From NCBI GenBank assembly GCA_024636975.1, contig JAGXGA010000047.1:62001-126000 (forward strand): DNA of 64,000 bases, read 5' to 3'. Positions 1-64,000 of this stretch are shown here, piece after piece. Under the pieces are notes generated by a model. That model searched no databases, was not told the DNA's origin, and worked only from the letters and a program-made list of their open reading frames with translations. This DNA comes from Mariniphaga sp. (GTDB taxonomy: Bacteria; Bacteroidota; Bacteroidia; Bacteroidales; Prolixibacteraceae). How positions within the stretch are numbered: position 1 is the first letter of the stretch; each line of letters begins with the position of its first letter. A program made the position numbers and the translations under genes.

Positions 1-114
1 ATGTATAACAGTATCTGTTTTTACATGAAGATGCATTTCATTGTCGGTTAATTCGGGATTTGAAAATAATACTGCAGTCATTACGGAAAGGATTTTTAAA
101 AACAAATAATTCAT
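1..114 (-). CDS. Secreted protein, N-terminal fragment (truncated by window edge)
   Basis: Reading leftward from an ATG at 114, 38 codons stay open to base 1, so the gene continues outside the window. The first ~18 residues (MNYLFLKILSVMTAVLF) look like a signal peptide: a lysine followed by a hydrophobic run. The rest is short and polar (…ELTDNEMHLHVKTDTVIH). An A-rich leader precedes the ATG. The function cannot be told from this fragment; an exported protein is the only supported inference. Confidence 0.55.
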   Translation of the reverse strand, partial: MNYLFLKILSVMTAVLFSNPELTDNEMHLHVKTDTVIH

Positions 115-429
115 AGATTCATTATTAAACTGTTCAAATTAGATAGTTAAACAATATAATTAATTTTGCAAATACTTAATTAGGATCTGCTAAAAAATCT
201 CATGCAAAATGATTTTGATCCCGTAGGTAGCATGTTTAAAAACCTGCCCACCATGGCAGGCAGGAATGATGATTTAAAAGATATTCGCCCCTGATCAGGA
301 TCGTATTTTCGTACATTGATTTATTAAGAATGAGGTTTTAGCTTTAAGGATGTAAGGAATGGCTGACTCCAGCCTGCATAGAAAATAGAAAGATTGACAG
401 CCGGTGCAACCTGGCAGAAGCGTCCGGGA

Positions 430-637
430 CTTTGACTTTCCAAGTCAAAGATTAGAAATCCTGGAGCCGGGACAACGGCATATAGTTTCACCCAAATGTC
501 GGATTTGGAAAATCCGACTCGCATGGGTTCGTGCCAACAAAAATGGTAGAAGGTATTTGAGGTCAGTAAATCTCTGCTCAATCTTTCCTCATTTTCTTCA
601 TACACCCGCAACAAAATCAGCGGTTTGGAAACCGCTG
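430..637. repeat. Cluster of three palindromic hairpin repeats
   Basis: There are three perfect inverted repeats with 9-bp arms and 2-3 nt loops. They lie at 430-450 (arms CTTTGACTT/AAGTCAAAG, loop TCC), 498-518 (GTCGGATTT/AAATCCGAC, loop GGA) and 618-637 (CAGCGGTTT/AAACCGCTG, loop GG). Arm length and loop are kept while arm sequence differs, which suggests that structure is conserved. They resemble REP-type elements; this is an inference. Confidence 0.6.
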
Positions 638-818
638 CTCCCGTCTGCCCCGATGTTGCCATAGTAACGATCCCGCAGTGCTCTCGCAGGCTGGATTTTG
701 GTCCCGAAAGATAAACGACGAACACAGATTAGTATATCAGGCAAAAGAGAATGGAATTTTGATTGCGAAATGCAGATTTCATTATGATTAAGACAAAAAG
801 ATTAATCTGACAATTATC

Positions 819-826
819 TAAATTTG
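819..826 (+). promoter_or_regulatory. Putative -7 box (TAAATTTG) of the small antitoxin-like gene
   Basis: TAAATTTG matches the Bacteroidota -7 consensus TAnnTTTG and ends 20 bp before the ATG at 847. No clear -33 TTTG is seen at the usual distance. Confidence 0.35.
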
Positions 827-846
827 TACCTAAAAAATTCATTACC

Positions 847-1014
847 ATGGTTACTACAATAAAGAAAGGAACCAATCGGAAAAAAATAATTGATGTCTTA
901 ACAAAAAAAAAGGTTAAAACAAAAGGCCTTGATTTAAAAAGTTATTGTGGATCTATTTCCCTGGAGGAAGACCCTATAGAAATGCAAAAGAAGTGGCGTA
1001 ATGAATGGGAATAG
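847..1014 (+). CDS. Small antitoxin-like protein (55 aa), no toxin partner
   Basis: This is a 55-codon frame from ATG 847 to TAG, too short for standard ORF cut-offs. The protein starts MVTTIKKGT, has a lysine-rich middle, then a conserved-looking tail (DLKSYCGSISLEEDPIEMQKKWRNEWE, shown here only in outline). Small proteins of this kind (basic N-terminus, K..CG.I.L..DP...Q..lRdEWE tail) are common in Bacteroidota, usually as the first gene of a pair with a PIN-domain toxin; I recall this pattern and have not searched for it. Here the next gene is a serine hydrolase, so the toxin is missing. A -7 box lies at 819-826. It may be an orphan antitoxin or the relic of a lost module. Confidence 0.6.
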   Translation: MVTTIKKGTNRKKIIDVLTKKKVKTKGLDLKSYCGSISLEEDPIEMQKKWRNEWE

Positions 1015-1079
1015 GTCCTTGTACAATTCAATAAATAAATGTTTTTTTACTGATTCTTTTATAACATAAATACGCTAAA

Positions 1080-2621
1080 ATGAGATACTTTCCGATTTTG
1101 CTGGCTGCCGTCCTTTTAATACCCTTTACAGTCTTCTCTCAGGAAAATCAAAACAAAGAGCTTCTTGATAAGCTTGATTCCTTTTATGAGCAAACTCTGG
1201 ATGAGTGGGATGTCCCGGGAATGTCGGTAGCCGTTGTGAAAGATGGCGAAGTTATTTTCAGCAAGGGCTATGGCGTGAAGGAAACAGGCAAGACAGACCG
1301 CCCTGATGGCAATACGGTTTATCCTATTGCTTCCAATTCAAAAGCTTTTACTGCAGCCATTATAGGCCAGCTTGTTGACGAAGGAAAGTGCAGCTGGAAC
1401 GATAAGGTGCAGCAATACCTGCCCTGGTTCCAGTTATACAATCCTACAGTAAGCAGCCAGGTTACTCTCCGTGACCTGCTTAGTCACCGCGTGGGTTTCG
1501 GCACATTCAGCGGAGATATTATGTGGTATAAGTCGGATTTGAAGGCCGAACAAATCGTGCGAAATGCAAAATACCTGCCTCCTGCATTTGAATTCAGGGA
1601 CGGCTATGGTTACTCCAATATCATGTATATTGCAGCAGGAGAAGTAATAAAAGCAATCACTGGCAAAAGCTGGTATGAAAATGTAAAAGAGCGATACCTT
1701 CAACCGCTGGGGATGGTGCGAACAACTATTTTTCCGGATGATTTGGCACAGATTGGCAATTTTGCCATTCCGCATGCCAGAATGAATGATAAAAATATCC
1801 CGATTGAGTTTACCGACTGGTCGGAAATTGCGGCAATGGGAGGCCTGATTTCAAGCGCCAATGAAGTAGCCCGCTGGATGATCTTTAACATGAACCACGG
1901 CCGGTATGATGAACAGCAATTGTTGTCGGAAAGCGCCCTCAACATGATCTGGACTCCGCATAACATTCGCAGGGTGAACCACATGCAGAAAAACGATTTC
2001 AACAATCATTTTAATGCCTACGGCCTGGGATGGGGCCTGCGCGATTATCATGGCCGTTTGTTTACGGGCCATACCGGTGGCTACGACGGAATGATTTCAG
2101 CTGTTTCGATGCTCCCGGAAGAAAAATTAGGAATAGTTGTTCTGACTAATGGTATGAGAAGCCCGATTATGGCTGTCACCTATCAAACGCTGGATGCTTT
2201 TTTAGGAGTCAATAAAGACAAGAACTGGTCGGCAGATCTGCTGGAAAGTATGACTGAAAGGGAGAAAAAAGATACCCGCATACCGGATCGTAAAGCTTCA
2301 CATGTTTCAGGCACCCATCCTTCACTTGCACTTGAGAAATACACCGGGACTTATGTGTCGGATATTTATGGCACCATTATCGTTAGCATGTCGGATGATA
2401 ATCTCCGACTGGAAATGGAACATTCACCTGAACTTTCGTGCACCCTCAGGCATTTTCATTACGACGTGTTTGAAATTGTGTGGGATAACGAACAGGCCTG
2501 GTTTCAGTTTGGCACGGTTAAATTCAATACTGATAATTACCTGCAGGTAACAGGAATCGATTTTGATGTTCCGAACGACGACATTTTCTTTGAAGAACTT
2601 AGGCCGAAAAAGGTGAATTGA
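1080..2621 (+). CDS. Exported serine hydrolase, beta-lactamase/class C PBP fold
   Basis: This 513-residue protein has a signal peptide (about residues 1-20, ending TVFSQ). The penicillin-binding/beta-lactamase-like fold is shown by the SxxK nucleophile motif S85-N-S-K88 (context PIASNSKAF), the YxN motif Y178-S-N180 (GYGYSN) and the third motif H331-T-G-G334 (FTGHTGGYDG). A C-terminal domain from about residue 410 resembles DUF3471. The family includes D-aminopeptidases, esterases and D,D-peptidases, and the substrate cannot be predicted. It would act in the periplasm. It stands alone, 65 bp after the small antitoxin-like gene and convergent with the DciA-like/recF pair. Beta-lactam resistance should not be assumed from the fold. 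Confidence 0.88.
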   Translation: MRYFPILLAAVLLIPFTVFSQENQNKELLDKLDSFYEQTLDEWDVPGMSVAVVKDGEVIFSKGYGVKETGKTDRPDGNTVYPIASNSKAFTAAIIGQLVDEGKCSWNDKVQQYLPWFQLYNPTVSSQVTLRDLLSHRVGFGTFSGDIMWYKSDLKAEQIVRNAKYLPPAFEFRDGYGYSNIMYIAAGEVIKAITGKSWYENVKERYLQPLGMVRTTIFPDDLAQIGNFAIPHARMNDKNIPIEFTDWSEIAAMGGLISSANEVARWMIFNMNHGRYDEQQLLSESALNMIWTPHNIRRVNHMQKNDFNNHFNAYGLGWGLRDYHGRLFTGHTGGYDGMISAVSMLPEEKLGIVVLTNGMRSPIMAVTYQTLDAFLGVNKDKNWSADLLESMTEREKKDTRIPDRKASHVSGTHPSLALEKYTGTYVSDIYGTIIVSMSDDNLRLEMEHSPELSCTLRHFHYDVFEIVWDNEQAWFQFGTVKFNTDNYLQVTGIDFDVPNDDIFFEELRPKKVN

Positions 2622-3014
2622 TGATTGGCACGTAAGCAGGTGGTTCCTGGAAGCATTATACAGTGAACTTATTACCCCTGAACTCCTCATTAGCGGCGCA
2701 TGGAACGTTTGCATTTCAATCGGATACAGTACTTGCACCGCAGGGGTTGATTGCTCTTTTTACCCGGGGCGCTGCCACCGGGCTGAATTAAGCTGTGCCC
2801 TGCCTGCAGCTGGGCAGGCTTACAGCCCGAAAGAGGATCACATTGCTTTCCTCCGACAATTAAGCAAGTGTATCCAGTTGATATGGCGGTCAATCTTCAC
2901 AAGTTATTTTTTATATGATATTGCATAACCAATTAACTGTTCACTGTTTACCGTTTACTATTTACCGTTTACTTCTCCAATATTTACCATTGCATCCTGC
3001 CATATGGAAACTGC
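2622..3014. other. Gene-free spacer with repeat copy and heptamer repeats
   Basis: No gene is seen. A copy of the ~200 bp interspersed repeat, in reverse orientation, fills about 2688-2884. At 2936-2974 there are alternations of TGTTTACC/CGTTTACT-type heptamers, the reverse complement of the GTAAACA repeats found at 6360-6440 and 7330-7370. Confidence 0.55.
2688..2884 (-). repeat. Interspersed ~200 bp repeat, copy 1
   Basis: Read on the minus strand, this runs from ACTGGATACACTTGCTTAA through CTTTCGGGCTGTAAGCCTG and CAGCTTAATTCAGCCCGG to a GCGGTGCAAGTACTG...CATGCGCCGC end. The same order of boxes is found at 6757-6952 and, 5'-truncated, at 6480-6608. It includes a GC-rich stem (CCCGG...CCGGG, 2763-2782). 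No coding potential is seen. Confidence 0.6.
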
Positions 3015-3305
3015 CTATTTAAACACTATTTTTTCCACCATCTCCTCCCCTGCCTCTTCATTCAGACGTTTTCTGATTTCTTCACGCATCATTGTAAGTT
3101 CATTTTTTACTACTGAAGAGGTAAGTTCAACGTAAAGGATTTTTTTGGAAAGATAAATGTTGCGCGTATAGTGTGCAATTGTTTTCCCTAATAAGGCCTC
3201 CCACGATGCGACAACGTCAACCTCCTTGAGTTTTCGCTCGAAGTTCATGCTACGGACATATTCCCTGAGAACATCGCCCAGAGGCTGTGTATTGCTTTTT
3301 CTCAT
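3015..3305 (-). CDS. DUF721/DciA-like protein
   Basis: This 96-residue basic protein fits the DUF721 (DciA-type) family: an N-terminal stretch MRKSNTQPLGDVLREYV, a central VASWEALLGKTIAHYT (W..lvG..ia.hT pattern), then a predicted KH-like segment with LYVELTSSVVKNELTMM. DciA-type proteins load the replicative helicase in bacteria lacking DnaC, and members are often found beside recF or gyrB. Here its ATG overlaps the last 4 bases of recF, so the two are translationally coupled. That linkage supports a role in DNA replication or repair. The name dciA is not assigned because short DUF721 proteins in Bacteroidota have been little studied. Confidence 0.82.
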   Translation of the reverse strand: MRKSNTQPLGDVLREYVRSMNFERKLKEVDVVASWEALLGKTIAHYTRNIYLSKKILYVELTSSVVKNELTMMREEIRKRLNEEAGEEMVEKIVFK

Positions 3306-4408
3306 ACAAATGGTTCAATTGTTCCCGAATCAACGTGAAAGATACGAAAATCGGTATTCATTTTCTTAATAATTGAATCGAGATGTTCCCTGTTAGTGTC
3401 GGTAATAAAAATCTGTCCGAATGCTTCACCCGATACTACCTTCACTATCTGCTCAACACGATGGCGGTCGAGTTTGTCAAAGATATCGTCGAGCAGCAAC
3501 ATGGGTTTCATTCCTGAAATTTCCTTGATAAAATCGTACTGTGCCAGCTTTAAAGCAACAAGATATGTCTTGTTTTGTCCCTGGGACCCCATTTTTTTTA
3601 TGGGGTATTTGTCGATGTTAAAAACCAGCTCGTCTTTATGAATTCCTGCCGTGGTGTATTGCACCATTCTGTCTTTGGCAAGTGCATCATTTAGTAACGA
3701 TGAGAAATTGTTTTCATACAAATCCGAATGATGAATTAAACCAACCTGTTCGTTTCCCTGGGAAATAAACGTATAATATTTTTGAAATACGGGAATCAGC
3801 TTTTCAATAAACTCCTTCCTTTCAGCATGTATGCGGTTACCATACTCAACCAGACGGTGGTCCCAAACCGCCAATAATTCACTGTCGAAAGGTTGCCCGG
3901 AGGCAAACTGCTTAAGCAGATTGTTGCGCTGCAATAAGGCCCTGTTGTATTTTAGCAAGTCATCGAGATAATTTTGGTTATACTGCGATATAACGCCATC
4001 CATAAACTTACGGCGCTCGTCGCTGCCGCCCAGTATTAAACTGGTATCGGACGGCGAAATCATTACCAAAGGAAGTAAACCAATGTGCTTCATCAGTTTT
4101 TTGTATACCTTCGAATTGCGCTTAAATTGTTTCTTTTGTCCTGACTGCAAACCACAGGTTATATTTTCAACCGAATCCAGACGCTGGTAATTTCCACTGA
4201 GCATGAAGTAACTTTCTTCATGGTTGATGTTCAGCTGGTCTATTGAATTGAAAAAACTCTTGCAAAATGACAAGTAATATACTGCATCCATCAGGTTTGT
4301 TTTACCAGCACCATTATTTCCAATCAGGCAATTAAGCCGGGAAGAAAAACCGACTTTGACATCCTTCAGGTTTTTATAATTAACAATGGAAATATCTTCA
4401 ATATACAT
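3302..4408 (-). CDS. recF: DNA replication and repair protein RecF
   Basis: This is a 368-residue SMC-like ATPase. Walker A is at residues 30-37 (GNNGAGKT), followed by NLMDAVYYLSFCKSFF, typical of RecF. A Walker B/D-loop block LLLDDIFDKLD is near residue 310, with an ABC-signature-like GSQGQNKTYL upstream of it. RecF binds gapped DNA and with RecO/RecR helps load RecA. The length matches the family (~360-370). It is the first gene of a two-gene operon with the DUF721 gene (4-bp overlap). A -7-like box TAGTTTTG (plus-strand CAAAACTA at 4434-4441) lies 25 bp upstream of the ATG. Confidence 0.95.
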   Translation of the reverse strand: MYIEDISIVNYKNLKDVKVGFSSRLNCLIGNNGAGKTNLMDAVYYLSFCKSFFNSIDQLNINHEESYFMLSGNYQRLDSVENITCGLQSGQKKQFKRNSKVYKKLMKHIGLLPLVMISPSDTSLILGGSDERRKFMDGVISQYNQNYLDDLLKYNRALLQRNNLLKQFASGQPFDSELLAVWDHRLVEYGNRIHAERKEFIEKLIPVFQKYYTFISQGNEQVGLIHHSDLYENNFSSLLNDALAKDRMVQYTTAGIHKDELVFNIDKYPIKKMGSQGQNKTYLVALKLAQYDFIKEISGMKPMLLLDDIFDKLDRHRVEQIVKVVSGEAFGQIFITDTNREHLDSIIKKMNTDFRIFHVDSGTIEPFV

Positions 4409-4433
4409 GGAGCAATTTGGCGTTGTAATACCA

Positions 4434-4441
4434 CAAAACTA
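4434..4441 (-). promoter_or_regulatory. Putative -7 box of recF (TAGTTTTG)
   Basis: CAAAACTA on the plus strand reads TAGTTTTG on the minus strand, matching TAnnTTTG, 25 bp before the recF ATG. No good -33 TTTG is found. Confidence 0.3.
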
Positions 4442-4556
4442 ATTAAAAAACATTGGGAGGCGAACACTTTTTTTCAAATTCAGGATAATAACAGCAACAT
4501 GTTGATTAAAGCCAAAATTTAAAGCATCATATGCGATGCCGTTTATAAAAAAAAGC

Positions 4557-4564
4557 TATTTTTG
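4557..4564 (+). promoter_or_regulatory. Putative -7 box (TATTTTTG) that decides the start of the TPR gene
   Basis: TATTTTTG matches TAnnTTTG and lies 25 bp before ATG 4590. The longer frame from ATG 4536 would begin upstream of this box, so the transcript would not contain that codon; start 4590 is therefore preferred. Confidence 0.4.
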
Positions 4565-4589
4565 CGGCACAATTTTGAAAACGTACGAC

Positions 4590-5276
4590 ATGGCAAAAAA
4601 GAATGCTCAACAACCGGATAACTTGCAGGAACTTGAGAGCGCATTAACAAAAACTGAACGTTTTATTGAAGAAAACCAGAAGCCGATAACTTTTGCTGTT
4701 ATTGCTGTGGTTGTTATTGTAATAGCTTTTTTAGGTATTACCAGATTTTATCTGCAGCCCCGTCAGGACGAAGCATTGTCGCAGATGTTCATGGCTGAAA
4801 ATTACTTTGAACGTGATTCCTTTAATTTGGCAATCAACGGTGACGGCAACTACCTTGGGTTCCTCGATATCATTGATGATTACGGAATGACAAAAGCTGC
4901 CAACCTGTCAAAATATTATACAGGTATCTCCTATCTGCACCTTGGTGAGTATGAGGAAGCAATTGACTATCTGGATAATTTTAATACCAAGGACTTACTT
5001 CTTGGCCCAATTACTGAAGGCGCAATTGGTGATGCAAACCTGGAACTGGGCGAGTTGGAAACTGCTTTAAAGCACTACCGGAAAGCTTATGAGATGAATG
5101 AAAACGAACTTACCAGTCCTATCTATATGATGAAGGCTGCAAAGGTTCTGGAGTCGCTCGAAAACCTGGAAGATGCCCTGGCACTTTACCAGGAAATCAA
5201 GGACAAGTTTCCTGAAACCAATGAAGGGCAGGAAGCAGATAAATACATTTCCCGTTTGCAGGTCAAGTTGGGATAA
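4590..5276 (+). CDS. Membrane-anchored TPR protein (YfgM/PpiD-partner-like)
   Basis: This 228-residue protein starts MAKKNAQQPDN. It has a short cytoplasmic N-terminus, one membrane segment at about residues 36-55 (PITFAVIAVVVIVIAFLGI), then a periplasmic domain with several TPR-like helix pairs (YYTGISYLHLGEYEEAIDYL; AIGDANLELGELETALKHY; KAAKVLESLENLEDALALY). The layout matches YfgM-type/tetratricopeptide_2-like proteins of the cell envelope. The exact role is unknown; protein-protein interaction is the safe inference. An in-frame ATG exists at 4536, but the putative -7 box at 4557-4564 argues for 4590. A strong terminator (5297-5319) separates it from ribH. Confidence 0.8.
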   Translation: MAKKNAQQPDNLQELESALTKTERFIEENQKPITFAVIAVVVIVIAFLGITRFYLQPRQDEALSQMFMAENYFERDSFNLAINGDGNYLGFLDIIDDYGMTKAANLSKYYTGISYLHLGEYEEAIDYLDNFNTKDLLLGPITEGAIGDANLELGELETALKHYRKAYEMNENELTSPIYMMKAAKVLESLENLEDALALYQEIKDKFPETNEGQEADKYISRLQVKLG

Positions 5277-5296
5277 AAAACCGATACAGATATATA

Positions 5297-5319
5297 CCCC
5301 TCCCCGTGAGGGGTTTTTT
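5297..5319 (+). terminator. Rho-independent terminator after the TPR gene
   Basis: Stem CCCCTC (5297-5302)/GAGGGG (5308-5313) with a 5-nt loop, followed by six T (5314-5319). It sits 20 bp after the TPR stop and 11 bp before the ribH ATG. Confidence 0.8.
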
Positions 5320-5330
5320 ATTTAATAAAT

Positions 5331-5819
5331 ATGGCAACAAAAGATCTTTCACAGTACGACACTGAATCGGTTCCTTCAGCTAAAAATATGCGTTTTGGTA
5401 TAGTGGTAGCTGAATGGAATTTTGACATTACTTCAGCTCTCGCCAAAGGCGCATTGAGTACTTTGCAAAAACATGGAGCCAGTGAAGAAAATCTGCTGGT
5501 CAAATATGTTCCCGGAAGCTTCGAACTTCCACTTGGGGCGCAATATTTTGCCGAAATGGAAAATGTTGACGCTATTATTTTACTGGGATGCGTTATCCAG
5601 GGCGAAACCCGCCATTTCGATTTTATTTGTGAAGGGGTAACCAAAGGCACAGTTGATTTAAACCTGAAATACAACAAGCCATTCATTTTTGGGGTACTTA
5701 CCACAGAGAATGTTCAACAGGCTCAGGACAGGGCTGGAGGTAAACACGGCAATAAAGGAGATGAAGCTGCTGTTACTGCCATTAAAATGGTACATTTAAA
5801 ACAAAATTTTTCGCTGTAA
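5331..5819 (+). CDS. ribH: 6,7-dimethyl-8-ribityllumazine synthase
   Basis: This 162-residue enzyme condenses 5-amino-6-ribitylamino-uracil with 3,4-dihydroxybutanone phosphate, the penultimate step of riboflavin synthesis. Family marks are FGIVVAEWN near the N-terminus (residues 22-30), VPGSFELPLGA (60-70), the catalytic His95 in GETRHFDFI, and FGVLTTENVQQA (120-131). The length is normal. No other rib gene is nearby. No FMN riboswitch is seen; the 54 bp spacer is mostly the preceding gene's terminator. Its own terminator-like stem is at 5822-5851. Confidence 0.96.
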   Translation: MATKDLSQYDTESVPSAKNMRFGIVVAEWNFDITSALAKGALSTLQKHGASEENLLVKYVPGSFELPLGAQYFAEMENVDAIILLGCVIQGETRHFDFICEGVTKGTVDLNLKYNKPFIFGVLTTENVQQAQDRAGGKHGNKGDEAAVTAIKMVHLKQNFSL

Positions 5820-5821
5820 AG

Positions 5822-5851
5822 AGAAAGGGCTTGCCGTAGCATGCCCTTTCT
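5822..5851 (+). terminator. Terminator-like hairpin after ribH
   Basis: AGAAAGGGC (5822-5830)/GCCCTTTCT (5843-5851) form a 9-bp stem two bases after the ribH stop. The T-tract is weak (GATTT), so its efficiency is uncertain. Confidence 0.55.
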
Positions 5852-5887
5852 GATTTATCAAACTATTCGTTAACTAATCCCCTGATA

Positions 5888-6265
5888 TTACTGACCTCCT
5901 CTTCTGTCGTTCCAGCGGGCACGTCTTTCCTCCTGATATTTTTCATACTTTTTCCATTGGTCAGCAGTTAGAATGGCTTTCATTTTTTTGTCCTGCTCAG
6001 TTCTTAATTCTGTCATTTTTTCTCGCATTCCATCAGAATTGCCTCCCTGCATTTCATCGCGCATAGTTCTCATTTTTTTTCCTGATTCAAGGTTTAGTTC
6101 GTAAACCTGTTTTTCCTGCTTATCATCCAGTCCAACAGCTTCCTTTATCTGTTCAGTCTGGCGTTTAGCCATATCTTCCGGGTTCATGTTACGCTGGCCG
6201 GGTTGTGCAAACCCTAATACACCTATTAACATCAGCGACATCATTACGATTCCAGTCTTTTTCAT
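5888..6265 (-). CDS. Small exported helical protein, DUF4890/Spy-like
   Basis: This 125-residue protein has a signal peptide (MKKTGIVMMSLMLIGVLGFAQ). The mature part is highly charged and helical, with LDDKQEKQVYELNLESGKKMRTMRDEM and LTADQWKKYEKYQEERRARW. The 'L-t.eQ..ki..l' pattern followed by 'iLT.eQ..ky' is that of Spy/CpxP-like periplasmic proteins and of DUF4890 in Bacteroidota. CpxP/Spy proteins act as chaperones or stress sensors in the periplasm; whether this one does is unknown. It is monocistronic, with repeat-rich DNA upstream and convergent with ribH. Confidence 0.75.
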   Translation of the reverse strand: MKKTGIVMMSLMLIGVLGFAQPGQRNMNPEDMAKRQTEQIKEAVGLDDKQEKQVYELNLESGKKMRTMRDEMQGGNSDGMREKMTELRTEQDKKMKAILTADQWKKYEKYQEERRARWNDRRGGQ

Positions 6266-6479
6266 TTCAATTATATTTTAAATTAATATGCTTTCGACGT
6301 GTCAGTTCGCAAAAGGTTTAATACTGAGGGAGTAAATAGTACTTGAGTGAAAAGTCAAGAAGTAAACAGTGAATAGTAAACAGTAAACAGTCCGTGACTG
6401 TGACAATCCCATTAAGTTATATGATAGTAAACAGTCCGTTTAATGGCTTTAGCCGTATTATATAAGAAATAAATTAGAA

Positions 6480-6608
6480 GACCTCTTGCAGGCTGAAAGC
6501 CCAGCTTAATTCAGCCCAGGGCAGCCGCCCTGGGTAATAGTGCCATCACTCCATCCCCACGGCGCAAGTACTGACTACGATTGAAAAGCAAACGTTGCAT
6601 GCGCCGCC
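6480..6608 (+). repeat. Interspersed ~200 bp repeat, copy 2 (5'-truncated)
   Basis: It starts at the CTCTTGCAGGCTGAAAGCC box, contains CAGCTTAATTCAGCCC, a perfect 8-bp-arm stem CCCAGGGC/GCCCTGGG (6515-6534), and ends GGCGCAAGTACTGACTACG...GCATGCGCCGC. The first ~70 bp present in copies 1 and 3 are missing. Confidence 0.6.
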
Positions 6609-6756
6609 TTTTCCTGCCAGGATGGGATACGAATTTTATTATGCCAATTAATTTATTTTTAGCAGGTTGAGGTTTTAATTATATAACAGTAAACAGTCCG
6701 TTAAATTGGATATTCAATATTTTATAATAAAATAACATGTGAAAATTGACCCCTCT

Positions 6757-6952
6757 AACAACTGGATAGACTTGCTTAAGTGCAGGAGGAAAGCCATGTA
6801 GTCCTCTTGCGGGCTGAAGGCCTGCCCAGCCGTTCAGCAGGGCCCAGCTTAATTCAGCCCGGACCATCGCTCCGGGTAAGAATGCCTACTCGCTCCCTGC
6901 AGCGCAACTGACGGCCTGAATTTAAAACACATCTTTACCTTGCGCCGCTATT
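6757..6952 (+). repeat. Interspersed ~200 bp repeat, copy 3
   Basis: Full-length relative of copy 1: AACTGGATAGACTTGCTTAA, CTCTTGCGGGCTGAAGGCC, CCCAGCTTAATTCAGCCCGG with stem CCCGGA/TCCGGG (6858-6876), then AGCGCAACTG...CTTGCGCCGC. The 3' third is more diverged than the 5' part. Confidence 0.6.
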
Positions 6953-7013
6953 CTCATTTAATAAATAACACGGATAGATAAGCATACATAGGAACGGGAG
7001 TTGCTGATTTCAT

Positions 7014-7503
7014 GTGCAGCGCACCAAAAAATTTGTAGTTCGTGAAATAACCTCAGGTCTGGAAGGTGCACCGCACCGTAATATAATGAGCTGAACCAGG
7101 ACAAAATTGATAGGTTACCTGGCGTCTTGGCGCCTTTGAGTAAAACGACCAGTGACTAGTCTGTTATTCTGCACCAGCCATTTTCCTGCCAACGATTCCG
7201 GAGGAATCAAATGTCTATAGCAATGCAGCCCCAAACAACCACCCCGCCGCGCAACTGCCGGCCTGAACTTGAAAATCATCCTTTCCATGCGCCGCTAATG
7301 GAGAGTTTTTTTAAATAATGTTTTTTTGTTATATGATAGTGAACAGTAAACATAGTGAACAGTAAACAATGACCCCCGCGGTACAACTACTGTCACCGTA
7401 TTAAATGCAAACTTTTCGTGTGCTGCAATCTCCGGCCTGGCAGAACAAAGAGCCAATAGCGGCAGTTGGAAGTCTGTTGGGGAGGAGCGATTTCTGAATC
7501 GCT
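7014..7503. repeat. Four short hairpins with 3-4 nt loops
   Basis: The inverted repeats are GTGC-agc-GCAC (7014-7024), GGTGC-acc-GCACC (7065-7077), GATTCC-gga-GGAATC (7194-7208) and AGCGATT-tctg-AATCGCT (7486-7503). Their architecture is close to that of the cluster at 430-637. No gene is associated. Confidence 0.5.
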
Positions 7504-7598
7504 TATTCGCTATGCCTGGCATTATTTTCCTGTCGTACGTTCAGCGTCATCATTGCGATCCAGTCCAGCTTCCCTAAAAATCCAGGACCTGCACTGCC

Positions 7599-8243
7599 TT
7601 ATAATTCGATGTTCAGATTAAGTCCAATAACATCGGAAGTGTTCCACCTGGATGGTTTTCTGCTTTTTTCAAGCACATAATACACTTTCAATTCGAATGA
7701 GTTGCTGTAACGTATTTTTGTGCCGCCATAAAGGCGGGCAAGGTGAATCTGTCGCTCATCGAATCGAAAAAAGCTTTCCTCTGCAAGGTAAACTTTTAGC
7801 CACCGTACATCAGCAAAAGGAGGCATTTCTACCGATAACATCTGCCTGTGCCGAAGATGATTGGCAAGCACCTCATACATGCGGTACTCAATTCTGTTGG
7901 AGAAATCAACTTCCAGTTTATCCAGACCGGTTGACAGGTTACCAAACAGCATGGCACGGGTTTCCTGAAGCCAGCCGGTATTTTCCCTAAGCCAAAGCAT
8001 CCGGCCGGTAACTCCCATTTCAAACCAATCAGTAAAATGTCTTTTTACAAATACATCGCCGAATTTCATATTCAGTTCTCCGGAACGCGGATTATAATGA
8101 ATTTTTTCATTGACACCCACCGAATACCGGTCACTGATTTTCACCTCCATTCCATTTTGGTTCCATAGCAGAAAATTTCTTTCCTGTGCCATACCAATCC
8201 GGCAAAAGAGTATAACCAGCACTATTGTCAATGTTTTTTTCAC
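7599..8243 (-). CDS. Outer-membrane DUF2490-like protein
   Basis: This 214-residue protein has a signal peptide (MKKTLTIVLVILFCRIGMAQ). The mature part is built of short alternating strands with aromatic belts (FLLWNQNGMEVKISDRYSV; MLWLRENTGWLQETRAM; DFSNRIEYRMYEV) and ends in strand-like residues VIGLNLNIEL, as expected for a small beta-barrel. The 'N.iEyR..' pattern fits DUF2490, a family of unknown function in Bacteroidota. A -7-like box TATTTTTG (plus-strand CAAAAATA, 8290-8297) lies 46 bp upstream, just downstream of the yidC terminator, so it is probably a separate transcript. Confidence 0.7.
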   Translation of the reverse strand: MKKTLTIVLVILFCRIGMAQERNFLLWNQNGMEVKISDRYSVGVNEKIHYNPRSGELNMKFGDVFVKRHFTDWFEMGVTGRMLWLRENTGWLQETRAMLFGNLSTGLDKLEVDFSNRIEYRMYEVLANHLRHRQMLSVEMPPFADVRWLKVYLAEESFFRFDERQIHLARLYGGTKIRYSNSFELKVYYVLEKSRKPSRWNTSDVIGLNLNIEL

Positions 8244-8289
8244 AATGATCCTTATTTATTTGCTGTTTCTTCTGATACGTTTTAATATG

Positions 8290-8297
8290 CAAAAATA
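8290..8297 (-). promoter_or_regulatory. Putative -7 box of the DUF2490 gene (TATTTTTG)
   Basis: CAAAAATA on the plus strand is TATTTTTG on the minus strand, placed between the yidC terminator and ATG 8243. The -33 position is not recognisable. Confidence 0.3.
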
Positions 8298-8310
8298 ACT
8301 GCAGTATATT

Positions 8311-8340
8311 AAAAAAGCCGGAAAACAATTTCCGGCTTTA
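8311..8340 (-). terminator. Terminator of the pyrG-yidC operon
   Basis: Perfect 11-bp stem AAAGCCGGAAA (8314-8324)/TTTCCGGCTTT (8329-8339), loop ACAA, with further A on the plus strand giving a U-tract on the minus transcript. It begins 17 bp after the yidC stop. Confidence 0.8.
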
Positions 8341-8356
8341 AACATTTTCTATTTTT

Positions 8357-10285
8357 TTATTTTTTAGGCAACTGCATTCCCCGTTGTTTAGCTACTTCTT
8401 CAAGCCTCTTCTGAAACTTCGATTTCGTAACCGGTTTCTTTTTATTAACCTGCAGCTGAGCCCGTATTTTATCTTCATCGATAAAGGACCGGATAATATA
8501 TGTTTGCCCTATTGTTATCACATTGGCCAGGAAGTAATAATAACTCAATCCCGATGAATAGTTGTTCAGGATGAACAGGAACATAACAGGCATAAGGTAC
8601 ATCATGGTTTTCATTCCAGGCATGCCCTGCGTTGATGTGGCCTGCGAATTCATTCGTGTGGATATAATAGTCGTTAAAGTCATCAGCAGCACAAACAGGC
8701 TCACATGGCTGCCATAGTATGGTATCCTGAACGGCAAGTCAAGTACAGAGTCATAGGTTGATAAATCATGTGCCCACAGGAAACTCTCCTGTCGGAGTTC
8801 AATGGAGGTTGGGAAGAAAAAGAACATTGCAATCAGTATCGGAAATTGCAGCAGCATAGGAAGGCATCCGCCCATCGGATTAACACCCGCCTTTTTGTAA
8901 AGGGCCATGGTAGCCTGTTGCTTTTCCAAAGGCTTATCGTTGCCATACTTCTTACCCAGCTCATCAATTTCGGGCTTAAGTGCCCTCATTTTAGCCTGCG
9001 AGATATATGATTTATATGTAAACGGGAACAGCAGGGTTTTGATGAATAATGTTAGAATCAGGATAATTATTCCAAAATTATCAATGTATTTTCTTAAAAA
9101 ATTAAAAGTTGGAATGATCAGCCATTTGTTTACCGGCCTGACAATGGCATATCCCAGATCCACCTGGCGTTCAAGGTCGATATCGTATTGCCTTAAAGTC
9201 TGGTAATGGTTTGGTCCGAAATAAAACTGCATATCTAATTGCTCATTTGCAGTTCCTTCGTAAGGAACAGAAATTTCAGAATAAAAATTAGCCAGGTATT
9301 CCGGATCTTCCTCATATCTGTTGGATCGGACCAAAGCATTGGGAAACGCTTCATCGGCAATTATGGTTGAATTAAAGAACAGCTGCTTAAAACCAATCCA
9401 TTTAACACTGGTACTTAGATTTTCTTCGTCCGATTTGTTTTGGGAAAGTTTTTCCACATCGTCTTCAAAAAACTTATAGGTTATGTTTGTATAACGGTCT
9501 TCTCCAAATTTTGAAATTCGCTCCTGTCTTGGAACATCAAATCCCCAGGTGAAATTCAGGTAGTTTTGATTTGAAGCGATGTACTGGTTTAACCCCTGCA
9601 TGTTTACATCGAATTCCACAAGGTAAGAGTTGTATGGCAAGGTATAGATATATTCCATATACCTGCCGGGAGCTACTTCCAGCCTGAATGCCATTGATTT
9701 GGTTTCTCCCGGGTTCTCTTCGTTAAACTTAATTCTTCCCTCACTTCCGGTTCTTACTTCCGGGCCATTAACTACCAATGAATTTCCTTCAAAGGTGGGA
9801 GTAAAAAAGAGTTCCTGGGTTTGTATGCTTCTGTTCTGTGCAAAAAAGTTAAGTCCAAACACTGATTCGTCGCCTTCAAAAAGAATAAGTGGCAATGAAT
9901 CGTGGGTCTGGAAATTTTTTAATTCAACCGAATAAATCCTTCCTCCTTTATTTGAGAAGGTGATTTTCATCAGATTGTTTTCAAGAGTATACAATTCAGG
10001 TGTTCCAATTCCTGCATTACCAAATACTCCAAATTGATCTATTTTTTCCTGCAAGCTACTACCGGGGGCAATAGTATCAGGTGATTCTGTTTCTGCCTGT
10101 TCTGCAGTGTCAATTTTCAGGTTATCCTGCTCAAGTTGCAGTGCCCTTTGTGTTTCTACCTGTGCTATGGAATCCTGCCGCCTTTTAGCTGCTTCAATTT
10201 GCTCTTTTGAAGGTTGATTGATAATTGAAAAGACAATTAGGATGGCAAAAATTAAAAGAATTCCAAAGATTGAATTTCTGTCCAT
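8357..10285 (-). CDS. yidC: Membrane protein insertase YidC
   Basis: This 642-residue protein has an N-terminal membrane anchor (FGILLIFAILIVFSII, residues 7-22), then a large periplasmic beta-sandwich domain with TPELYTLENNLMKITFSNKGG, and a C-terminal five-helix insertase core. The core begins RPVNKWLIIPTFNFLRKY and includes ILTLFIKTLLFPFTYKSYISQAKM, PMGGCLPMLLQFPILIAMF and FILNNYSSGLSYYYFLANVI. It inserts inner-membrane proteins with or without SecYEG. A basic tail (KKKPVTKSKFQKRLEE) is usual for ribosome contact. The ATG is 4 bp after the pyrG stop, so the two genes form an operon; that order is common in Bacteroidota. Confidence 0.96.
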   Translation of the reverse strand: MDRNSIFGILLIFAILIVFSIINQPSKEQIEAAKRRQDSIAQVETQRALQLEQDNLKIDTAEQAETESPDTIAPGSSLQEKIDQFGVFGNAGIGTPELYTLENNLMKITFSNKGGRIYSVELKNFQTHDSLPLILFEGDESVFGLNFFAQNRSIQTQELFFTPTFEGNSLVVNGPEVRTGSEGRIKFNEENPGETKSMAFRLEVAPGRYMEYIYTLPYNSYLVEFDVNMQGLNQYIASNQNYLNFTWGFDVPRQERISKFGEDRYTNITYKFFEDDVEKLSQNKSDEENLSTSVKWIGFKQLFFNSTIIADEAFPNALVRSNRYEEDPEYLANFYSEISVPYEGTANEQLDMQFYFGPNHYQTLRQYDIDLERQVDLGYAIVRPVNKWLIIPTFNFLRKYIDNFGIIILILTLFIKTLLFPFTYKSYISQAKMRALKPEIDELGKKYGNDKPLEKQQATMALYKKAGVNPMGGCLPMLLQFPILIAMFFFFPTSIELRQESFLWAHDLSTYDSVLDLPFRIPYYGSHVSLFVLLMTLTTIISTRMNSQATSTQGMPGMKTMMYLMPVMFLFILNNYSSGLSYYYFLANVITIGQTYIIRSFIDEDKIRAQLQVNKKKPVTKSKFQKRLEEVAKQRGMQLPKK

Positions 10286-10289
10286 TTTT

Positions 10290-11930
<1,641 letters not shown>

Positions 11931-12250
11931 TTAATAAAACTTATCAGGAAACTATAGCATGCCTAAATTGGAAATTAAGCAAATAAAATAATACTAAAAA
12001 TACCATCCTGTTTAACAAAATAAACTCTGTTTCCTTTGACTGTAGCTAATATTTATAAGCTTGTTCCAGTTCTGCTGGTCACAATCACACACATAAATAC
12101 CGTTAACTAATGTAACATACTACACATATGTAACATACCAGCTATTATACAAATGTTACAACTGTATTCAACGATACGATACATTTGTGTAATTTATTGG
12201 TTATCAGAAGTATATAAAGGAATAAAAAAATAAAAATCAATTGTACCCAT

Positions 12251-12283
12251 AAAAAAAAGCTGCATGCATTTCTGCAAACAGCT
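12251..12283 (-). terminator. Terminator of the E2-E1-flavodoxin operon
   Basis: AGCTG (12258-12262)/CAGCT (12279-12283), with an inner GCA/TGC pairing, precedes eight A on the plus strand (12251-12258), giving a U-tract on the minus transcript. It lies 25 bp after the flavodoxin stop. The stem has internal mismatches. Confidence 0.6.
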
Positions 12284-12308
12284 TCTAAAATATATTCCAC
12301 AAGGGAAT

Positions 12309-12818
12309 TTATTTAAACTCGCTGCGTAACTTTTCAACCCAATTCTTTACTCGTTCTGTTGTCATTCGGGCCTGGTTTTCCTGATCAAGGGGTAAACCTA
12401 CAAATTCATCACCTCTTCTTGCCCTGGATGTTTCAAACGTATACCCTTCTACAGGAACATGGCCTACTACCTTCCCACCGCATTGTTCGATTATTTCCAC
12501 CAAAATTCCTATGGCGTCGCAATAGTTTTCAGGATATCCCTTTTGGTCGCCAAGACCGAAAACGGCAAACTTTTTACCTGACAAATCCATTTCTTCCAGA
12601 TCGGGAACAAACTCATCCCAGTAATTTGGCAGCTCGCCATCGAACCAGGTAGGCGCGCTTAGAATGAAATTATCATATTTTTCCAGTATTGCTTTTTCCA
12701 GTTCCTCTGCATTAACAATTTCAATGTCCTCTTTGCCCCAGGCATCAATGACCTTCTCTGCGACTTTCTTTGATTTGTGTGTATGGAAGCTATAAATAAT
12801 AGCTGTTTTCTTACTCAT
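12309..12818 (-). CDS. fldA: Flavodoxin, long-chain (FldA type)
   Basis: This 169-residue FMN electron carrier starts MSKKTAIIYSFHTHKSKKVAEKV, with the phosphate-binding loop altered from the usual TGNT to FHTHKSK. Further marks are LSAPTWFDGELPNYWDEF (the W and Y regions that sandwich the flavin) and FGLGDQKGYPENYCDAIGIL, the long-chain flavodoxin signature. The longer frame to 12941 is rejected because it overlaps the E1 gene; ATG 12818 follows the E1 stop by 13 bp. It appears to be the last gene of the E2-E1 operon. A partner could be a 2-oxoacid:acceptor reaction or another reductase; the sequence does not say. Confidence 0.85.
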   Translation of the reverse strand: MSKKTAIIYSFHTHKSKKVAEKVIDAWGKEDIEIVNAEELEKAILEKYDNFILSAPTWFDGELPNYWDEFVPDLEEMDLSGKKFAVFGLGDQKGYPENYCDAIGILVEIIEQCGGKVVGHVPVEGYTFETSRARRGDEFVGLPLDQENQARMTTERVKNWVEKLRSEFK

Positions 12819-12831
12819 ATCTTGTAACTTT

Positions 12832-14880
12832 TTAGTATAACAATAATTCCCTGGCTGCATCGTAAATGCGTTGGGCATCTGGCAAAATTGCCTTTTCAAG
12901 AATGGTATTAAAACCAACCGGAGTAAATGTAGACCCAACACGTTTCACTGGTGCATCGAGGTATTCAAATGCTTTCTCTGTTATGATTGATCCCAACTCA
13001 CCACCAAATCCACCAAATACCTTATCTTCATGGACAATAAGTACTTTATTGGTTTTCTTTACCGAATTCAGTATGGCTTCCTCATCGAGGGGGATAAGCG
13101 AACGCAAATCGACTACTTCCACGTCGTATCCTTCTTCTTCCAGCATTTTGGCAGCATCGAGACTTAAATGTGTAGTATTTCCATAAGTAATAATTGATAA
13201 ATCTTTGCCTTCTCTTCTTATACGTGCTTTTCCAAACGGAACTTCAAAATCGTCAGGAACAAGGGTAGCTGCTTTTGGGCTTTGGTACAATGTTTTTGGT
13301 TCCATAAACATGGTTAACCCTTTTGAGCGAATAGAAGTACGCAATAAACCTGCAGCGTCGTCGGCAAAGGAAGGATACACAATGCGCACTCCCGGAATAG
13401 AAGCCAAAGCACCCTCAATATTTTGCGAATGATATAAACCGCCACCAATATATCCTCCTGACGCGAGGCGAATAGTAACATTTGGAACAAATTTCCCGTT
13501 CGATCGCCAATACTCGTGGCTGCTTTCAACATATGCCTCCATTGCCGGCCAAAAATAGTCGGCAAATTCCGCTCCTTCAATAACAATCCTTATTTTTTCA
13601 TTGTAACGGGACATGCCGTTGGCTGTACCAACAATAAAATCTTCAGCGATTGGCGCATTGAATATTCGTTTTGGACCAAATTTCTGTTGCAGGCCTTTTG
13701 ATACATTAAAAATTCCGCCTTTTTCTTTATGCGCCATATCCTGTCCCCACATAAATGTGTCAGGATTTCTGCTGAATTCATCTTTCAGTGTTTCATTTAA
13801 AGCTGTTATAAGCTTCTTTTTTTCTCCCTGCTCCCCAGGCAGTCCATCGGGATATTTTTCCGAAACATATGGCTCGGGCAATACGAAATCGTATATTGAT
13901 TTGGGATCGGGATCCGGAGCCTTAAGCGCTGCCTTATGTGCGGTTTTTAACTCTTGCTTCAATTCTGCCTCAATGACTGCAAGTTCTTCTTCGGTGAACC
14001 TTTTGTACCTTATCAGCAATCTCCTGAACTTAGCCAACGGATCATATTGCTCAGCATAATTACGTTCCGATTCACTTCTGTACAATAAATGATCATCAGA
14101 ATTGGAATGCGAATGAATTCTGACACAGTTTGCCTGCACGATAACCGGAGTACTTTCCTCAAGTGCCAGGCGTTTGGCTTCGATCATAGCATTCAATGAA
14201 TCAAAAACATCTTTTCCGTTACAGTGGATTATTTTTAGGTTCTTAAAACTGATAAAGTTGTTGGCTACTTTGCGCTGGGCAGTCTGGTCTTTTTTAGGTA
14301 CTGAAATACCGAAGCCGTTGTCCTGAATTACAAACACAACTGGAAGCATTTCCTTATCGGCCCCATTGAATGCCTCATAAACAAAACCTTCACTAACGGC
14401 TGATTCACCAAGACTGCCGAAAGCAACTTCCTTCCCACCGTAATATTTAATAGCCCGGGCCACACCTACTGCATGCAATGTATGGTTACCCGTAACCGAT
14501 GATACACTGTGAATGTTCCATTCGGGTTTGGCAAGGTGATTCGACATGTGCCGCCCTCCGCTTGATGGATCGGTGGCTTTCGATATCCCATTGAGAATCA
14601 CCTCTTCCGGTGTCATTCCGCACGACAATGCACTCAACATGTCGCGGTAATATAAAAACATGTGATCTTTTTCCTTCTCAAACACCTGTCCAAGAGCAAG
14701 CTGAATGCCGTCGTGTCCTGCATATGGAGCATGATAGGACCAGCCAATAGCCTGTTTTAGATAACTGGGTGCTTTATCATCGATGGCCCGTCCGATAGTC
14801 ATCAGCCGGAACCATTTTTCAAGCAATTCCTTATCGGTAGTTTTTATTGAATGGATTTTTGGTACTTTTAAATCTTTCAT
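12832..14880 (-). CDS. 2-oxoacid dehydrogenase E1, fused alpha and beta subunits
   Basis: This 682-residue thiamine diphosphate enzyme is of the branched-chain/pyruvate family. The N-terminal half is the alpha subunit: ThDP-binding GSLGESAVSEGFVYEAFNGA...QDNGFGIS and the heterodimer loop RIHSHSNSDDH. The C-terminal half (from about residue 350) is the beta subunit: FMWGQDMAHKEKGGIFNVSKGL, APIAEDFIVGTANG, and the C-terminal VLIVHEDKVFGGFGGEL. The fusion is frequent in Bacteroidota. It decarboxylates a 2-oxoacid and passes the acyl group to the lipoyl domain of the E2 encoded just upstream (8-bp gap). ATG 14880 is used; the TTG four codons earlier lies against the E2 stop. Substrate (branched-chain or pyruvate) is uncertain. 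Confidence 0.9.
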   Translation of the reverse strand: MKDLKVPKIHSIKTTDKELLEKWFRLMTIGRAIDDKAPSYLKQAIGWSYHAPYAGHDGIQLALGQVFEKEKDHMFLYYRDMLSALSCGMTPEEVILNGISKATDPSSGGRHMSNHLAKPEWNIHSVSSVTGNHTLHAVGVARAIKYYGGKEVAFGSLGESAVSEGFVYEAFNGADKEMLPVVFVIQDNGFGISVPKKDQTAQRKVANNFISFKNLKIIHCNGKDVFDSLNAMIEAKRLALEESTPVIVQANCVRIHSHSNSDDHLLYRSESERNYAEQYDPLAKFRRLLIRYKRFTEEELAVIEAELKQELKTAHKAALKAPDPDPKSIYDFVLPEPYVSEKYPDGLPGEQGEKKKLITALNETLKDEFSRNPDTFMWGQDMAHKEKGGIFNVSKGLQQKFGPKRIFNAPIAEDFIVGTANGMSRYNEKIRIVIEGAEFADYFWPAMEAYVESSHEYWRSNGKFVPNVTIRLASGGYIGGGLYHSQNIEGALASIPGVRIVYPSFADDAAGLLRTSIRSKGLTMFMEPKTLYQSPKAATLVPDDFEVPFGKARIRREGKDLSIITYGNTTHLSLDAAKMLEEEGYDVEVVDLRSLIPLDEEAILNSVKKTNKVLIVHEDKVFGGFGGELGSIITEKAFEYLDAPVKRVGSTFTPVGFNTILEKAILPDAQRIYDAARELLLY

Positions 14881-14888
14881 ATAACTAA

Positions 14889-16223
14889 TCAAATTGAACG
14901 TTTTGAATCAAATTGTTCGAGGATATCGGCAATCCTCCTTAAGAATGCGCCACCTAATGCACCATCCACAACCCGGTGATCGTACGACAGGGAAAGGTAC
15001 ATTTTATGCCTGATGGCTATGGCATCTCCGGCAGGTGTTTCAATTACAGCAGGTTTCTTTTCAATACTGCCGGTTGCAAGAATTCCCACCTGGGGTTGAT
15101 TTATAATAGGCGTTCCGATAATGTTGCGGAATGTGCCAAAATTTGTAATAGTAAAAGTTCCGCCAGTAATTTCTTCAGGCGACAGTTTATTAGTGCGGGC
15201 AGCATTTGCAAGCCGATTTAAATCTTTTGAGAGGCCAACCAGGTTCTTTTGCTCGGCATTACGAACCACCGGAACAATAAGATTACCATCGGGTTTAGCC
15301 ACTGCAACCCCAATGTTTATGTTTTTACGGTAAATAATTTTATCGCCATCGACCGATGAGTTAACCAAAGGAAATTCTGCCAGTGCAGCAGCAGTTGCTT
15401 CAATAAAGAAAGGCATGAAGGTAATTTTTTCTCCATATTTCTCCTGAAAAGCTTCCTTATGTTTATTTCTCCATAATACCAGTTCAGTTACATCTGCTTC
15501 AACTACTGAGGTAACATGGGGCGAAACCTGTTTCGACATGACCATGTGATCAGCTATTATTTTCCTTATACGGTCCATCTCAACCACCTTATCGCCTTCA
15601 CCTGCGGTTACCGGTGGGGCTGCTTTTCGTTGGACTTCAGGGGCAGTTTTAGTTACCGGAACCTTTTCTACAGACTTAGCGGCGGTTGTTGATTTGGTTC
15701 TGTTTTCGATATAATCAAGCAAATCTTTTTTCTGAACCCTGCCATTGGCACCCGATCCTTCGATTGATTCCAGTTCTTTTGCAGAAATGCCTTCTTCTTT
15801 AGCTATGGTACGAACCAGGGGTGAATAAAAGCGGTTCGACATTTCCCGGGTTGGTTGGGTACTTTCTGCATCAGCATCTTCTGATTCTGACTTCTGAATT
15901 TTGGAATCGGTACTTTCAGTTTCTGAAAATTCCTCAGAGGAATCCACATCCTGTGTTTCTTCAGAAGTTTGTTCTTCCTCGTCTTCAGTATTGATAATAG
16001 CAACAATCTCTCCCACCGGCACAAGTGTACCTTCAGGATGAATGATTTTTGCTACAACCCCGTCAACGGGCGAAGGAATTTCAGAATCCACTTTATCAGT
16101 GGCAACTTCAAAGAGCATATCGTCCTCTTCTATGGTATCTCCTTCTTTTATAAACCACTTGGTAATAGTGCCTTCAAGGATGCTTTCACCCAGTTTGGGC
16201 ATGATGATGTTAAATTTTGACAT
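14889..16223 (-). CDS. Dihydrolipoyl acyltransferase (E2) of a 2-oxoacid dehydrogenase complex
   Basis: This 444-residue protein has the classical three parts. The lipoyl domain is at residues 1-75, with the lipoylated Lys44 in ATDKVDSE. A Glu/Ser-rich linker (about 82-125) follows. The peripheral subunit-binding domain is at about 135-172 (VRTIAKEEGISAKELESIEG, GRVQKKDLLDY). After a second linker, the CoA acyltransferase core (about 215-444) has the catalytic motif DHRVVDG with His416. It transfers the acyl group from E1 to CoA. It heads the operon E2-E1-flavodoxin. An E3 (dihydrolipoamide dehydrogenase) gene is absent here and is presumably shared. Confidence 0.92.
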   Translation of the reverse strand: MSKFNIIMPKLGESILEGTITKWFIKEGDTIEEDDMLFEVATDKVDSEIPSPVDGVVAKIIHPEGTLVPVGEIVAIINTEDEEEQTSEETQDVDSSEEFSETESTDSKIQKSESEDADAESTQPTREMSNRFYSPLVRTIAKEEGISAKELESIEGSGANGRVQKKDLLDYIENRTKSTTAAKSVEKVPVTKTAPEVQRKAAPPVTAGEGDKVVEMDRIRKIIADHMVMSKQVSPHVTSVVEADVTELVLWRNKHKEAFQEKYGEKITFMPFFIEATAAALAEFPLVNSSVDGDKIIYRKNINIGVAVAKPDGNLIVPVVRNAEQKNLVGLSKDLNRLANAARTNKLSPEEITGGTFTITNFGTFRNIIGTPIINQPQVGILATGSIEKKPAVIETPAGDAIAIRHKMYLSLSYDHRVVDGALGGAFLRRIADILEQFDSKRSI

Positions 16224-16369
16224 ACAAATGAAAATAAATGGTTTTTGCTATTTTTAGATTATTAAACATTCGTTAAATTGAAATGTTCACATTGCAATTT
16301 TAATATTTAATATCATTTAAATGAAAATAAAAAGATAAAATTGTACTTTAATATGCAAAAAGATAACAT

Positions 16370-17281
16370 TTACACCTGCAGGGAACCAACCAACTCCTTC
16401 ACTGAGTCCATCCTGTGTCTGTCGAGATAACCATTAAGTCCTTCAATGATCTGAAGCGGAATTAGAGGATTTTTAAATAAAGCAGTTCCAACTTGTACAG
16501 CGGTTGCCCCGGCTAAAATAAATTCCACGGCATCAGTGGCATTCATAATTCCTCCCATGGCTACAACGGGAATTTTCACTGCTTTGGCAACCTGCCAAAC
16601 CATTCTAAGGGCAATCGGTTTAATTGCCGGACCGGAAAGTCCGCCCGTTATGGTTGAGAGTAATGGCTTCCGTTTTTCGGCATCAATTGCCATTCCAACA
16701 AAGGTATTTACAAGTGAAACACTGTCGGCTCCTTGTCCCTCCACAGCTTTTGCTATCTCGGAAACATCTGTAACATTTGGAGAAAGTTTAACAATTAATG
16801 TCTTGTCGTAAACCCTACGAACTTCCCGGGTAACAGCTTCAGCCCCCGGGCATGTTATTCCAAAAGCCATTCCGCCTTCCTTTACATTAGGGCAGGAAAT
16901 GTTCAGCTCAATGGCTGGAATTTTATCCAGTTCATTTACTTTTTCAGTGAGTTCAATATAATCCTCAACGGTTGAACCATTAACATTTATAATTAAAGGT
17001 GTATTATAATGCTTAATCCTGGGATAAATATTATTTATAAAGTAATCGATGCCTTTATTCTGAAGACCTACAGCATTAAGCATCCCCGATGGGGTCTCAG
17101 CCATACGTGGATAGAGATTTCCATCGCGGTTATGCAGGGTAAGGCCTTTTAGAAAAATACCTCCCAATTCTGAAACATCAAAAAATTCATTGATCTCTTC
17201 AGCATAACCACACGTTCCTGAAGCAAGCATTACAGGATTTTTCAGTTGAAGATCATGAATATCGATTCTTAAATCTGCCAT
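16370..17281 (-). CDS. pyrD: Dihydroorotate dehydrogenase, class 1B catalytic subunit
   Basis: This 303-residue FMN enzyme oxidises dihydroorotate to orotate in pyrimidine synthesis. Family motifs are [12 protein letters not shown] near the N-terminus, [10 protein letters not shown], the active-site loop [13 protein letters not shown] with the base Cys130 (class 1 enzymes use Cys, class 2 Ser), and the FMN phosphate site [26 protein letters not shown]. It overlaps the upstream pyrK by 13 bp, which fits a class 1B PyrD2-PyrK2 enzyme that uses NAD+ as acceptor. Confidence 0.95.
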
Positions 17282-18051
17282 TTCAATTCATTTATATTAA
17301 ATACCGGACCTTCTGTACACACACATAAATTACCTTTTACAGTAGGTTCGATGCAACAAAGGCATACCCCGAATCCACATGCCATAAGATTCTCGAGTGA
17401 GACTTCACAATTAACCCCTGCTTTCCGGGCTTCTCTTGCCACAGCCTTCATCATGCCTTCCGGACCGCAGGCATAAACTTTATCGTAATTTTTTAGGTTA
17501 TCTGTAAAAAGCGGATGGTGCGTTACAAAACCTTTTGTTCCCAGTGTACCATCTTCCGAAGTGAAATTTAAACTTCCATATTGGCTATAGGCATTTACAT
17601 CAATATGGTCGGAAGCACTTCGGGCACCAATAAGAAGATCGACGTTCTCAGCCGGAAGACCAGATTCTTTAGCCAGAAAGAGCATTGGTGCCAATCCGCT
17701 GCCACCTCCAACAGCAAGTATACGTTCACCTTTGCCAGGATACGTAAAATGTCTTCCCAGCGGATATATCAAACTTATGGTATCGCCGGCTATAACTTCT
17801 GTAAGTTTCTTTGACCCTCTGCCCAGAATCTTAATGATAACAGATAAAATATTCTTGTCGTAATCCATTTCAAAGACAGAAAAAGGACGACGCAAAAAGA
17901 TTTCAGAAGTATTTTTAACCTCAATATTTACAAACTGACCTGGCCTGATAATCGGAAGTGGATCGGGAGCTTTAAGCCGAAGAAGGTAATTGGTATCATT
18001 TAATTTAATGTTTTCGGTTACGATAAAATCGCTGACTGTTTTGTTTCCCAT
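17269..18051 (-). CDS. pyrK: Dihydroorotate dehydrogenase electron transfer subunit PyrK
   Basis: This 260-residue ferredoxin-reductase-like subunit carries FAD and a [2Fe-2S] cluster. The FAD site is RRPFSVFE (residues 54-61), the NAD-binding loop VGGGSGLAP (114-122), and [12 protein letters not shown] (193-204) is the reductase C-terminal motif. The cluster ligands are most likely Cys225, Cys230, Cys233 and Cys245 in the segment [10 protein letters not shown]...LCVC. It passes electrons from PyrD to NAD+. It is the first gene of pyrK-pyrD, overlapping pyrD by 13 bp. Confidence 0.95.
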
Positions 18052-18123
18052 GCCCTATGATTTGCGCACAAAGATAAGATTATTTCTTTTTTTGAGCTGT
18101 TGGTGTTTATGAAAGCTGATACA

Positions 18124-18155
18124 ATAAAAAAAACCGTCAGGATTCCCTGACGGTT
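18124..18155 (-). terminator. Terminator upstream of pyrK, probably ending the XRE regulator transcript
   Basis: Ten-bp stem AACCGTCAGG (18132-18141)/CCTGACGGTT (18146-18155) with an A-run at 18124-18133 that gives a U-tract on the minus strand. It is 180 bp after the XRE gene stop and 73 bp before the pyrK ATG. Confidence 0.7.
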
Positions 18156-18334
18156 CTAGGTTTTGCTTGCCTACGTAAAAAATTTAATTCCGGGTTTGTA
18201 AATCAGAAAGTATAATTAAATTTATCATCCTGTCATGTTATAAATACGTTACAAATGTAAAGAATTATTTTGAACCACCAAAACATTTGTAAACTTATTT
18301 CATATGTTTTACAACATAATGCATACAATTGTAG

Positions 18335-18727
18335 TCATTTACTGTTGTAATATGTGAATGTCCCGTCAGAATACAGCAGTACGATTTTATCGATGGTCTT
18401 TCCTTTACCAGCATAATCAGTTGCTGCAACCGGCATATCAGCTTGTGAAAGGACCTGTCTGTCCCTGGAATTCATTTCAGATGAGTTAATAGCCTCCTGA
18501 GCCTCATTTTCGACTTCGTTTAACACCATGGGCCCTTTTCCTGTAAGCAGCCACCTGGCATTAATATTTGGAAATGCCTGTAGAATTTTTTCTATAAATG
18601 CAGCACCTGGTTTATTTCTCCCATTCAATATATGTGAAATATTTGAACGTTGAACATCAAGGATCTCAGCCAGATCACCTGGCGAAATCCCTTTGTAATC
18701 AATAATTTGCTGGATTCGGTCCTTCAT
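18335..18727 (-). CDS. XRE-family transcriptional regulator
   Basis: This 130-residue protein has an N-terminal helix-turn-helix at about residues 1-55 (MKDRIQQIIDYKGISPGDLA...LDVQRSNISHILNGRNKPG), followed by LQAFPNINARWLLTGKGPM, a pattern common to phage-CI-like regulators of Bacteroidota. A flexible middle and a short C-terminal strand pair (IDKIVLLYSDGTFTYYN) follow. The target genes are unknown. A dyad AAATGTAA-N10-TTACATTT (18757-18782) covers the putative -7 box TACATTTG (18756-18763), which suggests autorepression. A TGTAAC-rich spacer surrounds it on both sides. Confidence 0.85.
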   Translation of the reverse strand: MKDRIQQIIDYKGISPGDLAEILDVQRSNISHILNGRNKPGAAFIEKILQAFPNINARWLLTGKGPMVLNEVENEAQEAINSSEMNSRDRQVLSQADMPVAATDYAGKGKTIDKIVLLYSDGTFTYYNSK

Positions 18728-18755
18728 CTGTGTTTATACTATTGGTTTGTATGTA

Positions 18756-18782
18756 CAAATGTAATTCATTGAATTTACATTT
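18756..18782 (-). promoter_or_regulatory. Candidate autoregulatory operator over the -7 box of the XRE gene
   Basis: Inverted repeat AAATGTAA (18757-18764)/TTACATTT (18775-18782) with a 10-bp spacer. The left arm overlaps plus-strand CAAATGTA (18756-18763), which is TACATTTG, a TAnnTTTG box, on the minus strand. It lies 29 bp before the start codon. Confidence 0.45.
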
Positions 18783-19890
18783 CCTATACATTCCTTCAAA
18801 AATTTAAACAATTACTTTTTAGGGCATTTTAGCTTAATTTTAGCTAAACAACTGATTAACAGTAAATAATTCAATTTAAGCATATCTTGAAAAAACATTA
18901 AATAATGTTATGTATCTTATTGGAAATTAAATATATAAATAGTACATAATATCATGATTTTGCAAGGGGTAAGCATTTATTTCAATTTTAGTTACATTTA
19001 GGTTTATATTTCTATATGTAACTATCAGTTTTACTGAACATTAAAGTTAACTGTTTTAATCGTGTCACTATTCATGCAGTATACTCTCCTCGCCCATTCC
19101 AAAAGTAACACCTCTTAAAGTTGTATTTCACAAAATTTAACCTGTTGATTATTTTAGTAAATCTAAAAGATTAAAATTATAACATTTTAGATGTTCGTTA
19201 CTACAACCTTTCAATTACTTATGTAACAATGTAAAGTTAATTACTGTTTACATGATTACGATTTACAGTGATGGTGATATACAGTTGTAATGAATACGTT
19301 AATGATTTTCCTATTTTTTGTAAACATTACTTTTCATAATGTATTAATAAATGCACTTTCAAGCAGAAATTGGGAATAGTTTGTATTTTTTCCCTCTTTG
19401 TAAGACCTGGGTCAAAAAAATATCATTTTTATTCTCTCCGGTCGGAACGATTTATATTATTTTTCATGATAATCCTGAAAAAGGGCTAACTCTTTCACCT
19501 TGGATATTTGTGTTGACTATTTATTTTCTGCCGCCATCTAAATCCATCACAAGTTTAACTTTTACAACATGCACTTAAAGGTGTTAAAATAAAATCAATC
19601 CGGTTTGGTTAATTCCATATGCATTAAATAAAATCAACTTTATAATTGTTTTAAAGAAATACGATCCGTGCACCTGTGAAAAAACCAACCGGCCTTTCCT
19701 ATAATTCGCTGTTACAGCAAATTTCTTTCATGTGAATATGTACATTTGCCTGCACGAAATAAAATATTGAAATGTCAGCGACTTAACTCAACTGATTTTT
19801 TATAGCAAATTGCTGATATTCAATATCTAAAAATATAAAAGTGAAAATTATTGAGATTACAATTATATATTGATATAAAAAAAATAAAGC
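18783..19890. other. 1.1 kb AT-rich spacer without a recognisable gene
   Basis: The stretch is very AT-rich with no convincing frame; a 75-codon frame at 19351-19578 has no recognisable content. ATGTAAC/GTTACAT-type boxes recur (near 18990, 19013, 19220, 19245), as they do around 12110-12160 and 18235-18345. Nothing else stands out. Confidence 0.5.
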
Positions 19891-21090
19891 ATGCGATCAT
19901 TTCAACTATTATATCTTGTAATTTTTTTAGGATTTTTTTTGCTGGTCATTTTCGGAGCGGGAAAAAATATTATTGCAATTACATCAAAACGATCAAAAAA
20001 AACTATAAGCAACAGTTTTATACTATTTCATATTCTGATGCTGGTTGTTTTTGTATTCTTGTACATTTACCCCAATCAACCCAGAGGAGCCACCAACTAC
20101 TCTGTATATTTAATTTATAATTTGCTTTTATTTGCTCTCCTGGTATTTAATTTACCCAATGCATGTTCATACCTGCTGCATGTTATATTTACGCGAAAGA
20201 AGCCACCGGTCATTCCATATGCAGGATTCATAATTTCTATAGGCATTGCAGCTTCAATGATATTTGGCATTGTTGTGGGATCGCGGCAGACGAGAACTGT
20301 GCACCATGAACTTTCTTTCAACAACCTTCCGGTACAATTCGACGGATATAAGATATTTGTTTTTACGGATGCTCATTTGGGAGGAATGCTGTACGGTGAA
20401 AGGTTATTAAAAAAAGCAGAAAAAGTAGTGAATAATGCAACCCCTGATTTAATACTATTTATAGGTGATCTGGTAAATAATTTTGCATACGAAGCAGACG
20501 GATTCGAAGCCAATTTTCAACAAATTACCAGTCAGGGGGAAAGTTTCTCCATATTAGGAAACCATGATTATGGCGATTACTCCGATTGGGAAAGCGATGA
20601 TAAAAAACAAGCCAATTTTGATGCAATACTTGAAGCAAACCGAAAACTGGGTTTTAGTTTATTGCGGAATGAGCATGTTGTTTTAAAAAAAGGCGGTGAT
20701 TCTATTTATTTAGTTGGAGTCGAAAACTGGGGGCATCCTCCTTTCCCACAATACGCCGATCTGGACTCAGCTATGACTGGCATTTCACCTGAAGCCTTTA
20801 CCATTCTACTATCTCACGATCCTGCACATTGGGAAAGCAGGATTGAAAACAAGAAAGCCATTGAACTGACTTTTTCAGGACATACGCACGGCATGCAATG
20901 GGGAATTAAAATTGCCGGAATTCCCTTCAGCCTTGCCTACATGTCGAGGAAATACTGGGGTGGCTTATACAGAAACAGCAATTCAGTACTGTATGTAAAT
21001 ACCGGATTTGGAACAGTGGGCGTTCCATGGCGTCTGGATATGCCTGCCGAATATTCTGTTTTCACCTTAAAACGAAGTGAGGTCAATTGA
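19891..21090 (+). CDS. Membrane-anchored metallophosphoesterase
   Basis: This 399-residue protein has four predicted membrane helices in residues 1-130 (for example LLYLVIFLGFFLLVIF, LFHILMLVVFVFLYIY, LIYNLLLFALLVFNL, AGFIISIGIAASMIFGIVVG), then a calcineurin-like phosphoesterase domain. Metal ligands are visible: FTDAHLG (D160, H162), IGDLVNN (D193), LGNHDY (223-227), LLSHDPAHW and SGHTHG (H331, H333). The layout resembles YaeI/YkuE-type enzymes, some of which act on lipid pyrophosphates; the substrate here is unknown. It converges with the next gene and their 3' ends overlap by 24 bp. Confidence 0.88.
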   Translation: MRSFQLLYLVIFLGFFLLVIFGAGKNIIAITSKRSKKTISNSFILFHILMLVVFVFLYIYPNQPRGATNYSVYLIYNLLLFALLVFNLPNACSYLLHVIFTRKKPPVIPYAGFIISIGIAASMIFGIVVGSRQTRTVHHELSFNNLPVQFDGYKIFVFTDAHLGGMLYGERLLKKAEKVVNNATPDLILFIGDLVNNFAYEADGFEANFQQITSQGESFSILGNHDYGDYSDWESDDKKQANFDAILEANRKLGFSLLRNEHVVLKKGGDSIYLVGVENWGHPPFPQYADLDSAMTGISPEAFTILLSHDPAHWESRIENKKAIELTFSGHTHGMQWGIKIAGIPFSLAYMSRKYWGGLYRNSNSVLYVNTGFGTVGVPWRLDMPAEYSVFTLKRSEVN

Positions 21091-23958
21091 AAAAAGAAAA
21101 TCGAAATAAACATTTTTCATTTCAGGAAGGTATGATGCCCTTATACCCACATTTGCAGGAGCATAAAACCTCAGAATATTTACATCAGCTGTAATTTCGG
21201 TACCCATCGATGAAATGTCTTTAGTAAATACACCTGTAAAATTCCCATCTCTGTAATAGTTGCCTTTCAGCCGGGTATAATCAGCAAATAAAGCAGCTTT
21301 TATTCTGCGTGTATAAAGAATGCCCCAGGCACGCCAATCAGGATAAAGCAATGGAAGTTTATAATCAATACCTCCGGTATATATTTCTGATGTGCTAATG
21401 CGCCCCCAGCCCCTGGCATACCTTATAACATCACTGTACCCCATCATTTCACCAGATTCCTTTTGCTGACCACCGGCATAAATCTTAATTCCGTGATTTT
21501 TCATTATTGCCGGTAAATATACTACCGATTGTAAAGCTTTCATCTGACCTGCATCAATGGCTCCGCCGGGTGAATGGCGATATATTCCGTCAACAATAAT
21601 TCCAAGTTCAGGATACATATCCAGATAACTCTTTCTAAGCACTTGTTGCAGATAGATCCGGTACGACAGGGAATGAAAAATTCCTTCATTAAACTGATGT
21701 GGTGTCGACTTTTGATGACGTATCTGGTTAAAGCTGTACTGAATCTCAGGCTGAATCATCCTGTAGAACGGACCTTTATCAAAAGATAAGGGTAATTTCA
21801 TAGTTAAACCGGCTTTTGATTCCAACCATGTAAAACGCTGTTGTATTGTATCCTGACTCACAGTACCCTGGTTGTCGGAAATCTCCCGAATTAAGTTATA
21901 ATTTGAAGCCCTTCGACCGTAAGATACATCAAGATCGAAAACAGGATACCATCCTTGAAAGGAATAGTCAGCTATAAACCTGCCTGTTTTTTCGGTATAA
22001 TCCCACTTGTAGCCCAAAACTGCGTCACTGTTGCCTAAAACATTTTGCGACATCAGGCTTACTCCCGGGAAAAATTCATAGGCATCAACATCGATTGCAG
22101 CGGGCGCCCAACTGTGGAAATTAAAAAGATGCGCTGCCTTGCTGTAATTTTTTACTTCATATTCACCTGTAATGGTATCTGAAAATACAGGAAAACCTGC
22201 TTCCTGCTTTGCAAGTTTCTCAGCCAAAAGATATTCTGCCGGTTCAACATTTTGTAAATCTTTAATTGACTCGTTTGATGAAGAAATCTCGATGAGCCGA
22301 AATCCCCGGGCGGTATAATCACTTAATACAATCTGGCTACCGTCATCTGAAACGGCAGGCGATTCTACCCCAAACCGGGGTTCAAATACCATTTCAACTG
22401 ATTGATCTTTCCGATTTAACCTGTATAAACTGTTTTTTCCGGAATACGATCCAATAAAATAAAGAAAATCACCGGAGTATCTTAAATGTTTGATATCTCC
22501 AAGATCGGAATCAATAAGTTGCTCCATTTCTTTAAAAGCAAAATGAATACGAACAATTCTTTTTCCTTTTTGAGTAAGCATTACTGCAGCTACTTCTTCA
22601 TTGTTCAGCCACACGGGAGTGAAGAAATAATTGTTCCGGGGTGATTGAAACCTGTGAAGAAGCTTACCGTCGGGCATCTGATATACTGAAATAAAGTAAT
22701 TATTTGAAAAATCGGTTTCCATTACTGCTATTTTCATCTTATCTGGCGAGATAGAAGGACTAAACGCCTTAAATTCCGGCTTTATTTCAATCTTTCTTTT
22801 CGAGTTTACATTAAAAAGGCGTAATAGTGAACGACCACTGTGCTGCCAGCGAAGATCGCTGATTTGCTCGGCCCACACAATCCATTCGTCCCGGTAACCT
22901 ACCGATTCATTAAATATGGAGCCGGGTAAGAATAATTTCGTTTCCTTACCACTTCTATTCTGAACCTTTACAAAGGAAGGAATTTCATTATAAGCTGTTT
23001 TATAGGAAAGAATTGTAGAATCATTTAGCCAATAATTGTGCGTATAGTTTGTAAAGAAATCCGGCTCTTTTGAGACTTCCTCCAATGGAGCAGAATTAAA
23101 CTGCTTATCGGCCTCCACCCAAACCGCCCCAAGGCTGTCGAACACCGATTGATAGTTCTGTATGATGTTCATTCCCGTTCTTTCTTTTATCACCTGTACC
23201 ATAGGGAATATTGAAAATGGCTTTTTTCCTGCCTTCGTTAAAGACTCCTCCCAGATTTGACTTCCATGTCGGGCCCGAAGGTTTCCGGTCAGGTAATATC
23301 CCAATTTATAATGGTTGGGAACATAATCACGGTATGATCTAAAAAACGCTTTATCGTATGTGAAAACACCTTTTTGTACCACCTGCGCCCTATGCTCCAT
23401 CAAAAATGAAGGATGCCGTCCACGTCCGTAATTGCTTAAAGCTGTTTCTGTAACCACGGCATCCCCTTCAATAAACCACCAGGGCATGTAGGCTCCGAAT
23501 GCCAATGCTGTTCCTTGTTCACCAAGCAGGTATCTTACCCACCTGGGCTGGTTTTCCCGTATTTTATCCACCTGAACTACGTGGCGAAACTCATGCAATG
23601 CCAATTGTTCCAGCCAGTCCTGAGGGTACATCGACTGATGCGGAGTAGTATAGAATTCAGCCCTCTTGGGAGCCCAGGCTACCAAACCGTTCGACTGAAC
23701 AGTCTGGGTGTGCAAAATGACCGGTATTTTGCCGGGATTGTGTTTTAAGGTAAAACTTGTATAAGGATATGCAGCATCAAGATTGCCGGCCAGCTTTTTA
23801 GCTTGCTCTTCATAATAATCCGGAAAGATCAACTGGAAATTCTGTGTATTTATCTGTTTCCAACTTATGGAAGCAGGATCCTGTCCCGTTTGGTAATACT
23901 GAGCCTGTGCGTATACTCCCAATGCTATTAAGGCAAAGAAAATTAAAGGTTTCTTCAT
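21067..23958 (-). CDS. Large exported protein: HEXXH metallopeptidase-like domain plus TolB-type propeller
   Basis: This 963-residue protein has a signal peptide (MKKPLIFFALIALGVYAQAQ). The N-terminal third has a gluzincin-like zinc site: HEFRH (residues 122-126, context LALHEFRHVVQ) followed by WFIEGDA with a candidate third ligand Glu164, as in peptidase-MA-type domains. The middle holds propeller-like repeats (FSPSISPDKMKIAVMETD, ESPAVSDDGSQIVLSDY). The last ~300 residues alternate strands with aromatic residues and end FSIDLTSF, consistent with an outer-membrane beta-barrel. Related large proteins are widespread in Bacteroidota but uncharacterised. Peptidase activity is an inference from the motif only. 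Confidence 0.72.
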   Translation of the reverse strand: MKKPLIFFALIALGVYAQAQYYQTGQDPASISWKQINTQNFQLIFPDYYEEQAKKLAGNLDAAYPYTSFTLKHNPGKIPVILHTQTVQSNGLVAWAPKRAEFYTTPHQSMYPQDWLEQLALHEFRHVVQVDKIRENQPRWVRYLLGEQGTALAFGAYMPWWFIEGDAVVTETALSNYGRGRHPSFLMEHRAQVVQKGVFTYDKAFFRSYRDYVPNHYKLGYYLTGNLRARHGSQIWEESLTKAGKKPFSIFPMVQVIKERTGMNIIQNYQSVFDSLGAVWVEADKQFNSAPLEEVSKEPDFFTNYTHNYWLNDSTILSYKTAYNEIPSFVKVQNRSGKETKLFLPGSIFNESVGYRDEWIVWAEQISDLRWQHSGRSLLRLFNVNSKRKIEIKPEFKAFSPSISPDKMKIAVMETDFSNNYFISVYQMPDGKLLHRFQSPRNNYFFTPVWLNNEEVAAVMLTQKGKRIVRIHFAFKEMEQLIDSDLGDIKHLRYSGDFLYFIGSYSGKNSLYRLNRKDQSVEMVFEPRFGVESPAVSDDGSQIVLSDYTARGFRLIEISSSNESIKDLQNVEPAEYLLAEKLAKQEAGFPVFSDTITGEYEVKNYSKAAHLFNFHSWAPAAIDVDAYEFFPGVSLMSQNVLGNSDAVLGYKWDYTEKTGRFIADYSFQGWYPVFDLDVSYGRRASNYNLIREISDNQGTVSQDTIQQRFTWLESKAGLTMKLPLSFDKGPFYRMIQPEIQYSFNQIRHQKSTPHQFNEGIFHSLSYRIYLQQVLRKSYLDMYPELGIIVDGIYRHSPGGAIDAGQMKALQSVVYLPAIMKNHGIKIYAGGQQKESGEMMGYSDVIRYARGWGRISTSEIYTGGIDYKLPLLYPDWRAWGILYTRRIKAALFADYTRLKGNYYRDGNFTGVFTKDISSMGTEITADVNILRFYAPANVGIRASYLPEMKNVYFDFLFSIDLTSF

Positions 23959-24000
23959 TTATCAAAAATAATCATTTAAGCTTTAAATTGCTGATGGTGA

Positions 24001-24031
24001 AAAAAAAAGCTGCCCGGATTCACCAGGCAGC
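24001..24031 (-). terminator. Terminator after the membrane protein gene at 24053-24748
   Basis: GCTGCC (24009-24014)/GGCAGC (24026-24031) with eight A immediately before it on the plus strand, giving a U-tract on the minus transcript. It begins 21 bp after the stop codon. Confidence 0.7.
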
Positions 24032-24052
24032 CACCTTTTCATTTTATTTTTT

Positions 24053-24748
24053 TCAAACTTCATTCACCGCCAGTATAGGTATCGGATTTTCATCATCGGA
24101 GTTATAAACCACCGACTGATAAAGTGTCGCAAATGCAGAATGTATCCACATAAAAGAGATAATAATTCCTACAAAAAATACCATCAACCCGCCAATTAAA
24201 ATAAAAAACGAAAGAACTGCCATCCAAAAGATCTTCCAACCGTGCCCACGGGTCAACTGCCAGCTTTTTTCAACAGCTTGCATTGGTTCCAGGTCTTTAT
24301 CCATAATAAGGTAGGGAACAAAAGCCAGCCTTACCAAAATAATAATGCCCGGAATAATCAACATTACAAAACCTATGACAGCCAAGGCAACAACAATAAG
24401 GTTTGCCAATACAATTTTCAGGTATTTGCTCCTAAAACCATCGAATAATGTTTTTAAGTCAGCCTCTTCATTGCGCATAGCTTTCAGAAAAAGATATCTT
24501 TCGCCATAATTAATGACAGGTTTGAACAGAAATCCATATGCCAATCCAATTATGGCAACCGGAAATATCCAAAACAAATTAAACCATTCACCACTATCAG
24601 CTTCCCAGGTAGCTCCCATAAGACCGTTTAATAGTCCTGCTATAACAACTGCCAGTAACAAAACCAAAAATGATTTGTCGAACATCTTTTTCCATCCGTA
24701 ACTAAAACTACCTCCAATTGATGGAGACAAACTGTAATACTTTTCCAT
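24053..24748 (-). CDS. Multi-pass membrane protein, GPDPase-membrane-domain/DUF4013-like
   Basis: This 231-residue protein starts MEKYYSLSPSIGGSFSYGWKKMF, a leader typical of this group. It then has about six hydrophobic helices (LVLLLAVVIAGLLNGLM; LFWIFPVAIIGLAYGFLF; VLANLIVVALAVIGFVMLIIPGIIILVRLAFVPYLIM; WMAVLSFFILIGGLMVFFVGIII). The segment 'P.i.l.vrlaf.pylimd....p.qAv..Sw.ltrGhgwkif' is the conserved core of these integral membrane proteins. Function unknown. The longer frame to 24805 starts at a TTG and is not favoured. It is divergent from the LuxR-type gene across a spacer with a 13-bp direct repeat. Confidence 0.7.
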   Translation of the reverse strand: MEKYYSLSPSIGGSFSYGWKKMFDKSFLVLLLAVVIAGLLNGLMGATWEADSGEWFNLFWIFPVAIIGLAYGFLFKPVINYGERYLFLKAMRNEEADLKTLFDGFRSKYLKIVLANLIVVALAVIGFVMLIIPGIIILVRLAFVPYLIMDKDLEPMQAVEKSWQLTRGHGWKIFWMAVLSFFILIGGLMVFFVGIIISFMWIHSAFATLYQSVVYNSDDENPIPILAVNEV

Positions 24749-24818
24749 TTTTTCAAATTTAAGTTTCTGTTTTCTTTCATGCTGCCCCAAATTTACAGCT
24801 AACAAGAAAAACCTACCA

Positions 24819-24858
24819 GCTACTTTGGTAGGAATTTTAATTTTTGCTACTTTGGTAG
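24819..24858. promoter_or_regulatory. 13-bp direct repeat between divergent genes, candidate operator
   Basis: GCTACTTTGGTAG occurs at 24819-24831 and 24846-24858, 27 bp apart. The first copy is also the right part of an inverted repeat CCTACC...GGTAGG (24812-24832). It lies 71 bp upstream of the membrane protein start and 115 bp upstream of the LuxR-type gene, so it could serve either. Confidence 0.4.
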
Positions 24859-24944
24859 CCCTGGTAAAATGCTGATTCCGGAATCATTTCAATTTTAACA
24901 GCAGGGGAATTTTAGGATAGCTTCCCCGATTAAAGAACAGAATT

Positions 24945-24952
24945 TATCTTTA
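24945..24952 (+). promoter_or_regulatory. Putative -7 box of the LuxR-type gene (TATCTTTA)
   Basis: TATCTTTA differs from TAnnTTTG in the last base and lies 21 bp before ATG 24974. No -33 box was identified. Confidence 0.25.
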
Positions 24953-24973
24953 GCAAAATCAATAACAAAATAA

Positions 24974-25930
24974 ATGTTTGCTGAGTACATTATTTATCTG
25001 ACCACCTTTGTTGCAACATCCGGTATCGCCGTAATCAGCATTTTAATCAGCTATCAGTTATTCCAGGCAAACAAAAAGGCCGAATTCCAATTGCTGCTCT
25101 ACCAGCAAATATTCCTTTTTTCATTTTTCATTTATAGCATCTGGGGAAATATTGCAGTCAGGCAGGTTATTGCTGATGTGAGCATGAGCGCTGAAATTGC
25201 CGGAAAACTTGCCTTTTTTATTCCGTTACTGGGAGTTCCATTCCTGATGGTTAGCTGGTTCATGCTCATTAAATTCAGCTTTAACATGAATCAATATCCT
25301 GTTGCAAAAATATGGATATATATCTATTTTGCAGGCTTCATGGCCCTTCTCTCGGCTGCAGTCTTTTTATTTCATGCCGGATTGTTGGATACCCCATCCA
25401 ATCCTGACAGTTTTTTAATCAGACTATTTGTTTCTTTAAACCTGCTTCTTCACCTGTTCTTCGTTCTTCCTTTCTTAAAACCAAAATTCAAGTTGCCGGA
25501 GAATTACTTAAAGCTAAGAATGAATAAATGCCTGTTGATTTACCTTAGCGGAACAGTTCTGCACTCGTTCGCATTATGGTATACAGGCTCATTGGGTTTT
25601 GTTTACACAGCAATTTCTTTCCTGATTGTATTTTCAGCAAGCTCATTATTACCATTATGCATGAAGTATTTTGCAGTGCTTCCTGAAAAAAAACCAGCCC
25701 CGAAGTCAGGCAGTTTTGAATTGTTTTGTTCAAACTATCAAATTTCAAAACGGGAGTCAGAAATTATACTTGAAATATGTGATGGTAAAACAAACAAGGC
25801 TATAGCAGATAAGCTTTTTATAACCTTGCAAACTGTAAAGGACCATACACATCGTATCTACACAAAAACCAACGTTAAAAGTCGTGTTCAGTTGGCTAAT
25901 CTTGTCAGGGGTAAAACTGGAAAAAATTAA
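24974..25930 (+). CDS. LuxR-type regulator with seven-helix membrane domain
   Basis: The first ~220 of 318 residues form about seven membrane helices (for example EYIIYLTTFVATSGIAVISIL, IFLFSFFIYSIW, FFIPLLGVPFLMVSWFML, WIYIYFAGFMALLSAAVFLF). The C-terminal ~60 residues are a GerE/LuxR helix-turn-helix: SKRESEIILEICDGKTNKAIADKLFI followed by TVKDHTHRIYTKTNVKSR. The fusion points to a membrane-bound sensor that controls transcription; ligand and targets are unknown. It is divergent from the membrane protein gene and converges with the following TPR gene, whose stop lies 9 bp away. Confidence 0.83.
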   Translation: MFAEYIIYLTTFVATSGIAVISILISYQLFQANKKAEFQLLLYQQIFLFSFFIYSIWGNIAVRQVIADVSMSAEIAGKLAFFIPLLGVPFLMVSWFMLIKFSFNMNQYPVAKIWIYIYFAGFMALLSAAVFLFHAGLLDTPSNPDSFLIRLFVSLNLLLHLFFVLPFLKPKFKLPENYLKLRMNKCLLIYLSGTVLHSFALWYTGSLGFVYTAISFLIVFSASSLLPLCMKYFAVLPEKKPAPKSGSFELFCSNYQISKRESEIILEICDGKTNKAIADKLFITLQTVKDHTHRIYTKTNVKSRVQLANLVRGKTGKN

Positions 25931-25939
25931 GTTTTACTT

Positions 25940-27190
25940 CTATTCCTCAAAAAATAAATCTTCTTTTAATCGGGTCATTCGGTCGAGGGCATAATTTGCA
26001 TTTTGGGCTGCCTCACCTGCTTCTTTTAGATAAATGTTATAATAATTCAGTGCGAGGGTTTTATTCGAATTGAATTCCTCATAGGTTGTGGCAATTTCAA
26101 AAAGGACCTCATAATTTGCAGGATCCAGTTCATTGGCTTTTTTTAAAGCTGCAACCGACTCTTCAAACATCCGCTGTTGTCCGTATATCTGGCCCAAATG
26201 ATGGTACATATCTGAGACATATGATGGTGTAGCCGACTCAATGGCTGCATTCATATAAGCTTCGGCAACGTCATAATGTGCCAGCTTTTTATGGCTCAGG
26301 GCAAGATAAAACAGTACAAAAGGATCGTTGGCTAAGCGGTCGGCACAAAATCCAAGTACAGGAATGGCTTTCTCTTCTTCTTTCATAAAATACAAACTCA
26401 CTCCGTAATTTAGCATGGTTTTATAAGTTGAATCGCCACCGGCAACAAAATAATTCTCATAGGCCTTTCTTGCTTCTTCATATTGTTTCATACCAAAGTA
26501 GTGGGAGGCTTGTACTTGATATAGGCCTTTGTCGCCGGAAAATTGTTTCAGTCCCAGTTCAATTACCCGTTGCTTTTCATTCAACTGTTCCGTTTGTTGA
26601 AAAAGCTTTATTAGATTCATGTAGGAAGAATAATCGCCCGGATTCATTGAAATAACCTTTTCATACAAGCTTATAGCTTGCTTAATTTTAACTGTCTGGT
26701 AGGCACTGAATGCCAACTGCTTATTCCAGTAAACCCTTATTGAATCTACCAGGTAAATTTCTGAAAAAACAGTGTAGGCTTTTTCAAAATCATCAAGTTG
26801 AATGTAGTTTCTGCCCAATTTGCCGGCGAGGGAAAGATTTTCAGGATCCATTTCAACCGCCTTTTCATAAAATGTGTTGGCTTCATGATGGTTCCCCAAT
26901 GCTGCATAGGCATCAGCAATTTCTGCCGGAATTTCCCTGTTTGACGGATCCATTTCCAATCCCCCATAAAATGCTTTTATTGCCTCCTGGTAATCCTGAA
27001 GCATACTCAATACCTGTCCTTTTTTTAGGAAAACTGCAGCCTCAGGCTGTTTTTGAATGCGTTTATCAATCAATTGCAACGCTTCCTTATATTTACTGTT
27101 CAAAATTAGCAAATCAATTTTTTCCTGTGAGTAAACTGCCGGTGTTAAAACCAGAAACAGTAAAATAACGACTAAATGCATTCTATCCAT
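25940..27190 (-). CDS. Exported TPR-repeat protein
   Basis: From ATG 27190 this is a 416-residue protein with a signal peptide (MDRMHLVVILLFLVLTPAVYSQ). Ten or more TPR motifs fill the rest (IPAEIADAYAALGNHHEANTFY; AGKLGRNYIQLDDFEKAYTVF; MYHHLGQIYGQQRMFEESVAAL; EIATTYEEFNSNKTLALNYYN). The longer frame from ATG 27238 adds 16 residues before the signal peptide and is less likely. It should lie in the periplasm as a scaffold; the partner is unknown. It converges with the LuxR-type gene and follows the M56-TonB gene by 99 bp. Confidence 0.78.
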   Translation of the reverse strand: MDRMHLVVILLFLVLTPAVYSQEKIDLLILNSKYKEALQLIDKRIQKQPEAAVFLKKGQVLSMLQDYQEAIKAFYGGLEMDPSNREIPAEIADAYAALGNHHEANTFYEKAVEMDPENLSLAGKLGRNYIQLDDFEKAYTVFSEIYLVDSIRVYWNKQLAFSAYQTVKIKQAISLYEKVISMNPGDYSSYMNLIKLFQQTEQLNEKQRVIELGLKQFSGDKGLYQVQASHYFGMKQYEEARKAYENYFVAGGDSTYKTMLNYGVSLYFMKEEEKAIPVLGFCADRLANDPFVLFYLALSHKKLAHYDVAEAYMNAAIESATPSYVSDMYHHLGQIYGQQRMFEESVAALKKANELDPANYEVLFEIATTYEEFNSNKTLALNYYNIYLKEAGEAAQNANYALDRMTRLKEDLFFEE

Positions 27191-27289
27191 AACAGTGAAA
27201 CTTTTAAAATATAATTCCTGATAACATATCTCAAGCATTTTAAGAGTTCAGGTATGAATGGGGGTTATTATGTAAATACGTGTTTTAAA

Positions 27290-28699
27290 TTATTGCAGGG
27301 CAAAATTAATTGGAACCGTGTAGCTGACATTCACCGGCTCTCCCCTTTGAACACCCGGTTTCCAGGCAGGCAGGCTGTTAACTACCCTTAAAGCTTCACG
27401 ATCGAGCGAAGGATCAACACCACGTGCGATTTTTGTGTTAACAATATTGCCTTCCTTATCGACCACGAATGTAACATATACCCTTCCCTGTATGCCTTCC
27501 TTTTGTGCCGATTCAGGATATTTAATATTATTGGCTATGTACTTTCTAAGCGCATATTCCCCTCCGGGAAACTCAGGCATCGATTCCACTATGAAGAAAA
27601 TCTCTTCATCTTCATCCAGCATTTTGGGCAGAGCTTTTTTTACAAGGATTAGATTGCCTGTGCTGTCTGTTTGGACATCAAATTCCCTGCTGTCCGCCAT
27701 CATCTTATGCATCCGTTCCAGATCGGCAAAATCGCCTTCAACCTTAATTTTTGAGTCATCAATGAAGGTAAGGCTCATTTCCTCAACCTGGTTTAGGGGT
27801 TCTACCTCCTGAACTTCCTTTTGTTCGCATGCAAATGCAATAATTAAAGCAGCAGCCGTAAATAGTCCTAACACTATTTTAGCTGTGGCGGTTTTTGAAG
27901 ATTTTATTTTTGACATCATTTTAATTCGTTTTTTTATTAAAGAGTAATTGAAATTGTTGGCTATATCCAGATGCCCGCCGGCAAACTGGTTTAACAACAG
28001 TTTTTTGTAATAACCCCGGTTAACACCGGAAGCCAGAACTGCCTGGTCGGCCAGGAATTCATGGTTTTCGCGAACAGCCCTGCGAAGCATCCAGATAAAT
28101 GGGTTAAACCACTGAAATGCAGTAAGCAGTTCCAGGATTAATACATCAAAAGTATGCCCCTGCTTTATATGCTCCATTTCATGGGCCATCATCCGGTCGT
28201 AACCCTCGGTATTCTGCATTGGCCTGCTGACAAACATGTAATTTAAAAATGAATAGGGACTGCAATCCTTTTCAAGGAAAACAAGCTTCACCCCGTTGTA
28301 TTTCTGACCTTGGTTTTTGTAGATAATTATTCCTACCTGTATAACTCTGAAAAGAAATCTTCCAAGGAAAAAAACAAGGCCTGCCGAATAAATCCAGATA
28401 AGCATTGCTGTAGAAAGCACAGCCTGTTCAACCGATACCGACAGGTCCTGCCCATATACAGTGACTGCCTCCATTAAATTCCGATAGGGTGTAACAGTTA
28501 TTTCAGAAAGCATAACCGACTCCGGCTCATAAATTCTGAATTTTATAAAAGGGAGAATAACAGAAAAAAAGAGCGACCCCAGCAAAAACATGCGGTTCAA
28601 TTTAAAGAAAGTTTCCTTTCGCAGAAAAACCACATATATTGTAGCCAGTAAAGACAAGCTTACAGCTGATTCAAGAATAAAATTTACAGTTCCGTTCAT
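27290..28699 (-). CDS. M56 (BlaR1-type) membrane metallopeptidase with C-terminal TonB domain
   Basis: This 469-residue protein has N-terminal membrane helices (residues ~5-26, 37-52, 96-120) around a BlaR1-type peptidase domain with zinc motif HEMEH (173-177, context RMMAHEMEHIKQGH) and a further E/D..AD segment (RENHEFLADQAVL). A membrane segment near 270-290 (AKIVLGLFTAAALIIAFAC) leads to an extracytoplasmic tail ending in a TonB C-terminal-like domain (about 375-469: MPEFPGGEYALRKYIANNI...EGIQGRVYVTFVVD...). With the BlaI-like repressor 19 bp upstream this is a blaI-blaR1-type pair in which the beta-lactam sensor domain is replaced by a TonB-like one. The signal sensed is unknown. Confidence 0.87.
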   Translation of the reverse strand: MNGTVNFILESAVSLSLLATIYVVFLRKETFFKLNRMFLLGSLFFSVILPFIKFRIYEPESVMLSEITVTPYRNLMEAVTVYGQDLSVSVEQAVLSTAMLIWIYSAGLVFFLGRFLFRVIQVGIIIYKNQGQKYNGVKLVFLEKDCSPYSFLNYMFVSRPMQNTEGYDRMMAHEMEHIKQGHTFDVLILELLTAFQWFNPFIWMLRRAVRENHEFLADQAVLASGVNRGYYKKLLLNQFAGGHLDIANNFNYSLIKKRIKMMSKIKSSKTATAKIVLGLFTAAALIIAFACEQKEVQEVEPLNQVEEMSLTFIDDSKIKVEGDFADLERMHKMMADSREFDVQTDSTGNLILVKKALPKMLDEDEEIFFIVESMPEFPGGEYALRKYIANNIKYPESAQKEGIQGRVYVTFVVDKEGNIVNTKIARGVDPSLDREALRVVNSLPAWKPGVQRGEPVNVSYTVPINFALQ

Positions 28700-28718
28700 T
28701 TGATTCTGTATATCTTAG

Positions 28719-29108
28719 TTATACTTTGTTATCACCCTCATTTTCATCTTCAAGATCACGCTTTACATCCTGAATAAGTTCATCCAGATCAGTAAGGCTC
28801 ATATTATCATCTTTGGCAAAAAATGAAACCATTTCCCTGAATGACCCACTGAAGTAATTGCGCATAAAATTTCGCATATATGATCGGGTATAAGTTTCCC
28901 TTGAAACGATGGGGAAATATTCATGCGTTTTGCCATAGGCATTGTGATCAACAAATCCTTTCTTTTCGAGTATGCGTACAATTGTAGAAACTGTATTGTA
29001 TGCAGGTTTTGGGTCAGGCATTTCATCAATCACATCTTTTACAAACCCTTTATCCAGTTTCCAGAGGATCTGCATAACCTGTTCTTCAGCTTTCGTTAAT
29101 TCTTTCAT
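28719..29108 (-). CDS. BlaI/MecI/CopY-family transcriptional repressor
   Basis: This 129-residue winged-helix repressor has the family pattern LTKAEEQVMQILWKLDKGFV...PAYNTVSTIVRILEKKGFVDH (recognition helix around the TVSTIVRIL run), then a dimerisation tail. Such repressors are cleaved after the partner M56 peptidase is activated. ATG 29108 is preferred over GTG 29138 because an A/G-rich stretch (AAGGGGAAA) sits directly before it. A promoter (-33 at 29170-29173, -7 CATATTTG at 29143-29150) precedes it. Four AACTA-N6-TAGTT dyads nearby are the likely targets. Confidence 0.92.
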   Translation of the reverse strand: MKELTKAEEQVMQILWKLDKGFVKDVIDEMPDPKPAYNTVSTIVRILEKKGFVDHNAYGKTHEYFPIVSRETYTRSYMRNFMRNYFSGSFREMVSFFAKDDNMSLTDLDELIQDVKRDLEDENEGDNKV

Positions 29109-29142
29109 TTTCCCCTTTTTTGTATAATTTGTCAACACAAAA

Positions 29143-29173
29143 CAAATATGAATATGAGCATGTTAACAACAAA
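29143..29173 (-). promoter_or_regulatory. Putative blaI promoter
   Basis: On the minus strand, TTTG (29170-29173) is followed after 19 bp by CATATTTG (29143-29150), one mismatch from TAnnTTTG. The spacing equals that of the tonB-like gene's promoter. The -7 box ends 34 bp before ATG 29108. Confidence 0.45.
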
Positions 29174-29174
29174 A

Positions 29175-29212
29175 ATCGTGCCTGTAACTATCAATTTAGT
29201 TACAGGACGATT
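29175..29212 (-). terminator. Terminator of the tonB-like gene, containing a BlaI-type dyad
   Basis: Arms AATCGT-g-CCTGTAACT and AGTTACAGGACGATT form a 15-bp stem with one bulged base and an 8-nt loop. On the minus strand a TTTTTGTTGTT tract follows. It starts 11 bp after the stop at 29224. The loop-side part of the stem contains AACTA-N6-TAGTT (29186-29201), so the element may be both terminator and operator. Confidence 0.7.
29186..29201. promoter_or_regulatory. BlaI-type operator candidate 1 (AACTA-N6-TAGTT)
   Basis: AACTATCAATTTAGTT lies 12 bp upstream of the putative blaI -33 box and inside the tonB-like gene's terminator stem. It shares its arms and 6-bp spacer with the three dyads at 29698, 29718 and 29779. 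Confidence 0.5.
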
Positions 29213-29223
29213 GTTTTAGTTAA

Positions 29224-29640
29224 CTATTCTTTTTCCTTTGAATCAAGTTTAAACTGAACAGGAATGGTAAACCTTACATTAACCACTTTCCCATCTTCTT
29301 TTCCGGGAGTCCAGACAGGCATCAAATCAACAACACGCAGTGCCTCTTCATCAAGAGCAGTATGAACCCCCCTTGCAACTTCGGCATCAATTACTTCACC
29401 ATTTTTGTTCACTGTGAAGGAAATAAATACCTTACCCTGAATTCCTTCTTTTTTAGCCTCTTCAGGGTACGATACATTTTCAATAATAAATGCCTTCAGT
29501 TTTTCAATTCCGCCAGGATACTCCGGCATCTGATCCACCTCATTGTAAACCTTTTCTTCAGCATTCTCCTGCCCCATTGCAGGCATGTGAAGTAACAGTC
29601 CCAAAATAACAATCGGAAATAACCACTTTAACGTTTTCAT
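29224..29640 (-). CDS. Exported TonB C-terminal domain protein, paralogue of the M56 sensor tail
   Basis: This 138-residue protein has a signal peptide (MKTLKWLFPIVILGLLLHMPAMGQ) followed by one TonB C-terminal-like domain: MPEYPGGIEKLKAFIIENVSYP, EGIQGKVFISFTVNKNGE, ALDEEALRVVDLMPVWTPG. The same blocks, in the same order, form the tail of the M56 protein at 27290-28699. It lacks the usual TonB membrane helix and proline-rich spacer, so it is unlikely to energise transport by itself. It has its own promoter with BlaI-type dyads and a terminator, so it is probably regulated together with blaI. A decoy or signalling partner of the M56 sensor is an inference. Confidence 0.82.
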   Translation of the reverse strand: MKTLKWLFPIVILGLLLHMPAMGQENAEEKVYNEVDQMPEYPGGIEKLKAFIIENVSYPEEAKKEGIQGKVFISFTVNKNGEVIDAEVARGVHTALDEEALRVVDLMPVWTPGKEDGKVVNVRFTIPVQFKLDSKEKE

Positions 29641-29688
29641 TTTTCAGTTTTTTTTAAATGAATAATCTTTTGTATTGGATATCCATTA

Positions 29689-29719
29689 CAAATATACAAC
29701 TAATAATTTAGTTTACAAA
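29689..29719 (-). promoter_or_regulatory. Promoter of the tonB-like gene (TTTG-N19-TATATTTG)
   Basis: On the minus strand, TTTG (29716-29719) and TATATTTG (29689-29696) are separated by 19 bp, the best match to the Bacteroidota promoter consensus in this window. The -7 box ends 48 bp before ATG 29640. Confidence 0.65.
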
Positions 29720-29733
29720 CTAATTAATTAGTT
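29698..29733. promoter_or_regulatory. BlaI-type operator candidates 2 and 3 within the tonB-like promoter
   Basis: Dyad 2, AACTAATAATTTAGTT (29698-29713), fills the space between the -7 and -33 boxes. Dyad 3, AACTAATTAATTAGTT (29718-29733), is a perfect palindrome overlapping the -33 box. Their centres are 20 bp apart, close to two helical turns, fitting two repressor dimers on the same face of the DNA. Occupancy would block RNA polymerase. Confidence 0.6.
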
Positions 29734-29778
29734 ATATTAAATATTTTATATAAAAATCTGATTTACTTCTTATTATAA

Positions 29779-29794
29779 AACTAAAATATTAGTT
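29779..29794. promoter_or_regulatory. BlaI-type operator candidate 4
   Basis: AACTAAAATATTAGTT has the same arms and spacer as the others. It lies 61 bp further upstream of dyad 3, between the tonB-like gene and the end of hipA. It may be an auxiliary site. Confidence 0.4.
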
Positions 29795-29930
29795 ATACAA
29801 GAGAAATGTAAGAAAAGATGAAAACCGTCAGAAGTTGAAATGTCCCTGTTCAGGGCCTACCGGGAAAGGCATTAATCACTGATATTGATCAAAATTAAAG
29901 TTTGTTTTAAAATTAAGATATGACTTATAA

Positions 29931-31166
29931 TCAATTAGACTTTTCAATGTTGTTTAGAGAAGATTGTATGTTTTTAATAGTTTCTGATCTGATATTAAAT
30001 TTTTTTGCAATACTACTCCATTCGGCAATCGCACTTCTTACTTCGTCAATTATTATTGCACCATCTTTTAACCCAAAGTGGTTAGCCAATTTCAAAAGAT
30101 GCTTTTTACCCGGGTTTTTACTTTCACCTGCAACCATTGTACTATGAAATCCATATGAAGAGTAAGAAAAAGTAAGGTCATAAGCCGGTGCAAGTTGCCA
30201 CTCTCCATTTAAATTCATTAGAAAAGAAAAATTTTTGCTATGGTCATCACGATTATGGCTAAATACATTAAATGCAGCTATACGTAATACTTTTTTATAT
30301 GCATTTACGTTTCTTTCCAGGCGAAATGCACAGTCCATTAAATGTCCATAGTCCATCGTACTTGCTCTAAAGTTGTCATGCATCAGGCCTGAAGCAGTAT
30401 GAACGTGTAATCTTGTATTATCTGACCTGTCAAATCTTTTGGTACCAAAATAGACTTTACCGGATTTTCCTTCAAAGAATTTGCAAACACTCATATCGAT
30501 TCCTGCTTTTATCGCCATTTCGTGGTAAGCGTATTCAATTTTAGCAATTTCAGGATTGTCGGATGATGATGGAAATTTAATTATCCAATTTTCAAATCCA
30601 TTTGGAAGCTCTTCATCTCCATGAATTATTTCCTCATTAACCGGATTGTAAGCCACAAATATTTTAGGCCGTGCACCCCCTGATGAGCCTCCAAGTTTAA
30701 ATAGTTCTTCAATAATTTTCGTACTGGATCCCTGTAAAATTTGTTTCATTTCCCCGGCAATTACATCTAATTCTATCTGAGACAAATGCTTTGTGGCACC
30801 TTCAAACTCAGGTTGGTATATGAGAGCCCCCATTCCTCCTGATCCAACAAAGGCCAACCGATCGAGGGGAGAAATTTTCGAGCTGCTTACTCCTCTGGAA
30901 CTTAAAGTTCTGTCAAGCAGTAAGCGGCCCCAACCATCGGGCAGCGAATCGTTGAAAACTCCAAACAGTCCATCAAAAGGTTCTTTTTGACATGTATTAA
31001 TCTCATTATTAAAGGGAAGTTTTATTGGTGACAGGTTCAAGCCAGAAGCTATAAAATCTGAATTATAACGAAAGTATATCTTTTGTTCCGAGAGTATCAA
31101 TTCGCCAACTTCGTACTTTTGACCTTCAATGTTAAGTGAAACAAATAGTTTATTTATTGTTTCCAT
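29931..31166 (-). CDS. hipA: HipA-family serine/threonine kinase toxin
   Basis: This 411-residue protein has an N-terminal HipA domain (residues 1-110) and a C-terminal kinase-like domain. Visible motifs are FGVFNDSLPDGWGRLLLDR (68-86), a Gly-rich loop GGSSGGARPK (159-168), IIKFPS (195-200), the catalytic loop HNRDDHSKNF (304-313) and the metal-binding APAYDLT (326-332). HipA kinases phosphorylate glutamyl-tRNA synthetase or other targets and stop growth. A conserved serine near residue 147 (GSSTK) may be the autophosphorylation site. The length is somewhat short of E. coli HipA (440). hipB ends 5 bp upstream, so the two form an operon. Confidence 0.9.
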   Translation of the reverse strand: METINKLFVSLNIEGQKYEVGELILSEQKIYFRYNSDFIASGLNLSPIKLPFNNEINTCQKEPFDGLFGVFNDSLPDGWGRLLLDRTLSSRGVSSSKISPLDRLAFVGSGGMGALIYQPEFEGATKHLSQIELDVIAGEMKQILQGSSTKIIEELFKLGGSSGGARPKIFVAYNPVNEEIIHGDEELPNGFENWIIKFPSSSDNPEIAKIEYAYHEMAIKAGIDMSVCKFFEGKSGKVYFGTKRFDRSDNTRLHVHTASGLMHDNFRASTMDYGHLMDCAFRLERNVNAYKKVLRIAAFNVFSHNRDDHSKNFSFLMNLNGEWQLAPAYDLTFSYSSYGFHSTMVAGESKNPGKKHLLKLANHFGLKDGAIIIDEVRSAIAEWSSIAKKFNIRSETIKNIQSSLNNIEKSN

Positions 31167-31171
31167 AGCAT

Positions 31172-31447
31172 TTATTTATTGGTAAAAAGCTTTTCAACCT
31201 CAGTTAAATCATCACCGGATTGAAAGATTGTGTCAAAATCTTTAAGTCGTCCGCTTAAATGAGCAAGTTTAAGAAGAGCTTCAAGTGATATTTTACTTGT
31301 ATTTTCAAAACGCTTCAGACTACCCAATGAAACGCCTGAACGCTCAGCCATTTCTTTCTGCGAAAGGTGAAGTTTTTTGCGTAATAATTTATGTTTTTCA
31401 GCTAATGCCTTACTTACTTCTAAAGGAGTTGGTTCTAAAGAATACAT
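31172..31447 (-). CDS. hipB: HipB-like antitoxin, XRE helix-turn-helix
   Basis: This 91-residue protein has an XRE HTH at about residues 15-70: LAEKHKLLRKKLHLSQKEMAERSGVSLGSLKRFENTSKISLEALLKLA, shown here as a description of the run. HipB neutralises HipA and represses the operon. It is the first gene; hipA follows 5 bp after its stop. Two dyads with AATA centres (31454-31473 and 31495-31514) flank a TATATTTG -7 box (31471-31478), which is what an autoregulated hipBA operon should show. Confidence 0.88.
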   Translation of the reverse strand: MYSLEPTPLEVSKALAEKHKLLRKKLHLSQKEMAERSGVSLGSLKRFENTSKISLEALLKLAHLSGRLKDFDTIFQSGDDLTEVEKLFTNK

Positions 31448-31453
31448 TTTATT

Positions 31454-31514
31454 TTGGTTAAAATATTAGCCAAATATACAAAAAACTAATCAAAATAGCT
31501 AAAATATTAGCTAA
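31454..31514. promoter_or_regulatory. hipBA promoter with two operator dyads
   Basis: Dyad 1 is TTGGTTAA-AATA-TTAGCCAA (31454-31473) and dyad 2 is ATAGCTAA-AATA-TTAGCTAA (31495-31514); each has 7 of 8 arm positions paired. Their centres are 41 bp apart, about four helical turns. A minus-strand -7 box TATATTTG lies at 31471-31478, so dyad 1 covers the transcription start and dyad 2 the -33 region. Confidence 0.6.
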
Positions 31515-31640
31515 ATATGATTTAACAAATGAAGCATAAGCGACGTCTTTATAGCGTCCTGGAGACAGTTGTTAATTGAATAATAACAATGACTCTTGTC
31601 AACCTGGATCGAATATCCTTCAAATTATCATTCCAGCATG

Positions 31641-31654
31641 CCATGGCAGGCAGG
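31641..31654. repeat. CCATGGCAGGCAGG box, second copy
   Basis: This 14-bp sequence is identical to 251-264. Both copies lie in spacers and are preceded by a partial inverted copy (GCATGCCATGGC here, CTGCCCACCATGGCAG there). It is probably one of the dispersed spacer repeats. Confidence 0.4.
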
Positions 31655-31715
31655 TTCTATAAATATAAGGCCCCACTGAGGTCAATATGAATCTATGTGA
31701 GTTTTTAATCGAACC

Positions 31716-34457
31716 CTATTCAGCTGTGAAGGAATAGTTACCGCTGTTTATATTGAATACATGGTACCCCTTTTCATAGCCCCCTGATTTCAGTAATTCA
31801 GAATTAACAATTTCCTTTCCATTTTCAAGGATTTGTTGATTCTCCCCGGCAGGAACATAAACCGTAGCAGTGCTACCAACCGGAACAGTTACATCCATTG
31901 AAAATACATTGTTTTCCTTCTTCCAATAAATGCCGGCCTCACCATATGCTGTATTGTTGTAATACTTTGCAAAAGATAATTCATCAACCGGCTGTGGCCT
32001 GAAGATGATGTGCCGGTATCCCGGATTTTCGGGGTCGGCATTCATACCTGCTAGTTTGCGGTAATACCATACCAAACCGCCTCCAAACATGGGATGGTTA
32101 TGCGACCCTCCCGTATCCCAATGCTCCCAGGTAGTAGTTGCACCCAAAGTAAGCCAGCGTCCATAGCCAGGTTCTTCCTTTTTGTTCATAGCCTCATAAG
32201 CCAGATGGTGCAAACCGTTTTCGGAAAGGGTTTCAAAAAGGAACTGCGTACCAAAAATTCCGGTATCCAGATGTCCGTCATTTCCTATCATGTTTTCTTC
32301 AAGTGCACTAACAACCTTCTTATACTGATTCTCCGGCACCCCCATTTTAAGGGCAAATACGTTTGCCCCGGCATCACCGTAAGTCCCTTTTTCATTATTG
32401 TAAAACCGACTGTGAAATGCCTGCTTTGTTTTTTCTGCAAGATCAGCATATTTCCTTGCTTCACCTTCTTTCCCTAATACCTTAGCTGACTTTGACGTTA
32501 AATCGGCACACCTCCAGAAGTAAAACGTATGAACCAGATCATCAGGAGGGAGGTCACCCGGAGTTACCCATTCACCCAGGTTAAACCATCTCAGTACTTT
32601 GCCATCCCTTCCTGTTCGTTGCTGATGCATTATTCCGTCTTCATCAACCCAGGTCTGCATGTACCGGATGTAATCCTTCATTGCCGGGTAAGAATCTTCA
32701 AGGATATCCAAAGAACCGTAATGCAGGTAATACTCCCAGGGCATGATGCTTATTGCAGCACCCCAGGCAACGCCACCACCGCAACCGGGTTGCCATGGAG
32801 CTCCGTTGGGAACATATCCTGTTTCCACTATCTGGGCATCGATGATATCGTGAATCCATTTTTGATAGAAGTTTCGGGTATCGAAATTATGCATTACTGT
32901 AACACAGGCCACCTGCCCGTCGCCGGTGTAGGCCGATCGTTCGCGGTGCGGACAATCGCTGGCAATGCCTCCATGCATATTGTCGGTCTGACTGCGCTTC
33001 CAGATTTTATTTACCTCATTAAACAATGGATTTGAAGTTTCGAAATCAGCCGACTCTTCAACATATGTATTTACCACCTCAGCAGTAACCTGCTCAGGAT
33101 TCAACACACCCGGCCAGTTCTTTATTTCCACCTCCCGGAAAATAAACCAGTTAAAACGGGTTGCATAATTTTCTTTACCCTTTCCGCTAAAAACATAGGA
33201 ATTGTCCCCTGAGTACTCGTTGCTCAGGTATTTGATTTCAATTTTATGTCCTTCAGGTCCTTCCACGTCCGATAATTTAACCCATCCGGAAACTTCCACA
33301 CCAAAATCAATAAACCAGGTGCCATCATACTTCTTTTCAATTCTGACAGGCTTTAACCGTTCAACCACTTTATCGGGATGGGCAGTATGAGCGACCATAT
33401 TCCCTTCGGGTGCCTTTCTGATTGCTACCTGTTCCCATGCTGAATCATCAAAATCTTTTGTACACCATCCGGGTTGTTCTTCACGTGCATCGTAATGCTC
33501 GCCGTAATACACCATGTCCATCCGTATGGGACTTTTGGAGGCTTTCCAGCTTTCATCGGTAACCACCACTTCTTCCGATCCATCGGCATAGGTTACATGC
33601 ATTTGAGCAATGAAACGTGGAGTTCCATATCCTTCCGCCCAGTATTTGGCAGGATTATAAAAGCCGTTTCCAACCAGGCTGCCCATTACATTCTGCCCCT
33701 CATTCAGCCTGTCCTTCACATCGTAGGCAAGGTACATCACTTTATAATTTCTGAAATCATCGGGTAATGGAATATTCTGCTCCAAAAGATTAGGGCGTTT
33801 TCCATAATTGGTTTGATTCGGAACCAGTACATCATCGCCCACTTTTTCACCATTGAGCCACAATTCGAAATACCCCAGACCGGTAACATAAACAACCGCC
33901 TTTTCTATTTCTTTGTTAACATTAAATTCTTTCCTGAACACAGGAGCCGGCGGAGGCAGCTGCTCCGGAAGCGGGGCAGCCGGATTCATTGGCTTAGGAA
34001 GCGCTTCCTCTCCCTGCCATGGGGCGCCAATCCATCTAGCCTGCCAGTCTGAAGGGTTTAATAATCCCATGTGCCAGCTTGCCGGCTCGCTCCATTCGGA
34101 AGCAATATTGTCCTTGTCCCACACTTTTACCTGCCACCAGCAATCCTGCCGAGACTCTAAAGGTTTGCCTTCATAGCGGACACGGGCAGATTGATTCCCT
34201 GTTGTTTTTTTGCTGTCCCATAAATCGGGATTACTCAACAGTTCTTTTGAGCTGGCTACCCTTATCTGCCAGGCAGTCTGATTCTGCCCGCGTTCATTTT
34301 CATCAGCAACATTGATCCAACCCAGGCGTGGATTCGTTTCATCAACAATCGTAGGATTTGTCAGGTATTCACAGGTCAGTTGAGTAGGTTTAATTTTTGC
34401 AGCTGCAGAAAGCTGAAAAACCACAACTAAAGCAAGCAGAATTATCGTATTTTTCAT
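31716..34457 (-). CDS. Exported alpha-L-rhamnosidase, GH78
   Basis: This 913-residue enzyme has a signal peptide (MKNTIILLALVVVFQLSAAA). The order of parts fits GH78: an N-terminal beta-sandwich (TQLTCEYLTNPTIVDETNPRLGW...), a 'concanavalin-like' domain with VTGLGYFELWLNGEKVGDDVL and PNQTNYGKR, then the (alpha/alpha)6 barrel with the signature SDCPHRERSAYTGDGQV (acidic catalytic residues), YHYG...GYVPNGAPWQPGCGGGVAWG and WEHWDTGGSHNHPMFGGG, and a C-terminal beta domain. It releases terminal L-rhamnose from glycans or glycosides in the periplasm. It stands alone and divergent from kdsA, ~4 kb from the first susCD pair, whose substrate it may help process. Confidence 0.93.
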   Translation of the reverse strand: MKNTIILLALVVVFQLSAAAKIKPTQLTCEYLTNPTIVDETNPRLGWINVADENERGQNQTAWQIRVASSKELLSNPDLWDSKKTTGNQSARVRYEGKPLESRQDCWWQVKVWDKDNIASEWSEPASWHMGLLNPSDWQARWIGAPWQGEEALPKPMNPAAPLPEQLPPPAPVFRKEFNVNKEIEKAVVYVTGLGYFELWLNGEKVGDDVLVPNQTNYGKRPNLLEQNIPLPDDFRNYKVMYLAYDVKDRLNEGQNVMGSLVGNGFYNPAKYWAEGYGTPRFIAQMHVTYADGSEEVVVTDESWKASKSPIRMDMVYYGEHYDAREEQPGWCTKDFDDSAWEQVAIRKAPEGNMVAHTAHPDKVVERLKPVRIEKKYDGTWFIDFGVEVSGWVKLSDVEGPEGHKIEIKYLSNEYSGDNSYVFSGKGKENYATRFNWFIFREVEIKNWPGVLNPEQVTAEVVNTYVEESADFETSNPLFNEVNKIWKRSQTDNMHGGIASDCPHRERSAYTGDGQVACVTVMHNFDTRNFYQKWIHDIIDAQIVETGYVPNGAPWQPGCGGGVAWGAAISIMPWEYYLHYGSLDILEDSYPAMKDYIRYMQTWVDEDGIMHQQRTGRDGKVLRWFNLGEWVTPGDLPPDDLVHTFYFWRCADLTSKSAKVLGKEGEARKYADLAEKTKQAFHSRFYNNEKGTYGDAGANVFALKMGVPENQYKKVVSALEENMIGNDGHLDTGIFGTQFLFETLSENGLHHLAYEAMNKKEEPGYGRWLTLGATTTWEHWDTGGSHNHPMFGGGLVWYYRKLAGMNADPENPGYRHIIFRPQPVDELSFAKYYNNTAYGEAGIYWKKENNVFSMDVTVPVGSTATVYVPAGENQQILENGKEIVNSELLKSGGYEKGYHVFNINSGNYSFTAE

Positions 34458-34612
34458 TTCAATTTATTTTACAAGCTTTAAAACTAATAAAATTGGGGCT
34501 TAATTAAAGGGGTCCCCTGAAAATTCATTAATATTCCTATGAGGTAAAAGAACTTCCTGTTCCCATTTAACAGAATTTAGTGTGCTTGCACTATTCTATT
34601 GGCGGATATTTG

Positions 34613-34620
34613 TATTTTTG
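34613..34620 (+). promoter_or_regulatory. Putative -7 box of kdsA (TATTTTTG)
   Basis: TATTTTTG matches TAnnTTTG and ends 22 bp before ATG 34643. A -33 box at the expected distance is not clear. Confidence 0.35.
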
Positions 34621-34642
34621 ATTGATATTAAACTTTATTTGA

Positions 34643-35464
34643 ATGATTCCAGGAATTGAAAAATTAAAATATACAAACGCTGATAACTTTTTTCTGATGG
34701 CTGGCCCATGTGTCATTGAAGGAGAGAAAATGGCCTTGGAAATTGCTGAAGTAATTTTGAAGATGACCGATCGGCTTAAAATTCCTTTCGTTTTTAAAGG
34801 CTCCTACCGAAAGGCAAACCGGTCGCGTCTCGATTCGTTTACCGGTATCGGAGATGAAAAAGCATTAAAGATCCTTCGAAAAGTAAGCAATACATTTGAC
34901 ATTCCTGTAGTAACCGATTTCCATTCGGCTGACGAGGCTGAACTGGCTGCCGAATATGTCGATGTGCTTCAGGTTCCTGCATTTTTATGCCGGCAGACGG
35001 ATATACTGATTGCCGCCGCCAAAACAGGCAGGGCGGTAAACATAAAGAAAGGCCAGTTTCTATCGGCCGATGCAATGCGGTTTGCTGTTGAAAAGATAAG
35101 AGAAACGGGCAATAAAAATGTGTTCCTTACCGAACGGGGAACATTTTTTGGCTACCAGGACCTGGTAGTTGATTACCGTGGGATTCCGGCCATGCAGGAC
35201 CTGGGTGTGCCCGTTGTGCTTGATGTAACCCATTCGTTACAGCAGCCCAACCAGGTAAGCGGGGTTACCGGAGGAAAACCCGGTTTAATAGAAACCATTG
35301 CCCGTGCAGGTATTGTTGTTGGGGTGGATGGCCTGTTTCTGGAAACCCATCCCCATCCTGCCGATGCAAAATCGGATGGCGCCAACATGCTCCGGCTTGA
35401 TTTACTGCAGCCATTACTTGAACGACTGACAGCTATACGGAACGTGGTTAACACACTTTATTAA
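34643..35464 (+). CDS. kdsA: 3-deoxy-8-phosphooctulonate synthase
   Basis: This 273-residue enzyme joins phosphoenolpyruvate and arabinose 5-phosphate to give Kdo 8-phosphate for the lipid A core. Family motifs are LMAGPCVIEGE (residues 17-27), FKGSYRKANRSRLDSF (Kdo8PS-specific arginine loop), DFHSADEAE, VLQVPAFLCRQTDIL, VFLTERGTFFGYQDLVVDYR and TGGKPGLIETIARAG. The length is usual. The presence of a lipopolysaccharide gene confirms a Gram-negative envelope. The Dabb gene follows 37 bp downstream and may be co-transcribed. Confidence 0.96.
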   Translation: MIPGIEKLKYTNADNFFLMAGPCVIEGEKMALEIAEVILKMTDRLKIPFVFKGSYRKANRSRLDSFTGIGDEKALKILRKVSNTFDIPVVTDFHSADEAELAAEYVDVLQVPAFLCRQTDILIAAAKTGRAVNIKKGQFLSADAMRFAVEKIRETGNKNVFLTERGTFFGYQDLVVDYRGIPAMQDLGVPVVLDVTHSLQQPNQVSGVTGGKPGLIETIARAGIVVGVDGLFLETHPHPADAKSDGANMLRLDLLQPLLERLTAIRNVVNTLY

Positions 35465-35501
35465 CAATAAAAACAAATAATAATTCTATTAAATTACTAC
35501 A

Positions 35502-35912
35502 ATGAAGAACAGACGATCATTTCTAAAAAAACTGGCTGCAGGAACTCTCACTGCAGGACTATTGCCCATTGCAAAAAATGCAGCGGCTGGCGAAGTAAAA
35601 TTGAAAGGTGCCCTTATTCACCATGTGTACTTTTGGCTAAAGGAGCCTAAAAATGAAGCGCACAAAAAGCAACTCGTAAAAGCATTAAATGATTTACTGA
35701 AAGTTGAAACCATTAAACTGAGCCACATCGGGTTTCCGGCAGGAACCGAAAGCCGTGATGTTGTGGATCATTCCTACTCGGTTTCATACATGATTATGTT
35801 TGATGATCAGGCCGGTCAGGATACCTACCAGGTGCATCCGCTGCACGTAAAGTTTGTGGAAGATAACTCCCATTTATGGGACAAGGTAATTGTTTACGAT
35901 TCGCTTGATTAG
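35502..35912 (+). CDS. Tat-exported Dabb (stress-responsive A/B barrel) protein
   Basis: This 136-residue protein begins with a Tat-type signal (NRRSFLKKLAAGTLTAGLLP; RRSFLKK fits the twin-arginine motif). The mature part is a small alpha/beta barrel of the Dabb family: GALIHHVYFWLKEP, LLKVETIKLSHIGFPAGTESR, VSYMIMFDDQAGQDTYQVHPLHVKFV. The starting 'HHVyFWLk' and ending 'hp.H..Fv' are the family's hallmarks. Dabb proteins form dimers; some act in stress response or catalysis and most are unassigned. Its stop overlaps the convergent membrane protein gene by 4 bp. Confidence 0.85.
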   Translation: MKNRRSFLKKLAAGTLTAGLLPIAKNAAAGEVKLKGALIHHVYFWLKEPKNEAHKKQLVKALNDLLKVETIKLSHIGFPAGTESRDVVDHSYSVSYMIMFDDQAGQDTYQVHPLHVKFVEDNSHLWDKVIVYDSLD

Positions 35913-37141
35913 TGAAAAAAGAGGTAAGCCATCAAAATAGCAGCAATGATACCTGTAAAGTCGGCAATTAGCCCGCATACCACAGCGTAGCGGGTATTTT
36001 TAATTCCTACGGAACCAAAGTAAACTGCCAGTATGTAAAAGGTGGTGTCGGTGGCTCCCTGTACCGTACTTGCAACCCTTCCTACGAAGGAGTCGGCACC
36101 GTATGTTGTCATGGCATCCACCATCATACCCCGGGCCCCGCTACCACTCAAGGGCTTCATTAGTGCCGTAGGTAATGCGGGCGTAAAATCGGTATTGATG
36201 CCTGCCTGTTCGAAAGTCCAGGAAAAACCTGCAACCAGCCATTCCATGGCGCCTGATGCCCTGAAAACACCAATTGCAACCAGTATTGCCACCAGGTAGG
36301 GAATTATCTTAACAGCAGTTTTGAATCCATCCTTTGCCCCATCAATGAATGTTTCGTAAACGTTCACCTTTTTCAGAAATGCCATCACAATAAAAACAAT
36401 GATTACCGTAAAAAGGATAAAGTTGCTGGCAAGACTTGAAACATAAGTTACTTCATCCTTGTCGAGGGTAGAGAAGTACCAGATAATAGAAGCAATAATT
36501 AAGGTAAGGCCTCCGAGGTAGGCCAGTATCACTTTATCAAGCAAATTGATTTTCTGATACACGGCAACCGCAATTAATCCTGCGATTGTAGAAAAATAGG
36601 TAGCCAGCAAAATAGGAATAAAGATGTCGGAAGGATTAACTGCCCCCAGCTGTGCACGGTAAACCATTATGCTTATGGGAAGAAGCGTAAGGCCAGAGGT
36701 GTTTAACACCAGGAACATAATTTGTGCATTGGAGGCTGTTTTTTTATCCGGATTTGTTTCCTGCATCTCCTTCATTGCCTGTAAGCCTGTAGGAGTGGCC
36801 GCATTATCGAGGTTCAGCATATTGGCAGCAATGTTCATCATAATGGAACCGTAAGCCGGATGCGATTTCCCCAGTTCCGGAAACAGTTTGTTAAAGAAAG
36901 GACCAATCAGCCTGGAAAATACGTTTACAATGCCTCCCTTCTCCCCGATCCGCATAATGCCCATCCAAAGGGTTAATACACCGGTTAAACCCAACGATAT
37001 CTCAAATCCGGTTTTGGCCATTTCGAAAGTGGAGTTCACCATATTGGGAAACACTTCCGCATCGCCAAAGAACAGCAGCCTAACCAGCCCTATTACGAAG
37101 GCTGAAATGAAAAAGAATATCCAGATGTAGTTTAATGCCAT
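35909..37141 (-). CDS. Nucleoside-recognition (Gate) domain membrane protein, SpmA-SpmB-like fusion
   Basis: This 410-residue membrane protein has two similar halves, each with a Gate/nucleoside-recognition pattern: MAKTGFEISLGLTGVLTLWMGIMRIGEKGG (N half) and GAKDGFKTAVKIIPYLVAILVAIGVFRASGAM (C half). SpmA-like MMNIAANMLNLDNAATPTGLQAM and SpmB-like PLSGSGARGMMVDAM...DSFVGRVASTVQGATDTTFYI follow. In Firmicutes SpmA and SpmB are separate spore-core proteins; fused forms are common in non-spore-formers and of unknown transport function. A TACTTTTG -7-like box (37149-37156, minus) ends 7 bp before the ATG, which would make the mRNA nearly leaderless. Confidence 0.85.
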   Translation of the reverse strand: MALNYIWIFFFISAFVIGLVRLLFFGDAEVFPNMVNSTFEMAKTGFEISLGLTGVLTLWMGIMRIGEKGGIVNVFSRLIGPFFNKLFPELGKSHPAYGSIMMNIAANMLNLDNAATPTGLQAMKEMQETNPDKKTASNAQIMFLVLNTSGLTLLPISIMVYRAQLGAVNPSDIFIPILLATYFSTIAGLIAVAVYQKINLLDKVILAYLGGLTLIIASIIWYFSTLDKDEVTYVSSLASNFILFTVIIVFIVMAFLKKVNVYETFIDGAKDGFKTAVKIIPYLVAILVAIGVFRASGAMEWLVAGFSWTFEQAGINTDFTPALPTALMKPLSGSGARGMMVDAMTTYGADSFVGRVASTVQGATDTTFYILAVYFGSVGIKNTRYAVVCGLIADFTGIIAAILMAYLFFH

Positions 37142-37236
37142 ATCAGGGCAAAAGTAAGTTTAAAGTTTAAAGTTTAAGGTTTAAAGTTGGAAGAAAGTTG
37201 AAAGTTTTAAGTTTAAAGTTTAAGTATAATAGCAGG
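37142..37236. repeat. GTTTAAA heptamer tandem tract
   Basis: Between 37157 and 37223 the sequence repeats GTTTAAA/AGTTTAA units with variants (GTTTAAG, GTTGAAA), roughly eight units. It is similar in kind to the GTAAACA tracts elsewhere in the window but different in sequence. Confidence 0.55.
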
Positions 37237-38268
37237 TTATTTACGATCAAATTCTTTAGCCATTTTTTCTATTTCCATTACGGATGGATCGCTTGAAAAA
37301 ACTGCCAGCCGATAGTTAAAGGTGGCTGATTGACCGTTATCGATTTCGAAATTCAGCTCTTCCTTCCCGTTTGAAAAGACTTTCTGCCCAAGGGTATTGG
37401 CAGCAAAAAGGCCGTAGCCGCGTGCATGCCAGTAAGTAGGATAACCAGGATTGGAGGGATGGTCGAAAATAACGATGGCCACTTTTTCACCCTCAATAAC
37501 CCCCGATAGTTTCATCCAGCTGCCGCGGGTCGACCATACATCGTCATCGGTAATGCCTTCACTGCTCAGGTAACTGCCGGTAGCTGTTTTATCATCCGAT
37601 GCATCTACCTCCGTAACATTGCCATGTGAATCGGTAAGTTGCACCTTACCCGTTGAAGGCAGTTCCAGTTCACGTGTAACCCTGATGGCAAACATCCCTT
37701 CCTTGTTATCAGTAATTTTCACCTTACCGTTTACAGCCCTTAAAACTGTGCTGCGGTCGATAATCCTTGTTTGGCCCTGAACCGAAAATACAAATTCCGA
37801 AACCTCATTCAGCAATACTTTTCCGCTATTGTCTTTCCATGCAGCAGAGGTAACCAGGAGGCCCTGCCCTTTTCCGCTTTTTGTTGTTCCTATCGATTCA
37901 TGATATATGGTTCCATAATTGCCGGCCTTCTCTTCGGGGATGGCTTCGGAATTGTTCCAGAAATCCAGCCCGTTTACATCGCCATAGTTTAGCCATACTC
38001 CAACATGATGCGGGTGATCGGCCCGTTCGCCTGCTTTATTTTTAAGCGGAAACTGGCGGGTTACCTCGTTACCGCCTGCAGTTACCACCGGCCACAGTAC
38101 CGGTTTTTTTATGCTTTCCGGCCAGATGTATGAAGTAAACAACTCGCCGTCGATCAACACATTCACCTTTTTCTCACCGGGCATCGGTTGGACATTAACC
38201 TGTGGCTGAGCCCACATTGTAGAAGCAAATGCAAGGATTAAACCTGCTATTGTAATAATTCTGTTCAT
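37237..38268 (-). CDS. Exported DUF6807 (PmoA-like) protein
   Basis: This 343-residue protein has a signal peptide (MNRIITIAGLILAFASTMWAQ). The rest matches the DUF6807/'PmoA family' pattern: YIWPESIKKPVLWPVVTAGGNEVTRQFP, ADHPHHVGVWLNYGDVNGLDFWN and NPGYPTYWHARGYGLFAANTLG. The HPHH..W segment is strongly conserved in this family. It is found often in polysaccharide-utilisation regions of Bacteroidota and Planctomycetota, but its function is unproven; a carbohydrate-active role is an inference from context. It lies downstream of susCD pair 1, with a terminator (38303-38337) between them. Confidence 0.78.
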   Translation of the reverse strand: MNRIITIAGLILAFASTMWAQPQVNVQPMPGEKKVNVLIDGELFTSYIWPESIKKPVLWPVVTAGGNEVTRQFPLKNKAGERADHPHHVGVWLNYGDVNGLDFWNNSEAIPEEKAGNYGTIYHESIGTTKSGKGQGLLVTSAAWKDNSGKVLLNEVSEFVFSVQGQTRIIDRSTVLRAVNGKVKITDNKEGMFAIRVTRELELPSTGKVQLTDSHGNVTEVDASDDKTATGSYLSSEGITDDDVWSTRGSWMKLSGVIEGEKVAIVIFDHPSNPGYPTYWHARGYGLFAANTLGQKVFSNGKEELNFEIDNGQSATFNYRLAVFSSDPSVMEIEKMAKEFDRK

Positions 38269-38302
38269 GATGTTTTATTTGATAAAAGTGGCTCCAAGAT
38301 AG

Positions 38303-38337
38303 CAAAAAAAAGAGGGACTTAAAAGCCCCTCTTTATT
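38303..38337 (-). terminator. Terminator after susD 1
   Basis: AAAGAGGG (38309-38316)/CCCTCTTT (38327-38334) with A-rich sequence before it on the plus strand, giving a U-tract on the minus transcript. It sits 23 bp after the susD stop and ends the susC-susD transcript before the DUF6807 gene. Confidence 0.75.
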
Positions 38338-38359
38338 CTTAAGTAATAAAAAATATTTC

Positions 38360-40198
38360 TTATCTGTATTCCGGACGCTGAACTAGAACTGCGGGTTGCA
38401 GGTCAAGCTGAGCCTGTGGAATTGGTTGATACTTATCATTATCAGAAAAATTTGCTCCTTGCATGAACGACGGACGAATTCTTAAATCGGCAGCGGCAAA
38501 ATCATTAAGAATCTGTACCATGCTCTTACCACCAATTTTATTAGGCAGGTTATCCCATCTTCTCAGGTCAAAAAAGCGCATGCCTTCAGTAGCAAATTCA
38601 AGTCTTTGTTCCCACTGAACTGCCCTCATGGCTGCATTCGCATCTGCAAAAGAGGTATATAAACCTATATCGTAATTGGCAGCAGGCTGAGTCCAGTCAA
38701 CGCTTCCACCGGTCAGGTAAGCGCCATCATCGGTATCTGGCCCCCAGGGATATGCTGATGCGGGAAGTTCATTGATAAGCACTTTTCCCATTACAACATC
38801 ATTACCGGCCCTTTCACGAATCATATTTACATAAGTCAGTGCGGTTCCCAGATCTCCTTCTGCTGCAGCTACTTCAGCTCTCCACAACAACACATGGCTG
38901 TAACGGATGTAACGGTAGTTGTTGGCATTGATACCGGTTTGCCAGCCTGTGGTTGTAGAAAGGCTGTACCTTTCCGATTTTTTTAAGAATGGCTTGGCAA
39001 CAGGCAGGTAAGGTCCTCCGTCTGATTGCTTACGAATCCAGTTACTTCCACGGTTAATGCCCCAGTCTTTATAGGGGATACCACGACGACTTACTGTCCA
39101 GTCGAGGCGCGGATCTACCGGTTCAGTTGCAATAACAAACTCCTGATCTGAGTTAATTCCCTGGTCGTTTTTTAAATCAGTATTATTAAATGTATCAAAA
39201 AGCGGTAAACCGTTTTCATCCACTTTATGCGCGTTTACCAAATTCTGAGAGGGCTGGTGGAAACCGCAGCACATACCAATGTCTGATCCATGGGGCCAGT
39301 TCAGCCCGATGCCCATTTCAGCATTCAGCGATTCATTGATGTCATTAACGTTTGCCTGTACTTCAAATATCGATTCCTGGTTGTTATTGGTTTCAATATT
39401 AAAGTTATCGATGAAGTTGGGCATAAGTGAATACTGACCACTGTTGATAATGTTGTCCAGCAAAGGTTTTGCCTCAGCATATTTCAGATCCTGCAGGTAT
39501 GCACGTGCACCTAATGCCATTGCGGCATATTTGGTAGCACGGCCTGGTTGCGATTGTGTTTCAGGAAGATTGGTCCAGGCGTATTCCAGATCACTGATGA
39601 TGTGATTCAATACGGCACCTTCGGGATTTTCATTAGAAACCTCTGATGGATTTTCAGTATCTTCCAGAAGAATTGGAATGTAATCACCGAAAACCAGGCG
39701 GGCTTCAAAATTGAACAAACCCCTCAGGAACCGGAGCTCTGCCCTAAAGTCAGTAGCTTGTTCCTCGGTGATTGTTCCTTGCTCCAAAGCTTCTGTAACA
39801 ACCCTTAAAGCTGTATTGGCACGGAACACGCCCATACCAAGATTATGTTTCCATTTATCGGCCGGATAATTGTTGTTGGTCAGGACCTCCCATCTTTCAA
39901 TTTCATTAACAGGTACCTGGTCGGTAACTTCTGAACCTTTATAGGCATCATCAGAAGCAGCAGATCCGTATGTCCAGTTTTGAATGGATGCTCCCCAGGA
40001 AATTTCCCATAAAGAACTTCCCGGAACCATTGCATAGGTTCCAATCAGGAGCGCATCGATACCCTTTGTATCATAAAACACATTTTGAGCTGTTGATCCA
40101 GGAGGGTTCTTAGTCAAAAACTCCTCGGAACATGAATTTGACATGACCAGCAACACTGCGGCTGTCAGTACTATCATAAGTCTTTTCATATTTCTCAT
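38360..40198 (-). CDS. SusD/RagB-family nutrient-binding lipoprotein (pair 1)
   Basis: This 612-residue lipoprotein has a lipobox at Cys23 (LLVMSNSC). The SusD TPR-rich scaffold is shown by NVFYDTKGIDALLIGTYAM, RAELRFLRGLFNFEARLVFGDYIPIL, KYAAMALGARAYLQDLKYAEAKPLLDNII and the C-terminal RAVQWEQRLEFATEGMRFFDLRRW. It sits on the outer surface and caps the SusC transporter (26 bp upstream). Glycan specificity cannot be read from the sequence. It is clearly closer to the orphan SusD at 58883-60688 than to the SusD of pair 2: the two share long blocks such as WGASIQNW.YGS.ASDDAY and GDIGMCCGFHQPSQNL. Confidence 0.95.
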   Translation of the reverse strand: MRNMKRLMIVLTAAVLLVMSNSCSEEFLTKNPPGSTAQNVFYDTKGIDALLIGTYAMVPGSSLWEISWGASIQNWTYGSAASDDAYKGSEVTDQVPVNEIERWEVLTNNNYPADKWKHNLGMGVFRANTALRVVTEALEQGTITEEQATDFRAELRFLRGLFNFEARLVFGDYIPILLEDTENPSEVSNENPEGAVLNHIISDLEYAWTNLPETQSQPGRATKYAAMALGARAYLQDLKYAEAKPLLDNIINSGQYSLMPNFIDNFNIETNNNQESIFEVQANVNDINESLNAEMGIGLNWPHGSDIGMCCGFHQPSQNLVNAHKVDENGLPLFDTFNNTDLKNDQGINSDQEFVIATEPVDPRLDWTVSRRGIPYKDWGINRGSNWIRKQSDGGPYLPVAKPFLKKSERYSLSTTTGWQTGINANNYRYIRYSHVLLWRAEVAAAEGDLGTALTYVNMIRERAGNDVVMGKVLINELPASAYPWGPDTDDGAYLTGGSVDWTQPAANYDIGLYTSFADANAAMRAVQWEQRLEFATEGMRFFDLRRWDNLPNKIGGKSMVQILNDFAAADLRIRPSFMQGANFSDNDKYQPIPQAQLDLQPAVLVQRPEYR

Positions 40199-40224
40199 TT
40201 TATTAAATTATTCATATTAAACGA

Positions 40225-43200
40225 TTATAAACCCAGATTTATTCCAAACATAATCTGGCGCGGAGTAGGCCATGCTCCCAGATCCAGTCCCATAGCACTG
40301 CCACCCAGGTTAATTTCCGGATCCAATCCGCTGTATTTGGTTAATGTAAATACGTTTGTAACCTGCACATATAATCCCAGTCTTTTAATTTGTGCTCTTT
40401 CGAGAACATTGGTTGGAATTGTATAACCTAAACGAAGGTTTTTAAGCCTCAGGTACGATCCGTCTTCAAGAAATGCCGTGGATGGTTCCTGTGAAATGGC
40501 ATCCTGGTCAAGCATTGGGAGGGTAGCATTAGCATTGTTATCCAGATAAGGGCTTCCCCATGATTCATACAATGCTTTTTTGCTTAATCCTCCGTTAAAC
40601 ATACCATAATCAATCCAACGGGTTACATAATTTACAACTTCATTGCCATAACTACCATAAAAGAACAGGTTGAGATCGAAATTACTGTATGCAAGATCAA
40701 AATTCACACCTCCTACAAAATCAGGATGGGGGCTTCCGATGAATGTCCGGTCATCAGCGGTAATTTTACCATCCGGTACATCGTCCGGTCCGCTAATATC
40801 CCTGTATTTGAAATGGCCGGGCTGATTGTAATCGGTATCTCCATATTGGGGATGAGCCTGTGCTTCAGCTTCTGTCTCAAAGATTCCGTCAACAATATAT
40901 CCGTAAAAACCTGGATATTCTGTTCCATACCCAAAGCGTGTATAAACTTTCTGACGCTGACTGTTTCCATCGAGAATTAAATCCGGGTCGCCTGTCAAAT
41001 CAGTTATTTGATTTTTATATCTTGACATTGTAGCTGTGATGCTGTAAGTCAAATCACCACCAGCTCCTTGTCCGTTATACCCCAGTTCCAGATCAAATCC
41101 CTTGTTTTCCATTTCAGCAATATTTACCGATGGGGCATTTACTACTCCGGCTACATGCGGAATTGGCACCACAAAAAGCATATCACTTGTATACCTCTGC
41201 CAAACATCGAAAGCAAAACGGATTTTGTTATCGAAAAGCCTTCCGTCGAGACCAACGTTATAGGTGGTAGTTGCCTCCCACTTAACATCCGGGTTACCAA
41301 GGGCCGAGGGCATAAATCCTGAAACCGCACTGGTATTTGATCCGTCAATTGCATAAGATGATCTGTAAGCATCGCTTCTGAAGGTGGTATAGGAGTTGTA
41401 GAGCCCCATCTGGTCATTTCCTGTTTGGCCCCAGCCCAACCTGATTTTCAGCATATTCAGCCAGTTGCCTGAGCCCGCCAGAAAGGCTTCTTCCGACAAT
41501 GCCCATGCAAAAGAAGCAGCCGGGAAAACACCGTAGTTTTTACCAGGTGAGGTACGCGAAGTACCATCACGTCTCACTGTAGCTTCAATATAATATTTAT
41601 TCAAAATATCATAATTTATACGGCCAAACTGAGAAAATAGGGCCCATTCTGAAGTATTGCCGCTGTTTTCCTTATTGGATTCACCTGCGTCCAGTTGCAT
41701 GTAATTCGGATCCTGTGAAAAGTAATTTCTTCTGCTTGCGTTCAGAGAACGGTAAAAGTTCTCAACTGCTTCAGTTCCCAGAATTACACTGAGCCTGTGT
41801 CCGTCCATTATTTGAGTATTGTAGGAAAGAGTATTGGTCCAGTTCCACTGCAATGAAAAATTGGAATCAACATTCAAACCATTCACCCTGTTGGGCTCAG
41901 AATGTTCATAATTAGGAAGAATATGCCCTTTATAATTCCACTGTCCCCAGTTGTATCCTAACAAGCTCCTAAAAGTTAAACCCTCCAGTGGAGTAATTTC
42001 GGCATAAGCATTTCCTAAAATTCTGGTCCATTTGCCGTTGTTATCCTTATCACGGTAAAGTATTGCATAAGGGTTGGCTGTATTTCCCATTTCAGGGGCC
42101 TTTGAACCTGCAAAATTACCTTCTATATCGTAAACCGGTATAATAGGCTGTGCCCTGTAGGCAAACGAAATTGGCGTTCCTTCACCGTTGTCTCCGAGGT
42201 TACCATGCTCATCGATGTAAACCACCTGGAGTGATTCACCAGCTTTAAACCAGTCGTTTACCTTGGCATCGGCATTCATCCTGAACGTCCAACGAGTAAA
42301 ATCGGTATGTTTTAAAAAGCCTTCTTCATCGAGGTAACTTGCTGAAAAAGCATAATTACCGCCTGTTCCTCCGCCTGAAAGCGATACATCGTATTCCTGG
42401 ATAAGAGCATTCCGGTAAATCTCATCGTACCAGTCGGTACCTTCCTTATTGGCCCTAAAAATCTGGTAATCGGGATAATTGTAAAGTGAAGGACTCACAG
42501 AAGGATCGCCTTCCATTGCACCGGCAGGTAAAATGTAGTCTGGAATAGACGGGCGGTCGCCAGTACCATACTGTGCATGATTAGGTGCAACTCCCCTGTT
42601 GGCATACGACAACCATACAGCATCGGCATACTCCTGAGTGTTCAGCATATCATATTGATTGGTTGGTGTGCTGACACCTGTTCTAACCTGGAAATTAACT
42701 GTAGGAGCCTGATTCACCCTTCCCCTTTTTGTGGTAATAATTACTACACCGTTGGCGCCTCTCGCACCATAAATGGCTGCAGAAGAAGCATCTTTCAACA
42801 CTGAAATCGATTCAATGTCGCTGGGATTGATGTTATTACCGGGCCCTGCCGGAACGCCGTCAATAACGAACAAAGGATTTGAATTATTGATGGTTCCGAT
42901 TCCGCGTACCCTTATAGTGGCATCACCACCCGGACGGTTTGCCTGGGTAACTGTTACCCCCGAAACCTGTCCCTGCATACGGCTTACTACACTGGGCGCA
43001 GTGGAAACCTGCAATTTTTCTTCCGAAATAGAGGAAACAGCGCCGGTAAGTTCTTCCCGCATACGGGTACCGTATCCTACTACAACCACTTCATCCACAC
43101 CAATCATATCGGCTTGCATGGTTACATCAATTGTCGACTGATTTCCTATTTCAATCTGTTGCCTTAACATTCCTATATATGAAAATACAAGAGTATTGGC

Positions 43201-43419
43201 ATCTGCAGGAACTTGAAGCTGATATTCGCCATCAACATTTGTAACCGTACCCGTGGTGGTTCCCTGCACTACCACCGTTACACCCGGAAGTGGTGCATCC
43301 GTATTATCGGTCACCGTTCCACTGATCGTTCTTTGCTGTGCCCAGGCCCCTGCTGAGAAGGCCATTATCACAACAAACATTAAACAGGGTAAAAACCCTT
43401 TTACTTGTTTTCTTTTCAT
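40225..43419 (-). CDS. SusC/RagA-family TonB-dependent transporter (pair 1)
   Basis: This 1064-residue outer-membrane transporter has a signal peptide (ending AGAWAQ), an N-terminal CarboxypepD_reg-like domain (RTISGTVTDNTDAPLPGVTVVVQG), a plug with VVVGYGTRMREELTGAVSS and the SusC signature ISVLKDASSAAIYGARGANGVVIITTKRG, and a 22-strand barrel ending TPRQIMFGINLGL. It imports an oligosaccharide delivered by its SusD partner. It is the first gene of the pair; no regulator of the HTCS or ECF-sigma/anti-sigma type is adjacent. The barrel contains EINLGGSAMGLDLGAWPTPRQIM near the end, a block also seen in pair 2. Confidence 0.96.
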   Translation of the reverse strand: MKRKQVKGFLPCLMFVVIMAFSAGAWAQQRTISGTVTDNTDAPLPGVTVVVQGTTTGTVTNVDGEYQLQVPADANTLVFSYIGMLRQQIEIGNQSTIDVTMQADMIGVDEVVVVGYGTRMREELTGAVSSISEEKLQVSTAPSVVSRMQGQVSGVTVTQANRPGGDATIRVRGIGTINNSNPLFVIDGVPAGPGNNINPSDIESISVLKDASSAAIYGARGANGVVIITTKRGRVNQAPTVNFQVRTGVSTPTNQYDMLNTQEYADAVWLSYANRGVAPNHAQYGTGDRPSIPDYILPAGAMEGDPSVSPSLYNYPDYQIFRANKEGTDWYDEIYRNALIQEYDVSLSGGGTGGNYAFSASYLDEEGFLKHTDFTRWTFRMNADAKVNDWFKAGESLQVVYIDEHGNLGDNGEGTPISFAYRAQPIIPVYDIEGNFAGSKAPEMGNTANPYAILYRDKDNNGKWTRILGNAYAEITPLEGLTFRSLLGYNWGQWNYKGHILPNYEHSEPNRVNGLNVDSNFSLQWNWTNTLSYNTQIMDGHRLSVILGTEAVENFYRSLNASRRNYFSQDPNYMQLDAGESNKENSGNTSEWALFSQFGRINYDILNKYYIEATVRRDGTSRTSPGKNYGVFPAASFAWALSEEAFLAGSGNWLNMLKIRLGWGQTGNDQMGLYNSYTTFRSDAYRSSYAIDGSNTSAVSGFMPSALGNPDVKWEATTTYNVGLDGRLFDNKIRFAFDVWQRYTSDMLFVVPIPHVAGVVNAPSVNIAEMENKGFDLELGYNGQGAGGDLTYSITATMSRYKNQITDLTGDPDLILDGNSQRQKVYTRFGYGTEYPGFYGYIVDGIFETEAEAQAHPQYGDTDYNQPGHFKYRDISGPDDVPDGKITADDRTFIGSPHPDFVGGVNFDLAYSNFDLNLFFYGSYGNEVVNYVTRWIDYGMFNGGLSKKALYESWGSPYLDNNANATLPMLDQDAISQEPSTAFLEDGSYLRLKNLRLGYTIPTNVLERAQIKRLGLYVQVTNVFTLTKYSGLDPEINLGGSAMGLDLGAWPTPRQIMFGINLGL

Positions 43420-44098
43420 AGATTTTTAATTTTGAAATTAATATTTGTTAGAGAAAAATACAGTGCAAACTGTAGTCTTTTAAGAGTCATTGAGTTCAAA
43501 ATTTTGTTCATAAGCAATTACATTTTAAATTAATAATTAAATTATTGGGCAATAAAAACGCAGGAACATTCAAGGTTGAAACCTTGTTCCACGTTTTTTT
43601 TATTATAAAAATTTTGTAAAATTCTAAGAAATAATTATGCAGTGACAACCGCAGTCTGCTTGTAGTCAAGGTATTTATAGTTTTATCCATAAGTATAACT
43701 TTTATGTTATTCTAATTCCCACTCCAGGTTGCCTGGTATAGATTGATAGCGTCTCAAAGTTATACTTTTTTTTCATTTATTAAAAAAATTTAACATATGA
43801 AATTATGCAAAATATTAAATGTATAATTATCAACCAAATGATGCCCTGTTATTTTTGTTATCTTTACTTTTCACTACTGCAAGGATTCCATTCTTGCAAT
43901 AGCGTCAATTTTACCTGTAAAAACAATGAAATAAATCATCTTAAAAAAAATTGTACACCTTCAATGGTAAATTTATCCGATAAACATATTCTCACCTTCG
44001 GGTAATTGTTTCTCTAAAGTATCGCTTATTATTCAATCAAATTACTAGTTTTACCAAAGTAACTTATGAACAGGCTAACAGCTTTTTGAAAAAAAATT
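43420..44098. other. AT-rich spacer between divergent genes
   Basis: I see no convincing gene; a 66-codon frame at 43805-44005 and a minus frame at 43508-43690 look like chance. The spacer should hold the promoters of susC (minus) and the PD40 lipoprotein (plus), but I could not find a clean TTTG/TAnnTTTG pair. The base composition falls sharply here and stays low to 47460. Confidence 0.5.
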
Positions 44099-45664
44099 AT
44101 GAGTAAATATATTCATGCTTTGGTTTCATTTTTAGCATTGACAGCATCGTTTACTGCATGCAATTCAATAAAAAATAACAATTTTGAAATGCAAAATCTT
44201 ATGCCCAAAATTGAGCCTGAATATAATGGAACCACAATACCTCCCAACATTGCACCAATGAATTTTGTCGTTAAAGAACCTGGTAATTATTTCTGGGTAA
44301 AAGCATCATGTACCAACAACTCATCAGAAATATTAGTAAAATCAACAGATGGCCTCATTCAGTTCCCCCTAAGGCAATGGAAGAAATTATTGCAGGAAAG
44401 CATTGGAGATAAAATTAAAATTGATGTTTTTGTTGAAACAAAAAGCCATAAAAAACTGCAATACCAGCCTTTCTATTTTCATGTTGCCAATGAAACAACA
44501 GATCCTTATTTGGTTTACCGGCTTATTCATCCGGGTTATTACAGTTGGTCGCAAATAAAAATCATGCAACGATCACTTGATGATTTCTCAGAAGAATCGG
44601 TGATAGAAAATCAATTAATTGAAAATAATTGCGTCAACTGCCACTCCTTTAATCAAAATAATCCTGAAAAGTTTCTGTTTCATATGCGGGGATCAAAAGG
44701 GGGAACCTATTTTATAGAAGACAATGAAGTGTCCAAAAGAGAATTAAAGATAGAAGGTATGCCTGGGGGGGCAACATATCCTTCGTGGCACCCCGATGGG
44801 AGATTTGTGGCGTTTTCCTCCAATCAGGTCAGACAAAATTTTTATTCCCATAGTGATAAAAGCATCGAAGTATACGACCTTATATCTTCCCTCATATTGT
44901 ATGACAGTGTTGAAAATAAAATAACACATATCACTGAAAATGATTCATTACTCCCTTTAGAAACGTTTCCTACATGGTCGCCCGACGGAAAATTCCTATA
45001 CTATTGCTCAGCAAGTAACAGCAATACAAATCAACAGGTTGATATAAAAAATATAGAAGAAATTCAATATAATGTGGAAAGAAAAAGCTTTGATCCTGCC
45101 ACAGGACGATTTGGTGCAACTGAAACTGTATTAAATGCATTAGAAGTAAATAAGAGTGCATCTTTTCCAAGGATATCACCTGATGGAAGATTTTTAGTTA
45201 TCACGCTTGCAGATTATGGAACATTTCCAATCTGGCATAAGGAAGCCGATCTGTATATGTTGGATCTTAAAAATGGCAACATGGAGAAAATGAGCCTAAA
45301 CAGTGAAATGGCTGAAAGTTATCATACGTGGTCGTCGAATGGAAAATGGCTGGTGTTTAGCAGCAAAAGAATGGATGGAAGAAGCGCCAAAGCTTTTTTT
45401 TCATATATTGATTCAACAGGAAAAGCAATGAAGCCTTTTGTTTTACCCTTAAAAGATCCATCAGAATATTACAAGATGCCTGAATCGTTTAATATACCTG
45501 AATTAATTGCAGGCAAAATAAAATTAACTCCCAGAAAAGTTGCATTCGTTGCTAAAAAGGATCCCATTCAAGCCTTATCAGGGAATAAGGAAGAGGAGAT
45601 TCCTGATTGGAACGATGATTTTAAAAGAAAGAGTTCTGAAACAGAAAAAAGTGCCCACGAATAA
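44099..45664 (+). CDS. Lipoprotein with CxxCH motif and TolB-type PD40 repeats
   Basis: This 521-residue lipoprotein has a lipobox at Cys21 (TASFTAC). A c-type haem-binding motif C178-V-N-C-H182 stands in ENNCVNCHSFNQNNPEKFLFHMRG, with a following Met196 that could be an axial ligand. PD40/TolB-like propeller blades follow: GGATYPSWHPDGRFVAFSSN, LETFPTWSPDGKFLYYCSA, SASFPRISPDGRFLVITLAD, ESYHTWSSNGKWLVFSSKR. Similar proteins are known in Bacteroidota as 'TolB-like' or 'cytochrome c biosynthesis' but their role is not established. It is followed after 32 bp by a polytopic membrane protein and is probably co-transcribed with it. Codon use is AT-rich compared with neighbours. Confidence 0.8.
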   Translation: MSKYIHALVSFLALTASFTACNSIKNNNFEMQNLMPKIEPEYNGTTIPPNIAPMNFVVKEPGNYFWVKASCTNNSSEILVKSTDGLIQFPLRQWKKLLQESIGDKIKIDVFVETKSHKKLQYQPFYFHVANETTDPYLVYRLIHPGYYSWSQIKIMQRSLDDFSEESVIENQLIENNCVNCHSFNQNNPEKFLFHMRGSKGGTYFIEDNEVSKRELKIEGMPGGATYPSWHPDGRFVAFSSNQVRQNFYSHSDKSIEVYDLISSLILYDSVENKITHITENDSLLPLETFPTWSPDGKFLYYCSASNSNTNQQVDIKNIEEIQYNVERKSFDPATGRFGATETVLNALEVNKSASFPRISPDGRFLVITLADYGTFPIWHKEADLYMLDLKNGNMEKMSLNSEMAESYHTWSSNGKWLVFSSKRMDGRSAKAFFSYIDSTGKAMKPFVLPLKDPSEYYKMPESFNIPELIAGKIKLTPRKVAFVAKKDPIQALSGNKEEEIPDWNDDFKRKSSETEKSAHE

Positions 45665-45696
45665 TCTCATTTATTATAAGAACTAAATCAAACAGA

Positions 45697-47460
45697 ATGT
45701 TGAAAGCAAATATTGAGGTAAAAAGCATCCATTATTTATTTACATTCTTTTTTCTTGGTGTATTTAGTTATTTCTATTGGTATGGTACTTATGTGCTTTT
45801 TTTTCAGGAAAACCAATCATTGTTTATTTTTTCATATAACCACTTATATGAATTTATCTCAAAACCCGGCGGATTGCTTGTATTTATAGCTGATTTTTTA
45901 ACACAGTTTTATACCTTTCCACTCATTGGTTCTTTAATAATAGCTGTAATAATTACCCTTACAGGCTATACCTTCTATAATATAGCCAGATTGATAAATC
46001 CCAATTCACCTTTACTGTTTCTGTTTGCATTCTTGCCTTCAGGAATCCTCTTGCTGATGCAAACGCATTATTATCATTTGATGGAATATAATTTAGGCTT
46101 TCTGTTGGTCCTGTTGTTTTTTATGCTTTCTGTTTCTTCAAAGAAAAATTCATTCCCTATTAGTGTTTTAATTCTTTTCCCGGTTTTCTATTACATTGCC
46201 GGGGCTTTTTCCATAGTTTATTTTGGGTTATACCTTATATACTTCCTGCTGTTTCAGAAAGTAAAATTTAAGTATTTATTTGTGATTTTACTTTTAGGAA
46301 TTGTAGTAACTACTTATTTCTTGTTTAAAAATGTGCTTTTTTTAGTCCCATCTGATCATCTTTTAAAATATCCTTTGTCATTTATGAATGACAATAAGCA
46401 TAAATTGTTGCTAATTATTTATATAGGGTTATTGGCACTATTTCCGGTGTTATTAAAATTTAAAGGGTTATCCAATCTCATAAAGAAGAAGCAATTATTT
46501 TATCCTGCATCTGCTCTGCCTGTCTTTTTACTCATAATGGTTGGTTTATCTAAATTATACAATCCCCAAACAGATCGGGTACTTCAAATTGAAAAATTAA
46601 TTGTACAGGAAAGATGGCAGGAGGCGATTACTTTTCAGGAAAAATTTCCTGCAGAAAATTTAATTGGACAATATTTTTACAATGTTGCACTTGCAGAAAC
46701 CGGCCAGCTTACCAACAGGTTATTTTATGGAAGACAAGATTTTAAAGCCAACTCACTTATTCTGCCCTGGAATAAAGAGTATTTAAATTGGGGCGTCCAT
46801 TTTTTTTATACAGTCGGTCTGGTTAATGAAGCACACCGATGGGCTTATGAGGAAATGGTTGTTTATGGCAAACGACCTGTTAATATGAAAATGCTTGTCA
46901 AAACGAACCTGATAAATGGAAATTACAAAAGAGCTGAAATCTTCATTAGCGAGTTGAAAAAAACAATTTATTACAGCAGATGGGCAAAAGAATATGAAAA
47001 ACTAGTGGTAGATACTGCTTTAATACCATCACATCCTGAAATTGGATCAAAAAGAGAAATACTTCCCCAAACAAAGTTCGTCATTGAGGTTTCTTCACCA
47101 CAAAATAATCTTCCATTGTTGTTTAATGGCAATCCCACCAATAAAAAGGCAGGCGAATATCTTATGGCATGGTTGTTACTCACTAAAGATGTAGAATCAT
47201 TAATAAAAAATTTGAGCATACTGAAAGAAATGGAATATGAAAAAATCCCACGGCATTTAGAGGAAGCAATTATAGCATATTACAACAGCACTCAACAATT
47301 CCCTGACCTGTATGGATATAAAATCAGTGATGAAACCAATAACAGATTTAAGCAATATGCTTCAGTTTATAATACCTATAAAAATAATCCTGCGTTGCTA
47401 AAATCAAAATTAGAAGAAGATTTTGGTAATACATTCTGGTTTTACTTTCATTTTAAATAA
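45697..47460 (+). CDS. Polytopic membrane protein, DUF6057-like
   Basis: This 587-residue protein has about ten membrane helices in residues 10-285 (for example YLFTFFFLGVFSYFYWYGTYV, FPLIGSLIIAVIITLTGYTFY, LLFLFAFLPSGILLLMQ, FLLVLLFFMLSV, YLFVILLLGIVVTTYFLF, LLLIIYIGLLALFPVLL). A soluble C-terminal half has TPR-like helix pairs (QEAITFQEKFPAENLIGQYFYNVALAE; HRWAYEEMVVYGKRPVNMKMLVKTNL). This layout matches DUF6057, a Bacteroidota family of unknown function. It pairs with the CxxCH-PD40 lipoprotein 32 bp upstream. It ends just before the REP array of the transposase cassette. The sequence is markedly AT-rich. Confidence 0.72.
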   Translation: MLKANIEVKSIHYLFTFFFLGVFSYFYWYGTYVLFFQENQSLFIFSYNHLYEFISKPGGLLVFIADFLTQFYTFPLIGSLIIAVIITLTGYTFYNIARLINPNSPLLFLFAFLPSGILLLMQTHYYHLMEYNLGFLLVLLFFMLSVSSKKNSFPISVLILFPVFYYIAGAFSIVYFGLYLIYFLLFQKVKFKYLFVILLLGIVVTTYFLFKNVLFLVPSDHLLKYPLSFMNDNKHKLLLIIYIGLLALFPVLLKFKGLSNLIKKKQLFYPASALPVFLLIMVGLSKLYNPQTDRVLQIEKLIVQERWQEAITFQEKFPAENLIGQYFYNVALAETGQLTNRLFYGRQDFKANSLILPWNKEYLNWGVHFFYTVGLVNEAHRWAYEEMVVYGKRPVNMKMLVKTNLINGNYKRAEIFISELKKTIYYSRWAKEYEKLVVDTALIPSHPEIGSKREILPQTKFVIEVSSPQNNLPLLFNGNPTNKKAGEYLMAWLLLTKDVESLIKNLSILKEMEYEKIPRHLEEAIIAYYNSTQQFPDLYGYKISDETNNRFKQYASVYNTYKNNPALLKSKLEEDFGNTFWFYFHFK

Positions 47461-47843
47461 GCGATTGAAAAAGTTGGAGGGTAAAAAGTAAATTTTCAAC
47501 TAAGTTCCTCCTCGGAACTAACCCCAGCTTTTAAGCTGAGCGTCAGAATGTGCATGAACCAGTGTCTCCCGGGCTGCCCATTACAGCTGCCGCATTACCT
47601 TCTACCCCCTGCTTTCATGCTGGGGTCGCCTATAGGTTGCGTAACTGGAGAATCGGGGGGAGTGCCTGATGTTATACACCAGCATAAATGCCGGGGTTAG
47701 TATCCGCCCCTGTGGTATCATGCTACTGGCTGCTGAGGACATCTCCACAGCTGCCATGATAGCCACTAACCCCAGCTTTTAAGCTGGGGATTCAGTCAGA
47801 TTAGCCACCACCCGCTCCCAGGCTTTAGCCCACCACCCAAGCT
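47461..47843. repeat. REP-like palindrome array, left side of the transposase gene
   Basis: At least four palindromes share a CCCCAGC(...)GCTGGGG core. They are ACCCCAGCTTTTAAGCTGAG (around 47521-47540), CCCCCTGCTTTCATGCTGGGG (47605-47625), CCAGCATAAATGCCGGGG (47679-47696) and the perfect CCCCAGCTT-TT-AAGCTGGGG (47770-47789). They occur in both orientations. The last is followed by ATTCAGTCAGATTAGCC, which also follows the right-hand copy. They are the expected substrates of the REP-associated transposase next to them. Confidence 0.75.
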
Positions 47844-48278
47844 TCAGTCCGGAACCCTTGTAAACCCGTACTTCTCCATAAACTCATTCACTTCCTCTTC
47901 CCATGTCTTATTCCGGTGATATACTTCCTGATTGCGGATGTATTTCCTGACCCGTTCTACATGCGACTCACTTACTGATACAGCATAATATTCATCAGCC
48001 CATTCGAACCTGCCAGCCACCACTTTCTTCCTGTTTATCCAGTAGGAGGATTCTCCTTTCAGTAACTGCATTATCTTTCCTATGTTGTGGTCGGCTGTTA
48101 AAGACAACAAACAATGCACATGCTGATGAAATCCACCTATTTCAGACAGATATATACCTTTTTCATTTGCATTGTAGCGAATGTGGCCGAAAACTTCATG
48201 CTTAACCGGACCAGCGAGGTATGGCAATCGGTTTTTGGTCCCCCATACAGCGTGGACCCATATTCTTACGTGTGACAT
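47844..48278 (-). CDS. REP-associated tyrosine transposase (IS200/Y1 HUH type)
   Basis: This 144-residue single-domain Y1 transposase starts MSHVRIWVHAVWGTKNRLPYL. The HUH motif is H53-V-H55 in GFHQHVHCLL. The catalytic tyrosine is probably Tyr113 in RKYIRNQ, the usual place in helix alpha-D. IGKIMQLLKGESSYWIN and FEWADEYYAVSVSESH are family features. No TnpB partner is present. Palindromes with a CCCCAGC/GCTGGGG core flank it on both sides, as in RAYT-REP systems, where the protein nicks REP DNA. The element looks intact: frame complete and motifs in place. Confidence 0.88.
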   Translation of the reverse strand: MSHVRIWVHAVWGTKNRLPYLAGPVKHEVFGHIRYNANEKGIYLSEIGGFHQHVHCLLSLTADHNIGKIMQLLKGESSYWINRKKVVAGRFEWADEYYAVSVSESHVERVRKYIRNQEVYHRNKTWEEEVNEFMEKYGFTRVPD

Positions 48279-48416
48279 GGTTAATACACTTTAAATGATT
48301 ATATGTGCATTAAAATTAGGGATTATTCTGCTACGTAAATCTGATGATTCTCATGATCTAGGGTTGCAGTCTGAAGAACGGAAAGGAAGGAGAAGGGGGT
48401 TGAGTTTCCACTGAGT

Positions 48417-48528
48417 CCCCAGCATAAATGCTGGGGTTAGTATCCCCGACCGTAGCAACCAGCCGATAACTGCTAGTGGCAATGGTACTGGCGCCGTAAA
48501 ATACACTAACCCCAGCTTTAAGCTGCGG
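48417..48528. repeat. REP-like palindromes, right side of the transposase gene
   Basis: Two palindromes share the CCCCAGC core with the left array. The second is followed by TTCAGGCAGATTAGCTACC, nearly the same flank as the left copy at 47770-47789, which shows that they are one repeat family in the same orientation. Confidence 0.72.
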
Positions 48529-48683
48529 GTTCAGGCAGATTAGCTACCCCCCTCTCCCGTGCTCAGCCCATCATTCACCGCATTGGCACTGATTGTTTTA
48601 AAAGAATACATGATAATAGGCACAGAGCACAGGGCACAGGGCAGAGCGCCTTTAATTCTTTGTAATTACAGGTCTACAAAATT

Positions 48684-48724
48684 AAAAGCCGTCCCAGATA
48701 CTATCCAGGACGGCTTTTTTTCTC
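48684..48724 (-). terminator. Terminator after susD 2
   Basis: GCCGTCC (48688-48694)/GGACGGC (48708-48714) with A-rich DNA on the left and T-rich DNA on the right, so it could work in both directions. It lies 15 bp after the susD stop. Confidence 0.75.
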
Positions 48725-48739
48725 TAACAAAACTAATAA

Positions 48740-50500
48740 TTATTCATATGCCTCGTCCTGCTTCAAAACATCTTGCAGGTCGAGCTGTGCCTGTGGTAGC
48801 GGCCAATAATCATCTTCTGTGGGATTATAAACGGCTCCCGTTAAAAATGATCTGAATTTTACATCCTGTGCTATGTATTTATTTAGAACATCTCCATCAA
48901 TTCCCCACCGGCGAAGGTCGAAAAATCGCATTCCTTCGGTGGCAAATTCAAGCCGTTGTTCTAACCTCACAGCTTTTCGGGCCAGTTCCTGTGATGAGAA
49001 TGCTGCGGCACCGGCTGGATATGGTTCTATCTTATAATTTGCAGCTGGTTGTTCCCAATCAACAACAATTGGACTGCCATCAAATTTGGTAGTTGAAACT
49101 TTTCCCATCACTACCTTACTGCCTTTAGCACGTTCACGAATCATATTAACAAGTTGACGCGCATAGTCCAGATCATTCTCTTCTACAGCAATTTCTGCCC
49201 GCCATAATAAAATATGACCATAACGATATGCTCTGAAGTTCTTCCCATTATCAAATCCTCTGCCGTAGCTATTCAAACTTTGGTTTTCATTTGATTGCAT
49301 AAATTTCTTTGTCATATATGGGCCTCCGTTATCCTGCTGACGAATCCAGGACATGCCTTCACTAATTCCCCATCCTAAGAAATCAATTCCCCTGCGCGAT
49401 ATTGTCCAATCAACACGAGGATCCAGGGGATGGTCAGTAGGAACAAACTCTGCTGAACTTGGAATGCCCATATCGTGACTCAATGCTACTCTATTCTCAA
49501 CATCTAAAACTGGTAAACCATCTTCCGTTACCTGGAATGCTTCAAACAGGTTTTGAGAAGGTTGGTAAAATCCCCAGCCTAATCCAGCCGGACCAGACTG
49601 ATGCATAGTAGGTCCTGCTAATAGCATGGCAGAATGATTTGCTCCACTTGTGGCAGCCTGGATTTCAAAAATGGATTCTTCATTATTTTCAGTTGTCATA
49701 TTAAAATTGTCATTGTAGTTATCAACCAACTGAAAATTGCCGCTGTTAATAATCTGATCCAATAAACCTTTCGCTTCACTATATTCATTCTGATACAAAT
49801 GGGCATGTGCTTTTACTGCCATTGCAGAAAATTTTGATGCACGACCAGGATCATCTAAAGGCTTTGATTCTGGTAAATTATCAATAGCAAATTGTAAATC
49901 GTTCTCAATCTCATCCCAACCTTCTGAATCATTGGGTATTTCTTCGGGCAACATTTCTTCCCCAAGTTCAGATGGTGTTATAACATAAGGTATTTTTTCA
50001 AAAACCCTTGTTGCTTTAAAATGAAACCATGCTCTCAGGAATTTGGCTTCCGCTTCAATCTGTGAGGCTCTTGATTCCGGTATGGGATTGTCACCTTCCT
50101 GGGTTGCCCACAAAAAAGTAAGAACCTGGTTTGAACGGGCTACCCCATTGTATGAATCACGCCAACGCTCTGCCATATATGCATTGGTAGGTAAAACTTC
50201 ATACCTTTCAACGGCATTAAAATTATTCTGGTCTCCGGTTGATGTTCCTTTATAAGCATCGTCGGAAGCTCCACCGCCGTAAGTCCAGTCAGTTGCCATA
50301 GCGCCACCGAAACGACCAAATCCCTGGAGCGTACTGTATGAACCAATGAGCAATGCTTCAACTCCTTCAGGTGATTCCATAACGGAACCAGCTGCAGAAC
50401 CCGGAGGTTCCTGTACTAAATAGTCTTCATTGCATGATTGCATCGACAACAAACTTATTAAGGTAAAAGCAATTAGCAATATATTTAATTTCTTCTTCAT
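48740..50500 (-). CDS. SusD/RagB-family nutrient-binding lipoprotein (pair 2)
   Basis: This 586-residue lipoprotein has its lipobox at Cys23 (LISLLSMQSC). SusD features are SPEGVEALLIGSYSTLQG, EAEAKFLRAWFHFKATRVFEKIPYV, KFSAMAVKAHAHLYQNEYSEAKGLLDQII and RKAVRLEQRLEFATEGMRFFDLRRWG. It caps the SusC encoded 36 bp upstream. It shares the family fold with the other two SusD proteins here but is more distant from them than they are from each other, so a different glycan is likely. Confidence 0.95.
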   Translation of the reverse strand: MKKKLNILLIAFTLISLLSMQSCNEDYLVQEPPGSAAGSVMESPEGVEALLIGSYSTLQGFGRFGGAMATDWTYGGGASDDAYKGTSTGDQNNFNAVERYEVLPTNAYMAERWRDSYNGVARSNQVLTFLWATQEGDNPIPESRASQIEAEAKFLRAWFHFKATRVFEKIPYVITPSELGEEMLPEEIPNDSEGWDEIENDLQFAIDNLPESKPLDDPGRASKFSAMAVKAHAHLYQNEYSEAKGLLDQIINSGNFQLVDNYNDNFNMTTENNEESIFEIQAATSGANHSAMLLAGPTMHQSGPAGLGWGFYQPSQNLFEAFQVTEDGLPVLDVENRVALSHDMGIPSSAEFVPTDHPLDPRVDWTISRRGIDFLGWGISEGMSWIRQQDNGGPYMTKKFMQSNENQSLNSYGRGFDNGKNFRAYRYGHILLWRAEIAVEENDLDYARQLVNMIRERAKGSKVVMGKVSTTKFDGSPIVVDWEQPAANYKIEPYPAGAAAFSSQELARKAVRLEQRLEFATEGMRFFDLRRWGIDGDVLNKYIAQDVKFRSFLTGAVYNPTEDDYWPLPQAQLDLQDVLKQDEAYE

Positions 50501-50536
50501 TTCTTTTCCTTTTAATTATTAATGATTAAAAACTGC

Positions 50537-53500
50537 TTATAAACCTACATTTATACCAATCATAAATTGTCGTGGCGTAGGCCAGGCACCGGAGTCAATA
50601 CCCATATTCCTTCCGGAGCTGTTAACTTCAGGATCCAATCCTGAATAGTTCGTAATGGTAAAGACATTTGTAACCTGCCCATAAAGCTGGAAATTTCTGA
50701 TTCCGAAAAATTTATTTAGATCGTATGCAACCCTTAGGTTTTTCATTCTTATATAGGAAGCATCTTCAACAAACGCTGTGGATGGCTGTTGACTGGAGAT
50801 ATCATTTCCTTCGGCTTTAGGTAATTTTGCTTTTGTGTTATCAGCAAGATAAGGGCTTCCCCATGAATTATATAACCTGTCATGACTTCTTCCTCCCTGG
50901 AACTGAACAAAATCAATAAATCTGCGAACATAATTTACCATATCATTTCCGTAACTTGAATACAACTGGGTGAATAAACTAAATCCTTTGTAATTCAGAC
51001 TTAAATTCATTCCTGCTGTAAAATCAGGATGCGGAGATCCTATATAAGTACGGTCATCAGCATTTATCACGCCATCAGGTTCAACATCTTTGTATTTATA
51101 ATGACCCGGTTCATTGTAGGTCCCCTCAGAACCAAATGCTGTTGGATGGTTATCCGCCTCCTGCTGAGATTGGAAGATACCTTCAACCACATAACCATAA
51201 AATTCAGGGAAAGCAGTCCCTGTTTCGCTCCGTGTATAAACCATTTCACGATAGCCGCTACCGGACAGAAATTCACCTTCCTTACCTGAAAGCTGGACAA
51301 TCTCATTTTTGTAATGAGAAAAGAACATGTCGATCGAATAATTTAAATCTCCGTTTGCTGTACTATTAAAATATCCAAGTTCAATATCAATTCCCTGGTT
51401 TAACATCTCTCCAACATTAACAGACGGAGCAGAAGCCTGACCCAGTACATGCGGTATTTGTTTTGGATAAAGCATATCGGTTGTATTTCTTTTCCATACA
51501 TCAATGGTAAGATTGAACTGGTTGCTAATGGTAGCATCAAGTCCTAAGTTGGTAGTCTGAGTAGATTCCCATCTTACATCCGGGTTTCCAAAGGTTCTTT
51601 GATAAAAACCAGTTGTTCCGGTAGTTGCATTAGCGCCTGATATCGGATAAAATGAATCGAAATAATGGATACCGAAAGTGGTATAACTGTTGTAATCTCC
51701 TACCCGATCATTACCGGTTTCACCATATCCCACACGCAATTTTAATTCATCGAGCCAGTTAGCTGAAGCCATAAAATTTTCCTCAGAAATCCTCCAGCCA
51801 ACCGAAGCAGCAGGAAAAATTCCATAAGGGTCGTCACCGCCAAACCGTGATGAACCATCCCTGCGAACAACTCCTTCCAGGAAATATTTGTTCATATAGG
51901 AATAATTTAACCTGACAAACTGGGAAAACAGACTCCAGGCGTTTCTGTTACCATCATTATTTATACCCTGCAAACCGGTTGCAAGCTGCATGTAATTGAG
52001 ATCGCTTGAGAAAAATTCTTCTCTGTTTGCATTAACAAAATTATAGTTGTATTCTATAGCTTCGGTACCTATGAGAATAGTCACATCATGTGCATCAGCA
52101 AAGTTGCTTTTATATTGTGCAGTATTTGTCCAGTTCCATTGCATGCCAAAACTGGTTTGTTCACTAAGAGAATTATGCTTTCCTCTTTCAGCATGTGCTT
52201 TTTCAACAAAACCCGGATCTCTGAAATGACGTGCTGTGTAATCTACACCAAAAAGACTTTGAAACGACAAGCCTTTGACAGGAGTCAGTTTGATGTAAGT
52301 ATTACCACTAACATTCATTCTTTTGGTAATATCATCTTTATTGACATCCAAAAGATGTATTGGATTTTGTGCGTTACCAGTTCCCTCGGCTCTTGTTCCA
52401 GCATAATTTCCCATTACATCATATACAGGCACAATTGGCGGCATACGATAAGCCCAGGAAATAATAGAACTTTCTGCATTATTTGTCTGATGTCCATAAT
52501 CCTGGGTATAAGTAACTCCTAATCTTTCACCTATTTCCAGCCAGTCAGTAATATTTGATGTGACATTTGAACGCAAATTTGCCCTGTCATAACCTGTCCA
52601 TTTTAATATTCCTTCTTCCAACAGGTAGCCAAGTTGAAAAGCATACATGGTATTTTGACTTCCCCCACTCAAATCTATTGTATATTCCTGAAATTTGGCA
52701 TCACGATCGGCTTCTTTTAAGAAGTCAGTGCCTTCCTGATTTGCTTTCATAATCAGGTAAGTATCATCACCGTCTTCATGAATCATCTTATCATCGTATA
52801 AACTATGATCTACATTAGTTCCCCGTGCAGGTCTGATGTATTCAGGAATAGTAGGTACAGGCCCATCTCCGTATTGAGGATGGCTATAATTTGTTATGCC
52901 ATCATTTTTCGCCTGCAACCAAAGCATTTCACCATATTCCTGTGTATTCAGCAGGTCGTAATAATTGGTATTCCGCTTAAAACCATTTTTCACATTAATG
53001 TTCACCTGTGCCTTTTGGTTTTTTCTACCGGTTTTAGTAGTTACCAGAATAACTCCATTTGCTGCTCTTGCACCATAAATAGCCTGGGCTGAAGCATCTT
53101 TCAAAACTGAAATGGATTCGATATTATTTGGAGACACACTTCCACCGGGAACTCCATCAACAACCCATAAAGGGTCATTATTGTTAATGGTACCCAAACC
53201 ACGGACACGAATAGAAGCACCTTCACCCGGAGTATTTGATTCCATTACAGTTACTCCGGAAACATTCCTTAAAATTTCTGATGCCTGAATTGCCGGCATT
53301 ACTTCAATTGTCTGTGCAGTTACGGAAGAAACAGAGCCAGTGACTTCCCCTGCCCTTCTTGTTGCATAACCAACTGCCACAACTTCTTCAATGCCAATCA
53401 TATCAGGCTGAAGTGTCACATTAATTACCGACTGATTACCAATAACAACTTCCTGTGGTAACATTCCCACGTAAGAGTAAACTAAAGTATTGGCATCATC

Positions 53501-53713
53501 CGATATAGGTAGTTCATATGCCCCATCGACATTGGTGATAGTTCCGGTTGTTGTCCCTTTCACAACTACAGTGGCTCCGGGTAATAAAGAGCCAGTAGCA
53601 TCACTTACTGTCCCGCTGATCGTTTTTTGCTGAGCCGTGGCATGAAAGAAAAAGGAAAGAAGGATAAATGTTAATGAATAGGATAGAAATCCCATAAGTT
53701 TTTTCTTCTTCAT
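50537..53713 (-). CDS. SusC/RagA-family TonB-dependent transporter (pair 2)
   Basis: This 1058-residue outer-membrane transporter has a signal peptide (ending FFHATAQ), a CarboxypepD_reg-like domain (KTISGTVSDATGSLLPGATVVVKG), a plug with VVAVGYATRRAGEVTGSVSSV and the SusC signature ISVLKDASAQAIYGARAANGVILVTTKTG, and a C-terminal barrel ending TPRQFMIGINVGL. It works with the SusD encoded 36 bp downstream. Upstream (53714-54147) is a spacer without a regulator gene. Similarity to the transporter at 40225-43419 is clear along the whole length, consistent with an ancient duplication. Confidence 0.96.
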   Translation of the reverse strand: MKKKKLMGFLSYSLTFILLSFFFHATAQQKTISGTVSDATGSLLPGATVVVKGTTTGTITNVDGAYELPISDDANTLVYSYVGMLPQEVVIGNQSVINVTLQPDMIGIEEVVAVGYATRRAGEVTGSVSSVTAQTIEVMPAIQASEILRNVSGVTVMESNTPGEGASIRVRGLGTINNNDPLWVVDGVPGGSVSPNNIESISVLKDASAQAIYGARAANGVILVTTKTGRKNQKAQVNINVKNGFKRNTNYYDLLNTQEYGEMLWLQAKNDGITNYSHPQYGDGPVPTIPEYIRPARGTNVDHSLYDDKMIHEDGDDTYLIMKANQEGTDFLKEADRDAKFQEYTIDLSGGSQNTMYAFQLGYLLEEGILKWTGYDRANLRSNVTSNITDWLEIGERLGVTYTQDYGHQTNNAESSIISWAYRMPPIVPVYDVMGNYAGTRAEGTGNAQNPIHLLDVNKDDITKRMNVSGNTYIKLTPVKGLSFQSLFGVDYTARHFRDPGFVEKAHAERGKHNSLSEQTSFGMQWNWTNTAQYKSNFADAHDVTILIGTEAIEYNYNFVNANREEFFSSDLNYMQLATGLQGINNDGNRNAWSLFSQFVRLNYSYMNKYFLEGVVRRDGSSRFGGDDPYGIFPAASVGWRISEENFMASANWLDELKLRVGYGETGNDRVGDYNSYTTFGIHYFDSFYPISGANATTGTTGFYQRTFGNPDVRWESTQTTNLGLDATISNQFNLTIDVWKRNTTDMLYPKQIPHVLGQASAPSVNVGEMLNQGIDIELGYFNSTANGDLNYSIDMFFSHYKNEIVQLSGKEGEFLSGSGYREMVYTRSETGTAFPEFYGYVVEGIFQSQQEADNHPTAFGSEGTYNEPGHYKYKDVEPDGVINADDRTYIGSPHPDFTAGMNLSLNYKGFSLFTQLYSSYGNDMVNYVRRFIDFVQFQGGRSHDRLYNSWGSPYLADNTKAKLPKAEGNDISSQQPSTAFVEDASYIRMKNLRVAYDLNKFFGIRNFQLYGQVTNVFTITNYSGLDPEVNSSGRNMGIDSGAWPTPRQFMIGINVGL

Positions 53714-54147
53714 AGATTTTAATTTTGATTAATTGATTTTGTAATAATACAGGGTTCTGTAAAGAGATATTAGATTAATTTCCTCATAGGCATAAATTGT
53801 TAACGAATGGTTATTTTTTTGTTAATTTTTTCTTAACCAAATTTAAATCTATTTTTTTCTTTAACAAATTTTAATGAAAGAAAATTTTAATTAAATTATC
53901 TCCCCTTCACAAAAGACAAGGCAGTTGTTTATCTTCTTATACACAGAATACCAGAGAATAAAGCATTGGGAAAATTATTTCCGATAAACAATTAACAGAG
54001 ACACTGTTTCGAACGAAAGATTGAAAATATATTAAAAAAAAAGATACCAGCCATTTGGTATCAATGAATGCAGGATTATTTTACATAAATTATAAATAAT
54101 CCTGCACAATGAATGTGGGGGTGAACGAAAAACTATGATAAAATTAA
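53714..54147. other. Spacer between susC 2 and the GH97-araD-araB operon
   Basis: No gene. The right part holds the araB terminator (54034-54062); the left part, AT-rich, should contain the susC promoter, which I could not define. Confidence 0.5.
54034..54062 (-). terminator. Terminator of the GH97-araD-araB operon
   Basis: GATACCA (54043-54049)/TGGTATC (54056-54062) with a run of A on the plus strand just before it (54034-54042), giving a U-tract on the minus transcript. It lies 86 bp after the araB stop. Confidence 0.7.
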
Positions 54148-55815
54148 TTAGTACTGAAATTCAATAAAATTCCCCAGCTTTTGGTATTTTTGATAAATAA
54201 GCTTATACTTCTGTGCATTTTCAGTAACAGGATGGTATTCGGTTTCTATGCCCCCTCCCATGTGCTTCTGGGCTTCCGATGTGCTTGAATACACTCCCGA
54301 AGCTACTGCAGCTGCCATTGCTGATCCCAGTGCACAGGCCTGTTCTGAGCGGGCCACTTTAATGGGCATGTTCAATACATCGGCTACAACCTGCATTACA
54401 AACGGCGATTTTTTGGCCACCCCTCCCAGGGCAATTACTCCGTCGATGCGCACACCTTCATCCTTAAACCGGTCGTTGATTGCTTTCGATCCAAATGCAG
54501 TGGCTTCCACCAATGCACGGAAAATACGAGGGGCATCCGACCCGAGGCTCAGCCCGGTGATGGCACCTTTCAAATTCTGATTGGCATCGGGAGTGCGTCG
54601 GCCATTCATCCAGTCGAGGGCCACAATGCCGCTTTCTTCAATAGGTATCTTTTCTGCGGCTTCGCTTAAACGGGCAATTATTTTATCAGAAGTCTCATCG
54701 ATGAGCTTTCGGCGGGTAACTTCATCCACAAGTTCCGTTTCTGCCAGAATATTATCCAGGGGCCACTCCAGCATACGCTTAAACCAGGCATAGATGTCAC
54801 CGAATGCCGATTGTCCGGCTTCCAGGCCAAGCATGCCCGGCACGATTGAGCCATCTACCTGGCCGCAGATGCCGTTTACAAGCTTATCGCCCACTTCCTC
54901 CATTGGTGCTATCAGCATGTCACAGGTGGAGGTGCCCATCACTTTCGATAAATAATAAGGTTCAATTTCAGCCCCCACTGCTCCAAGGTGTGCATCGAAT
55001 GCCCCTACCCCAACAACCACATCGGTCGACAGACCCAGCTTCTCTGCCCATTCGGCTGTAAGGTTGCCGGCAGCAACATCGCAGGTCCAGGTTTCTTTAT
55101 ACAACCGTTCCCTGAGGCCTGCCAGCATGGGGTCGAGTGCGGTTAAAAATTTTTCTGAGGGAAGGCCCTCAAAGGCTTCGTGCCACATGGCCTTATGCCC
55201 TGCAGCACAGCGACTACGCTTCAGTGTTTTGGGATTTGTAATACCAGTCAGCACTGCCGGAATCCAGTCGCAATGTTCAACCCACGAATATGCAGCACGG
55301 AAAACACCAGCATCGGCACGAATAACATGCAGAATCTTTGCCCAGAACCACTCCGAAGAATAGATGCCACCTTCAAATTTGGTAAAATCAATGTCCCACT
55401 TACGTGCCAGCGTATTTATTTCTTCAGCCTCCTTAACCGCAGTATGGTCCTTCCACAATACAAACATGGCATTGGGGTTCTCTTCAAACCCTCCGGTCAG
55501 CGACAATGGAACACCCTTTTCATCAACAGGCACAGGCGTTGAACCGGTAGTATCAACTGAAATTCCAACAACATTTTCTGCTACTCCTTCAGGAGCAAGT
55601 TTCAGCGCTTCCACAACAGTGTATTCCAACCCTTCAAGGTAATCTTTTGGGTGCTGCCTGAACCGGTTCTCTGCCGGATTGCAATACATTCCTTTTTTCC
55701 ATCGCGGGTAATTATAAACAGCACTGGCCACTTCTTCACCTGTGGCAACATTCACAATAAGGGAGCGGACCGAATCCGTTCCGTAGTCAATTCCAATCGT
55801 ATATTTCTCACTCAT
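54148..55815 (-). CDS. araB: Ribulokinase
   Basis: This 555-residue FGGY-family kinase phosphorylates L-ribulose in arabinose catabolism. The N-terminal actin-like domain begins YTIGIDYGTDSVRSLIVN. Specific features are GISVDTTGSTPVPVDEKGVPL, the KDHTA segment (WKDHTAVKEA), VEHCDWIPAVLTG, FDAHLGAVGA and the C-terminal ALGGVAKKSPFVMQVVADVL and ACALGSAMAAAVASG. The length matches AraB (~560). It is the last gene of the operon GH97-araD-araB, 12 bp after araD. Confidence 0.95.
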   Translation of the reverse strand: MSEKYTIGIDYGTDSVRSLIVNVATGEEVASAVYNYPRWKKGMYCNPAENRFRQHPKDYLEGLEYTVVEALKLAPEGVAENVVGISVDTTGSTPVPVDEKGVPLSLTGGFEENPNAMFVLWKDHTAVKEAEEINTLARKWDIDFTKFEGGIYSSEWFWAKILHVIRADAGVFRAAYSWVEHCDWIPAVLTGITNPKTLKRSRCAAGHKAMWHEAFEGLPSEKFLTALDPMLAGLRERLYKETWTCDVAAGNLTAEWAEKLGLSTDVVVGVGAFDAHLGAVGAEIEPYYLSKVMGTSTCDMLIAPMEEVGDKLVNGICGQVDGSIVPGMLGLEAGQSAFGDIYAWFKRMLEWPLDNILAETELVDEVTRRKLIDETSDKIIARLSEAAEKIPIEESGIVALDWMNGRRTPDANQNLKGAITGLSLGSDAPRIFRALVEATAFGSKAINDRFKDEGVRIDGVIALGGVAKKSPFVMQVVADVLNMPIKVARSEQACALGSAMAAAVASGVYSSTSEAQKHMGGGIETEYHPVTENAQKYKLIYQKYQKLGNFIEFQY

Positions 55816-55827
55816 TTTTTGATATAG

Positions 55828-56514
55828 TTATTTTTGTCCGTAATAGGCATCTTTGCCATGTTTTCTAAGAAAATGCTTATCGAGCAGCACCTGCTCCATG
55901 GAGGTTTCAGGATTGAGTGCCAGTGTGCGGTAAGCCATTTTGGCAACTTCCTCCAGCACCACTGCATTATGAACTGCATTGGCAGCATTTGCACCCCAAG
56001 AAAACGGTCCGTGATTGTTTACCAGCACACCCGGAACCTGCTGCGGGTCCAGTTCTTTAAACCTGTCCACAATCACCCTGCCTGTCTCCAGTTCATAGTT
56101 CCCGGTTATCTCCTCCAGTGTCATTTTACGGGTACAGGGAATTTCGCCGTAAAAATAATCGGCATGTGTTGTTCCCAAAGCAGGGATGCCCCTGCCCGCC
56201 TGAGCCCATGCGGTTGCCCATTCAGAATGGGTATGCACAATGCCCCCGATTTCCTTAAACTGGCGGTACAATACCAGATGGGTGGGTGCATCGCTCGATG
56301 GTTTCAGTTTTCCTTCCACCATCTGCCCGTAAAGGTTTAATACAACCATGTCTTTAGGTCGCATTACACTGTATTCAACACCACTGGGCTTAATTACCAC
56401 CATATCGTTCTCGCGGTCAATGCCGCTTACATTTCCCCATGTAAACACCACCAGGCCGTATTTCACCAGATCCAGATTGGCCTCAAAAACCTGTTCCTTT
56501 AGTTGTTCAAGCAT
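55828..56514 (-). CDS. araD: L-ribulose-5-phosphate 4-epimerase
   Basis: This 228-residue class II aldolase-like enzyme converts L-ribulose 5-phosphate to D-xylulose 5-phosphate. Visible motifs are [28 protein letters not shown] (substrate phosphate site), [14 protein letters not shown], zinc ligands in [15 protein letters not shown] (HTHS) and [10 protein letters not shown], and [15 protein letters not shown]. It is co-transcribed with araB (12 bp gap). An L-arabinose isomerase gene (araA) is not in the window. Confidence 0.95.
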
Positions 56515-56565
56515 AATCTTTCAATTGTTGTAATTTCTTTGCAGGTCCTTAACACCAGTAGCGGA

Positions 56566-58506
56566 TTAATTAACCGGTACAAACCGGGCAGCAAAACCAC
56601 CACCCGGAACCATTTTAATTTTTACAGCATCCGCCCTGCTAACAACCGACTCCTTTTCAACTGCAATTTCGGCATTTTCTTTCGTTTCTTCCTTATCCGA
56701 ATAACTAATCATCCTGAATTTCCCTTCAGGAAGGAAATCAAGAATGATATCCAGCTCCCGTGCTTCACTGTTGGTCATGGACCCCACGAACCATTCATTG
56801 CCCGACCGCCTGACCATTGTAATGTATTCTGAAATCTCCCCGTTTAGCACCTTAGTATGGTCCCATACCGGTTTTACATGCTTCAGAAATTCGAAACCCA
56901 CTTCACCGTAATAATTATCGGGATGGTCGCAGGCTACCTGGTATGGACTGTCGTAAACAACAAACTGAGCCAGGGTGTTTGAACGTGTACCCATAACATG
57001 CGCAGGCGATCCGTTCAAAAATTTATCGGGATTGCGGTTCAGAAAACCACCCGGGGTGAAATCCATAGGACCGGCGAGCATGCGGGTAAAGGGTAAAGTA
57101 CACATATGCTCAGGCGTGATGCGCAGCGACCATTTATTGTACTCATTACCCAAAACCCCTTCGCGTGTAAGCAGGTTAGGATAAGTACGGCGCCATCCTG
57201 TTGGTTTATAGGCACCATGAAAATCAACAAGCAGATGGTGCTTTGCTGCCGTTTTCACTACCCAATGGTACCAGTTTACCATCTCCTGGTCGTCGCTGTC
57301 CATAAAATCAATTTTTATTCCGGCAATGCCCCACTTCTCATAAAGGGTACAGGCTTCTTCAAAATCGAACCGGTCAACATCGGTATTGTACATCCAAAGC
57401 CAGCAGCGGACATTTTTATTTTTGGCATACTCCAATATCTCCGGCATGTTTATTTGAGGAGCCGGGGTTTTTATATCGGCATCGGGCTCATTAAACGGCC
57501 CGTACCATTGCCAGTCGATGAGCATGTAAGGCCAATCCATTTCGGATGCCAGGTCGATGTATTTGTAAATCACCTCCTGTTCCATTTTCACCTCACCGCT
57601 CCACCAGTGATCCCATGCGCTCAGTCCGGGTTTAATCCATCCGGGGTTTTCAATAGCGCACGGCTCATTCAGGTTTTGAATGATTTCCGATTCCACGAGC
57701 CTCCCCGGTGCATTTCCAAGCATCACCACCCTCCAGGGGGTTTTATGCGGTGTAGTGAATACCACCTTATCGCCATTTTCCGGCTGCCCTTTCCGCGGAG
57801 CCAGTGCAGTACGCAATTTAAAACCTTCCCTGCCGGTTGCCCTTTTCAGGTACATGCCTGCATAATCAACCAAAGCAGCCTCGGTAACGGCAGCATAACA
57901 GTTTTCATTTATTTTAATCGTTAACGGGAGTCCAATAACCATTTCAGGGGTAATGTCGCTTAGTTTACGCTCAAAGTGTTCCACCTCCTGCGAAGTGGTA
58001 TAACTGCCGTAGTTCACCGCCCAGCAGGTATAATCTTCAGGGAAGTTAAAACCGCAAAGCTCATCGGTCAATACATTCTCTCGGTCGCCAAACTGTTGAG
58101 GAAATTCGGTCCGGAATGCCAGACCATCGTCATAAGCCCTGAAATCGAGCACCATGTTTCTTTGGGGAAACCGTCTTTCCTGAAGGTGGAGCCTTATTCC
58201 CCTGTGGTTGTCGCGAATGGCTTCATAGCGTTTCAATACAGGTCTCCATTCGCTATCGGAAGCATACTCCTCCCCTTTGATAACTTCCATTTCATTACCC
58301 AGTGGCGGAGCCTGTTTAAAAGTAAAGGAAACAGCCGACGGTTCCATTACCCGCGTATCGCCAAACCAGGCTTCCCAGGTAATCTGTTCACCTACTTCAA
58401 TGTTTACCCTGATGTTTTTATCAGGTGATAAAAGCTGATACTCTTTTGCTCCGGCTACAACAGCCAGCAACACCATAACAGCCGACAGAAAAAGTTTCTT
58501 TTGCAT
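56566..58506 (-). CDS. Exported GH97 glycoside hydrolase, retaining type
   Basis: This 646-residue enzyme has a signal peptide (MQKKLFLSAVMVLLAVVAGA). The N-terminal beta-sandwich (LLSPDKNIRVNIEVGEQITWE...VMEPSAVSF) and the (beta/alpha)8 catalytic barrel fit GH97. The barrel segment GIAGIKIDFMDSDDQEMVNWYH contains Asp400 in KIDFMD; retaining GH97 members have a nucleophile Asp here, whereas inverting SusB-like ones do not. MLAGPMDFTPGGF is another family mark. The activity may be alpha-galactosidase (or beta-L-arabinopyranosidase, which would fit araD-araB); this is an inference. It opens the GH97-araD-araB operon (51 bp to araD). Confidence 0.9.
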   Translation of the reverse strand: MQKKLFLSAVMVLLAVVAGAKEYQLLSPDKNIRVNIEVGEQITWEAWFGDTRVMEPSAVSFTFKQAPPLGNEMEVIKGEEYASDSEWRPVLKRYEAIRDNHRGIRLHLQERRFPQRNMVLDFRAYDDGLAFRTEFPQQFGDRENVLTDELCGFNFPEDYTCWAVNYGSYTTSQEVEHFERKLSDITPEMVIGLPLTIKINENCYAAVTEAALVDYAGMYLKRATGREGFKLRTALAPRKGQPENGDKVVFTTPHKTPWRVVMLGNAPGRLVESEIIQNLNEPCAIENPGWIKPGLSAWDHWWSGEVKMEQEVIYKYIDLASEMDWPYMLIDWQWYGPFNEPDADIKTPAPQINMPEILEYAKNKNVRCWLWMYNTDVDRFDFEEACTLYEKWGIAGIKIDFMDSDDQEMVNWYHWVVKTAAKHHLLVDFHGAYKPTGWRRTYPNLLTREGVLGNEYNKWSLRITPEHMCTLPFTRMLAGPMDFTPGGFLNRNPDKFLNGSPAHVMGTRSNTLAQFVVYDSPYQVACDHPDNYYGEVGFEFLKHVKPVWDHTKVLNGEISEYITMVRRSGNEWFVGSMTNSEARELDIILDFLPEGKFRMISYSDKEETKENAEIAVEKESVVSRADAVKIKMVPGGGFAARFVPVN

Positions 58507-58882
58507 AGCTTAGTTCAATTTCTTAATTATCGATTTACCTGAACTTGATCCATATTTCAAATTTTATGAATATTCAAGGTTAAAAAAGTAAAATTAACAT
58601 TTAACCGCAAATTGTAAAATTATTTTAGCTAAAGTTTCGCAACCGGGCAGAGGGCGAAAAGCATAGAGGACGATAAGCACTACCAAATCGTGTATCATTT
58701 CTGTTTCATGAACCGACAGAAAATACGCCCATAACTGTTCTTCGGTGTCGTCCAAATGAAAGATCCCAAATCCTATGATAAATCATTGTGCTTGTTGATG
58801 AAATAATTTACTTTTAAACCGTTAAAAAACGGTGAAGGCCGTTTACCTCAGCTTTTTCATAAATAAACCAAGCAATTCTGCA
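58507..58882. other. Spacer between divergent GH97 and orphan susD genes
   Basis: No gene or remnant of a susC is visible. A short stem ACCGTT-AAAA-AACGGT lies at about 58819-58833. The promoters of GH97 (minus) and susD (plus) should be here but are not clearly recognisable. Confidence 0.45.
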
Positions 58883-60688
58883 ATGAAGAAAATATCTATA
58901 CTAATCGTCTCTGTTTTTTTTATAAATGCATGCTCTAAAGACTTTCTGTCCCGAGAGCCCATGGGAGTTCTTTCCGAAAACATATTTTACAATGAAAAGG
59001 GAATAGACGCACTTCTAATCGGCACATATGCGCTGGTGGGGGGCAGTTCGTTATATGAGGTAACCTGGGGAGCTTCTATTCAGAACTGGATCTATGGCTC
59101 AGTAGCATCGGATGATGCCTATACAGGATCGGAATATACCGGGACAGGCGCGTTAACTCATATTGAGATGTGGGATGTTCATCCGACAAATAATTTTCCT
59201 GCCGACAAATGGAGGTGGGCTTATATGGGTATCCTTCGTGCCAACACAGTTATAAAGGTGATTGAAAGCACACCGGGATTATCTGTTGAAAAGGTTTCAG
59301 CTTTTAAGGCAGAAGCAGCTTTTTTAAGGGCTTTGTTTTATTTCGAGGCACGGCTTGTATTTGGTGATTATATCCCCCTCATTTCAGAAGCAACAAAAGA
59401 CTGGTCTGTTGTTTCCAACCTGAATCCGGAAGGAGCAGTACTTGCATTCATCATCAACGATTTGCAGTTTGCATGGGAAAACCTGCCTGAGAAGCAGCCG
59501 CAGCCGGGAAGGCCCACCAAATATTCGGCCATGGCACTGGGAGCAAGGGCTTATCTGCAGGAACCGGATTACGAAAAGGCCAAACCTCTGCTTGACTCCA
59601 TTATAAACAGCGGCAAATATGCCCTTATGACCAACTTCTTTGATAATTTCAGGATTGAAAAGGAAAACAATGCGGAATCGATTTTCGAGATCCAGGCCAA
59701 TGTGAATGATATCGAAGAGTCACTGAACGCAGAAATGGGAATCGGCCTTAATTTTCCCCATGCCGGCGACATTGGGATGTGCTGCGGATTCCACCAGCCC
59801 TCACAGAACCTGGCGAATGCCTTTAAAACAGATGAAAACGGAATTCCGCTATTCGACACGTTTGATGACTTTAACCTGAAGAACGATCAGGGGATTCAAT
59901 CGACAGATGAGTTCATTCCTGCCGGCGATTATCTGGACCCACGCATCGACTGGACTATAGGCCGCCGGGGAATACCTTACCTCGACTGGGGCATCATGCG
60001 CGGGTATGACTGGATTCGCAAACAGGAAGATGGAGGGCCTTACCTGCCTGCGCTGAAACCGTTTTTTTTCAAATCGCAGCGGTTTGAACTTTCCATTACC
60101 ACGGGATGGATGACCGGCGTGAATGCAAACAATTACCGGTACATTCGCTATGCACATATATTGTTGTGGCGGGCAGAAGTGGCAGCCTGGGAAGGTGATT
60201 TGGAAATGGCCAGGGAACTTATAAATCAGATTCGCCGGAGGGCCGGAAATGAAGTTGTGATGGGCAGTGTGCTTATTCACAAGTTACCTGCCAAAGTGTA
60301 CCCCTGGGGAGAAGGGTCAACTGACGCGGATTACCGGACAGGAGGCGCTGTAGACTGGTCACATCCGGCTGCCAACTACAAAGTGGGCCTGTATTCTTCA
60401 TTTACAGACAGGGATGAGGCCATGAAGGCAGTGCAGTGGGAGCAACGACTGGAATTTGCTACCGAAGGAACACGCTTTTTTGATTTGCGCCGTTGGGACA
60501 AACTTCCCAATAAAATAGGTGGAAAAAGTATGGCAGACGTATTAAATAATTTTGCTGAAAATGATTTAAGAATCAGGACTCTTATGAATGATGCCCGTTT
60601 CGGAGAAGAAGACAAATACCAGCCGGTACCCCAAAACATTATTGATGAACAACCAGGAATAATCGTACAACGACCGGAATACAAGTGA
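58883..60688 (+). CDS. Orphan SusD/RagB-family lipoprotein
   Basis: From ATG 58883 this is a 601-residue lipoprotein with lipobox Cys17 (VSVFFINAC). The longer frame from GTG 58832 is rejected because it would bury the signal peptide. It parallels SusD pair 1 along the whole length: GIDALLIGTYAL, WGASIQNWIYGSVASDDAY, FPADKWRW, KYSAMALGARAYLQ, GDIGMCCGFHQPSQNL and AVQWEQRLEFATEGTRFFDLRRWDKLPNKIGGKSM. No susC stands upstream or downstream. It may use the SusC of pair 1, or its susC was lost by recombination; the 3' side is repeat DNA. Confidence 0.93.
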   Translation: MKKISILIVSVFFINACSKDFLSREPMGVLSENIFYNEKGIDALLIGTYALVGGSSLYEVTWGASIQNWIYGSVASDDAYTGSEYTGTGALTHIEMWDVHPTNNFPADKWRWAYMGILRANTVIKVIESTPGLSVEKVSAFKAEAAFLRALFYFEARLVFGDYIPLISEATKDWSVVSNLNPEGAVLAFIINDLQFAWENLPEKQPQPGRPTKYSAMALGARAYLQEPDYEKAKPLLDSIINSGKYALMTNFFDNFRIEKENNAESIFEIQANVNDIEESLNAEMGIGLNFPHAGDIGMCCGFHQPSQNLANAFKTDENGIPLFDTFDDFNLKNDQGIQSTDEFIPAGDYLDPRIDWTIGRRGIPYLDWGIMRGYDWIRKQEDGGPYLPALKPFFFKSQRFELSITTGWMTGVNANNYRYIRYAHILLWRAEVAAWEGDLEMARELINQIRRRAGNEVVMGSVLIHKLPAKVYPWGEGSTDADYRTGGAVDWSHPAANYKVGLYSSFTDRDEAMKAVQWEQRLEFATEGTRFFDLRRWDKLPNKIGGKSMADVLNNFAENDLRIRTLMNDARFGEEDKYQPVPQNIIDEQPGIIVQRPEYK

Positions 60689-60810
60689 TGGTCACCAGGG
60701 CATGGGGCACAAAGCAGAGGGCACAGGGAGCAGTACAGTAATAAGAAACAGTAAAAAGTGAACAGTGAACAGTCCGTTAAATTGCTTGTGCATTAAGCAG
60801 ATGTGCAAAT

Positions 60811-60906
60811 GGATGGCATCCCTTCTATGTTCATAGCTAAAAAGCTAATCAAATGCCATACCTGTTGTTCATCGCAAAAAGCCGGAAATAAGAAGGGATG
60901 CTATCC
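60811..60906 (+). repeat. 94-96 bp hairpin repeat, copy A
   Basis: It begins GGATGGCATCCC and ends GGGATGCTATCC, which pair as a 12-bp stem with one G-T wobble. The central part differs most from other copies: CTATG-TT-CATAG replaces the CCCTGG/CCAGGG stem. It is 96 bp long. Confidence 0.7.
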
Positions 60907-60942
60907 TTACTACAAATTGCACAAATTACATTAATTCAATAC

Positions 60943-61036
60943 GGATGGCATCCCTGGCTGTTCATTCCCAGGGTCCAATCAAATGTCATTTTTGTCGTTC
61001 TTAGCAAAATGTCCGAAATGAGAAGGGATGCTATCC
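60943..61036 (+). repeat. 94-96 bp hairpin repeat, copy B
   Basis: It has the same termini, GGATGGCATCCC...GGGATGCTATCC, and an internal CCCTGG...CCAGGG stem; 94 bp. It is 36 bp from copy A. Confidence 0.75.
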
Positions 61037-61104
61037 ATACCAAATTGCTGCCGGTAATTGATAAAAAGAAGACACATATAACAAGACAGAAGCATGAATT
61101 TGCA

Positions 61105-61193
61105 GACTTATTTATCCACGAATTACTCGAATTACACGAATTCTATGGATGGCATCCCTGGCTCTTCATTGCCAGGGTCCAATCAAATGCCAT
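61105..61193 (+). repeat. 89-bp direct repeat, left copy
   Basis: It starts GACTTATTTATCCACG and runs into copy C of the 94-bp element. It is identical to 62287-62375 except for one base (G at 61171, C in the other). The two copies are 1,182 bp apart and bracket the HEPN/MNT genes. Confidence 0.75.
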
Positions 61194-61240
61194 TTCTACG
61201 GTTCATTGTAAAAAGCTGGAAATAAAAAGGGTTGCTATCT
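61147..61240 (+). repeat. 94-96 bp hairpin repeat, copy C
   Basis: It begins GGATGGCATCCC; its right end is degenerate (GGGTTGCTATCT), so the outer stem has mismatches. 94 bp. It is the last copy left of the HEPN/MNT pair. Confidence 0.7.
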
Positions 61241-61321
61241 TTACCGGGTGCTAATAACTGATAGGAAGAAGACACATGAAGATTAGACATTGGCAAAAAG
61301 ATAGATATTGGTGGTGGAAGA

Positions 61322-61729
61322 CTACTTATTAGAAAAAATTACCGCACCAATACTAAGTTTTAAATTTTCTATAAGCAAAATGTATTTTGTGGCATCTTCA
61401 TAATCATCATGAATAACAGCATATCTTCCTTCAACGGCATAATCTCCCAAATCAATAAGTTTTTCTTTTTCAAGCTTAAAAGTTATATTGTTTTGTTCCA
61501 TGATATTTATAAGCTCTTCCATATCATGAATTTTTGGGAAATTTACTTCATTGTATGATAGTAATGCTTTAATTAGTTTTTCGGCTGCTTGTTGAATATG
61601 AAAAAATATGACATCGAGATCAAGTTCGATATCTCCGTTTACGAAATCGGAGTGAAGGATTTGCGCAGCTTTGAGGTCCACTCCTGCTTTTCGATATAAA
61701 ACTTCATATTGTTTCAGAAACCCGACCAA
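61322..61729 (-). CDS. HEPN-domain protein, putative toxin of a MNT/HEPN pair
   Basis: This 135-residue all-alpha protein has FFHIQQAAEKLIKALLSYNEV (helix 2, residues 42-62), KIHDMEELI, and the HEPN active-site motif R-x4-H: R102 and H107 in VEGRYAVIHDDYEDA. HEPN proteins of this kind are RNases or RNA-binding toxins; their partners add AMP or otherwise neutralise them. The reading frame starts at TTG 61729, 16 bp inside the upstream MNT gene, with no ATG or GTG nearby, so coupled translation is likely and the start is uncertain. Confidence 0.82.
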   Translation of the reverse strand: MVGFLKQYEVLYRKAGVDLKAAQILHSDFVNGDIELDLDVIFFHIQQAAEKLIKALLSYNEVNFPKIHDMEELINIMEQNNITFKLEKEKLIDLGDYAVEGRYAVIHDDYEDATKYILLIENLKLSIGAVIFSNK

Positions 61730-62037
61730 AGTAATTTTCCTTTCTTATCAATATCCATGAAAACCGAACCGTATTCGTTTTTATAAAAATCATATTCACT
61801 AGTTGTTGATATAAGAATATCTTTTGCAATACGAATATCTTTTAGCAATTCCCTGGCTTTTCTTTTTTCATTTATCCTGGAATTAAAATTCTCTTTTACA
61901 ATGCATATATCAATATCGCTGTTTTTTGTTTGAGTACCATTCGCATAACTGCCAAACAGAATAATCTTAACAGGATTGAGAGGCTTTAACCTGTTAACTA
62001 TTTTTCTTGCAATATTTTCGACATTCTGTATTTCCAT
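61714..62037 (-). CDS. MNT-domain nucleotidyltransferase, putative antitoxin
   Basis: This 107-residue minimal nucleotidyltransferase has the pol-beta motif GSYANGTQTKNSDIDICIV (G29-S30, D41 and D43 of the SDID motif). In MNT/HEPN systems such an enzyme AMPylates or otherwise blocks the HEPN toxin. It is the first gene of the pair and its 3' end overlaps the HEPN gene by 16 bp. A -7-like box TAACTTTG (plus-strand CAAAGTTA at 62096-62103) lies 58 bp upstream of ATG 62037. The pair sits between repeat arrays. Confidence 0.88.
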   Translation of the reverse strand: MEIQNVENIARKIVNRLKPLNPVKIILFGSYANGTQTKNSDIDICIVKENFNSRINEKRKARELLKDIRIAKDILISTTSEYDFYKNEYGSVFMDIDKKGKLLWSGF

Positions 62038-62286
62038 TTATTCAGTTCAATCTGTTACCAATGCATATCATTGTTTTAAAATTAATATTTCTTTACAAAG
62101 TTAACAAATAATGGTTACCTGTTTAAAGGCATTAGATAGTTTAAATTTGAAGTGATAACGATGGTGCGATTCGAAGTGCGGGGGCTCCCCTTGAGGTTTG
62201 GGTTGTGGAAGGGAAGATTGATGGAGATTAAGAAGAGATTGCTTGAAATTGAAGAAAAGACACAAATTAGCAATACAAGTGTTAGT

Positions 62287-62375
62287 GACTTATTTATCCA
62301 CGAATTACTCGAATTACACGAATTCTATGGATGGCATCCCTGGCTCTTCATTCCCAGGGTCCAATCAAATGCCAT
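62287..62375 (+). repeat. 89-bp direct repeat, right copy
   Basis: It matches 61105-61193 with one mismatch. Farther right the similarity continues in pieces (ATTGATAAAAAGAAGACACA; AAGACAGAAGCAT), so the duplicated unit was originally longer. Confidence 0.75.
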
Positions 62376-62422
62376 ATCTGTCGTTCTTAGCAAAATGCCC
62401 GAAATTAGAAGGGATGCTATCC
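62329..62422 (+). repeat. 94-96 bp hairpin repeat, copy D
   Basis: Its termini are GGATGGCATCCC and GGGATGCTATCC, with the internal stem CCCTGG...CCAGGG; 94 bp. Also inside is ATGGCAT/ATGCCAT, an alternative 7-bp pairing. Confidence 0.75.
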
Positions 62423-62596
62423 TTACCAGATTGCCGCCAGTAATTGATAAAAAGAAGACACAAGACGAGCACCCACAAGTAGCAAGACAGAAGCATAAAT
62501 TAGCAGACCAATTTATCCACGAATTACACTAATAACACGAATTCAATACCAGTGAGCTGCTGACTCCCGGTCAGCTGCTCACTAAGAATTACGAAT

Positions 62597-62690
62597 GGAT
62601 GGCATTCCTCGCTGTTCATTACTGAAAGGATAATCAAATGCCATTCCTGTTGTTCATCGCAAAATGCCCGAATGAGAAGGGATGCTATCC
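62597..62690 (+). repeat. 94-96 bp hairpin repeat, copy E
   Basis: It begins GGATGGCATTCC and ends GGGATGCTATCC; 94 bp. The internal stem is lost (CTCGCTGTTCATTACTGAAAG), but the outer stem mostly remains. Confidence 0.7.
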
Positions 62691-62723
62691 TTACTACAAA
62701 TTACACGAATTGCAATAATTCTT

Positions 62724-62757
62724 TTCGTGTAATTCGTGTAATTCGTGTAATTCGTGG
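62724..62757. repeat. TTCGTGTAA nonamer tandem tract
   Basis: TTCGTGTAA stands three times in tandem (62724, 62733, 62742), followed by TTCGTGG. The reverse complement (TTACACGAA) is found in degenerate form before copies C and D of the 94-bp repeat. Confidence 0.65.
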
Positions 62758-62783
62758 ATTTCCTTTTTATTTAATGTATTTAA

Positions 62784-64000
62784 TTACCTGCTAAATACTT
62801 CATTCAATTCATCTTGTGTTTCCTCTGCATCAAACGCTTCAGTATCCCATTCTTCATGGCTGATCATCCCCAGCCACTGTTTAAACTCCTTATATTCGGG
62901 ATGCGATTTATCGGCCATTATTTTCTTCAGAAGCTCATATCCCCCAACCCCACCGCAATCTTCAGGAGGACAAGCCCCTTCGCCATCAAGCAGAACCGGC
63001 ATGCGGGTAACTTCAGGAACTACCTTTTCCAGAATTATCTGGTGTTCCCATGAATCCCCAAAATCATAGATGTAAGTATATTCCTGGCTTTCTTCCTTAA
63101 AAATATCCGATAGCAAAACTTCTTTAGCCTCTGTCTGCTGTACATCACCAACATCCGCATCCTCATAAATTGTAGTAATGACTTTCTCCGAATCAAATCC
63201 ATTTTCCGAGAACTGGTAAAGATGACTGTCGGTCCATCCAAAAGCAACCTGAATGACGTAATGAAAATGGTAGAAGCTGAAATAAGACGGAACCGTTAGC
63301 CTTCGCCAGACCGGAGGGTTGGAAATATCTTTCATCTGAATTTTGAATTCAAAAGTACTGCTGTTTTGAACATCCTTTTCATTGAAATCAAGCTCTATAT
63401 CGAATGGATCATCATCCCACATATCGTCAACTGAATAATCATCGTCATCCAAATCTTCTTCATCAAAAGTATCATCCCCCTCATCGTCCCAGTCATCATC
63501 CCATTCTTCTTCCGACAGTTGATCAACAAAGCCATAATTACCCCGACCGGCTGTTTTTTCAAGCTGGGCCAATATCCGGGCTGTATCCATGTCGCTTTCA
63601 AGAGGTCCCCTCATATAAAAAGGCATTCCGTTTTCTCCGCACGTAATATCAATGAGCTCTATATTATCAGAATCTTCTTCCAGTATAAACTTTGCCACCG
63701 AAAAATCCTTATGGGGTTTAAAGCCGTAATCTTCGGCGAATTCAATTCCTGCATAAATAATGTTGTGGGCCAGGGTGTAATCCACCTTTTCCAACCGATG
63801 AGTTTCACCCCTCATTTCAAGCAGGTTTTTATATTCAAAAGGATAAATATTAAAAAAATATTGCACATCTTTTACCCCAAGACATTTCAGATCAACCAGG
63901 TAAAAACCTGCTGTTAAATTGCCGTTGGTATGTTTCCGGGAAACAATTACATTGGCTATTCCATGCTCTTCCCATTCCGGGTTTATCAAACATTCATGAA
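62784..64000 (-). CDS. Plasmid pRiA4b ORF-3-like protein, N-terminus cut by window edge
   Basis: The frame is open to the right edge (codons for H, E, C precede the first possible TTG start), so the true start lies outside. The visible ~405 residues are an N-terminal domain (LINPEWEEHGIANVIVSRK, VDLKCLGVKDVQYFF), a strongly acidic linker (about 158-195, many D and E), and a C-terminal pRiA4b ORF-3 domain (about 213-380: FEFKIQMKDISNPPVWRRLTVP, FHYVIQVAFGWTDSHLYQF, YIYDFGDSWEHQIILEKV, CPPEDCGGVGGYELL). The family is common in bacteria, often near mobile elements, and its function is unknown. Confidence 0.82.
   Translation of the reverse strand, partial: HECLINPEWEEHGIANVIVSRKHTNGNLTAGFYLVDLKCLGVKDVQYFFNIYPFEYKNLLEMRGETHRLEKVDYTLAHNIIYAGIEFAEDYGFKPHKDFSVAKFILEEDSDNIELIDITCGENGMPFYMRGPLESDMDTARILAQLEKTAGRGNYGFVDQLSEEEWDDDWDDEGDDTFDEEDLDDDDYSVDDMWDDDPFDIELDFNEKDVQNSSTFEFKIQMKDISNPPVWRRLTVPSYFSFYHFHYVIQVAFGWTDSHLYQFSENGFDSEKVITTIYEDADVGDVQQTEAKEVLLSDIFKEESQEYTYIYDFGDSWEHQIILEKVVPEVTRMPVLLDGEGACPPEDCGGVGGYELLKKIMADKSHPEYKEFKQWLGMISHEEWDTEAFDAEETQDELNEVFSR

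Follow-up and report, generated by a model that had tools for sequence, protein, structure and literature searches.

What reads the four copies of the palindrome AACTA-N6-TAGTT that stand around a blaI-like repressor gene and a tonB-like gene in Mariniphaga? A first-pass annotation of the window (the whole stretch of DNA analyzed here, 64,000 nucleotides) had proposed that they are the operator of the BlaI-like repressor encoded at 28719-29108, and the positions that it gave for the four sites were all exact. The features of the locus, following the operon from its upstream end, are the following.

29779 to 29794, no strand: O3, putative upstream operator, AACTAAAATATTAGTT, exact match
29718 to 29733, no strand: O2, putative distal operator of a tandem pair, AACTAATTAATTAGTT, exact match
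29716 to 29719, minus strand: -33 box TTTG of the tonB promoter, read from the sequence
29715 to 29697, minus strand: 19-bp promoter spacer, read from the sequence
29698 to 29713, no strand: O1, putative proximal operator, AACTAATAATTTAGTT, inside the 19-bp promoter spacer, exact match
29689 to 29696, minus strand: -7 box TATATTTG of the tonB promoter, read from the sequence
29224 to 29640, minus strand: tonB-like gene, 138 aa, TonB_C domain (Pfam PF03544, E 1.6e-21; TIGR01352)
29181 to 29206, no strand: perfect hairpin around O4, 10-bp stem, terminator-like on both strands (z-score -6.85)
29186 to 29201, no strand: O4, putative internal operator between tonB and blaI, AACTATCAATTTAGTT, exact match
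28719 to 29108, minus strand: blaI, repressor of the Penicillinase_R family, 129 aa (PF03965, E 1.2e-32)
27290 to 28699, minus strand: M56 metallopeptidase, BlaR1-like, 469 aa, with a C-terminal TonB_C (PF05569, E 2.2e-11; PF03544, E 1.7e-21)

The pattern is rare. In 100 dinucleotide-preserving shuffles it appeared on average 0.04 times per window, at most once and never four times, even less than the one site or fewer that had been estimated by hand, and allowing one mismatch added no further copy in the window. The genome (5,762,711 bases in 67 contigs) holds five copies in total. Four of them are at the blaI locus, so the motif is not equally frequent at random places, and the fifth (position 28560 of contig C17) falls within a 443-aa ORF resembling, in our reading, a peptidyl-prolyl isomerase. 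The regulon looks local, consisting of the tonB-blaI-M56 operon and not of scattered TonB genes. A wide TonB regulon was considered and rejected, the only other site of this genome being within an ORF and the sites off the blaI locus in the five relatives scanned being scattered and mostly single. In one relative (G012) two contigs each carry two copies 194 bp apart. Several extra copies in this relative, on its contigs C31, C46, C50 and C122, are near-copies of one sequence, AACTACCTGAGTAGTT, that looks like a dispersed repeat, not a regulon.

The repressor scored 113 bits against PF03965 (cut-off 22.6), aligned with MecI (1okr and others, E 1.3e-11) and has A36-Y-N-T-V-S-T-I-V-R as recognition helix; a structure prediction made with no alignment gave a mean pLDDT of 50.9 and was not used as evidence. 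The M56 protein reached 43.9 bits against PF05569 (cut-off 31), with HEMEH as its HExxH motif at residues 173-177, and 35.2 of the 400 bits of the BlaR1 equivalog. No penicillin-sensor domain was detected on it with Pfam at E 0.001 or with NCBIfam, which found M56 and TonB_C alone. MecI is cleaved between Asn and Phe according to the excerpt of PMC5341023, and this place (Asn101-Phe102) aligns with S95-F96-F97 of the window BlaI, where the Asn is not kept. The start of the tonB-like protein resembles, in our reading, a signal peptide. Directly upstream of the tonB promoter there is a hipBA-like pair (29931-31447, minus strand), made up of a hipA-like kinase gene and a small HTH gene that precedes it. 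The best matches among named genomes were to Maribellus, Draconibacterium and other Prolixibacteraceae (Bacteroidota), in a list that may leave out the record of the window itself.

Of the 80 named relatives, 71 carry the palindrome at most 350 bp before blaI, and in 78 of the 80 an M56 gene follows blaI directly. When the upstream regions of these 80 loci were taken together (at most 1,300 bp each), we found 177 sites in 101,473 bp against 26 in the other 800,001 bp, and 18 of these 26 belonged to clusters of three that lie in the same operon at a greater distance upstream (L203, L205-L209). Control stretches taken elsewhere in the same loci had a site in 7 of 3,177 cases when chosen at random and in 19 of 1,291 (overlapping) when AT-rich. 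In the 30 best orthologue loci, own included (60 genomes searched), a perfect site precedes blaI in 28; of the two exceptions, L011 carries two sites with one mismatch each, and L036 offers hardly any DNA upstream. Speaking against the proposal, a perfect site within 250 bp was lacking in 9 of the 79 named BlaIs with the helix type of the window and in 9 of the 54 from the order-level set. Among the 36 genes in total with a predicted but missing site, nine remained for which no site was found either by allowing one mismatch or by looking for a perfect copy at a greater distance. Conservation upstream of orthologues and rarity at random places, both expected of the proposed operator, were found.

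Could such sites be chance, or conserved low-complexity AT-rich DNA? The upstream regions are AT-rich (mean GC 34%), but the expectation of 0.04 copies per window, the small share of shuffled upstreams with a qualifying spacer-6 site (0.7% of 5,500) and the fact that the half-sites are conserved and the DNA between operators hardly so leave this reading a negligible probability. Chance origin was rejected on the shuffles, the genome count and the control stretches. Alternatively, the sites might be read by another regulator of the locus, such as the product of the small HTH gene in the hipAB-like pair (29931-31447), which lies directly upstream; HipB-type proteins do bind palindromes. We consider this very improbable, given the presence of the site upstream of blaI in the 71 of 80 named relatives and the change of site type with the BlaI clade, including the sister BlaI loci of the same genome. 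The four sites are thus very probably the operators of the neighboring BlaI, as judged from the sequence comparison. Rarity elsewhere in the genome and conservation before orthologues support the original proposal, and the comparison itself shows where the sites lie, that they are conserved and overlap the promoter, that they go together with blaI and M56, and that their type is specific to the clade. We hold with high confidence the whole explanation, that the BlaI encoded at 28719-29108 would repress tonB-blaI-M56 through these four operators until the M56 protein receives its signal.

The layout of the tonB promoter is consistent with this role. Its boxes are of the TTTG / TAnnTTTG type, which we take to be the Bacteroidota promoter consensus. 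Two of the sites had been described as covering the best promoter of the window. The promoter is as described and the site at 29698 lies wholly in its spacer, but the site at 29718 overlaps it by two bases, at the start of TTTG. The place of O1 relative to the -7 box is the same in relatives. Among 54 tandem pairs of the order-level set (from 38 loci, AACTG pairs included), TAnnTTTG starts exactly 1 base past the second operator in 31; in another 7, which belong to triple arrays, it starts at +21. TTTG at the expected gap was found in only 17 of the 54, which counts against the explanation. With the -7 box directly after the second operator in relatives, the operator itself is the promoter spacer. 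The start-to-start distance of neighboring AACTA sites was mainly 20 bp (104 of 117 among the eight commonest values listed). In a footprint of 13 promoters, that of the window included, all chosen for having a tandem pair with a further site 50-80 bp ahead of it, TAnnTTTG was present in 13 and TTTG in 12; O3 was 61-64 bp from the pair, with almost no conserved base in the 45-48 bp between. Operators and promoter boxes are kept and the intervening DNA changes. The distance from O3 to the pair, near six helical turns, hints at a contact between bound dimers.

From the known BlaI/MecI systems we infer binding, repression, cleavage and induction as follows. A BlaI dimer would read each AACTA half-site with its recognition helix. 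On the tonB promoter, two side-by-side dimers, 20 bp apart, would occupy both the -33 box and the spacer and thereby deny access to RNA polymerase. About 61 bp upstream of them a third dimer would be bound, and a second start before blaI would be under the control of a fourth. On a signal, the M56 membrane protease would cut BlaI, as BlaR1 and MecR1 do with their repressors, and the tonB-blaI-M56 operon would be turned on, its own repressor included. With a clear operator and such a precise promoter layout, both the regulon and the signal are directly testable by a reporter.

The internal site, O4, requires separate consideration. Its distance to the blaI start codon is 77 bp, and it is enclosed in the hairpin at 29181-29206, a structure that the first-pass annotation did not mention. 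Most near relatives have one or two operators about 60-95 bp before blaI, some of them with one mismatch, and a T-run ending in TTTG shortly past the internal operator; L010 has no operator at this place. We read O4 as the operator of a second start for blaI-M56, and its hairpin may in addition mark where the tonB transcript ends. O4 could instead be mainly the terminator of tonB, with only the three upstream sites as operators, as the 10-bp stem and the T-rich tail on both strands might indicate. This seems unlikely, as L009, L012 and L013 retain an AACTA site or pair at the O4 place without the long stem, and L011, L205, L206 and L208 retain the pair with its arms altered to ACCTA/TAGGT, one mismatch per site in most. 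The reading of the 29186 site as a terminator only was rejected, relatives keeping the operator without the long stem. It is possible that O4 is operator and terminator at once. The altered arms are the outer ones of the internal pair, and are found in the same register about 60-80 bp upstream of blaI in L011 and L205-L208, which are Draconibacterium- and Maribellus-like.

How do these sites relate to the known operators of the family? The first-pass annotation had regarded them as different from the textbook BlaI/MecI site, and with respect to the core this is so: TACA-NN-TGTA is in none of the four, and none of the seven copies that the window does have coincides with them, the closest being within blaI at 28977. 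The mec operator, TACTACATATGTAGTA, contains ACTA-N6-TAGT in the same register. With respect to the outer positions, however, the difference does not hold. In the bla/mec consensus of Staphylococcus and relatives, [A/G]NATTACA[A/T]NTGTA[A/G][T/G]NT, as excerpted from PMC5341023, the outer A(-7), T(-5) and A(-4) are also those of the AACTA sites when both are aligned by their centers. Repressor family, two-half-site palindrome, promoter overlap and control of the own operon also appear, from the sequence, to be shared with bla/mec. In contrast, the inner positions here do not retain the C and A of TACA (A 76%, A 42% and A 41% over 305 sites), the window system has one more fixed A on the outer side and tandem pairs at 20 bp, and its operon has no beta-lactamase or PBP-type gene among its three genes.

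Besides, ACTAT-type half-sites of BlaI had already been published for Clostridium thermocellum. The excerpts of PMC8457756 give GACTAT and GTCTAT for BlaI_1845 and BlaI_0696, by DAP-seq and EMSA, with two pairs of inverted repeats before the own blaI-blaR1 operon and tiny regulons. There, GTCTAT five bases apart is equivalent to a 5-base half-site with spacer 7, like the N7 class of Bacteroidota described below. Those repressors belong to another phylum, have G and not A as first base and were connected by the authors with a response to beta-lactams. The cop boxes of CopY/CopR, related winged-helix repressors, are also 16-base palindromes (RNYKACANNTGTMRNY), but in the excerpts of PMC7253601 they keep the ACA core and are metal-controlled. 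The window BlaI scored 45.3 bits against the CopY equivalog TIGR02698, far below its cut-off of 121.95. In its excerpted part, PMC7253601 calls for a re-examination of old TACA/TGTA-type sites. Among the top matches listed from the open-access literature there was no paper on Bacteroidota BlaI operators, and PMC3878776, on Bacteroides regulons, makes no mention of BlaI, MecI, M56 or penicillin. Given the outer fit with bla/mec and the Clostridium precedent, what is new here is the different half-site, its phylum-wide variants and the precise promoter layout. The assumption that all BlaI-type repressors read TACA/TGTA needs correction, and the excerpts of PMC8457756 already contain exceptions in Clostridium.

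The variants are apparent within the same genome, which has in total three BlaIs, each followed by an M56 gene. The half-sites of the other two are related, AACTG and TACTA: the BlaI on contig C50 has AACTGATAATTCAGTT, AACTGAAAAAATAGTT and AACTGAAAAAACAGTT upstream and that on contig C38 has TACTATATTTGTAGTA and CACTATAAAAATAGTA. The M56 protein of C38 combines M56, a carboxypeptidase-regulatory-like domain and TonB_C. That of C50 (L006:4887-7229, minus strand) has M56, carboxypeptidase-regulatory-like, TonB-dependent-receptor plug and TonB_C domains in one chain. PF03965 was found in 86 of the 148 Bacteroidota genomes searched.

When the DNA upstream of 108 order-level BlaI rows (L036 and L112 still included) was searched in an unbiased way for 5-bp inverted repeats, the counts peaked at spacer 6 (276, with AACTA the commonest, 82), followed by spacer 4 (213) and by 81-135 for the other spacers. 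The second place of spacer 4 comes from reading the same sites plus the 4-bp gaps between them. The 89 BlaIs from outside the order peaked again at spacer 6 (195), with 138 for spacer 4 and 61-107 for the others shown. Over the 108 rows and the 89 outside, half-site type tracks the BlaI clade, and the Bacteroidota clades have AACTA, TACTA, GACTA, AACTG, TACGA or TTCTA, with spacers N5 and N7 in others. A clade of 14 (L084, L088, L089, L092-L098, L102, L103, L105, L106; helix H-Y/F-N-T-x-S-T) has AACTA with spacer 7; its tandem sites repeat every 21 bp and not every 20, which leaves 4 bp between neighbors as in the N6 class. BlaIs with a PYTTLAS helix (L087, L091, L100, L104, L173, L200) have no called N6 or N7 site, and five of these six have TACGA-N5-TCGTA. 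One clade does have the TACA core, as TTCTACA-NN-TGTAGAA (inner C 93%, A 93%, 8 sites).

Half-site type could also be related to residues of the recognition helix. Tyr37-Ser41-Thr42 goes with AACTA, Tyr37-Ala/Met41-Thr42 with TACTA, Arg37-Ser41 with GACTA, Ser41-Ser42 with AACTG, Leu41-Lys42 with TACGA, and the absence of Tyr37 with TTCTA. In the held-out phylum set of 89 BlaIs (29 best loci and another 60 drawn evenly from at least 118 other places), 58 of 58 agreed where there were both prediction and site, with 11 lacking a site and 20 a prediction. The Met41 rule, which accounts for 28 of these 58, was added after those sequences had been seen, so the test of prior rules amounts to 30 of 30, all BlaIs sharing ancestry with the training clades. 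Among the 106 BlaIs of the order-level set, 79 of 81 agreed (12 of them with spacer 7) and 2 disagreed, 16 having no site and 9 no prediction. The 80 of the named set, which overlaps the order-level set in species and is not independent of it, gave 70 of 70, with 9 lacking a site and 1 a prediction. L036 (only 13 bp upstream), L112 (the gene of L050 again) and L113 (no BlaI by tblastn) were dropped from these counts, and L001-L003 repeat L006, L007 and L005. The exceptions were L042 (Ser41-Ser42 with AACTA), L083 (Leu41-Ser42, outside the written rule, with AACTA), L187 (Ser41 with TTCTA, without Tyr37) and L050, whose TACGA sites precede a divergent second BlaI with a TACGA-type helix, an explanation found after the fact.

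Among 69 representatives under 70% identity, the columns with most information on base 1 were 45, 41, 44 and 38, and three of them align with MecI residues 50, 46 and 43, DNA-contact candidates in the excerpt of PMC2954202. On the tree, base 1 changed independently twice, G at base 4/5 arose four times, and Tyr37-to-Arg and base 2 changed once each. For the G at base 4/5, three of four independent pairs go with residue 42 (p 0.25); with so few independent changes, a phylogenetic test of single residues is unable to reach 0.05. Columns outside the helix also covary, 77 and 85 with base 1 and 99 with base 4, the last equal to residue 42, as expected from shared descent. With only 1-4 independent changes and equally scoring non-helix columns, we put forward the base-to-residue assignment as a hypothesis.

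In genomes with at least two BlaIs with a called site, all types were different in 32 of 37 (shuffled mean 24.0, maximum 31 in 2,000), in a shuffle that ignores descent, a genome naturally holding one member per clade. The other five (G045, G050, G143, G177, G197) have two BlaIs of the same type, which speaks against strict insulation there. One draft genome of about 450 contigs (G027; 86% complete, 4% contamination) has six BlaIs with six different site types. Apparently, the differing palindromes that related bacteria have for sister repressors keep the switches apart. We see about even chances that the BlaI-operator pairs of Bacteroidota form a family whose members are insulated from one another (AACTA-N6, TACTA-N6, GACTA-N6, AACTG-N6, TACGA-N6, TTCTA-N6, AACTA-N7 and TACGA-N5), with the half-site of each clade set by residues 37, 41 and 42, the spacer by dimer geometry, and each pair wired to an M56 protease of its own with distinct outer domains, like the three of this genome. 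If true, a cell would have several parallel envelope-signal switches without cross-talk, six in G027. The clade-specific sites may amount to a natural recognition code for a repressor fold that is among the best known, and they supply ready-made candidates for orthogonal repressor-operator pairs.

Two variations of the locus were also observed. In some relatives (L203, L205-L209) tblastn gave two separate TonB matches in the stretch from the distal operators to blaI, and the cargo under operator control may grow by duplication. In 21 relatives (L017, L019, L210 and L217 among them) there are two operator clusters 86-193 bp apart, about 60-260 bp upstream of blaI. The gap between the clusters contains no long ORF shared by the 21, and they may represent either two tandem promoters or the place of a lost cargo gene.
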